DNA of 32,349 nucleotides from a virus. Both the position numbers and the translations under genes were made by a program. Positions 1 through 32,349 of this stretch are shown piece by piece. How positions within the stretch are numbered: position 1 is the stretch's first letter; each line of letters begins with the position of its first letter. Below the pieces are notes generated by a model. It was not told the DNA's origin, made no database searches, and worked only from the letters and a program-made list of their open reading frames with translations. Where the stretch lies: IMG/VR virus record IMGVR_UViG_3300028925_011046, positions 1 through 32,349 of that record. The stretch is one strand, 5' to 3'.

Positions 1-1
1 G

Positions 2-358
2 AAAGCGGTTAAAGCACAAAAAGAATTGTACGCTGATGGCCTGGTTAACAAGGCGTTAATGGAAGCAGTACAGTTAGAAAGGGTTAAAGAGAATGCTCGC
101 CATGAATGGGAAAAAACCGATCTCAGAGACAAGCTCTCGTCTACGAAGTCGGCTGTTATCAAGCGGCCAAAGGCTTATGGTCGTGTGTCTTCTAACCTTT
201 GGCGTCGTGAAATGCGGCTCTCCTGTCTCGCTTCTGGGGGTGACGTACGCTCCTGTAAAGTCCCCAGCATCAAGCGCCCAAAGGCCAAACCCCGTCGTAC
301 CGTTCCGCCCCGTGCTGGTCCCCATGTCCGTACTGATAGCCGAGGGAAAAAACCCTGA
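2..358 (+). CDS. Partial protein, possible inner spanin (Rz-like)
   Basis: The frame is open to the left edge, so the true start lies outside the window; 118 residues are visible. The first 60 or so are charged and helix-forming (for example KENARHEWEKTDLRDKL), which would suit the periplasmic coiled coil of an inner-membrane spanin. The last part is basic and rich in Arg and Pro and looks constrained by the overlapping gene in the +1 frame. The overlap of a coiled-coil frame with a proline-rich frame that has a hydrophobic stretch followed by Cys is the arrangement of lambda Rz/Rz1. The membrane anchor that would settle this is not in the window. A non-phage or unrelated gene is possible. 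Confidence 0.4.
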   Translation, partial: KAVKAQKELYADGLVNKALMEAVQLERVKENARHEWEKTDLRDKLSSTKSAVIKRPKAYGRVSSNLWRREMRLSCLASGGDVRSCKVPSIKRPKAKPRRTVPPRAGPHVRTDSRGKKP

Positions 359-506
359 TGAATTTATATGCGTTTCACACGCTGACAGCATTGAAATCCG
401 TATTCGGGAAAAGGTGTGGCGTCAGTTCGCCAAGCAATGTTTAAAGAACCACGATTACTATGAAAAGTTAAACGCGCCGAAGAAGAGCAAGGACGAGAAA
501 ATATAA
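93..506 (+). CDS. Possible outer spanin-like lipoprotein overlapping the previous gene
   Basis: 137 residues in the +1 frame relative to the preceding gene, starting inside it. Residues 28-39 are hydrophobic (LMVVCLLTFGVV) and are followed by Lys40-Cys41, a poor lipobox because Lys sits at position -1. After the Cys comes a proline-rich stretch to about residue 77, as in Rz1-type outer spanins. The remaining 60 residues are charged and end in a Lys-rich tail, longer than a usual outer spanin. If real, it would work with the inner spanin to fuse the two membranes during lysis. The ATG at 93 and the one at 102 are both possible starts. The function is inferred from architecture only. Confidence 0.4.
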   Translation: MLAMNGKKPISETSSRLRSRLLSSGQRLMVVCLLTFGVVKCGSPVSLLGVTYAPVKSPASSAQRPNPVVPFRPVLVPMSVLIAEGKNPDEFICVSHADSIEIRIREKVWRQFAKQCLKNHDYYEKLNAPKKSKDEKI

Positions 507-531
507 ATATACCAAAAAGCTTTTTGCTCTT
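483..531. terminator. Inverted repeat between convergent genes, possible terminator
   Basis: The 8-mers AAGAGCAA (483-490) and TTGCTCTT (524-531) are exact reverse complements and enclose a second palindrome, AAAAAGCTTTTT. The element spans the end of the rightward spanin-like gene and the gap before the convergent GntR gene. The stem is AT-rich, so a weak bidirectional terminator is the likeliest reading. Confidence 0.3.
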
Positions 532-537
532 AGGAGG

Positions 538-1347
538 CTATTCGGTTAAGCCGCCAGAACAATCGTTTGTGCTGTAAATAATTTTTGAATTATCCGAGAT
601 TTCAGTATCCAGAAGGTCATTTTCTCTGCTTGCCACTCTGTCCAGCCATCTTTCCATCGATGTTTGCACCTTAATTTTTGCTGCTTCTTCCGATTTCTCA
701 GGATCGGAATTTAAGATATGTAGGGCAATTGATTGTCGTTCTTTTCTAATTTTCATTAGTTCATCAACATTCACTTCCCAATGAAAAAAGGTAGATATTG
801 GATAGGGTAGCGAGGAGTATGCTCTAGTCAAATACCGGTTGTTAGCAGCTTCTAAAATTGTGGCATGGAACAGTCTGTTAATTTTTAAATGTGCGCTTCT
901 GGTTGTCAAATCATCGTATTTTTCAGCTAAATTAGTTAGTCTTTCAGCCTGTTTTTTTGTTCTTCTTTGTGCTGCCAACCTAGCGCCCATCGAATCGAGC
1001 GTTTGTCTCATGTGATAAACGTCTTGGATCATCTGGCTATCGATGACTGTAACGATTAAATTGCCGTAGCGGTCATAGCAAAGAACATCTTTTTCCACCA
1101 ATCGCCGCAAAGCATCTCGAACTGGTGTTCTGCTTACGTTAAGCCATTTTGAAATTTCGGCTTCATAAATTCTTTGGCCCTCGACCAAGTGCTTTTGACT
1201 AACAGCATCTTGAATTTTTTCGTAGACAACTTCAACTAGCGGGGTTCTCAGAACTTTTAAATTAAGTGGCTCCCCGGTTTTTTTGTCTGTTTTGACTAAA
1301 TCATTATAATGCAAGAAATTATTATTCGTAAAATTCTTACTTTCCAT
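538..1347 (-). CDS. GntR-family transcriptional regulator, FadR/FCD type
   Basis: 269 residues. A winged helix-turn-helix occupies about residues 38-105, with the family pattern GQRIYEAEISKWLNVSRTPV followed by RDALRRLVE. The rest is an all-helical FCD ligand-binding domain with conserved His positions in LFHATILEAANNRYL and ERQSIALHIL, which usually bind a metal and an organic acid. A strong ribosome site (AAGGGGGG) precedes the ATG. The gene is 19 bases downstream of the LexA-like gene and probably shares its operon. FCD regulators normally control host carbon metabolism and are unusual in phages. It is either a cargo gene or, if the tRNA fragment at 2083 is a prophage boundary, a host gene. 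The ligand is unknown. Confidence 0.8.
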   Translation of the reverse strand: MESKNFTNNNFLHYNDLVKTDKKTGEPLNLKVLRTPLVEVVYEKIQDAVSQKHLVEGQRIYEAEISKWLNVSRTPVRDALRRLVEKDVLCYDRYGNLIVTVIDSQMIQDVYHMRQTLDSMGARLAAQRRTKKQAERLTNLAEKYDDLTTRSAHLKINRLFHATILEAANNRYLTRAYSSLPYPISTFFHWEVNVDELMKIRKERQSIALHILNSDPEKSEEAAKIKVQTSMERWLDRVASRENDLLDTEISDNSKIIYSTNDCSGGLTE

Positions 1348-1366
1348 CTTTTTTATCCCCCCTTAA

Positions 1367-1777
1367 TTAACTATCATATTGATCGTTTGTTTTAACTGCA
1401 TTAAATAGATTTTCGTATCCATCGGCAAGCTTTGCCTTTGCCTTTTCAGTTTCAGGACTAGAATGATCTGCGTCATAGGCTTTTTTAAAATTAAGCTGCC
1501 GGCGTATTAAAGAATTGGCAGAATCGCGAATTTGCCTTAATTCTAAAATCTCCTCGTTACCATCAGGAACCAAGGTGATTGATCTGGGAGAGCCAGGAAT
1601 TTTTGTAATATAATTACGTGTTTCAAGCTGCTCAATTATCCGGTGAATTTGTCTAATAAACGGCAAATCCAGAATTTTCATCATTTCCCTGAGTGTTGGT
1701 GAATAGCCATGCTCTTTGATAAAAGCCCGAATAGCATGATAAGCTTTAAGCTGATTTTGCGTGAGCGAAGCTTTCAT
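1367..1777 (-). CDS. LexA-type DNA-binding domain protein without peptidase
   Basis: 136 residues. Residues 4-68 match the winged-helix N-terminal domain of LexA: LTQNQLKAYHAIRAFIKEHG, then YSPTLREMM and an IHRIIEQLETRNYI recognition region. The S24 self-cleavage domain (Ala-Gly site, Ser/Lys dyad) is missing; the C-terminal half is a charged helical segment instead. It therefore cannot cleave itself as LexA does. It may compete for or modify binding at LexA-like sites, such as the GAAC-N7-GAAC at 2236-2250. Its start lies inside the upstream 55-aa gene (32-base overlap), which suggests coupled translation. Assignment of the fold is good; the biological role is inference. Confidence 0.75.
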   Translation of the reverse strand: MKASLTQNQLKAYHAIRAFIKEHGYSPTLREMMKILDLPFIRQIHRIIEQLETRNYITKIPGSPRSITLVPDGNEEILELRQIRDSANSLIRRQLNFKKAYDADHSSPETEKAKAKLADGYENLFNAVKTNDQYDS

Positions 1778-1913
1778 CTCTTTCTGCCCCCCATTCCTCT
1801 ATTAGCGCGGTCTCGATTAGTTTCAGCGCATCCTGTCCCTCCTGTATTACGAGCCTCAAATTGTCTCTCACAACCATAAGCTCGCTGGCCGTGATCACAG
1901 TAGCCTTTGCCAT
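1746..1913 (-). CDS. Small protein of unknown function, 55 aa
   Basis: The start chosen is the ATG at 1913, which has GAAAGG upstream; a longer frame upstream is open but has no comparable start. The product is a predicted single amphipathic helix (SELMVVRDNLRLVIQEGQDA) with an acidic C-terminus. It overlaps the LexA-like gene by 32 bases, and the tight packing is typical of phage genes. I do not recognise a family. Confidence 0.5.
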   Translation of the reverse strand: MAKATVITASELMVVRDNLRLVIQEGQDALKLIETALIEEWGAERDESFAHAKSA

Positions 1914-2025
1914 TGCATCGTGCCTTTCAGAAAAATAGTGGAATGAGCAGGATCGCCCAACAGAAAGCCGCCGCACCAAATGATGCAGCGGCTAGTTTTA
2001 GGACGGTGAGGCCCTGGGTCTTTAA

Positions 2026-2048
2026 ACGAACATAATAACGAACATAAT
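2026..2048 (+). repeat. Two direct repeats ACGAACATAAT, candidate integrase arm sites (left)
   Basis: ACGAACATAAT occurs exactly at 2026-2036 and 2038-2048, 12 bp apart. The same word recurs on the other side of the tRNA fragment (2234-2255). Short direct repeats on both sides of a core site are the expected layout of arm-type sites for a lambda-like tyrosine integrase. Confidence 0.5.
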
Positions 2049-2082
2049 CGTTTTTGTTGGTCCCGCTAAGTCCTTGATTTAA

Positions 2083-2127
2083 TGGTGCACCCGGCAGGAC
2101 TCGAACCTGCAACCCCCGGCTTAGAAG
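2083..2127 (-). other. 3' part of tRNA-Arg(TCT): phage attachment core (attP or prophage end)
   Basis: Read on the minus strand, this stretch runs from the anticodon loop CTTCTAA (anticodon TCT) through the 3' anticodon stem GCCGG, the T-arm GCAGG-TTCGAGT-CCTGC, the acceptor 3' strand CGGGTGC and an encoded CCA. The 5' half of a tRNA is absent: bases beyond 2127 cannot pair with the anticodon stem. A tRNA 3' end next to an integrase gene is the standard attachment site, since it restores the host tRNA after integration. Phage-like genes on both sides favour attP of a circular phage genome, but a prophage boundary cannot be excluded. Confidence 0.75.
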
Positions 2128-2142
2128 GATGTGGGTGCGCAA

Positions 2143-2170
2143 AGAACCCCTAGGTAATCCTAGGTGTTCT
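2143..2170. repeat. 28-bp inverted repeat with CCTAGG arms beside the attachment core
   Basis: Two 12-bp arms (AGAACCCCTAGG and CCTAGGTGTTCT) surround a TAAT loop with one mismatch. It lies 15 bp from the tRNA fragment and about 110 bp past the integrase stop. It may be a protein-binding site in the recombination complex or a terminator hairpin for the leftward integrase operon; on the minus strand it is followed by only TTT. Confidence 0.55.
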
Positions 2171-2218
2171 GAGGTGGTGCGGGGTGTTCCTGGGTTAGCG
2201 AAATGCCGGTTTTCTGCG

Positions 2219-2255
2219 TATGTTCTAATCGTACCGAACATATAACGAACATAAT
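2219..2255. repeat. GAACATA repeat cluster, candidate arm sites and LexA-type box (right)
   Basis: Contains GAACATA in inverted orientation at 2219-2225 and CGAACATA twice in direct orientation (2235 and 2246, 11 bp apart); ACGAACATAAT at 2245-2255 is identical to the copies at 2026 and 2038. The two direct copies also form GAAC-N7-GAAC (2236-2250), the consensus of the alphaproteobacterial SOS box read on the minus strand. Both readings, integrase arm sites and a LexA operator, are possible. Confidence 0.5.
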
Positions 2256-2279
2256 GCTGAAACTTGACAGGCACTACCA

Positions 2280-3428
2280 TCACGCCCAGACCTTCAAATA
2301 TTCGTCCATGTGTTCTGGGCAATGATGACCGTAGACGTTCTTGATCATGTCTTCGGTCTTGCCGACTGCCTCAGAAACCTTGCCTGTCGCCAAGCCCTTT
2401 TGGAGCATCCATGTGATGCTGGTGTGCGACAGGATGTGCGGCGAGATCGTGCTGACCCAGCCCGACTTAACGCTATCGTTAGGGGCCTTAAAACCGGCCT
2501 TGATGGCAGTTGCCTGGAACCCCTTGATGATCCGTTTGATCCTCGTGCCATTATAATTGATCACGTAATGACCATTAGTAATGCGCTTGGCGTTTTTGAG
2601 GAACCTCAAAAGCCGTGGCGGGATCGGTGTGGCGTATGGCTGTTTTTTATTGCTCTGTTGTTTGGCTTCATCGATCTCTTTCTGCCAATAAATTTTGCCG
2701 CCATTAAGATCAATGTGACCGCCCCAAGGGTTCCTGAACCATTGCAGCCGCAAGACGGCTTCGGTGCGTTGACCGGTGTAAAGCGCGATCAAAATGAACA
2801 GCACCAAATGAGGGGCCTTCTTATTGCGCCGTGCTTCCCTGATCAGCCGTGCCGCATCAGATCGCGAAAGCCACTTCTCAGCTTCCTTAGCACCCTTGGC
2901 ACCCTTCGGCACCGTTGGTGACCACACGAACGGACGAGCCTTGATGTATTCTTTGCGGTGACAATGATTGATGGCTGCACTTAGGACGCGCAATTCCTTG
3001 CCAGCCGTTGCAGGTTTAACGCCCTCATCAGCCCTGAACGTCACATAGCCCTTACAGGCAGTTTCATTAACGCCACCGATGCCGGTATCCCAATATCGCT
3101 TGAGATGGCTTATCGCGAGTTCGATGGCATCGACTGCATTCGTCACGGGGCCATGCTCTTGGATGTAGGTTTCGAGGATTTGGCTGATCGTGATTGTATC
3201 GATATTAGCTTGGCCGATTTTTTGCTCTGATAACCACTGGCTAAAATAGGCGTTAGCCTTTTCGGTTTCGTGGAGCGTGGCACCGTCACATGCCTCTTTT
3301 CTTTCGACGCCGTTTTCACGCCATTTGACATACCAGTAGTATTCTCTGAAGTTCTTGACACGTTTGGCCCCGTGCTTCGTGTCGGGGCCGTACAGTTGGA
3401 GCTTTGGTGGTGCTGCTTTACGGGGCAT
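2280..3428 (-). CDS. int: Tyrosine recombinase (phage integrase)
   Basis: 382 residues. An N-terminal arm-binding and core-binding part (about 1-185) is followed by the catalytic domain. The first catalytic Arg is R221 in YTGQRTEAVLRL. The H-x-x-R box reads H331-I-L-S334, so the second Arg is replaced by Ser. The nucleophile is Y366 in KNVYGHHCPEH, a sequence typical of alphaproteobacterial phage integrases. The ATG at 3428 has GGAGAG upstream and lies inside the excisionase-like gene. It would integrate the phage at tRNA-Arg(TCT), whose 3' end is at 2083-2127. The Ser in place of Arg is unusual and may reduce activity, be compensated elsewhere, or be a sequencing error. Confidence 0.9.
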   Translation of the reverse strand: MPRKAAPPKLQLYGPDTKHGAKRVKNFREYYWYVKWRENGVERKEACDGATLHETEKANAYFSQWLSEQKIGQANIDTITISQILETYIQEHGPVTNAVDAIELAISHLKRYWDTGIGGVNETACKGYVTFRADEGVKPATAGKELRVLSAAINHCHRKEYIKARPFVWSPTVPKGAKGAKEAEKWLSRSDAARLIREARRNKKAPHLVLFILIALYTGQRTEAVLRLQWFRNPWGGHIDLNGGKIYWQKEIDEAKQQSNKKQPYATPIPPRLLRFLKNAKRITNGHYVINYNGTRIKRIIKGFQATAIKAGFKAPNDSVKSGWVSTISPHILSHTSITWMLQKGLATGKVSEAVGKTEDMIKNVYGHHCPEHMDEYLKVWA

Positions 3429-3607
3429 ATCAATCTCTCCATCATCTCGTTAATCGTTTCCCGGTTGACGAACAATTTCCCTGCCAACTTGAAAACTTTA
3501 AGATTGCCGTTTCGATACTCAGTCTTGAACGATTGCGCCGTGATCTTTTTTGATGCAACCAGTTCAGCCGCTTCCTTGAACGTAAAGAGTTCGATTTGAG
3601 AATCCAT
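3143..3607 (-). CDS. Excisionase-like helix-turn-helix protein
   Basis: 154 residues in the full frame. Residues 1-60 form a MerR/AlpA-like winged helix-turn-helix (FTFKEAAELVASKKI, then LKVFKLAGKLFVNRETI), as in proteins that sit next to phage integrases and direct excision. The ATG has GAGGG seven bases upstream. From about residue 60 onward the gene overlaps the integrase in another frame, and that C-terminal part is Ser/Thr/Lys-rich with no recognisable fold, so only the N-terminal domain is likely to be under selection for function. It is first in a leftward operon with int. Confidence 0.65.
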   Translation of the reverse strand: MDSQIELFTFKEAAELVASKKITAQSFKTEYRNGNLKVFKLAGKLFVNRETINEMMERLICPVKQHHQSSNCTAPTRSTGPNVSRTSENTTGMSNGVKTASKEKRHVTVPRSTKPKRLTPILASGYQSKKSAKLISIQSRSAKSSKPTSKSMAP

Positions 3608-3652
3608 GATGTTGCCCTCTATTTAGAAGATTACTTTCAACATCAACCATAA

Positions 3653-3680
3653 ATAATAATTTGTGAGTGTCTATCGGCAA
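3653..3680 (-). promoter_or_regulatory. Candidate sigma-70 promoter for the excisionase-integrase operon
   Basis: On the minus strand, TTGCCG (-35 like, 3675-3680) is separated by 16 bp from TATTAT (-10 like, 3653-3658). It lies about 45 bp upstream of the excisionase-like start. Support is by position and consensus only. Confidence 0.35.
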
Positions 3681-3960
3681 TCGCGTCATTACGTGGTGCA
3701 TAAGTTTTGTATCCTTTTTAAAAAACAAGGGCCTCGTTTTAAACGCAAAGGGTTTGTTTTTTTACATCGCGTATTTATAAAAAAACACTTAGTCATTTTT
3801 GGCTAAAACAAATAAATTAAGGTCTGCATTGTTATTTAAGCGGTTGTTTTATATGGAGTAACTTGGAAAGGTATTGTACATATAATTAAATACAGATGCT
3901 TTTCATGTCGCATATCCGTACTTTCATTTTGCCAAATCCATAAGTTGTTCGTGTGGACAA
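3681..3960. other. AT-rich intergenic region, no gene seen
   Basis: This 280-base stretch between the excisionase-like gene and the serine recombinase stop is markedly AT-rich, with several A and T tracts, and has no credible coding frame on either strand. At its right end an imperfect inverted repeat (GTTGTTC and GGACAAC, 3944-3961) touches the recombinase stop codon and could be a weak terminator for that gene. I see nothing else I can name. Confidence 0.4.
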
Positions 3961-4695
3961 CTATTTTTCCATACGATCAATGATCAGCTTGACCTGTTGT
4001 GGCCCCCACTTCGGCTTTCCAAAAATCACTTTATCCTTATTATTATCAATTATATTTTGCCGCGCTGGTGTTTCAATCCCCATCGCAGTCAACTCGGCTG
4101 CAATCCCCCTTAGTGTTTTTATTCCAAAGGTGTCGCGTATCCGCACCACAAGCGGGTACGTTTTTTCGCAATATTTTTCAGTGTTAGCCAGACGAGCCGC
4201 CGCGCCGGCCTTCTGCACAGTCGTAAAATTCTCACTCCCCAGTTTTTTTAAATTTCCGACTTTTCTGCGTTCTTTTATGACTACAGCTAGGCCTCTTTTT
4301 GTGGCCTCGCTGATGCTCCTGGAATATTGCTCTGCCATCGCCGCCATGATGTGAATTGTAAATTCGTTTGCTTCTGGCATATCGCAAGCGACGAACTTAA
4401 TTTTGCTATTCATTAAGCGCGAAACAAAACTGACGTTACGTGCCAGCCTGTCAATACGTGCAACAAGCAATGTTGCTTTATTTTTTTGACACATTTCAAG
4501 GGCGAGTTCTAACTGAGGCCGACGAGCTTTTCTGCCGCTCTCGGTTTCAACGAACTCAGCGATGATATCCCAAGTGCCGCCGTTCAAAAATTGTGAGCAT
4601 GAGTCGCGCTGCGCCTTGATGCCGTTCCCATCTGCGCCTTGCTTCGTAGTCGATACACGCAAGTAGGTTACATACTTACCTCTGTGTTTTGTCAT
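3961..4695 (-). CDS. Serine recombinase (resolvase/invertase family)
   Basis: 244 residues from the ATG at 4695, chosen because AAGGGG lies seven bases upstream; an in-frame GTG at 4713 lacks this spacing. The resolvase catalytic domain is clear: YVTYLRVSTTKQ carries the nucleophile Ser15, and LLVARIDRLARN is the conserved Arg motif. A short C-terminal region with a DNA-binding segment (GIKTLRGIAAELTAMGI) follows. It is a small serine recombinase rather than a large integrase. It could resolve multimers, invert a segment or act as a regulator. No paired inverted sites were found in the window, so its target is unknown. It is transcribed divergently from the early operon. Confidence 0.85.
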   Translation of the reverse strand: MTKHRGKYVTYLRVSTTKQGADGNGIKAQRDSCSQFLNGGTWDIIAEFVETESGRKARRPQLELALEMCQKNKATLLVARIDRLARNVSFVSRLMNSKIKFVACDMPEANEFTIHIMAAMAEQYSRSISEATKRGLAVVIKERRKVGNLKKLGSENFTTVQKAGAAARLANTEKYCEKTYPLVVRIRDTFGIKTLRGIAAELTAMGIETPARQNIIDNNKDKVIFGKPKWGPQQVKLIIDRMEK

Positions 4696-4729
4696 GACGC
4701 ATTTCCCCTTCACGTTTTTTCCACAGTCT

Positions 4730-4773
4730 TGTTTACGCTATTTTTACGTTTTGTTTACGCTATTTTCACTTTG
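4730..4773 (+). repeat. Array A: four tandem 11-bp operator-like units
   Basis: Units in order are TGTTTACGCTA, TTTTTACGTTT, TGTTTACGCTA and TTTTCACTTTG, with no gaps. The core T-K-TTTAC repeats every 11 bp, so the same DNA face is presented each turn. The array lies between the divergent serine recombinase and the early operon and overlaps a candidate promoter. An array of the same design is at 12207-12250. Confidence 0.75.
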
Positions 4774-4782
4774 GTTTGTAAT
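4754..4782 (+). promoter_or_regulatory. Candidate early promoter overlapping array A
   Basis: TTTACG (4754-4759, four of six matches to the -35 consensus), a 17-bp spacer, then TGTAAT (4777-4782, five of six to -10). It lies 54 bp upstream of the ribbon-helix-helix gene and overlaps units 3 and 4 of the repeat array, so a protein bound there would block it. Confidence 0.5.
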
Positions 4783-4835
4783 GACAATGCTGCATCTTGT
4801 CAAACAACAAATCGTATGGACAAGAGGGTTTAACG

Positions 4836-4997
4836 ATGATCACCAGAAAACCTTATTCTACGCGCCTCCCCGTAGGTTTGATTGACCGGGTTAAGGCGGC
4901 GTCTGAGGCCCACGGGCACAGCGTAACTACTATCATCGAGTTAGCTATCGTTGAGAAACTCCAGGCACTTTCTGAGCCTACACAGCCCGATGGTTGA
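4836..4997 (+). CDS. Ribbon-helix-helix (Arc/CopG-like) DNA-binding protein
   Basis: 53 residues. The start is the ATG at 4836, with AGAGGG upstream; an upstream in-frame ATG is less well placed. The sequence has the short beta strand (KPYSTRLPVGL) followed by two helices (IDRVKAASEAHGHS and VTTIIELAIVEKLQAL), the ribbon-helix-helix fold used by Arc and Mnt. It is the first gene of the early operon and lies just after array A, so autoregulation through that array is a reasonable inference. Its stop codon overlaps the start of the next gene. Confidence 0.75.
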   Translation: MITRKPYSTRLPVGLIDRVKAASEAHGHSVTTIIELAIVEKLQALSEPTQPDG

Positions 4998-5184
4998 TAT
5001 TCACATCAAGCAACCAGACACACGGGGGCCGCGATGGTGGCGCAAGCATCGACCATCCGATGCTTACCGAGATGGTTACGACAGAATATTCGGAGACAGG
5101 GAGGATAAGCGTAATGACAGAAAGAGAGGTTCTAAACAGGACGGTCAAAATTCTCAAGAAGCGGATCGATCTTGTAAAAAATAG
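4990..5184 (+). CDS. Small hypothetical early protein, 64 aa
   Basis: Starts at an ATG that overlaps the end of the ribbon-helix-helix gene by eight bases, so translation is probably coupled. It is rich in Arg, Lys and Asp and contains RWWRKHRPSDAYRDGYDRIF, a pattern I associate with small hypothetical phage proteins. The C-terminal part overlaps the next gene in another frame. Function unknown. Confidence 0.5.
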   Translation: MVDIHIKQPDTRGPRWWRKHRPSDAYRDGYDRIFGDREDKRNDRKRGSKQDGQNSQEADRSCKK

Positions 5185-5326
5185 AATCCTAACGCTTGAG
5201 ATGGATGACACCGTGGGTCACGATCAAGAGTGGTTCAGTAAAGTTCGTAAAGAAAAAAACCGTCACACTTATCTGTGCGACATCCTCGAGGGCATGATCA
5301 ACGAAGGCTGGGGCACTGCAAAATGA
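5114..5326 (+). CDS. Small hypothetical early protein, 70 aa, coiled-coil-like
   Basis: The start chosen is the ATG at 5114, which has AGGGAGG about ten bases upstream; the frame is open further left but without a good start. The product is highly charged and helical (REVLNRTVKILKKRIDLVKN). It overlaps the gene before it by 71 bases and the RuvC-like gene after it by an ATGA junction. The tight packing supports a real early gene, with function unknown. Confidence 0.55.
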   Translation: MTEREVLNRTVKILKKRIDLVKNRILTLEMDDTVGHDQEWFSKVRKEKNRHTYLCDILEGMINEGWGTAK

Positions 5327-5769
5327 TCTGCGGTATCGATCCCGGCAAGACAGGTGCCATTGCGTTTAAGTACAGTGATGGCCGTATGTACGTCGAGGAC
5401 ATGCCGGTCATCGGCAAAGAGGTCAATGCGGTTGAACTGTCCCGTTTATTTAAAGAGTTCACTCCCAAGCACGTTTTCATTGAAGATATAAACAGCTTTG
5501 GCATGGGCCGTCAGTCTGCGTTTAATTTCGGCCAGGGGCTGGGTGTCATAAACGGCGTACTCGCCGGGATGACAATCCCCTTTACGCGCATCCGTCCCGC
5601 GATGTGGAAAAAATACTATCACCTAAACAAAGATAAGAGCGCATCACGCGCAGCAGCCACACGCCTGTTCCCAGGCCTGGCCGAAAAATTTAAGCGCGTT
5701 AACGATGACGGCAGGGCCGAAGCCGTTCTCATCGCGCATTACGGTGCATCATCACCGACAATATCATGA
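5323..5769 (+). CDS. RuvC-like Holliday junction endonuclease
   Basis: 148 residues from the ATG at 5323, which overlaps the previous stop as ATGA; the frame upstream of it is a shadow. It has the RNase H-like fold signature of RuvC: the first strand MICGIDPGKTGAIAF with catalytic Asp6, FIEDINSFGMGRQSA with Glu54, and the C-terminal acidic motif NDDGRAEAVLIAHYG near residue 130. It would resolve branched DNA before packaging or during recombination, working with the RecE-like nuclease two genes downstream. Confidence 0.85.
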   Translation: MICGIDPGKTGAIAFKYSDGRMYVEDMPVIGKEVNAVELSRLFKEFTPKHVFIEDINSFGMGRQSAFNFGQGLGVINGVLAGMTIPFTRIRPAMWKKYYHLNKDKSASRAAATRLFPGLAEKFKRVNDDGRAEAVLIAHYGASSPTIS

Positions 5770-5954
5770 AAAAAGAAAACAAAAATCTAATTTACATAGC
5801 CGATGCACAAGAACCTGTTTTGTTTGTAATGCTAAATGACAAAGATCAAGAACAGCGACAATTTCGTTTGCCACTTAGCGATGGTCAGCTTGTTAATTTA
5901 ATAAGAGATGGCATCGAAATCCTTTCTCGGCGTTATTTGGAGAAATTAAAATGA
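5766..5954 (+). CDS. Small hypothetical early protein, 62 aa
   Basis: Linked to both neighbours by four-base ATGA overlaps (5766 and 5951), which is good evidence that it is a real gene translated as part of the operon. The N-terminal half has alternating hydrophobic residues suggesting beta strands, and the C-terminal half is one helix (GQLVNLIRDGIEILSRRYLE). No family recognised. Confidence 0.65.
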   Translation: MKKENKNLIYIADAQEPVLFVMLNDKDQEQRQFRLPLSDGQLVNLIRDGIEILSRRYLEKLK

Positions 5955-6769
5955 CCGAAAACAAAAATGGTATTTTTGATATGCCAGATAAAGAGTACTT
6001 CGCAGCCGATGGCTTATCGAACTCGTACCTGTGGCGCTTGATCAGCCACACCCCGGCCCACGCTCAGATCAGCATGACACCAACCGATGCAATGGACCTG
6101 GGATCAGCCGTTCACCTCGCAGTTCTTCAGCCCGATCTTGTTGAGAAGCAACTTATTCAAGGCCCAAAGGATCGGCGCGGAAAGAAGTGGACCGAAGCAC
6201 AAGACGCCGCACCCGATGGGGCCATTGTCCTGGTCGAGAAGGAATACGCGCAAGTTATGACAATGCGCGATAAGGTTTGGGGCAATTCAACAATTGCATC
6301 GATACTAGGCGGTAAGAATGCGCAGTATGAAAAGGCTGCGTTCTTTGAGCATCGAGGGCAGCAGTGCAAGCTTAAATTGGATGCCTGTGTCGATGATGTG
6401 CTTATCGATCTTAAGACCAGCATCGATGCAAGTCCCCGTGGTTTCGCGCAAAGTGTTGCAAAGTATGGCTACCATCAGCAAGCGGCGTCGTATCGGTACG
6501 GCTGGACTAAGGCCACTGTGGGTTCCCAAAAGCCATTTATTTTTATCGTTATTGAAAAGACGCCACCGTTTGCAGCAGCAATTTATGAACTTGATGCGCC
6601 GACCCTTGCCGAGGGCTGGGCATCATATAACGCTGCCATCGATCAGCACCTTGAATGCGACAAAAACCAACACTTCCCCGGCTATGCCGATGAGAAAGTT
6701 TTACTGCAAATCCCCGGGTACGCATTCAGGCACACCAACCCCAGAAACATTAACCTAACAGGAGAATAA
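5951..6769 (+). CDS. RecE/exodeoxyribonuclease VIII-like PD-(D/E)XK nuclease
   Basis: 272 residues. The N-terminal part has YLWRLISHTPAHA and MDLGSAVHLAVLQP, the helix and His region seen in RecE-like and Cas4-like nucleases. The active-site core is CKLKLDACVDDVLIDLKTS near residue 150 (Asp, then D-L-K). A helix with GYHQQAASYRYG follows, matching the conserved Q-x3-Y motif. It would degrade double-stranded ends to give 3' single strands for annealing. It starts at an ATGA junction and is followed two bases later by the candidate ssDNA-binding protein. Confidence 0.8.
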   Translation: MTENKNGIFDMPDKEYFAADGLSNSYLWRLISHTPAHAQISMTPTDAMDLGSAVHLAVLQPDLVEKQLIQGPKDRRGKKWTEAQDAAPDGAIVLVEKEYAQVMTMRDKVWGNSTIASILGGKNAQYEKAAFFEHRGQQCKLKLDACVDDVLIDLKTSIDASPRGFAQSVAKYGYHQQAASYRYGWTKATVGSQKPFIFIVIEKTPPFAAAIYELDAPTLAEGWASYNAAIDQHLECDKNQHFPGYADEKVLLQIPGYAFRHTNPRNINLTGE

Positions 6770-6771
6770 TT

Positions 6772-7482
6772 ATGACATTTCAAGCACCACCTATTGAACA
6801 AGTGCGTGACGATAGCGGATCATATAGTAGTTATCTTACGTGGCATGCCTTGGGCTCGGCTGAACATAACATACCGGCGGCACAGTTTTCTTTAAGAGCC
6901 TCGGGGCCAGGCAATCCCCGCATGCCCGTCCCGCAAATGGCAACCGGTGCAGTCTGGGATATCGAGAACATCGAAACCGGCTGGCAATCATGGCCCAAGG
7001 GTGGTGCTAAAGATTATCGGGCCAATCCTACTATGTCGCACCCGCTACCGTTTCCAGGTGCCGGCTTCAGCGAGAACCTCCGCATCCCGATAGCACTAGA
7101 CGCCAACACATTAGTGATGTGGGACCAAGCATCTGCCGGCAGTTGGAAAGGTTTCTGCCAAATTGCGGCAGTGATCGCACAACAGGCACCACAAAACCCT
7201 GGCCTGTTGCCGGTCATTGCTTTCACCGGGGCAACCCTCACCAGCACCGGCCAGAACTCGACTCAGGTGCCCAACTTTCAAATCATGCAATGGGTTAGCC
7301 ACCCCGCATGCCTGTCGGCACCGATGCCAGCACCAGCACCCGTGCCCCCAATTCCAGCGCCACCGCCTGTTGTAATTCCCGTTGCAATACCACCAGCCGC
7401 ACCGCAACCAGCGGCAGCGCAACCAGCGGCGGCACCAGCAGCACCAGCGGCACCAGCGGCACCAGCCGGGGCCTGGAACTGA
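6772..7482 (+). CDS. Possible ssDNA-binding/recombination accessory protein with Pro/Ala tail
   Basis: 236 residues with GGAG before the ATG. Residues 1-180 form a globular part rich in aromatic residues and beta strands, including GFCQIAAVIAQQ and VPNFQIMQWVSHPACL. The last 55 residues are almost only Ala, Pro and Val, a flexible tail. Its place between the RecE-like nuclease and the primase, and a resemblance I remember to phage proteins of this position, suggest ssDNA binding or annealing. I see no decisive motif, and the usual acidic C-terminal tip is missing. It may instead be a structural or unknown protein. Confidence 0.45.
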   Translation: MTFQAPPIEQVRDDSGSYSSYLTWHALGSAEHNIPAAQFSLRASGPGNPRMPVPQMATGAVWDIENIETGWQSWPKGGAKDYRANPTMSHPLPFPGAGFSENLRIPIALDANTLVMWDQASAGSWKGFCQIAAVIAQQAPQNPGLLPVIAFTGATLTSTGQNSTQVPNFQIMQWVSHPACLSAPMPAPAPVPPIPAPPPVVIPVAIPPAAPQPAAAQPAAAPAAPAAPAAPAGAWN

Positions 7483-7826
7483 TTACAACAAATCGGCTTT
7501 GCCCTATTTGCCTAAACATTGTGAGCGGGATTGGCCTAATGCCAGCCGCTCACAAGCGGCAAGGCCCACTCATTAAGTTCTGCTCAATCGAGCATCGCGA
7601 TCAGTACGGGAGGTATAAATTGTCATCACATACATTAGAGCAAGACGAGGATGCCGCACTATTTGAGGCCGCTAAAGCAGCCGGGCAATACCTCGACAGC
7701 TTACAAGTTTACGATCTGAGATATCTCAGTAAAGCAAAACTGCTCATGTTCACCAGCATCATCGTCGCAAAATTCGCGGAAACAAATCCGAAATATGACC
7801 CGCTTGATGATGAAATCCCCTTTTGA
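7482..7826 (+). CDS. DUF6511-like zinc-ribbon protein with uncertain start
   Basis: The end is certain, the start is not. The product has CPIC and a later FCSIEH, a zinc-binding pattern, then a helical region (FEAAKAAGQYLDSLQVYDLR) that fits DUF6511. No ATG, GTG or TTG lies in frame between the stop of the upstream gene and the first Cys. Options are ATT at 7482, an ATG at 7308 deep inside the previous gene, a -1 frameshift from the previous gene, or TTG at 7620 with GGGAGG upstream, which would lose the zinc ribbon. I give the ATT-based frame. The stop overlaps the primase start (TGATG). Function unknown, perhaps a replication accessory. Confidence 0.6.
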   Translation: MTTNRLCPICLNIVSGIGLMPAAHKRQGPLIKFCSIEHRDQYGRYKLSSHTLEQDEDAALFEAAKAAGQYLDSLQVYDLRYLSKAKLLMFTSIIVAKFAETNPKYDPLDDEIPF

Positions 7827-9682
7827 TGGACGCATCTGAACTCGCCAAACAATTGCCAAAGCATAAGCATCAGTCCAATGGCTCATACATGGCCTGTTGC
7901 CCGGCACATAATGACAAGAACCCATCACTCGCAATAACAGACGGCGAGAATGGTGCGTTATTAATAAATTGCTTTGCGGGTTGTGAATATGAGGCCGTCA
8001 TAGACGCGCTAAAATCTATGGGCCTATGGCATCAGAGCAACGTCCATACACCCCGTGAGCCCTCTCCTATCGCCTTCGATTCATCATACGCCAACCCAAA
8101 GACCCACCTTTACCGTGATATTGACGGTTCTGTGCCTTTTAAGATCCAGCGCATCGCAACGCCAATTGGAAAGAGTTTCAGGCAATACAGGCAAAACGGA
8201 TCAGGATTTGTGCCCGGCATGGAGGGTGTCGAGCGCATCCCATACCACCTCAACATCTTCAAGGATCACAAGACGTTATTTATTGTGGAAGGTGAGCAAG
8301 CAGCCGATGCCCTGATCGCTCACGGATACCCAGCAACATGCAATCCAGGCGGCTCATCAACCTGGCAACCGGAACTCACGCCCTACTTCAAAGGTAAACA
8401 CTGCATCATCATCCCAGATAACGATGGACCCGGCGCTAAGCATGCCCAGAGGGTGGCAGATGCCTTAAGCGGCACAGCGGCGTCTATTATCATAGCGCCA
8501 ATCTGTTCAGGCTTAAAAGATAGGGACGATATTGTTAACTGGATGGTCTCAAGGCCCGGTGACATCAAGAAGCTTGCAACAATCTGTTACAAATACCAAC
8601 TGGATTCGTTCACGCCGCCGATTAGCCCCATCAGCGCAAACGATAACAGCGCAGCGGCATGGCGCGACATGGACATCCCGCCGCGAGATTACATCATGGG
8701 CACTGTCCTATGCACAACATCACGGTGGATGATCTACGCGCCGACAGGGTTAGGTAAGACACTGTTTTCTCTCAACCTCAGTGCAGCGATGGCAGCCGGC
8801 AAAGACTTTATCGGCTGGAAAGCAGCACGTAAATCAAGGGTATTGTACATAGACGGCGAGATGCCGTCAGAAACATTTAAGGAGCGCATGATCCAGGTCA
8901 CCGATCTGTACGGACATGACATTAACTTATTTGGCATCAACCGCGATAACGAATTATCAATGGGCCGCGATATCCCGCCACTTAATACCGATGAAGGTAT
9001 CGCGTGGATCAACGACATGATCGCATTATATAAGCCTGACCTCATCGTTTTTGATAGCATCATGTGTTTACTCATCGGTGACATGAAAGATGAGGAAAGT
9101 TGGGAGCCGATCAAGGTGTTAATGAAATCACTCACCAACCAGCGCATCGCACAAATCTGGATACATCACACCGGACACGATGCAGGAAAGTCATACGGCA
9201 CCAGCACAAGAGAATGGGAACTTGACACAGTCCTCAAGCTTGAGAGGCCACCCGACGAGGAACCGGGCTTCATTACCAATTTCACCAAGGCGAGACTGCG
9301 CACACACATAAATGCGCAAGAATTCGAGAGGCTGCACGTAACCCTCACACCCGATGCGTGGGAAACCAATGTGTCAATTAAAGGTAAACGTAAAAAAAGT
9401 GACGAGCGCACACGTTATGGTCATTACATAATCGAGGCTTACGATAACCTCGCGATCCACACGGCACCCAGTAAGGGTCATGACGGTCATGACGTTAGCA
9501 AGGTGTCTAAGATCGCCATCAAGGATTGGCTGGTCGGCCACGGCAAGATCGAAACAATGGAGAACTCAACGTCAGTCTCACCGGCTGATCGGCGTGACAT
9601 CGGAAGAGCGACGAAAGACCTCATGGACGTTGGGCGTATTGCCTCTGATGGCAAATCAATCTGGAGGATTAACAATGTGTAA
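7826..9682 (+). CDS. Primase-helicase fusion (CHC2 zinc, Toprim, RecA-like ATPase)
   Basis: 618 residues. A zinc-binding region comes first (Cys25, His28, Cys49, Cys53). Next is a Toprim domain with LFIVEGEQAADAL (Glu155) and IIIPDNDGPG (Asp198-Asn-Asp200), the catalytic site for primer synthesis. The C-terminal half is a RepA/AAA_25-type helicase with Walker A APTGLGKT at 305-312 and Walker B DLIVFDSIMCLL near 405. The architecture resembles T7 gp4 in function, but the helicase is of the RepA type. The ATG overlaps the previous stop by one base. It is the central replication protein; no DNA polymerase gene is visible, so the host polymerase is probably used. Confidence 0.9.
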   Translation: MDASELAKQLPKHKHQSNGSYMACCPAHNDKNPSLAITDGENGALLINCFAGCEYEAVIDALKSMGLWHQSNVHTPREPSPIAFDSSYANPKTHLYRDIDGSVPFKIQRIATPIGKSFRQYRQNGSGFVPGMEGVERIPYHLNIFKDHKTLFIVEGEQAADALIAHGYPATCNPGGSSTWQPELTPYFKGKHCIIIPDNDGPGAKHAQRVADALSGTAASIIIAPICSGLKDRDDIVNWMVSRPGDIKKLATICYKYQLDSFTPPISPISANDNSAAAWRDMDIPPRDYIMGTVLCTTSRWMIYAPTGLGKTLFSLNLSAAMAAGKDFIGWKAARKSRVLYIDGEMPSETFKERMIQVTDLYGHDINLFGINRDNELSMGRDIPPLNTDEGIAWINDMIALYKPDLIVFDSIMCLLIGDMKDEESWEPIKVLMKSLTNQRIAQIWIHHTGHDAGKSYGTSTREWELDTVLKLERPPDEEPGFITNFTKARLRTHINAQEFERLHVTLTPDAWETNVSIKGKRKKSDERTRYGHYIIEAYDNLAIHTAPSKGHDGHDVSKVSKIAIKDWLVGHGKIETMENSTSVSPADRRDIGRATKDLMDVGRIASDGKSIWRINNV

Positions 9683-9697
9683 TGACGCCGCATTAAT

Positions 9698-9743
9698 AGT
9701 TGCATCAATAGTTGCACCACTTAGTTGCACCAAAGTTGCACCA
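9698..9743 (+). repeat. Four AGTTGCAYCA direct repeats after the primase gene
   Basis: AGTTGCATCA at 9698-9707, then AGTTGCACCA at 9710-9719, 9723-9732 and 9734-9743, spaced 12, 13 and 11 bp. Related words continue to about 9820, including an inverted TGGTGCAGTT at 9745 and GCAACT twice near 9805-9820. A GC-rich hairpin (ACGCCCC paired with GGGGCGT) follows at about 9779-9798. The 167-base gap up to the next gene holds nothing else. Confidence 0.55.
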
Positions 9744-9849
9744 TTGGTGCAGTTTACTGGTGCTGTTGCACCTGCACCAACGCCCCCCTTAAGGGGCGTG
9801 GTGATGCAACTGCTGCAACTCGCGGAATTCTGGGAGATCATATTTTGTA

Positions 9850-10359
9850 ATGAAAAATAAGAAAAATAATTCAGGTAATTCAGATAATTCCGCAGATCAC
9901 GGAACACCCGAAAAACATCAACATCATATTTACAAAGAAATCGATACTATCGAAGCTGGTGTTAAAGCCTTGCGCAATGTTACCGCTGATCCATTGCAAA
10001 CGTATAGACGCCGTAAGAGCATCACACAGCTTCAGTGGATAGCCGGTGATAAGTTTGCACACGAGTATCGCTTGGCATGCCTTGTGGCCGTTTATAGTCA
10101 CGTTAGGTTCGACGATAACATTAGTGGTGCCCCATCAGATGAGGCAGCAGAAAGAATACAATTTGCAAAGCAGAGAGTGAGAGCCGCAATTCAAGCAGTC
10201 GGCTTTCCATTGGCATCCGTATTGACGCATGTCATCGGTGACGGCAATGCCGCTGGCTCATGGTATCATGTAAGATTGTCATCGCGGAAACAGCAAGACG
10301 GCATGACTGCTTTTCGCCTCGCACTCGATGGCTTAGTTGAATTCTATAAAATTAACTAA
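9850..10359 (+). CDS. DUF6456-like protein
   Basis: 169 residues. The N-terminus is polar and rich in Asn and His. The C-terminal part has features I associate with DUF6456: a helix RKSITQLQWIAGDKFAHEYR, then RVRAAIQAVGFPLASVLTHV and a final helix AFRLALDGLVEFY. Proteins of this type in alphaproteobacterial phages and chromosomes often carry helix-turn-helix folds and lie near replication or regulatory genes. It is the last rightward gene of the early operon and is followed at once by the 18-bp repeat array, so it could bind those repeats; that is inference. Confidence 0.6.
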   Translation: MKNKKNNSGNSDNSADHGTPEKHQHHIYKEIDTIEAGVKALRNVTADPLQTYRRRKSITQLQWIAGDKFAHEYRLACLVAVYSHVRFDDNISGAPSDEAAERIQFAKQRVRAAIQAVGFPLASVLTHVIGDGNAAGSWYHVRLSSRKQQDGMTAFRLALDGLVEFYKIN

Positions 10360-10361
10360 GC

Positions 10362-10492
10362 AAGCCGATGAAGCCCTGGGAGCCGATGAAGCCCTAGGTG
10401 CCGCAAAAAAAAGACCTGCTTTGGTCTATAGACAAGCCGATGAAGCCTTGGGCTAAGCCGATGAGGCCTTGGATAAGCCGATGAAGCCTTGG
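10362..10492 (+). repeat. Five 18-bp iteron-like direct repeats
   Basis: Consensus AAGCCGATGAAGCCYTGG at 10362-10379, 10381-10398 (first base missing), 10434-10451, 10455-10472 (one change, GAGG) and 10475-10492. Spacing is about 20 bp, except for a 53-bp step between copies 2 and 3 that contains an A8 run and a hairpin AGACC-TGCTTT-GGTCT. The first begins just after the DUF6456-like stop. The pattern resembles replication-origin iterons or an operator cluster. Confidence 0.7.
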
Positions 10493-10501
10493 TGAAAATC
10501 T

Positions 10502-10515
10502 AAGGCAGTGGCCTT
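10502..10515. terminator. Short hairpin between convergent operons
   Basis: AAGGC-AGTG-GCCTT forms a five-base-pair stem at the junction of the rightward early operon and the leftward ArdC operon, followed by ATTTAAAT. It overlaps the stop codon of the leftward gene. It is a weak bidirectional terminator candidate. Confidence 0.3.
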
Positions 10516-10693
10516 ATTTAAATAGAATCTTCCGCATAATGTAGGCGTTCAAAGGCATTTTTTCTGCCTCCGCCGCTGCTCTCAGTTTTTTATAGTATGA
10601 AATCGGGAATTTTATATAAGAGCCCTTCAATTCTTCACCGAATTTAAGAGGGCGGCCAGCGCCCTCACGTTTGCCGCCTCTTGTGCTTTTCAT
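10514..10693 (-). CDS. Small basic ribbon-helix-helix-like protein, 59 aa
   Basis: The N-terminus MKSTRGGKREGAGRPLKFGE has the GG-x-R-x-GAGRP motif common at the start of small phage and plasmid DNA-binding proteins. It is followed by a strand (YIKFPISYYKKL) and two short helices (RAAAEAEKMPLNAYIMRKIL), consistent with a CopG-like fold. It is the last gene of the ArdC operon. A regulator role at array B (12207-12250) is possible by analogy with the early ribbon-helix-helix gene next to array A. Confidence 0.6.
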   Translation of the reverse strand: MKSTRGGKREGAGRPLKFGEELKGSYIKFPISYYKKLRAAAEAEKMPLNAYIMRKILFK

Positions 10694-10830
10694 GGTGTTT
10701 TATCCTTGTGCGGGGTTTTGTTGTTGTCAGGTGTAAAAAGCTCATCGACATCTTCGGTTCCCCAACCGCATGCGATTAAATATTTCCGATATTTTTCTGA
10801 AACCGGGCAGTGTTGAAAGTCACTTAGTTG
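10690..10830 (-). other. Open frame with protein-like sequence but no start codon
   Basis: Between the 70-aa gene and the ribbon-helix-helix gene a frame of 46 codons ends in TGA that overlaps the next ATG (ATGA junction). It reads like a real protein (CPVSEKYRKYLIACGWG, then TEDVDELFTPDNN) but contains no ATG, GTG or TTG. It may be a decayed gene, use a rare start, or be joined to the 70-aa gene by a frameshift; I see no good slippery site. Confidence 0.25.
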
Positions 10831-11036
10831 TTAAGATACCTTTGCGCGTTCTCTTCTAAAGCTTTGAATTGCCCAAATTCATTAAGTTGAATAAGTTTAA
10901 GATTTGAAGCGCCACAAATGCAGTCAATAGTGTCGTGATCACACGCGAATGTGTGCCAATTATCTTTATACTTTAAGGCAAAGGTTACAAGCTTTCGCGT
11001 TGTTTTTGCTTTCACTTGGCTTTGTGTTTTTAACAT
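10824..11036 (-). CDS. Small hypothetical protein, 70 aa
   Basis: The start chosen is the ATG at 11036, with GAAAGGGA upstream; an in-frame ATG at 11078 would add 14 residues. The product is basic at the N-terminus and has three Cys and two His in the middle (HTFACDHDTIDCICGAS), which might bind metal. It follows the ArdC gene by 80 bases and is probably in the same transcript. No family recognised. Confidence 0.55.
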   Translation of the reverse strand: MLKTQSQVKAKTTRKLVTFALKYKDNWHTFACDHDTIDCICGASNLKLIQLNEFGQFKALEENAQRYLNN

Positions 11037-11116
11037 TGTCTTATTCCCTTTCAAGGTTGTGGTTAAGTTGGTTCTCAATTTTAGAGCCCCCGTGAGAAGG
11101 CTCTAAAGGTTGAAAA

Positions 11117-12028
11117 TCAAGCGGCGATTGCCGTTGCTTGTTGATAGCTATAGAGATGGTCCACTATTCGCTGTGCCGCTGCGCATGCCTTTGGTAAAGC
11201 GTTTTTTTCGGTTTTTAGTTTAGTAATCCAAGAGGCGATGTATTGCGCATGGTCTTCTCGTGGCTCTATTTCAATTTGTAAATGCCCCGCCATGAAAGCG
11301 GCGCTCATTTCGGCTGTTAATTCTTCTTGGGCATAGTCTTTAGTCCCAAAAGAACTTTTAAGGCCTCGATCAAGGCGTTTTTCGTGCCCCGTCCAATGCC
11401 CTAGTTCGTGCAAAGCTGTGCCGGCATAGGCGATATAATCATCGAAAGCTTCGCGCTCAGGCATGACGATTGCGTCGTTAGCCGGTGAATAAAATGCCCT
11501 CCCTCCACCGTGCGTAATTTTTGCCCCAGTATTCTGAATGAATTTTTCAACGTTGGCGTCGCGTATCATTGCGGGAATATCTTTTTTTTGCGGATGAAAT
11601 TTTTCAGGTAGTCCGTCGATTTGGTCGGCATTAAAAACGGTGTACCATTTCAAGAACCGAAAAGATTTGTCCGTTTCTTTGTCTTGGCCCGTGCCATAAT
11701 AGCAAACCTTTGTTCCCTTTTCCCCTTTGCGAACGCCGCTTAGCATGCCGGTAGTGGTGTTGGTTGGTGTTTTACTGGGGCTGCCTTCTAATTGTTGCAC
11801 AATATCTTGCGCTTTTTTAAATGTGAACCAAAAGGGATTGGAACGTCCAGACATGCTAAGAATAAACTGATTAAAGCCACGGTAGGGTTCGTTATTCTCC
11901 CGCAGGGCAAGGCCTCCAAGAGCCGACCACGATTTACGCCAAGGCGCGCAGCCGGCCTCGAGGGACTCAATAACCGACTTAGTTATTTCTTGCTCAATGT
12001 TTCGTTTCGTTTTATATATTTTTGTCAT
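11117..12028 (-). CDS. ArdC-type antirestriction protein (ssDNA-binding plus zinc protease-like)
   Basis: 303 residues from the ATG at 12028, chosen because AAGGAG lies eight bases upstream. The N-terminal domain (WRKSWSALGG, YRGFNQFILS, NPFWFTFKKAQDI) is the ArdC ssDNA-binding domain, and GVRKGEKGTKVCYYG is also typical. The C-terminal domain is a zincin with HELGH at 207-211 and the third ligand Glu240 in EELTAEMSAAF. Such proteins protect incoming DNA from restriction in plasmids and phages. It heads a leftward operon with its own promoter and a repeat array upstream. Confidence 0.85.
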   Translation of the reverse strand: MTKIYKTKRNIEQEITKSVIESLEAGCAPWRKSWSALGGLALRENNEPYRGFNQFILSMSGRSNPFWFTFKKAQDIVQQLEGSPSKTPTNTTTGMLSGVRKGEKGTKVCYYGTGQDKETDKSFRFLKWYTVFNADQIDGLPEKFHPQKKDIPAMIRDANVEKFIQNTGAKITHGGGRAFYSPANDAIVMPEREAFDDYIAYAGTALHELGHWTGHEKRLDRGLKSSFGTKDYAQEELTAEMSAAFMAGHLQIEIEPREDHAQYIASWITKLKTEKNALPKACAAAQRIVDHLYSYQQATAIAA

Positions 12029-12123
12029 TTTCAAAGCTCCTTTAAAGATTTTGAGGGTGATAGGGCTGGTCTAGTTCGTAGCTAGGCCGGCCCATTTATT
12101 TTGCCGATTGTGGGTGTGATTTG

Positions 12124-12152
12124 AATATAGTTATATCGTGTATCTCCGTCAA
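12124..12152 (-). promoter_or_regulatory. Sigma-70-like promoter for the ArdC operon
   Basis: On the minus strand TTGACG (12147-12152) is followed by a 17-bp spacer and TATATT (12124-12129), five of six matches for both boxes. It lies about 95 bp upstream of the ArdC start. Confidence 0.6.
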
Positions 12153-12206
12153 TAGAATATGATAATATCTTTTCAAGCTAAGTTAATGCGCTCATTTTGA
12201 AGGTGA

Positions 12207-12250
12207 TGTTTACGAATTTTTTACGTGTTGTTTACCTAGTGTTTACATTG
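12207..12250 (+). repeat. Array B: four tandem 11-bp operator-like units
   Basis: Units in order are TGTTTACGAAT, TTTTTACGTGT, TGTTTACCTAG and TGTTTACATTG, with no gaps. The design is that of array A (4730-4773): same core, same 11-bp period, same number of units, and a TTTTTACG unit in second place. The last unit overlaps a rightward -35 box. Confidence 0.75.
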
Positions 12251-12277
12251 ACGCAGGTCGCCCTCGAGGGGTAGATT
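12248..12277 (+). promoter_or_regulatory. Candidate rightward promoter overlapping array B
   Basis: TTGACG (12248-12253), an 18-bp spacer, and TAGATT (12272-12277, four of six). The -35 box shares bases with the fourth repeat unit. It is the best candidate I see for starting transcription of the morphogenesis genes. Confidence 0.45.
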
Positions 12278-12643
12278 TTCTTTATCCTGATATCTTTGGC
12301 TCTTGCTGCGGTTTTTCCCTGGTGTTTGTGCGCCTCTTCGCGCGCTAATCCCTGCCATTTTTTTTATATGTCACGGAACAAGAGCTTCTACTAGTAAATT
12401 GACAGAGACAAAAAAACAGCGCAATCCTGCGGTTTTCGTCGGCAAAATGTTTATTTTTAGGCGTGATCGGCTTTATAGATGCGCGAGGCGGGGGTACGCC
12501 CCAAACCCGCGCAACCTAAAGTGTGTATGGGACTCCAGCCTCTCCGCGACACAACTTTTACCAGACTTTTTTTGTCATTACGTTCCCAACAGAACAGGCT
12601 GTGAAACACCGTCTGCCCATGCCTTTTGGTGGAGTAAACTGCC
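12278..12643. other. Long untranslated region before the morphogenesis genes
   Basis: Frames that cross it have no ribosome site or family likeness and I do not accept them. It contains T and A tracts and one strong GC-rich structure at about 12480-12513, where GGGG-TACG-CCCC nests inside GCGCG/CGCGC arms. No T tract follows the stem, so it is not a normal terminator. It may be a structured leader or small RNA. Confidence 0.4.
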
Positions 12644-12694
12644 ATGAGGCGCACTTACGATAACGGAAAACGAAATGCCAAAAATTATGATTAA
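12644..12694 (+). CDS. Possible 16-aa leader peptide
   Basis: MRRTYDNGKRNAKNYD, preceded by TGGAG ten bases upstream, which is a better ribosome site than that of the gene it overlaps. Its stop lies 17 bases inside the 40-aa gene, so it may serve translational coupling. Very short, so weakly supported. Confidence 0.25.
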   Translation: MRRTYDNGKRNAKNYD

Positions 12695-12797
12695 AAGCGG
12701 AAAAGTTAAAAAGTATCCCTACACGGCAAAAGGAAAGTCTGCGGCCACTAAAGCGGCTCGGAAATCCGGGGTCAAGAAGATGAAAAAAGGATATTAA
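12675..12797 (+). CDS. Very small Lys-rich phage protein, 40 aa
   Basis: About one third of the residues are Lys or Arg. The segment KYPYTAKGKSAATKAARKSG resembles the tiny basic proteins with a PYT-x-KG motif found near the terminase genes of many podoviruses. It could bind nucleic acid or be a minor virion component; the role is not known. It lies about 140 bases before the small terminase gene, and the gap between them has only GC-rich possible stems. Confidence 0.55.
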   Translation: MPKIMIKSGKVKKYPYTAKGKSAATKAARKSGVKKMKKGY

Positions 12798-12938
12798 TTT
12801 TTTTTAAGATCAGGGTGTGCCGCAAAACAGTTTCTATGCGGGGTTGCGCTGGCGTTTTCCCTGCGGGTTTTCTTCCTCCCAGATGGTTCCCGCAGTCCCG
12901 AGAAGTTGATTCAGCGCCCCCCGTGTAGGAGACAATGT

Positions 12939-13403
12939 ATGGCAAGACCGACAATCCGAAATAAAAGTATTATCGATGAGCTTCTTATTCGCATCGGCTG
13001 TGGTGAAACGCTTACGGGTATTTCAACAAATGATCACATGCCGTCTATTCGATCAATTCAGATGTGGTGCATCAAAGATACTAAGCTTGATGACGATATG
13101 CACAGGGCTCGTATTCGCGGGACGTTGGTTCAAGCTGACGAGGCAGTGGATGCCCAACGCTCAGTGATTGCCGGTACTACTGGCGTTGATCCTAAGTGTG
13201 TCCAGGCAGTCGTAACCGCAGCTAATAACCTGGGGCATCAAGCTAATGCCAAGCTCACGCGCATTGATAATAGGTACAAGGACAAAGCTGTTGTTGAGAA
13301 CATTGGGCCTGTAACGGTGCGTTGGCAGACTAAGGTCGAGGCATCTAAGGCACCTGGATATATTGCCCCGCCAGTTGTTGATCAAGTTAAGAAGCATCAT
13401 TGA
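12939..13403 (+). CDS. Terminase small subunit, Sf6-like
   Basis: 154 residues. The start is the ATG at 12939, with AGGAG eight bases upstream; an open extension to 12906 lacks a ribosome site. Residues 10-60 are a helix-turn-helix of the Sf6 small terminase type (RIGCGETLTGIS, then MPSIRSIQMWCIKD and MHRARIRG). The middle helices (QADEAVDAQRSVIAG and VTAANNLGHQANAKL) would form the oligomer core. It recognises phage DNA and hands it to the large subunit. The two terminase genes are separated by a small gene and an oxygenase gene. Confidence 0.75.
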   Translation: MARPTIRNKSIIDELLIRIGCGETLTGISTNDHMPSIRSIQMWCIKDTKLDDDMHRARIRGTLVQADEAVDAQRSVIAGTTGVDPKCVQAVVTAANNLGHQANAKLTRIDNRYKDKAVVENIGPVTVRWQTKVEASKAPGYIAPPVVDQVKKHH

Positions 13404-13458
13404 TCGCGGAACAGTTTGCCGGGGGCGCACAGAACACTTTTAGGATAGGAGAATGATT

Positions 13459-13659
13459 ATGGCTTTATTGAAACGAGCAAAGAAGAAAGACGGCACGTTC
13501 AAGGCTGATGATAAGTCTACGCCTGATATTAACGAAGCTTTCGTCGAGGAGGCCCCTTCTGATGTTAGTGGTGTCCTAGTAGGGCCTGACGATGAATCGC
13601 GGCGTAGCAAACAGCGTCATGTTGGTGTTCGCCGCCTGGGCGGCAAGGTTGTTTCGTGA
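13459..13659 (+). CDS. Small hypothetical protein, 66 aa
   Basis: The ATG at 13459 has AGGAG seven bases upstream; an ATG six bases earlier is too close to that site. The N-terminus is basic (MALLKRAKKKDGTFKADDK) and the rest acidic and Val-rich. The last third overlaps the oxygenase gene in another frame. Its place between the terminase subunits suggests a morphogenesis role, but no family is recognised. Confidence 0.55.
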   Translation: MALLKRAKKKDGTFKADDKSTPDINEAFVEEAPSDVSGVLVGPDDESRRSKQRHVGVRRLGGKVVS

Positions 13660-14101
13660 GCATTTTACGTCTGTTTTAAAAACTGAAGATGTTCAGTATT
13701 TGGCTGGCGATGTTGATTACTGTGATTTTTCTGATGTTATTATCCGAAACATTGTGGAACTGGTGGAAGCGGTAGTTCCCATTGATCTATCGGAGCCGTC
13801 TTATTGTCGGGTTTCGGATTCAAATACTGGCACCGTTTGGCATGATGATCACGGCACCAAGAAGCATATGGCTTGGTGTGATTATTCCGCATCGATGCTT
13901 TTAACGCCGTCATCGGATTTTACGGGTGGCGGTTTATATTTTGATGATGCGCCTGACTTGGCTATTCATCATTTTAACGAATTAATAGTTTGGTCGAATG
14001 ATGACGTTTGTAATCGTCATTATGTTGCAAAGTCTCGCGGGTCTCGCATTGTTTTGTTGATGTTTTTTCAGGGAGGGGAAACTGATGGTCGCAGAGACTG
14101 A
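13592..14101 (+). CDS. 2-oxoglutarate/Fe(II)-dependent oxygenase
   Basis: 169 residues. The iron triad and 2OG-binding residue of the prolyl-hydroxylase-like superfamily are all visible: His84 and Asp86 in WHDDHG, His143 in NRHYVAKSRG, and Arg152 nine residues later in GSRIVLLMFF. SMLLTPSSDFTGGGLYFDD matches the strand pair with the conserved Gly-Gly before the distal strand. Such enzymes hydroxylate proteins, nucleobases or small molecules, and are common in marine phages. The substrate cannot be told. The gene lies between the two terminase genes and overlaps TerL by 17 bases, so it is made with late proteins and may modify a virion protein or the packaged DNA (inference). ATGs at 13592 and 13619 are both possible starts. 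Confidence 0.75.
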   Translation: MNRGVANSVMLVFAAWAARLFREHFTSVLKTEDVQYLAGDVDYCDFSDVIIRNIVELVEAVVPIDLSEPSYCRVSDSNTGTVWHDDHGTKKHMAWCDYSASMLLTPSSDFTGGGLYFDDAPDLAIHHFNELIVWSNDDVCNRHYVAKSRGSRIVLLMFFQGGETDGRRD

Positions 14102-15416
14102 AATTATTGTTCCGTATTACCCTCGTCCTTTGCAACAGGCGTTTCATTTAACGGCGAAGCGTTTTTCTGTTGCCGTTTGTCATCGGCGTTTTGGTAAGAC
14201 GGTGATGGCAATCAATTGGTTGCTACGAGAGATTTTAAATTGCTCACGACCAAATGCGCAAGGTGCTTATATTTCACCGACGTATGCGGCAAGTAAGCGT
14301 ATTGCTTGGGTGATGTTGCGTGAGTATGCCGGTGGAATACCTGGCGTTAAGTTTAACGAAGCAGAGTTGCGCTGTGACATGCCGGGCGGCAAACGCATTT
14401 GGTTATTAGGAGCCGAGTCGCCCGATTCGCTCCGTGGCTTGCGCATTGACGCATGTTGTCTCGATGAATATGCCGACATGAATGCGCGTTTATTTCCTGA
14501 AATTATTCGTCCTGCGTTGAGTGATTTTGGAACTGGAAAATGTTTATGGATTGGAACGCCTCGTGGTGAGAACCAGTTTAAAGAGATTTATGATTACGCT
14601 ATTGGCCGCATGGAAGTGGGTGATGATGAGTGGTATGCGATGCGTTTCCCTGCTTCGGAAACGGGTGTTCTTCAGCAGAAAGAATTAGATGCTGCAAAAG
14701 CGACGATGGAGGAATCACAATACCTTCAAGAATTCGAGGTAAGCTGGTCAGCCGCATTAGTCGGCTCATATTACGCCAAGCAATTGGACCTCGCTGACGT
14801 TAGTGGTCGCATTGGCAATGTGGCACACGAGCCTAACCTTGGTGTGACGGTTGCCTTTGATCTTGGCATTGCGGATAGCACCGCGATTTGGTTTGTGCAG
14901 CAGATGCCGCACGAAAACATTATTCGCGTTATTGATTATTATGAAGAGAGCGGCGAAGGCTTACATCATTACGTAAAGATTTTGCGAGAGCGCCCTTACA
15001 ATTATGACAAATATCTTTTTCCTCACGATGTGATGGTGCGGGAGCTTGGTTCCGGTTCGTCGCGTTATGAGATTTTGCAAAGCCTGGGGATACGACCTAC
15101 GGTTATCCCAAAATTATCCGTCGCTGACGGTATTGAAGCAGTACGGGCGATTATTCCCAGGTGTCACTTTGATCGCGGTGGTTGTGAAGAAGGCTTAAAA
15201 GGTCTTCGACATTATCACAGGCAATTTAATGACCGCACTAACGATTGGAAAGATCGACCCAACCACGATTGGTCGTCACATAGTTCCGACAGTTTTAGAT
15301 ATCTCGCCATTGGTTTAAAGAATGATTACGGTGACGGCCTTGCAGTTGCGGCTCGAACGGGTCGCATGCCTGGCGGCGGTCATGTAGTCTCTGAAGCGGA
15401 TGTTAGTTTTGGCTAA
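14085..15416 (+). CDS. terL: Terminase large subunit
   Basis: 443 residues with AGGGAGGGG before the ATG. The ATPase has Walker A CHRRFGKT at 32-39 and Walker B IDACCLDE at 121-128, followed by a coupling motif WIGTPRG. The C-terminal RNase H-like nuclease begins at VTVAFDLGIADSTAIWF with Asp259, and further acidic residues lie in LFPHDVMV and SSDSFRYLA. It pumps DNA into the prohead through the portal and cuts it. The length is in the normal range. The last bases overlap the next gene. Confidence 0.9.
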   Translation: MVAETEIIVPYYPRPLQQAFHLTAKRFSVAVCHRRFGKTVMAINWLLREILNCSRPNAQGAYISPTYAASKRIAWVMLREYAGGIPGVKFNEAELRCDMPGGKRIWLLGAESPDSLRGLRIDACCLDEYADMNARLFPEIIRPALSDFGTGKCLWIGTPRGENQFKEIYDYAIGRMEVGDDEWYAMRFPASETGVLQQKELDAAKATMEESQYLQEFEVSWSAALVGSYYAKQLDLADVSGRIGNVAHEPNLGVTVAFDLGIADSTAIWFVQQMPHENIIRVIDYYEESGEGLHHYVKILRERPYNYDKYLFPHDVMVRELGSGSSRYEILQSLGIRPTVIPKLSVADGIEAVRAIIPRCHFDRGGCEEGLKGLRHYHRQFNDRTNDWKDRPNHDWSSHSSDSFRYLAIGLKNDYGDGLAVAARTGRMPGGGHVVSEADVSFG

Positions 15417-15900
15417 GATCGTCGCGGCTATTTATTCCGACGTTGTTTTTATTACTCGTCGGTTGCGGGTGTTAGATGAGGAAGAAATTTTTCCTTTAAT
15501 GTTTAACGCCAGCCCCGAGAATTTAGCGATGGGTTCGATTGCTGTTGGCGGTTATTGTTTTGTTGCATTGGCTAATGACGGATGTCCGGTTGCGGCCTTC
15601 GGCGCGACTCTTCAGAAGCCGGCAATCTTTTCGGTTTGGATGTTTGCCACTGATCGTTGGCCTGACGTTGCGTTATCTGTCACCCGGCACATCAGGCGCG
15701 TGATGATGCCTGAGATGATTGAGGACGGTGCCAACCGTGCCGATTGTTGGTCAATGGACGGCCACGATGTTGCACATCGTTGGCTTGAGGTTTTGGGTGC
15801 CCGGCGCGAAGCGACACTCGATGACTACGGGCCAACACGAAAAAAGTATCATTGTTATTCATGGACACGAACACGTTTAGAGCGTGACGGGAGTTTTTAA
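15400..15900 (+). CDS. T7 gp13-like (DUF2833) protein, GNAT-like fold
   Basis: 166 residues. The pattern RVLDEEEIFPLMFNASPENL followed by strands AVGGYCFVALANDGCPVAAFG and then a helix WPDVALSVTRHIRR fits the phage gp13/DUF2833 family, whose fold is like acyltransferases. In T7, gp13 is needed for virion assembly but is not a core virion protein. The ATG at 15400 overlaps the terL end; TTG at 15409 is an alternative start. Its place between terL and portal agrees with a morphogenesis role. Confidence 0.6.
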   Translation: MLVLAKIVAAIYSDVVFITRRLRVLDEEEIFPLMFNASPENLAMGSIAVGGYCFVALANDGCPVAAFGATLQKPAIFSVWMFATDRWPDVALSVTRHIRRVMMPEMIEDGANRADCWSMDGHDVAHRWLEVLGARREATLDDYGPTRKKYHCYSWTRTRLERDGSF

Positions 15901-15902
15901 TT

Positions 15903-16124
15903 ATGTGTGTTGGACCATTCGCACCAAAGATGCCATCGGCACCTAAGCCACCACCCCCGCCACCTGAGCCACCCACTCGTGATGATCCAATTATTAATGC
16001 CGAAGCAACGGCAAAGAGAAAGCGTATTTTAGCGCAGAAGGGTCAGGCCTCCACAATTTTAACAAGTCCCGAGGGTGATTTAGCTGAAGCCAATACCGGC
16101 AAAAAAAGCTTGCTGGGCGGTTAG
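15903..16124 (+). CDS. Small Pro-rich phage protein, 73 aa (first of three related)
   Basis: Starts with MC, has a stretch of Pro (PKPPPPPPEPP), then a basic helix (EATAKRKRILAQKG) and ends with TGKKSLLGG. I recognise the type from other podoviruses, where a protein with an N-terminal Met-Cys, Pro-rich stretch and Leu-Leu-Gly end lies just before the portal gene; its role is unknown. The next two similar genes share the MC start and the K-(T/S)-LLG end. Confidence 0.6.
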   Translation: MCVGPFAPKMPSAPKPPPPPPEPPTRDDPIINAEATAKRKRILAQKGQASTILTSPEGDLAEANTGKKSLLGG

Positions 16125-16155
16125 CGCCGTCTAGATTTAATCAAGGAAGATTAAA

Positions 16156-16350
16156 ATGTGTTCTGCTCCATCGGCTCCACCGCCCGCACCTGTTGCTGCT
16201 CCTATTCCTGTTCCTGTCGCGCCAGGTGACAATGATATTGTCGCAAGTGGAACGTCTCGTAAACGCGCTCTTGTCGGTGGTCGCGGTGGCAACATTTTAA
16301 CAAAGTCTTTAGACCAGGCGAACATTGGAAAAACTTTATTAGGTTCTTAG
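16156..16350 (+). CDS. Small Pro-rich phage protein, 64 aa (second of three related)
   Basis: Has AAGGAAG before the ATG. It again starts with MC, continues with a Pro/Ala stretch (APSAPPPAPVAAPIPVPVAP), then TSRKRALVGGRGGNILT and ends with IGKTLLGS. It is a likely diverged copy of the gene before it. Confidence 0.6.
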   Translation: MCSAPSAPPPAPVAAPIPVPVAPGDNDIVASGTSRKRALVGGRGGNILTKSLDQANIGKTLLGS

Positions 16351-16352
16351 AC

Positions 16353-16532
16353 ATGGTGTTGACATTTAGACCCATAAAAGATGAAGCCCTATTGCCGACT
16401 CATGGCAAATGTAGTGGCTATGTAAAAAAACCATCTGAGTTTGGATTTAAACGATCTTTAACTCGGGACGAGATGAAAACTCTTTATGATGGGCGGCATT
16501 ATGCCAAGGGCGGTCATGTGCGTCCCAGCTAA
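16353..16532 (+). CDS. Small hypothetical protein, 59 aa
   Basis: Begins two bases after the previous stop and ends 17 bases inside the next gene. The product is basic and ends with DGRHYAKGGHVRPS; the AKGGHV ending is one I associate with small virion-region proteins of podoviruses. It has no paralogue among its neighbours. Function unknown. Confidence 0.5.
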   Translation: MVLTFRPIKDEALLPTHGKCSGYVKKPSEFGFKRSLTRDEMKTLYDGRHYAKGGHVRPS

Positions 16533-16722
16533 CTATCAAAAACAAAATCAATCATCGGGGGCCAAGTTGGCCCTTTCTTCTTTGGGCAATCGCCTTGATC
16601 AGGCGCAGCGCCTTGCATCATCCACAAGTGGTGGCGGCACTAACGGATCAACTATTCTGTCGGGCACCCCGCGCAATAGCGGCGTCGATGCCTTGCGCAA
16701 AACAACTCTGTTAGGGGTTTAA
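16516..16722 (+). CDS. Small phage protein, 68 aa (third of three related)
   Basis: The start chosen is the ATG at 16516 because it gives an MC start like the two similar genes upstream and limits overlap with the previous gene to 17 bases; an in-frame ATG at 16486 is possible. The product is Ser/Gly-rich with one helix (KLALSSLGNRLDQAQRLA) and ends with LRKTTLLGV. It stops one base before the portal start. Confidence 0.55.
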   Translation: MCVPANYQKQNQSSGAKLALSSLGNRLDQAQRLASSTSGGGTNGSTILSGTPRNSGVDALRKTTLLGV

Positions 16723-16723
16723 G

Positions 16724-18346
16724 ATGGATACAGGCGAAATCTTCAAACGCTTTGAAGTGTTACAGCGCATGCGCGGCACTTGGGAGAGCCATTGGGAAGA
16801 GATCGCAAGCCGTGTCTTGCCGCGATCTGCTGAGTTTGTCGGCACTCGCACGGCTGGCGACAAGCGTACTGAGAAATTATTTGATGCCACTGCCGCTTTA
16901 GCTCTTGAGCGTTTTGCTGCTGCTGTTGAAAGTTTACTAACGCCTCGCGGTGCCCGGTGGCATACGACACGATCTTCAAATACAGAATTAAACAAAGACC
17001 CTGAAGTTAAGGCATGGTTTGAGCAAGCCAACGCTGCAATGTTTTTACATCGCTACAGCCCGAAGGCAAATTTTGCATCTCAGATGCACGAAAGTTATAT
17101 GTCATTGGGTGCCTTCGGCACGGCAGGACTGTTTGTAGACGAAGCTCCTGTTCGCGGTTTAAATTATCGCGGCATTCATTTAGCTGATTTATTTATTGCA
17201 GATAATGAACACGGCATGATTGATACGGTGTTTCGCCGCTTTGAGGTTTCGGCGCGTCAGGTGTTACGTATGTTCGAGGACGGCGATCTCACATCTGATT
17301 TGCGTAAGCTGGCGAATGACCGGCCCGATGAGAGGGTGAAACTATTGCATGTTGTGATGCCGCGAACGGATAGAGATCCAGAGCGTGGTGATCGAAAGAA
17401 CCAACCGTGGTTCTCAGGTTATTACGAAATCCAAACAAAAAGTATGATCGAGGAAGGCGGCTTTACAACCAACCCGTACATCGTTTCCAGATATAATGTT
17501 GGGCCTCGTGAAATCTTTGGGCGCTCTCCCGCCATGACTATTTTGCCTGATATAAAAATGCTTAACGAGATGAGTAAGACGGTTATTCGTGCCGGCCAAA
17601 AGGTTGTCGATCCCCCTCTTTTGATTGCAGACGAAGGCGTCATCTATCCGGTAAACACAAACCCTGGCAAGGCAACCTTTGCCCGGCTTGATGGTCGTAA
17701 CCAGCCACCTATCCAACCGCTGCACACAGGTGCGCGTGTCGATATCGGTTTCGAGATGATGGAGCAGCGACGGAAAATAATTAACGAAGCGTTCCTGGTG
17801 AATCTTTTTGCGATCCTAATCGAAAGTCCAAGAATGACGGCAACGGAAGTGTTGCAACGGGCACAGGAGAAAGGTGCGTTGCTTGCCCCGACGATTGGAC
17901 GCCAGCAAACTGAATTACTTGGGCCACTGATCGAGCGTGAGTTTGACATCCTCATGCGCCAGGGTTTGATCCCGCCTATCCCCGGCGTGTTGGTAGAAGC
18001 GCAAGATGAATACGAAATCGAATATGTGTCACCACTAACACGGGCAATGAAGGCCGAAGAAGGTATCGGCATCTTACGCACCTTGGAAATGGTGCAGCCA
18101 ATCGCCGCCGTTGATCCAGGCGTGATGGACAATTTTGATATGGATAAAATTACAAAAATTCTTGCCGACACAAATGGCGCACCGCAGAGTATTCTCCGTG
18201 ACGAAGCTGCTGTTGGTCAAATCAGGCAGCAACGTGATCAGGCAGCACAGATGCAGTCTATGGTCGATAACGCTGGCCCAGCAGCCGACGCAGCGCAGAA
18301 AGTTCAAGAGATCTCGCAAAGCATCCAGCAGCCGTCACCGCAATAA
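16724..18346 (+). CDS. Portal protein (T7-type head-to-tail connector)
   Basis: 540 residues, the usual length. The N-terminus FEVLQRMRGTWESHWEEIA and the following RTEKLFDATAALALERFAA are the signature of the podovirus head-to-tail connecting protein family. Later motifs include SYMSLGAFGTAGLFV and a region near residue 380 with ESPRMTATEVLQRAQEKGAL, both conserved in the family. The C-terminus is Gln-rich. It forms the dodecameric ring through which DNA enters and leaves, docks the terminase and carries the tail. An AGGGG site upstream overlaps the end of the previous gene. Confidence 0.9.
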   Translation: MDTGEIFKRFEVLQRMRGTWESHWEEIASRVLPRSAEFVGTRTAGDKRTEKLFDATAALALERFAAAVESLLTPRGARWHTTRSSNTELNKDPEVKAWFEQANAAMFLHRYSPKANFASQMHESYMSLGAFGTAGLFVDEAPVRGLNYRGIHLADLFIADNEHGMIDTVFRRFEVSARQVLRMFEDGDLTSDLRKLANDRPDERVKLLHVVMPRTDRDPERGDRKNQPWFSGYYEIQTKSMIEEGGFTTNPYIVSRYNVGPREIFGRSPAMTILPDIKMLNEMSKTVIRAGQKVVDPPLLIADEGVIYPVNTNPGKATFARLDGRNQPPIQPLHTGARVDIGFEMMEQRRKIINEAFLVNLFAILIESPRMTATEVLQRAQEKGALLAPTIGRQQTELLGPLIEREFDILMRQGLIPPIPGVLVEAQDEYEIEYVSPLTRAMKAEEGIGILRTLEMVQPIAAVDPGVMDNFDMDKITKILADTNGAPQSILRDEAAVGQIRQQRDQAAQMQSMVDNAGPAADAAQKVQEISQSIQQPSPQ

Positions 18347-18367
18347 TATTTAATTCAGGGAAAAACA

Positions 18368-18637
18368 ATGGCTGAACAGCACAAAGTTCAGGCTGAGATC
18401 ATGCAAGCGTATCGAGAGATATTCTTACACACGCCGCAGGGCAAGATGATCTTTGCCGACATGCTGAAGGCAAGCGGCTTGTTTACCACAACCGGCTTTC
18501 GCAACGGCGATGAGTTGCAGCACATGGAAGGTTCGCGAGACATGGTTCGCAGGATTATCCAAATTCTCGCATTGGATGATGAAACAATTTTGCAGATCGC
18601 ATTAGGTAAAACTCAGGAGATTATAAGTGATGAGTGA
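18368..18637 (+). CDS. Bbp19-like phage protein
   Basis: 89 residues, with CAGGGA before the ATG. The sequence has YREIFLHTPQGKMIFADMLK, then TGFRNGDELQHMEGSRDMVR, matching my memory of the Bbp19-like domain of Bordetella phage BPP-1 and related podoviruses (an F-x-T-PQG-x-x-V start and a G-x-R helix). In those phages it also lies between portal and scaffold. It overlaps the scaffold gene by eight bases. Role in assembly is unknown. Confidence 0.65.
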   Translation: MAEQHKVQAEIMQAYREIFLHTPQGKMIFADMLKASGLFTTTGFRNGDELQHMEGSRDMVRRIIQILALDDETILQIALGKTQEIISDE

Positions 18638-19475
18638 AGAAACTGAAGGGTCCGTTCTTACGGGCAACCCCGAGGGTTCCGGGGAAAGCACACAAGTCTG
18701 GCATGCTGGTTTAGAAGATTACAAAACAGAAACCGGCGATGGCAACGATATTTCAATCATCGAAGCAAAGGGATGGAAGTCCAACGAAGATATGCTCAAA
18801 AGTTATATTAACTTGGAGCGTTCCGTTGGTGCTGACAAGGTTGTACTGCCAGCCAAAGACAGCAACATTCTTGAGTGGGAAGGCTGGGATCAGCTTGGCA
18901 CCCCAAAGGATGCCGCTGATTACTCAATGGCTCAACCCGATGGTTTTGAGGGCTACGATGCTAATTTGTCCGATGATATGCGCGAGGTTTTTCACGAGGC
19001 GAAGCTAACGCCGGCTCAAGCCCAGCACATCCATGACAAGTTCGTTGAGCGCATGGGTAATTCTTTAACTGAGAATCAAACTGCGACAATGCAAAAATCG
19101 GAGCAGTGGGAAGGTGAGCTTAAAAAAGAGTACGGCACAGCTTTTGATGAACGTGTTGAAGCTGCTCGATATGCTATTCGCGAGTTTGGCAGTCCTGAAT
19201 TACAGACGGCTCTTGATCAAAGTGGTTTAGGCTCACATCCAGAGTTGGTACGTGCGTTTGCCAAGGTTGGTATGCAGCTTGGAAAGGGTTCGCAATTCAA
19301 AGATGCGGAAACTTCAGGCAATTTCGGCACAACGCCTGAGATGGCGAAAGAGCAAATCGCTGCGTTGCGCCTTAACCCCGGTTTACTTGACGAAACAAAT
19401 CCAGAAAATAAAGTGCTTAAAGCAAAGCTCCAGCACTTAAACGAATTGGCTTACGGTACAGAACTCGCAAGCTAA
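18630..19475 (+). CDS. Capsid assembly scaffolding protein
   Basis: 281 residues, acidic and mostly helical. Motifs KGWKSNEDMLKSYINLERSV near residue 50 and EAKLTPAQAQHIHDKFVERM near 135 are characteristic of podovirus scaffold proteins, and the C-terminus is helical and charged, the usual capsid-contact end. A GTG at 18627 is three bases upstream, but the ATG is preferred. It should guide prohead assembly and then leave. It lies directly before the capsid gene, as in T7. Confidence 0.75.
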   Translation: MSEETEGSVLTGNPEGSGESTQVWHAGLEDYKTETGDGNDISIIEAKGWKSNEDMLKSYINLERSVGADKVVLPAKDSNILEWEGWDQLGTPKDAADYSMAQPDGFEGYDANLSDDMREVFHEAKLTPAQAQHIHDKFVERMGNSLTENQTATMQKSEQWEGELKKEYGTAFDERVEAARYAIREFGSPELQTALDQSGLGSHPELVRAFAKVGMQLGKGSQFKDAETSGNFGTTPEMAKEQIAALRLNPGLLDETNPENKVLKAKLQHLNELAYGTELAS

Positions 19476-19476
19476 A

Positions 19477-19552
19477 GTCGGGTAACCCTTCGGGGTCCGA
19501 CGAGGACGGAAGCCGGTGGCTTCGCAGGGTCCGTATACGGGTAACCCTTTTT
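19477..19552 (+). other. Structured leader before the capsid gene
   Basis: Three stems follow one another in the 113-base gap. The first is GTCGG/CCGAC with an inner ACCC-TTCG-GGGT (19477-19501), a UUCG tetraloop hairpin. The second is ACGGA/TCCGT around AGCC-GGT-GGCT (19506-19534). The third is GGG-TAA-CCC followed by five T (19539-19552). The word GGGTAACCCTT occurs at both ends. It may pause or process the transcript to raise capsid expression. Confidence 0.45.
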
Positions 19553-19588
19553 CACCTTACCTTTTAACTTACGCAAAGGAGAGCAGCT

Positions 19589-20708
19589 ATGTCTGTTCAA
19601 ATCACTACAGCGTTCGTTGAGCAGTATAAAGGCAATGTCGAACATCTCGTTCAACAAAAAGGTTCTCGTTTACGTGCTTGTGTTTCTTCGGAAACCGTCA
19701 CGGGAAAGAATGCCTTTTTTGAACAGATCGGAGATACTGCCGCTCGTATACGAACATCTCGACACTCTGATACGCCGCGAATGGATAAACGGGTTGTCCA
19801 TTAAAAATTCTGTGAATTGCTGGAAACCCCTAACGTAAAGTCGAGGGCAATCAGCAGCCAAGCGCCACAGTAATGTGGTGAAGGTTCAACGACTAGGTCA
19901 TGGAGCCCCGAAGGGGTGGTAAAGGCCCAAGAGCGCAGAACATCTAAAATGATGATGATATAGTCTGAACTGCATGGAAACATGTAGACGCTAAAGATTA
20001 AATGCTTTGGCAAAGAACAAATTGACACCTCACGCAAGGCGGCGTGTTTCTTTGGTTGATTACGATTGGGCCGATCTCATCGATGATGCTGATCGCGTCA
20101 GATTATTGATTGACCCTGCTGGGCCTTATTCGGTTGCTGCGTCCAATGCTATGGGCCGTGCAATTGATGAAGCCATTATCGATGCTGCTGACGGGACTGC
20201 CTTCACGGGCGTTGCTGGTGGCACATCGACGACGTACACAGCAGCCAACACCGTTGACGTTCAAGTCGGTATTTCACCGGCTGCTGACACGGGCCTAAAT
20301 GTTGGTAAGCTGCGGGCTGCTAAACAAGTTCTTGACGCTAACGAAGCTGAAGATAGCGAACGTTTTTGCGCCATTAATGCAAAGCAGTTGCAAAACCTAC
20401 TTGGTGAAACGGAAGTTACAAGTTCCGATTATGCCATGATTAAAGCGTTAGTTCACGGCGAGGTTGACACCTTCTTGGGTTTTGACTTCAAACGCACTGA
20501 ATTGATCGGGGTCGATGCTAACTCCGATCATAAGGTTTTGTATTGGCAAAAAGCAGGATTGAAATTAGCAATCGGCTCTGAGCCTTCAGCGAAAATCAGC
20601 GAACGAGCAGATAAAAACTACTCGACGCAGGTTTTTTACTCAATGGCAATCGGCGCAACCCGCATGCAAGAAAAGCTTGTCGGTTACATCGAATGCGATC
20701 CAACTTAG
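19589..20708 (+). CDS. Major capsid protein, gene split by a group I intron
   Basis: Exon 1 is 19589-19786 (66 codons), exon 2 is 20025-20708 (227 codons and stop), together 293 residues, a normal size for this podovirus capsid family. Exon 1 begins MSVQITTAFVEQYKGNVEHL; the joined sequence runs RHSDTPRMD-TPHARRR and continues VSLVDYDWADLIDDADRVRL, just as in uninterrupted family members as I recall them. Without splicing, a stop at 19802-19804 gives a useless 71-residue product. Exon 2 has no ribosome site of its own. A good site (AAAGGAGAG) precedes the ATG, and a structured leader lies upstream. It forms the head shell. Confidence 0.85.
19787..20024 (+). ncRNA. Group I intron, IA-like, 238 nt, no endonuclease gene
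   Basis: Every core element can be drawn. P1 pairs exon end ATGGAT with guide GTCCAT (19796-19801), with the required U-G pair at the splice site. P3 is 19808-19814 with 19934-19940. P4 is TGCTG/CAGCA; P5 is CCCT/AGGG. P6 is CCACA-GTAA-TGTGG (19865-19878). P7 is GACTA (19891) with TAGTC (19961). Extra stems between P7 and P3' (CCCC-GAA-GGGG at 19906) mark subgroup IA. P8 is CATC/GATG, and P9 is CATG-GAAA-CATG. The intron ends in G at 20024. It resembles the core of the T4 td intron. Its small size and lack of an open frame mean it cannot home by itself. Confidence 0.9.
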
Positions 20709-20721
20709 GAGGACTTGAAAA

Positions 20722-21216
20722 ATGGCTGTTACATCACAAAAGTCCGTCGAATACACAAACGCCACCGCTTCACCGGTTGTTAATAACAGTACCGCTGAAG
20801 AACATGGCCGTATTCGGATTATGTTTTTTACCCATGATCAAGTTGGAGTTGGTGATACTGGCTCTAGCGTTGCTTTGGGTAAATTACCACCAGGCCGTGT
20901 TCGTTTCTTGGCCTCTCTATCGAGGGCCTATGTAAATTGGGCAACAGGCAGTGCCACTTTGGACTTAGGCTGGGATGCCTACACTGACCTGGCTGGAGAT
21001 GCGGTTGCCGCAGATCCAGATGGTTTAATCAACGCTCTCGCTGTTGATACCGTAGGATTTCAAACGCTGGAAGGTGCCATCGCGGCTAACCTTTTAACGG
21101 GTGGAACTTACGTTTTTGAAAGCAACAGTGGGGTCGTTATTCGCGCCACTGCACAAGACAACGCACAAATCGCCAGCGATGATCTCGTTGGCTACATTTG
21201 TTACGTTTTAGACTAA
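20722..21216 (+). CDS. Probable head decoration or minor structural protein
   Basis: 164 residues with GGAGG before the ATG. It is rich in Gly, Ala, Thr and Val with a beta-strand pattern (GRVRFLASLSRAYVNWA, GTYVFESNSGVVIRATAQD). Such proteins follow the capsid gene in many podoviruses and are found in virions. I cannot name a family. It is followed by a strong terminator, which closes the capsid transcription unit. Confidence 0.6.
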   Translation: MAVTSQKSVEYTNATASPVVNNSTAEEHGRIRIMFFTHDQVGVGDTGSSVALGKLPPGRVRFLASLSRAYVNWATGSATLDLGWDAYTDLAGDAVAADPDGLINALAVDTVGFQTLEGAIAANLLTGGTYVFESNSGVVIRATAQDNAQIASDDLVGYICYVLD

Positions 21217-21252
21217 GCAGCAAAGCCTTTGGCTTAGTTGTTCAAATGATCA

Positions 21253-21281
21253 GGGGGGCCGTTGGCCCCCCTTTTCTTTTT
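21253..21281 (+). terminator. Strong Rho-independent terminator after the capsid genes
   Basis: GGGGGGCC-GTT-GGCCCCCC makes an eight-base-pair GC stem (21253-21271), followed by TTTTCTTTTT. Partial read-through is probable because tail genes follow in the same direction without a clear promoter. A smaller AAGCC-TTT-GGCTT hairpin lies just upstream. Confidence 0.85.
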
Positions 21282-21293
21282 GGAGCTTTTTAA

Positions 21294-21848
21294 ATGGCAA
21301 CAACATTTGTTGAAATAGCCAATAGAGCCATCACCTACTTGGGTGGCGATACCATTACATCTTTGGAAGATGATACCAAAGAAGGTCGCGCATGCTTGCG
21401 CCTATACGAGCAAAGCCGCGATCAACTTTTGCGAGATCATCCCTGGAACTTTTCAATTAAAAGAGCAGTCCTAGCGGCAAATACAACTGCACCTCTTTGG
21501 GAGTACACGAATGCGTTTGATTTCCCGAATGATACAATTCGCATTATAGAGGTTGATACGCTTGAAGAATGGGCCGTTGAGGGCCGTCAGATCGTCACTG
21601 ATGCTGCCGCACCGTTAAACATCGTTTACGTCGAGCGCGTTAACGATCCTAATTTATTCGATACTAAGTTTATTGAGGCCTTTAGCATACGCCTCGCCGC
21701 CGACATTGCTTACGATATAACCGCCTCACAAAGCGTGGTTCAGGGAGCAGAAAATAAATACTTACAATTAATCCAAACCGCCCGTCTTGTTGATGCACAG
21801 GAAAGCTTGAGCGAAAATGAGCAGTCCTGGTTGGATTCGAGAAACTAA
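21294..21848 (+). CDS. Tail tubular protein A (T7 gp11-like)
   Basis: 184 residues. The N-terminus FVEIANRAITYLGGDTITSL, then KEGRACLRLYEQSRDQLLRDHPWNF, is the clear signature of the gp11-type adaptor, and a predicted helical C-terminal part follows. It forms a ring under the portal and joins it to the nozzle. GGAG lies upstream of the ATG, just after the terminator. The next gene starts right after its stop. Confidence 0.85.
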   Translation: MATTFVEIANRAITYLGGDTITSLEDDTKEGRACLRLYEQSRDQLLRDHPWNFSIKRAVLAANTTAPLWEYTNAFDFPNDTIRIIEVDTLEEWAVEGRQIVTDAAAPLNIVYVERVNDPNLFDTKFIEAFSIRLAADIAYDITASQSVVQGAENKYLQLIQTARLVDAQESLSENEQSWLDSRN

Positions 21849-24299
21849 ATGGCGCGGGTATCGATTATCAACACCAACTTTACGGCTGGGGAACTTTCTG
21901 AAGATTTGTTTGGGCGGGTTGATATTACAAAATATCAAAATGGTGCCGCGACAATTGAGAACTTTATTGTGCAGCCTCACGGCGGCGTTAAAAGAAGGCC
22001 TGGGACACGATTTGTTAAAGAAGTGAAAACCAGCAGCTTGCAGACTCGGCTTGTAAGCTTCGAGTTTAGCACAACGCAAGCTTATTGTATTGAGTTCGGC
22101 AACCTGTACATGCGGTTTTACAAAGATCAGGGCTCTATCTTAGAGGCCAACAAAACGATATCAGGAGCAACGGCTGCTAACCCTGTCGTTGTCACTGCCA
22201 CATCGCATGGCTACGTTAATGGAGAAGAAGTTTATATCTCTGCTGTTGCGGGGATGACTGAGCTTAATGGAAAATATTATCTTGTAAAAAACAAGGCAGC
22301 CAATACGTTTGAGCTTACAAACGTTGACGGCACGAACATAAATGGTTCGGGCTTCACTTCATATTCGTCGGGAGGAACTGCTGCTCGGGTCTACACGGTT
22401 GCAACCACATATACGACGGCTGACATCCCTACTCTGCAATTTGCACAATCCGCTGACATTTTGTATGTGGCGCACGAGGATTACACTCCTCGAAAAATTG
22501 AACGAACCGGGCATACGGCATGGACAATCACAGACATCCCCTTCACAGATGGTCCCTATTTAACGGAAAACATAACGACAACAACATTGACGCCGGGAGC
22601 CGCCACTGGTGATGGCGTAGCCTTCACGGCTTCGGCTATTACCGGAATTAATGATGGCGCTGGGTTTCAAGCAACTGACATTGGCCGTTTAATTACAGTC
22701 GGTCACCAGGCAACGGCCTGGGCGGCATCGACTGCTTACGCAGTCCTCGCTATTGTTCGTAATTCGGGAAATGTTTACGAATGCATAAAGGCCGGCACTT
22801 CGGAGGGATCTGGTGGTCCGTCATCTGAAGGTGATGAGATCGTTGACGATGGGGCAACGTGGAAATACTTAAGAGATGGCGGTATTCAGTGGGGCTATGG
22901 AGTTATCTCTGCGAGGACTAACACAACGGTTGTTGCCGTTGATATTGTTAATGCGCTCGGGGGGACTACGGCTGAGACAAAATGGAAGTTAGGCGCATGG
23001 TCTGACACTGGCGGCTATCCTGCTGCGGTTGCATTTTATGAACAACGATTATTTTGGGCCGGCTCGACTGCTAAACCGCAAACATTATGGGGCTCTAAAT
23101 CAGGTGATTACGAAAACCACACGCCGGGCACATTAGATAACGATCCTGTCGTTTACACATTGGCGACGGATCAGGTCAACGTCATTCGGTGGTTGTCGCC
23201 GGGCAAGGTTATGGCAATTGGAACTGTCGGCGGCGAGTTTATTATCAGTGGATCAACCACTGCCGATGCGCTAACGCCAACGAATGTCAGGGTTGTTAGA
23301 GAAGGCACTCGTGGATCGCACACTCACAAACCTGTTCGCGTCGATAACGTCGTCCTCTATATCCAGCGCCAGCAGCGCAAGATCAGAGAGTTTGTTTATG
23401 TTTTTGAAAACGATGCTTTTCAATCTCCTGATGTGACAATTCTCAGCAATCAGGTTGGCAAGGGTGGCATCTCTGAGATTGCCTATCAACAAGAACCATC
23501 AACGGTTGTTTGGGGTGTGAGGGCTGACGGTCAACTGATCGGCATGACTTACTTGCGTGACCAGCAGGTGATCGCTTGGCATCGGCATAAAATTGGTGGG
23601 GCGTTTGGCTCAACCGCACACGGCGTTGTGGAATCTCTCGCAGTTATACCCTCGACAACTTCGGGCGAGGATGAATTGTGGATGATCGTTAAGCGCACTG
23701 TTAATAGTGTCACTCGACGTTATGTTGAATTTATAGAAAAAACTTTTGATCCCGGAGAAAACCAAGTCAAAGCAGACGCATTTTTTGTGGATAGCGGCCT
23801 TACTTATTCTGGTTCGGCGGTTGCGGCGGTCTCAGGGATGGATCATCTGGCTGGTGAAACCGTTAGCATCCTTGCCAATGGTGACGTTTACCCAAATCAG
23901 ACAGTCACATCGGGAGGCGTTTCAGGCCTCTCTCCAACAGTTACGACGGCGCATGTTGGATTTGGTTACACATCGACTTTAAAGACGTTAAGACCTGAAG
24001 CTGGCTCTGATGACAAGGGAACGTCGCAGGGTAAAACAAAGCGTGTGTACGAAGTGACGTTGCGCCTACTGAATACCCTAGGCGCTAAAGTGGGGCCAGC
24101 GACTGATAAGCTTGATCAAATTAATTTTAGGGGCGGCTCTGATCCAATGGACAGTTCGCCCCCTTTGTTCTCTGGCGACAAAAAAATTAAGTTTCGGGGT
24201 GGCTGGGAAACTGAAGGACAGGTTATTGTTGTTCAGAACCAGCCCTTGCCAATGCACCTAACGGCGATTGTGAAACGTCTTATTTCAAACGACGGGTAA
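21849..24299 (+). CDS. Tail tubular protein B / nozzle (T7 gp12-like) with inserted modules
   Basis: 816 residues. The N-terminus NTNFTAGELSEDLFGRVDIT and PHGGVKRRPGTRFV are typical of the podovirus nozzle protein. Residues about 100-180 (ATSHGYVNGEEVYISAV, YYLVKNKAANTFELTNVDG) form an inserted beta module like the ubiquitin-activating E1 FCCH-type domain common in phage tails. Residues about 288-335 (AWAASTAYAVLAIVRNSGNV, YECIKAGTSEG) look like a carbohydrate-binding repeat. The core resumes with AVAFYEQRLFWAGSTAKPQT. It closes the tail tube and may touch the cell surface through the inserts. Confidence 0.85.
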   Translation: MARVSIINTNFTAGELSEDLFGRVDITKYQNGAATIENFIVQPHGGVKRRPGTRFVKEVKTSSLQTRLVSFEFSTTQAYCIEFGNLYMRFYKDQGSILEANKTISGATAANPVVVTATSHGYVNGEEVYISAVAGMTELNGKYYLVKNKAANTFELTNVDGTNINGSGFTSYSSGGTAARVYTVATTYTTADIPTLQFAQSADILYVAHEDYTPRKIERTGHTAWTITDIPFTDGPYLTENITTTTLTPGAATGDGVAFTASAITGINDGAGFQATDIGRLITVGHQATAWAASTAYAVLAIVRNSGNVYECIKAGTSEGSGGPSSEGDEIVDDGATWKYLRDGGIQWGYGVISARTNTTVVAVDIVNALGGTTAETKWKLGAWSDTGGYPAAVAFYEQRLFWAGSTAKPQTLWGSKSGDYENHTPGTLDNDPVVYTLATDQVNVIRWLSPGKVMAIGTVGGEFIISGSTTADALTPTNVRVVREGTRGSHTHKPVRVDNVVLYIQRQQRKIREFVYVFENDAFQSPDVTILSNQVGKGGISEIAYQQEPSTVVWGVRADGQLIGMTYLRDQQVIAWHRHKIGGAFGSTAHGVVESLAVIPSTTSGEDELWMIVKRTVNSVTRRYVEFIEKTFDPGENQVKADAFFVDSGLTYSGSAVAAVSGMDHLAGETVSILANGDVYPNQTVTSGGVSGLSPTVTTAHVGFGYTSTLKTLRPEAGSDDKGTSQGKTKRVYEVTLRLLNTLGAKVGPATDKLDQINFRGGSDPMDSSPPLFSGDKKIKFRGGWETEGQVIVVQNQPLPMHLTAIVKRLISNDG

Positions 24300-24305
24300 T
24301 ATATA

Positions 24306-24968
24306 ATGTGTGATCCGATTACAGTTGGCGCAGCCGCAACGACAACCTTAGCCGGAAGCGGCGCTGTTTTAACATCCGCAGGTGTTACTGCTGCGGCTAC
24401 TGCTGGCCTTGCGACAACGACAACAGCGGCTACATCGGGTCTTTTTGGCACAGCCGGCTTGTTTGGTTGGGGCCAAACATTTTCAACATTAAGCACATTA
24501 GGTTCCATTGGGAGTAGTTTATACGGTGGAGCGCAGCAATCAGCCCAGTTGGAATATCAAGCGCAAATGGCCGAATACAACCGAAAGGTCGGTGAGAACA
24601 ACGCAATGGCTGCGGAATATGCCGCAGAATACGAGGCTGATATCTATGATGAAAATGTCCGTCGCGTTCTGGCAACTCAGGATACCCGGTTTGCACACGC
24701 TGGCGTTGTCATTAACACCGATAGCCCCCTCGATGTTAAAATTGCTGACGTTGAAAATGCAACCGCAGAGCGTCTAGCTATCTTGTACGGTGGTGAGGTT
24801 AGAGCCTATGCCGCCAGGACAGGGGCAGAGGCGCAAGGGTCTGCTGCTGAGAATTACAGACGCCAAGCTGGATCTGCGAAGACGGCAAGTTACATTAATG
24901 CTGGGGTTAATCTCGGGAAAGGTGGCTACAGCCATTATCGAAAATACGGTAGCCTGTTAGGAACTTAG
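24306..24968 (+). CDS. Internal virion protein (T7 gp14-like)
   Basis: 220 residues. A hydrophobic Ala/Thr/Gly-rich N-terminus (about 5-70), including GWGQTFSTLSTLGSIGSSLY, is followed by a helical region YQAQMAEYNRKVGENNAMAA and ends in YRKYGSLLGT. This is the usual design of the small ejected protein that forms a pore in the outer membrane. Like the small proteins before portal, it starts with MC and ends with LLG plus one residue. Confidence 0.7.
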   Translation: MCDPITVGAAATTTLAGSGAVLTSAGVTAAATAGLATTTTAATSGLFGTAGLFGWGQTFSTLSTLGSIGSSLYGGAQQSAQLEYQAQMAEYNRKVGENNAMAAEYAAEYEADIYDENVRRVLATQDTRFAHAGVVINTDSPLDVKIADVENATAERLAILYGGEVRAYAARTGAEAQGSAAENYRRQAGSAKTASYINAGVNLGKGGYSHYRKYGSLLGT

Positions 24969-24971
24969 TAG

Positions 24972-27155
24972 ATGGCAATAATCCCCACAATCCAGCGGCA
25001 GCAAAGTCTTCCTTCGACAACCGGGGTTGCCCCTCCTCCTGTTGTCCCAGGTCAGGATTTCGGTGGAAAATCTTTAGGGAAAGCTTTTGAACAATTGGGA
25101 GAAATTTCTGATGATTTATATAAGGCTGAAACTGCTAGTCAGGTTGGCAACGCGACAACAACTGCACAGATTAAACTTGCGGCATTAAAAAAAGAGCTAG
25201 ACAGCGGGGATGCGGCAACGGCTGTAGGAACATATGAGGCCCGTGCTAAAGCAATAGGAGAAGAAGCGGCAAGCGGGTTAAATCCCAAGGCTGCTGAAGA
25301 ATTTGTAAATAAATATCGGATTTTAAGTACGGCGGGTCAGATTCATAATAGTAATACCGTTACAAAGAAACGGTATTCAGAATTAAAGGGCGGGTTAATT
25401 ACTAACCTCGATGCACTTGCTAAGAGTGCTGCCCAAGATCCGAATGCTTTAGTGTCTGCTGGAGATCTTATTAATAAAGCACTTAAAACAAATGTTATTT
25501 CGGGTCTTGAAGCTAATAAGTTGTTGCTAAAATTTAAGGGGAAACTTGACACAGCAGCGGCAACTCAACTTTTGTTTCTTGATCCACACAAACTAAAAAA
25601 ACTTTTAAAAGACTCGAAGAATCTTTCCAATCTTGATCCCGTGGAACGAGCAAAATTTGGAGAACGAGCCGAAGTTCGTATTACTAAATTAAATAACGCC
25701 GGCAAAACAGCGGCAAGAAAGGTCGAACGAAAATTTTTGTCTTTTGCTTCGGATTATATTAGTGCCGTTCGCACAGGTGCAGATGTTAGCCCGGAAATTT
25801 CGGCACGACTTTCAGATGAAAATATCAGGAAGATAATTTCTGATCCTGACGAAGCTAAAGTCATTATTGCAAAGGTTAGAAACGCTGAGACTGATGGTAG
25901 AGACATTGCACTTATCACCGGCGCATCACTAAAAGATCAAAGAGCAATTCAAGAAAAAGTTAATGCGGAAGCAGAGAAAGAGGCAAAAACTCCTGCCGAA
26001 GTCGCAATTGTAGATGACAATAAAAGACATGCTGCCCGGATTCGTCAAGCAATTTTAACTGATCAGAAACTACGAAAAACAGACCCTGTATTATACGCAA
26101 TAAACAATGAGGGGGTGGTTAAAGCTGCTTTTGATGAATTTAATGTTGCTTTTTTAAATGCTGGAAATGGTATAGAAAACGATGACACGGGTGCTGGTGC
26201 TGGCGTTCAGGGTGCGTGGAGAAACTACAAAGATAGTCTTTATGCTGCTTATGATCGTATGCAAATTCCCAAGCAAGATCGAAAGATACTTTCGGATAGC
26301 TATGTAACTAATTCTGTTGACACAATTCAAACATTATTTAATGACAACCCTGAAGCATCCGCAACGCAATTTCAGAAATTAGCAAGTGTCGTGGGTGGTG
26401 ATTTTAATGCCATCGTGCATCAGATGGTTGGAAAGGGTATGGACCCAAAAATCTCCATGCTTGCTTATAACCTAAACAAGCCGCTAGTCATAAAAAAGTT
26501 AGTAAGCTTGGTGCAAGGTGACACTTTAAAAGTGCTGGAAGAACAAATTGGCCCTGATCTTAATAAGATTGATATCGATTTACGGGCCGAACTTGAAGGT
26601 ATGTTTTCTGTGCAAGGCGCTAACAATGTAAGATTTACAGGCCCAATACAGAAAGCAGCCAGAGCCCTTGCTGTTCTTGATGTGGCAAAAAATAAAACAC
26701 CTGTAAACAAGGCTGTTGAAACGGCTGTTAATCAGGTGCTTCACAGTGACTTCCAAGTAGTAAATAGGCCAAAACTTAAAGGCTTAGTTCCCAAATCTGC
26801 CGGCACTTACAACGTAGAAAAAATAGTTTTTGGTGCAAATCAATGGATGAGTAAAAAATTTAATACGGTGAAGTTAGATTTGTCAGATGGTCCTAATGCG
26901 TTTGGAAGCATGACTGATACTGCTAAAAAACAAGAGCTGGCGCACAGCAAAATTAAAAACAATGGTGAATGGGTATTCTCGCCTGATGGCTTCGACATCT
27001 TATTAATGGATTCTATAACTGGCCTTCCCGTTCTGCGTGAAGATAAGTCGCCAATTACTCTTAACGCTCGTGATCTTGAACAACCTCTTGTGAACTATAC
27101 TAAACCGTTTACAAAAAAAGGTGGTTTATTAAATTACATATCCCCTAAAAGGTAG
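24972..27155 (+). CDS. Internal virion protein (T7 gp15-like)
   Basis: 727 residues, mostly helical and Lys/Ala-rich, with a Pro-rich start. The segment LGKAFEQLGEISDDLYKAET and later long helices fit the ejected core protein that, with its neighbours, forms the periplasmic channel for DNA entry. Size matches T7 gp15. Order after the gp14-like gene supports the call more than any single motif does. The codons seem more AT-rich than those of neighbouring genes. Confidence 0.65.
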   Translation: MAIIPTIQRQQSLPSTTGVAPPPVVPGQDFGGKSLGKAFEQLGEISDDLYKAETASQVGNATTTAQIKLAALKKELDSGDAATAVGTYEARAKAIGEEAASGLNPKAAEEFVNKYRILSTAGQIHNSNTVTKKRYSELKGGLITNLDALAKSAAQDPNALVSAGDLINKALKTNVISGLEANKLLLKFKGKLDTAAATQLLFLDPHKLKKLLKDSKNLSNLDPVERAKFGERAEVRITKLNNAGKTAARKVERKFLSFASDYISAVRTGADVSPEISARLSDENIRKIISDPDEAKVIIAKVRNAETDGRDIALITGASLKDQRAIQEKVNAEAEKEAKTPAEVAIVDDNKRHAARIRQAILTDQKLRKTDPVLYAINNEGVVKAAFDEFNVAFLNAGNGIENDDTGAGAGVQGAWRNYKDSLYAAYDRMQIPKQDRKILSDSYVTNSVDTIQTLFNDNPEASATQFQKLASVVGGDFNAIVHQMVGKGMDPKISMLAYNLNKPLVIKKLVSLVQGDTLKVLEEQIGPDLNKIDIDLRAELEGMFSVQGANNVRFTGPIQKAARALAVLDVAKNKTPVNKAVETAVNQVLHSDFQVVNRPKLKGLVPKSAGTYNVEKIVFGANQWMSKKFNTVKLDLSDGPNAFGSMTDTAKKQELAHSKIKNNGEWVFSPDGFDILLMDSITGLPVLREDKSPITLNARDLEQPLVNYTKPFTKKGGLLNYISPKR

Positions 27156-27181
27156 CTACTCAATTATAATTGGAATAAATA

Positions 27182-28939
27182 ATGCCACTGCTTGACCCTA
27201 TTTGGAATACAGACCCGACAGGCCAGGCCAGGGATCTGCTGGGAACATTTGGTGGAGAGGTTTCTCTTGGCGATAGTCTGTCTTCAGGATTTCAGGAAAA
27301 TTTAAGCACAAACCCTTTAACTCAAGGGCTTCGCTATTTAGAATTACAAAAGGCCCGTGTGGGGAGTCAATATTCTTCGCGTTTAGGTGGCATGAGTGCT
27401 TCGCTTGAGGGAACTGAAGCAAAGACACCAATAATTTCCATTGAGGAGCAAAACGACAGGCTGTCTCAAGAGGAATTAATAGGTCAGCTAAAGCCGTATG
27501 AAGGGGAAACAGTCGAAGGCCTAGAGTTAAGAATTAAATACAAAAAAGAAGAAAATATCCGAAAGGCTTGGCTATCAGCAGCACCTGATGGTGTGGGATC
27601 AATCCTTGCCCATTTTGGTGTTGGTCTTGCCGCATCGTTTCTTGACCCGCTTAACGTCGCATCAGCGTTTATCCCCGTAATCGGCCCGGCAAAGTTTGCA
27701 AAAATATTGTCACAACAATCAGGCGCTGCTGGCAGACTTGGTGCTAGGGTAACAAAGGGAATGGCCGAGGGGTTTGTTGGCTCAGCAGCCGTCGAACCTA
27801 TCGTGCTGCTCGGCACTAGTGCGCTTGGCACTGACTATGATCTATATGATACCTTCGCCAACTTAGCATTTGGTACTGTCCTTGGCGGTGGACTACACGG
27901 CATGGCTGGGTTCGCCAGAGACAGTATTGACGCCCGGCGATTAAGAACCGCCATCGACGCTATTTCAATAGAAACGCGACACGCCGCAATGAGAGCCGCC
28001 CTCGGGCAAATGGGTGAAGGTCGAATCCCGGTTGGCATCGACAACATTATTCGGATGGACTTAGAGCAATCGGGGCGCTTAGATGAATCAACCGGGCGTA
28101 TTGTAGTTAGAAGTGAAGATGGGGCTCCTATTTCTGATGCGCCGGCTACTGTTGGTAAAGTTGCAGTCACTGTTGGCGATAAGGTCGATGGTCCCGGCAT
28201 TCCGATGCAGAAATCTTTTCGCACCGAAGCTCAGGCGGCAGAAGCGGCTAAAAAATTAGAAAAGGGTGGGGTAGCAGCGACAGTTCGTAAAGTTGGTGAG
28301 GATGATCACCGGCTTAGTATAGAAATTCCAGTGGATAGTTTTATTCGTTCACCGAATGGGGAATTTTTAGCATTCCCGACATTAAAATCTGCTAATGCTG
28401 CAATTAAGCAAATGTCAGATGAAGGCCTCGGGGTCGGTCTACAACTGGACGCTGTTAAGATTGGTGACGAGTACCTTCTAGTTTCTGATGTTACGCCATT
28501 GCAATTAAGTGCGATCAAAGCCAGTGCTGATGAAATTGTGCTGCCTGTTGAAATGCCAGCGCGTCAATCGGGCGCTGATCCTAAATCTGGCATCAATGCT
28601 GATAATATGCTTAATGATATTCAAACCTCGCAATCTGATAACAATTTAGTTTTTGATGCAAAAGACCGTACAACGCATGAAGCGGCTGAACGTCAACGCA
28701 CTGACACATCTGAACTTGAAACTGTTGAAGAGGTGCAAGCAGACCTTGATAAATTACTGGACGAAATAGATCAGACTATTGATGTTCTTGAACCTCGTGC
28801 TGATGGTGATTCACCGGGGGCGCTTAGGTCCGAATTAAAAGCTGAACTAGACCCTCATGATGCTGACATTAAAAAAGCTAAGGAATTAAAGGGTGGCCTT
28901 AGAAAAGCTGCAATCTGTATCCTGGCAGGAGGCGTTTAA
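27182..28939 (+). CDS. Internal virion protein, first part of a gp16-like pair
   Basis: 585 residues. A central hydrophobic region (GVGLAASFLDPLNVASAFIP, FVGSAAVEPIVLLGTSALG, LAFGTVLGGGLHGMAGFA at about 145-240) could insert in the membrane. No lytic transglycosylase motif is seen. The C-terminal half is acidic with a predicted coiled coil (EEVQADLDKLLDEIDQTIDV). Position after the gp15-like gene suggests the ejection protein gp16, here divided in two. The stop overlaps the next ATG by one base (TAATG). Confidence 0.55.
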   Translation: MPLLDPIWNTDPTGQARDLLGTFGGEVSLGDSLSSGFQENLSTNPLTQGLRYLELQKARVGSQYSSRLGGMSASLEGTEAKTPIISIEEQNDRLSQEELIGQLKPYEGETVEGLELRIKYKKEENIRKAWLSAAPDGVGSILAHFGVGLAASFLDPLNVASAFIPVIGPAKFAKILSQQSGAAGRLGARVTKGMAEGFVGSAAVEPIVLLGTSALGTDYDLYDTFANLAFGTVLGGGLHGMAGFARDSIDARRLRTAIDAISIETRHAAMRAALGQMGEGRIPVGIDNIIRMDLEQSGRLDESTGRIVVRSEDGAPISDAPATVGKVAVTVGDKVDGPGIPMQKSFRTEAQAAEAAKKLEKGGVAATVRKVGEDDHRLSIEIPVDSFIRSPNGEFLAFPTLKSANAAIKQMSDEGLGVGLQLDAVKIGDEYLLVSDVTPLQLSAIKASADEIVLPVEMPARQSGADPKSGINADNMLNDIQTSQSDNNLVFDAKDRTTHEAAERQRTDTSELETVEEVQADLDKLLDEIDQTIDVLEPRADGDSPGALRSELKAELDPHDADIKKAKELKGGLRKAAICILAGGV

Positions 28940-31419
28940 TGGCTCTTAAAGATTGCATTAAAACAATTCGTGATGCAGCCCCAAGCCTAAGCAAAACAGA
29001 GGCACTTGATCTTTTAGACGAAGTTAATGACATTATTGACGCAAAAAAGGAATCTGCCGCTGCGGCCACTGTTGTCGACCTTGATGCTGAACTGAGCAGA
29101 ATTACCGATGATTTGGCATCTTTTGCTGAACGGGAGGCTGTAAACAAAAAAAGAATGAAAGCTTTAACATTTTTAAGCCGCACGAAGCGTCGGCAAGAAA
29201 TTGAAAAGTTAAAATTAGCAGATTTACCTGATTATATTGATGCCCTGGCAATCGGCCAGTCGGGTGATAGTAGATTTAAAACATCCGCAGCATCAGTGGC
29301 TCTTGTCGTTGAGAAACAGGCGCTCACAATATATGCTCGTGGCCTTGAATTACGTGGCGTTCCCCGATCTTTAGGCAGTAGTTTTTTGCGCAAAGAAAAA
29401 AACAGCGCATTGCTGTTTAGGGAAATAGATGCTCCTGGCTCTACCGGCAATCCCACGGCAAAGGCTGTGGCTGAAGCGATGGAAGATACAAACGAGTTTT
29501 TGCGGAAGCTTGCCAACAAGTACGGCGCAGATATTGGACGTATCCCTGGCTATCTTGCCAAGCAAGCGCATAACGCTGATCGCATGGTTAAGTCTGGCGT
29601 TAAAGATTGGGTCGCTAAGATATTGCCACTGCTTGACGAAGAAAGAACCTTTGGTCGCCCTATGACAACGAAGCAAAAGAAAGATTTTCTTTCTGATGTT
29701 TACAGCACAATCGTTAAAGGAAAGCAGTCCGATCTTGTCAGCGACACAATCGACCTTACCGAAGTGCCGGGACTTAAGGGGCCTGGTAACATCGGAAAAA
29801 AACTTTCCTCTCGGAGAACATTACATTTTAAACAAGACGGTGTAAGCGCATGGTCATATATGCAGGAATTTGGCTCTCGCGATTTAGGCACTGGCTTTGT
29901 TGGTGGCCTCAATCAGATGTCTAAAGCCATTGGCGCAATGCAGAGATTAGGGCCAAACCCAAAAGCCATGATGCACGAATTAGTCGAATTTGCAAAAAAT
30001 CGCATTAAAGCTGATAAGTCAGAGGCTAGTATTGGAATTTTAAATAAGCTTAATAATATTACCGGTACTGATTTAAAAAAAACAAACGCACTTTTCCTTG
30101 AGGCTACTGGTGGGGCGGGTATATTGCCCTCCGTCCTCACTTGGCGTGGTAAGTTAGCTCGATCTTTAAGTTTTACAAAAAACGTATCAAGTTCATCTGT
30201 TCTTGGTTTAGTCACCCTTACTTCAGTCGGAGATTTTAGCACAAGCACCAGTGCAATGACTAATATTGGCATTCCCTTTCTTCAGGCACATGGAGATTTG
30301 CTGGCTGGTGTATTTAAAGGTAGGCGATCAGGTAGGGAAAGAGAAGTTGCTGACAGTATGTTAGTGGGTATCGATAGTATGACGTCCTCTGTTCATGCTC
30401 GTTTTCTAGGTAATGATATTGGCGATTCTCAGGGGGCTGGTTTAGTTTCTAAAGTCATGGACATTACCGGCATGAATTGGCTAAACGACACTTTGAAGAC
30501 GTCTGTTGGCCTAACAGTGGGCAATTATATCGCCAAGCAAAAGGGTAAGTCATGGGGAGGGATAGATCCGCAGCTAAAACGTGCAATGGCTGGCTATGGT
30601 ATTGATGAGGCTCAGTTTAAATTAATCACCGATGCGGCTGATGATGTTGAGGGCAAGGTTTTTGTTGATATTGAAAAAATATCAGACCCTAACGTGGCGC
30701 AAAAGTTTCAAGAATTTATTGTCGGCTTTACCAATAGGGCAATTTTGACGCCTGATGCGCGAACTCATGCTTTCACCCGTAATGCGTTGGGGACCGGTGA
30801 GCGCGGCGATGTTTTAACGGAAATTGGCGCTTTGTTTTTCCACGTTAAATCATTTTCAATTGCTTACGGAACTGAAATTCTTTCACGAGTTTATTCAAAG
30901 GGTCAGGGAATTCGACTTGGCTACCCAGTCCACTTGTTTGTATCTTCTCTTGTGTACGGCTATATCTCAACGAGTCTGCATGACTTCGTTAAGGGTAAGA
31001 CGTTTCGCGATCCAACGCTTCCGTCAACATGGGCTAAATCGCTATTGCAGTCTGGGGGGCTTGGTTTTTACGGTGATATTTTAACTGGCTACATTAAAGA
31101 CGATGATCGTCAGGGGGTTGGTTTGCTTGAAAATGCGGCGGGTCCGGCGTTCGGTGTATTTGTTCGATCAGCTAAGGGTCTAAAGCAATTATATGAGGGG
31201 GATACGGATCGGGCTATGCAGGAAGGGTTTCGAGCGGTTAAGTCCTCCCTGCCCGGCGCTAATATTTTTTACGCAAAGTTGGCCCTTGATTACATGATTT
31301 TCTGGCAAATGGCCGAATATTTAAAGCCCGGATTTGCTAGAAGGTTTGAACGACGCATGAAAGAAGAAACAGGGCAAGAGTTTAACGACTTTGCCAGCCC
31401 TACAGGCGCAGTTCGTTAA
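28939..31419 (+). CDS. Internal virion protein, second part of a gp16-like pair
   Basis: 826 residues. Helical, with an N-terminal acidic segment (LSKTEALDLLDEVNDIIDAK) and later hydrophobic stretches such as SSVLGLVTLTSVGDFSTS and YPVHLFVSSLVYGYISTSL. Together with the preceding protein (585 aa) it sums to about 1,410 residues, close to T7 gp16. Such proteins line the trans-envelope channel and pull DNA into the cell. It ends about 35 bases before a terminator, closing the virion-core unit. Confidence 0.55.
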   Translation: MALKDCIKTIRDAAPSLSKTEALDLLDEVNDIIDAKKESAAAATVVDLDAELSRITDDLASFAEREAVNKKRMKALTFLSRTKRRQEIEKLKLADLPDYIDALAIGQSGDSRFKTSAASVALVVEKQALTIYARGLELRGVPRSLGSSFLRKEKNSALLFREIDAPGSTGNPTAKAVAEAMEDTNEFLRKLANKYGADIGRIPGYLAKQAHNADRMVKSGVKDWVAKILPLLDEERTFGRPMTTKQKKDFLSDVYSTIVKGKQSDLVSDTIDLTEVPGLKGPGNIGKKLSSRRTLHFKQDGVSAWSYMQEFGSRDLGTGFVGGLNQMSKAIGAMQRLGPNPKAMMHELVEFAKNRIKADKSEASIGILNKLNNITGTDLKKTNALFLEATGGAGILPSVLTWRGKLARSLSFTKNVSSSSVLGLVTLTSVGDFSTSTSAMTNIGIPFLQAHGDLLAGVFKGRRSGREREVADSMLVGIDSMTSSVHARFLGNDIGDSQGAGLVSKVMDITGMNWLNDTLKTSVGLTVGNYIAKQKGKSWGGIDPQLKRAMAGYGIDEAQFKLITDAADDVEGKVFVDIEKISDPNVAQKFQEFIVGFTNRAILTPDARTHAFTRNALGTGERGDVLTEIGALFFHVKSFSIAYGTEILSRVYSKGQGIRLGYPVHLFVSSLVYGYISTSLHDFVKGKTFRDPTLPSTWAKSLLQSGGLGFYGDILTGYIKDDDRQGVGLLENAAGPAFGVFVRSAKGLKQLYEGDTDRAMQEGFRAVKSSLPGANIFYAKLALDYMIFWQMAEYLKPGFARRFERRMKEETGQEFNDFASPTGAVR

Positions 31420-31453
31420 GAAATAGTCTCTGTTACAATAAACAACCTTTGGC

Positions 31454-31481
31454 GGCGGCAGTTAGAACTGTCGCCTTTTTT
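31454..31481 (+). terminator. Rho-independent terminator before the tail fibre gene
   Basis: GGCGGCAGT and ACTGTCGCC pair over nine positions (one G-U) with a TAG-A loop, followed by TTTTTT. It separates the internal virion genes from the fibre gene. Confidence 0.8.
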
Positions 31482-31524
31482 ATTATCAACTTTACGAAGC
31501 GTATAAAAGTTAAGGAGAGCAGTC

Positions 31525-32349
31525 TTGACAGTATCAGGAACAACAACAAGTTTAAGTTTTACAGGGAACGGCAGCACTACGGCATTCGCCGTGTCCTTTC
31601 CGTTCCAAGGTACTCTGGCGGCGTCTGAGCTAACAGTTGTCCAACGCACAATCGCAACCGGGGCCGAGGTCACACTAGACTATACAACGCATTACACTGT
31701 TGCTGGCGGCAATGGCTCAACAGGTGTCGTTACTGCCGGCACCGCCCCCGCAGACACCGTGCAGTGGCACATCAGGCGAAACACTTCGACAACTCAAACA
31801 AGCGATTACGTAGCAAACGATCCTTTTAGTGCTGACACGATTGAAAGAAATTTAGATCGTCAGGCGATGACAGGTCAGGAGCGTGACAGCGATATTGCGG
31901 CGGCGTTTAAATTCCCCGATACATATACAGCCGGCGCATCGACAACCATGCCTGAACCTGTTGCCTCGGCATACTTACAGTTTAACGCTGCGGGTACTGC
32001 ATTAACGACAAGCTCAACGGTGGCAGGGCAAAGTTTAGGTGCGAATGGAACTGTCTCGCTGCCATTTTATTCCTTTTCTTCTGACCCAGATAGCGGCGTA
32101 TATCGAATTGGTGCAAATAATATTGGTGTTTCGGTAAACGGAACTAAGGCCCTGGATATTGCCACCACTGGTCTGACCGTCACGGGCGCAATTGAAGCTA
32201 CAGGAGATACAAGTGCATCTGACAACGCAGCCTTCGGATATGACTCAGTTAACGGGGCAATTCTGACCGGCCAGGGCAGTTCAAATGACGTTGTTCTTAA
32301 GAATGATGCAGACGCAATTGCTCTCGAAGTGCCAACAGGTTCGCAGAAT
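31525..32349 (+). CDS. Tail fibre protein, N-terminal part (runs off the window)
   Basis: 275 codons are open to the right edge. The start is TTG at 31525, with AAGGAGAG seven to eight bases upstream; no ATG is near. The first 150 residues (FTGNGSTTAFAVSFPFQGTL, DYTTHYTVAGGNGSTGVVTA, then TIERNLDRQAMTGQERDSD) are the T7-type fibre N-terminal domain that joins the fibre to the tail. Beyond it come beta-rich repeats with Gly, Asn and Thr (VSVNGTKALDIATTGLTVTG) typical of fibre shafts. The receptor-binding end lies outside the window. Confidence 0.85.
   Translation, partial: MTVSGTTTSLSFTGNGSTTAFAVSFPFQGTLAASELTVVQRTIATGAEVTLDYTTHYTVAGGNGSTGVVTAGTAPADTVQWHIRRNTSTTQTSDYVANDPFSADTIERNLDRQAMTGQERDSDIAAAFKFPDTYTAGASTTMPEPVASAYLQFNAAGTALTTSSTVAGQSLGANGTVSLPFYSFSSDPDSGVYRIGANNIGVSVNGTKALDIATTGLTVTGAIEATGDTSASDNAAFGYDSVNGAILTGQGSSNDVVLKNDADAIALEVPTGSQN

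Follow-up and report, generated by a model that had tools for sequence, protein, structure and literature searches.

Group I introns of phages are known mainly from genes for replication, nucleotide metabolism and lysis, where they usually carry a homing endonuclease. Mycobacteriophage LittleE has a group I intron in its major capsid gene, the splicing of which was demonstrated by RT-PCR and by sequencing of the protein N terminus, and in mycobacteriophage BAKA an ORF-less intron of 265 bp in a tail gene is spliced in vivo (PMC3706429). Here, we describe an interrupted major capsid gene of a marine-type podovirus in a viral contig of 32,349 nt (IMG/VR record IMGVR_UViG_3300028925_011046), the whole of which we call the window. 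The 238 nt between the two parts of the gene constitute a complete IA-type group I intron that very probably splices the capsid mRNA at 19786/20025, and similar introns in relatives of this phage lie at three other places in the gene, which marks the gene as a repeated landing spot. A first-pass annotation of the DNA had already proposed a complete IA-like group I intron at this locus, free of any homing endonuclease and removable without gain or loss of capsid sequence; all of this agrees with the covariance-model search, the alignment to uninterrupted capsids and the endonuclease searches reported below.

An interrupted capsid gene and its intron

The capsid frame that opens at 19589 runs into an in-frame stop at 19802–19804 in the ORF translation, and the remainder of the capsid is read from 20025 to 20708. 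When 19786 is joined to 20025, codon 66 meets codon 67 and a protein of 293 aa results, which scores 286.9 bits against Phage_capsid_2 (PF19821; E 2.2e-85, model positions 1–292 of 293), above the gathering score of 25 bits over the whole model, and also matches phrog_3437, "major head protein". Intact capsid relatives, 75–85% identical to the joined protein, continue uninterrupted across the junction with no residue gained or lost, TPRMD being followed directly by TPHARRR or close variants. The spliced RNA predicted from the sequence would read ...GAAUGGAU up to the junction and ACACCUCACG beyond it.

The group I model RF00028 matches 19777–19987 on the plus strand with 89.5 bits (E 7.6e-22) and spans all 253 model positions, against a curated cut-off of 50 bits; it is the single Rfam RNA in the whole window. 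The stretch from 19777 to 20034 folds more stably than 200 of 200 dinucleotide shuffles (z −3.8). Beyond the covariance score, the features expected of a group I intron are found in the U•G pair within P1, in helices P3–P8 including P7 and in a terminal G that restores the gene (Table 1). The 5′ splice site is defined by U19786•G19796, a pair inside the helix that the exon end forms with the internal guide sequence. Extra P7.1/P7.2 stems (19896–19927), which follow the 5′ strand of P7 and precede the 3′ strand of P3, assign the intron to subgroup IA, and a P2 stem is absent. Among the pairings read by hand from the sequence (P1, P9.0 and P10), P10 is short, with 4 bp between 19791–19794 and 20027–20030 (GGGU/ACCU, one G•U) lying 1–2 bases from the junction, and in P9.0 the UU preceding G20024 is complementary to the AA of J7/9.

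Comparison with related introns supports this core. When nine capsid-gene introns are aligned, the core helices derived from the window retain 92.2% standard pairs, and 18 of the 40 pairs show two-sided changes, compared with a mean of 7.8 after shuffling (0 of 500 as high) and with 1–3 when the partners are slid. In this alignment P5 is poorly paired, a probable effect of its differing loop length, and the P7.1/P7.2 helix model of the window intron differs from that of the relatives.

Table 1. Positions of the capsid exons, the intron and its elements in the window, and intron sites in the capsid gene family
Feature	Position	Strand	Evidence or details
Exon 1, major capsid gene	19589–19786	+	codons 1–66, end ...ATG GAT; ORF, PF19821, phrog_3437, intact-relative alignment
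IA-type group I intron of 238 nt without an ORF	19787–20024	+	RF00028, fold z −3.8, covariation with relatives' capsid-gene introns
P1	19780–19802	+	exon AAUGGAU 19780–19786 with GUCCAUU 19796–19802; Rfam alignment and minimum-energy fold
In-frame UAA	19802–19804	+	18 nt into intron, ahead of catalytic core
P3	19808–19814/19934–19940	+	pairing, covariation
P4	19817–19822/19852–19857	+	pairing, covariation
P5	19827–19829/19845–19847	+	pairing, covariation alignment
P6	19858–19859/19883–19884	+	pairing, covariation
P6a	19863–19868/19875–19880	+	pairing, covariation
P7, expected guanosine-binding helix	19891–19895/19961–19965	+	Rfam, pairing, covariation; encloses P8
P7.1	19896–19899/19924–19927	+	sequence pairing; insertion relative to RF00028 model
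P7.2	19905–19909/19913–19917	+	sequence pairing; insertion relative to RF00028 model
P8	19941–19944/19951–19954	+	Rfam, pairing, covariation
P9 with GAAA loop	19970–19976/19981–19987	+	pairing, covariation, fold
P9.1	19990–19996/20005–20011	+	pairing, covariation, fold
Terminal G (omega G)	20024	+	3′ splice site 20024/20025; intact capsids without extra residues
Exon 2, major capsid gene	20025–20708	+	codons 67–293 and stop; ORF, PF19821, phrog_3437, intact-relative alignment
Site A	after codon 48		L053 (245 nt); L064/L065 (198 nt); L071
Site B	after codon 66		window intron
Site C	codon 208, phase 1		L062 (256 nt); L067/L068/L332 (261 nt); L073 (250 nt); L327/L330 (249 nt); L328 (259 nt); L331 (262 nt); L325, L326 (ended by contig ends or 3′ end not resolved)
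Site D	codon 206, phase 2		L176 (248 nt)

Introns at four positions of one gene

Relatives of the capsid protein were searched in IMG/VR, and interrupted matches were then scored with RF00028. Besides the window, 16 contigs were found to carry a group I intron in this capsid gene (17 with the window counted, some of them near-identical), counts that give no true intron frequency because the search ranks interrupted genes low. These introns score 56–83 bits, or 88.9 bits in the case of site D, and the window intron has the top score among those compared. Best-fit splicing places a U before and a G after every one of them, and those checked have an in-frame stop 3–14 nt in. The relatives' introns share with that of the window the gene family, small size, lack of an ORF and U/G ends, but they lie at other sites (after codon 48 and in codons 206 and 208) and are 46–63% identical to it over their whole length where aligned. 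At the codon-48 site, two architectures occupy exactly one position, L053 having P7.1/P7.2 and L064, L065 and L071 being without them. A search of other IMG/VR contigs with a 3′-exon pattern returned no second intron at the codon-66 site, and an earlier pattern search based on P1 found no capsid loci. We also considered whether insertion favors the most conserved capsid stretches and rejected this, the window site falling at the 85th percentile and all sites together not reaching significance (p 0.19).

Across 100 whole relative records (∼1.8 Mb), RF00028 matched in nine, once in each and always in the capsid gene. The first-pass annotation had called introns in phage capsid genes uncommon, which holds for phages at large but not within this phage group, where they recur at four sites. 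On the capsid tree, ten intron-bearing rows fall within one group of 29 rows, and at least seven changes of intron label are required on well-supported branches, so that intron presence is patchy, as expected of mobile group I introns, at the level of the capsid gene rather than of the window's own codon-66 site.

The complete capsid-gene introns, all of 198–262 nt, are too small to contain an endonuclease gene, and the window intron, with no ORF inside its 238 nt, lacks the intron-encoded endonuclease associated with homing. Family searches covering HNH_3, HNH and GIY-YIG found no such gene in the window contig; in 16 records, intron-bearing ones included, the same search gave one HNH_3 match of weak length, in an intron-less relative. 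A free-standing endonuclease of these three families near the capsid gene of intron-bearing contigs was rejected on these grounds.

Splicing, alternative readings and origin

We envisage an IA-type intron, derived from a mobile element, that interrupts the major capsid gene of a temperate podovirus akin to the HTVC010P-type Pelagibacter phages. During splicing of the capsid mRNA, AAUGGAU at the exon end would pair with the intron's GUCCAUU to form P1, a guanosine bound in P7 would attack after U19786, and the freed exon would in turn attack after G20024, joining codons 66 and 67 for production of the full-length capsid protein; the chemistry of group I splicing is itself established. The early stop probably halts ribosomes ahead of the ribozyme core, a clearing of ribosomes that is established for early stops in phage introns such as T4 td.

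A real intron might instead end after G20015, a second in-frame G, which would give a capsid with the three extra residues NKL (MDNKLTPH) and insert AACAAATTG between the two exon ends in the RNA. That site keeps the frame and could form a 3-bp P10 between 20016–20018 (AAC) and the GUU beside the guide sequence, but it is very unlikely to be used because NKL occurs in no aligned relative and the UU of P9.0 precedes only G20024, leaving that pairing absent; the introns at other sites, moreover, have as their last base the G that leaves the intact frame exactly restored. Inactivity of the intron, in a dead or defective copy of the phage genome, is exceedingly improbable. The window is a single environmental contig, yet its intron has the best covariance score among the capsid-gene introns scored, every core helix pairs, both exons are open and conserved, and a broken intron in a capsid gene would be lethal. 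An assembly artefact that inserted the intron into the gene has next to no probability: U/G ends, a P1 matched to the exon and an exact frame are unexpected from misassembly, and the same type of event recurs at other sites in independent contigs of several samples, even though the contig is metagenomic and no second one carries an intron at codon 66.

A different question, raised in the first-pass annotation as a control point, is whether the intron is a regulatory switch controlling when capsid is made, a speculation invited by its location in a late, presumably abundant transcript and by the way this phage group keeps acquiring introns in the capsid gene. None of the present results speaks for such a role. 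We judge it very unlikely, as patchy presence, with close relatives both having and lacking introns, fits a tolerated mobile element, and neither a conserved site nor a regulatory partner was seen.

For the IA-type intron, the nearest named core lies in the DNA polymerase gene of Enterococcus phage Pumpjack, with 82% identity to the window core across 133 nt; a Staphylococcus endolysin intron reaches 76% (of query), the nearest site C introns 76–77% and no capsid-gene intron more than 77%. Because the core is nearer to the DNA polymerase intron, a local move from the capsid-gene cousins is unsupported, and the window intron likely arrived independently of them. It is probably a stripped-down descendant of an intron pool common to phages.

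At site C, L067 and the intron-less L013 are 95–100% identical over most of the gene and 70% identical at the codon-208 intron, a flank divergence that fits co-conversion. Because intron-less pairs (L011 and L016, L011 and L019) drop in the same stretch, it is only suggestive of homing. Over capsid codons ∼181–220, these and other contigs (L011, L013, L016, L019 and L067 among them) show ∼70% identity in otherwise near-identical genes whether or not an intron is present, a pattern such as the recombinational exchange of a short tract would leave. Whether the PF19821 capsid gene is a hotspot, entered independently by small endonuclease-free introns at no fewer than four positions and by at least two subgroups that are still spreading between phages via flanking-DNA recombination or reverse splicing, is a tentative proposal to which we give somewhat less than an even chance.

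The phage and its place among known systems

Named-phage relatives of the capsid include Pelagibacter podoviruses (44–56% for the nearest) and others, and the close ones listed match in one piece, without an intron; prophage-like relatives occur in Phyllobacterium, Ensifer and Rhodobacteraceae contigs. The first-pass description of an alphaproteobacterial podovirus is plausible on the strength of these prophage-like relatives and of Pelagibacter podoviruses as the closest isolates. Genes for a tyrosine integrase (2280–3428, −), a serine resolvase/invertase-type recombinase (3961–4713, −) and a LexA DNA-binding domain protein (1367–1777, −) suggest a temperate phage. The gene at 11117–12034 (−) encodes an ArdC-like antirestriction protein that includes a zincin-type metallopeptidase domain.

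Upstream of the capsid gene, the leader at 19476–19588 and at the same position in L002–L073 contains a series of hairpins, which by visual inspection covary between relatives, with an outer stem of GGG/CCC, GUGG/CCAC or CGAG/CUCG, a 1-nt/4-nt internal loop ending in AA or AC and an inner stem of CCG/CGG, CCC/GGG or CUGC/GCAG. The leader has no Rfam match at gathering, the fold of the window leader by itself is no more stable than those of shuffles, and a mixed alignment gave no structure in RNAalifold because distinct leader forms were aligned together. A phage leader RNA that has yet to be described may be present here.

Several small introns, none with an endonuclease, occupy four positions in one capsid gene family, and the genomes searched have no such intron elsewhere. 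The family offers a natural system for the study of intron persistence and movement without an endonuclease, and for asking what price a phage pays for splicing an mRNA that is among its most abundant. Annotation will report the interrupted gene as truncated or missing, and intron-bearing contigs will escape surveys of these abundant marine phages that rely on the capsid. In the open-access literature we found no paper linking group I introns with HTVC010P-type capsid genes, although earlier reports may exist; the one paper there that mentions both concerns genomic islands.

As in the window, the LittleE intron interrupts a major capsid gene with a U at the exon end and a G at the intron end, and its removal restores an intact protein. 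It differs in its length of 819 bp, its LAGLIDADG-like endonuclease ORF, its Actinobacterial siphovirus host genome and its demonstrated splicing, the window intron being known from sequence. Lactococcal phage Tuc2009 (AF109874) likewise has an annotated intron that splits the major head protein gene (mp4), and a 43-nt stretch of its core is 95% identical to the window intron, but that intron is ∼1.2 kb long, contains orf38 and belongs to a Firmicute siphovirus. By description, the BAKA intron resembles that of the window in size class, lack of an endonuclease and location in a virion gene, and differs in the gene, which encodes a tail protein, and in the host phylum. The Pumpjack intron (PV544176), unlike that of the window, lies in a DNA polymerase gene and has an HNH endonuclease ORF between the exons. 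Capsid-gene introns are therefore already documented in LittleE and Tuc2009, and it is the recurrence of endonuclease-free introns at four sites of one capsid gene that is unusual and may surprise the specialist.
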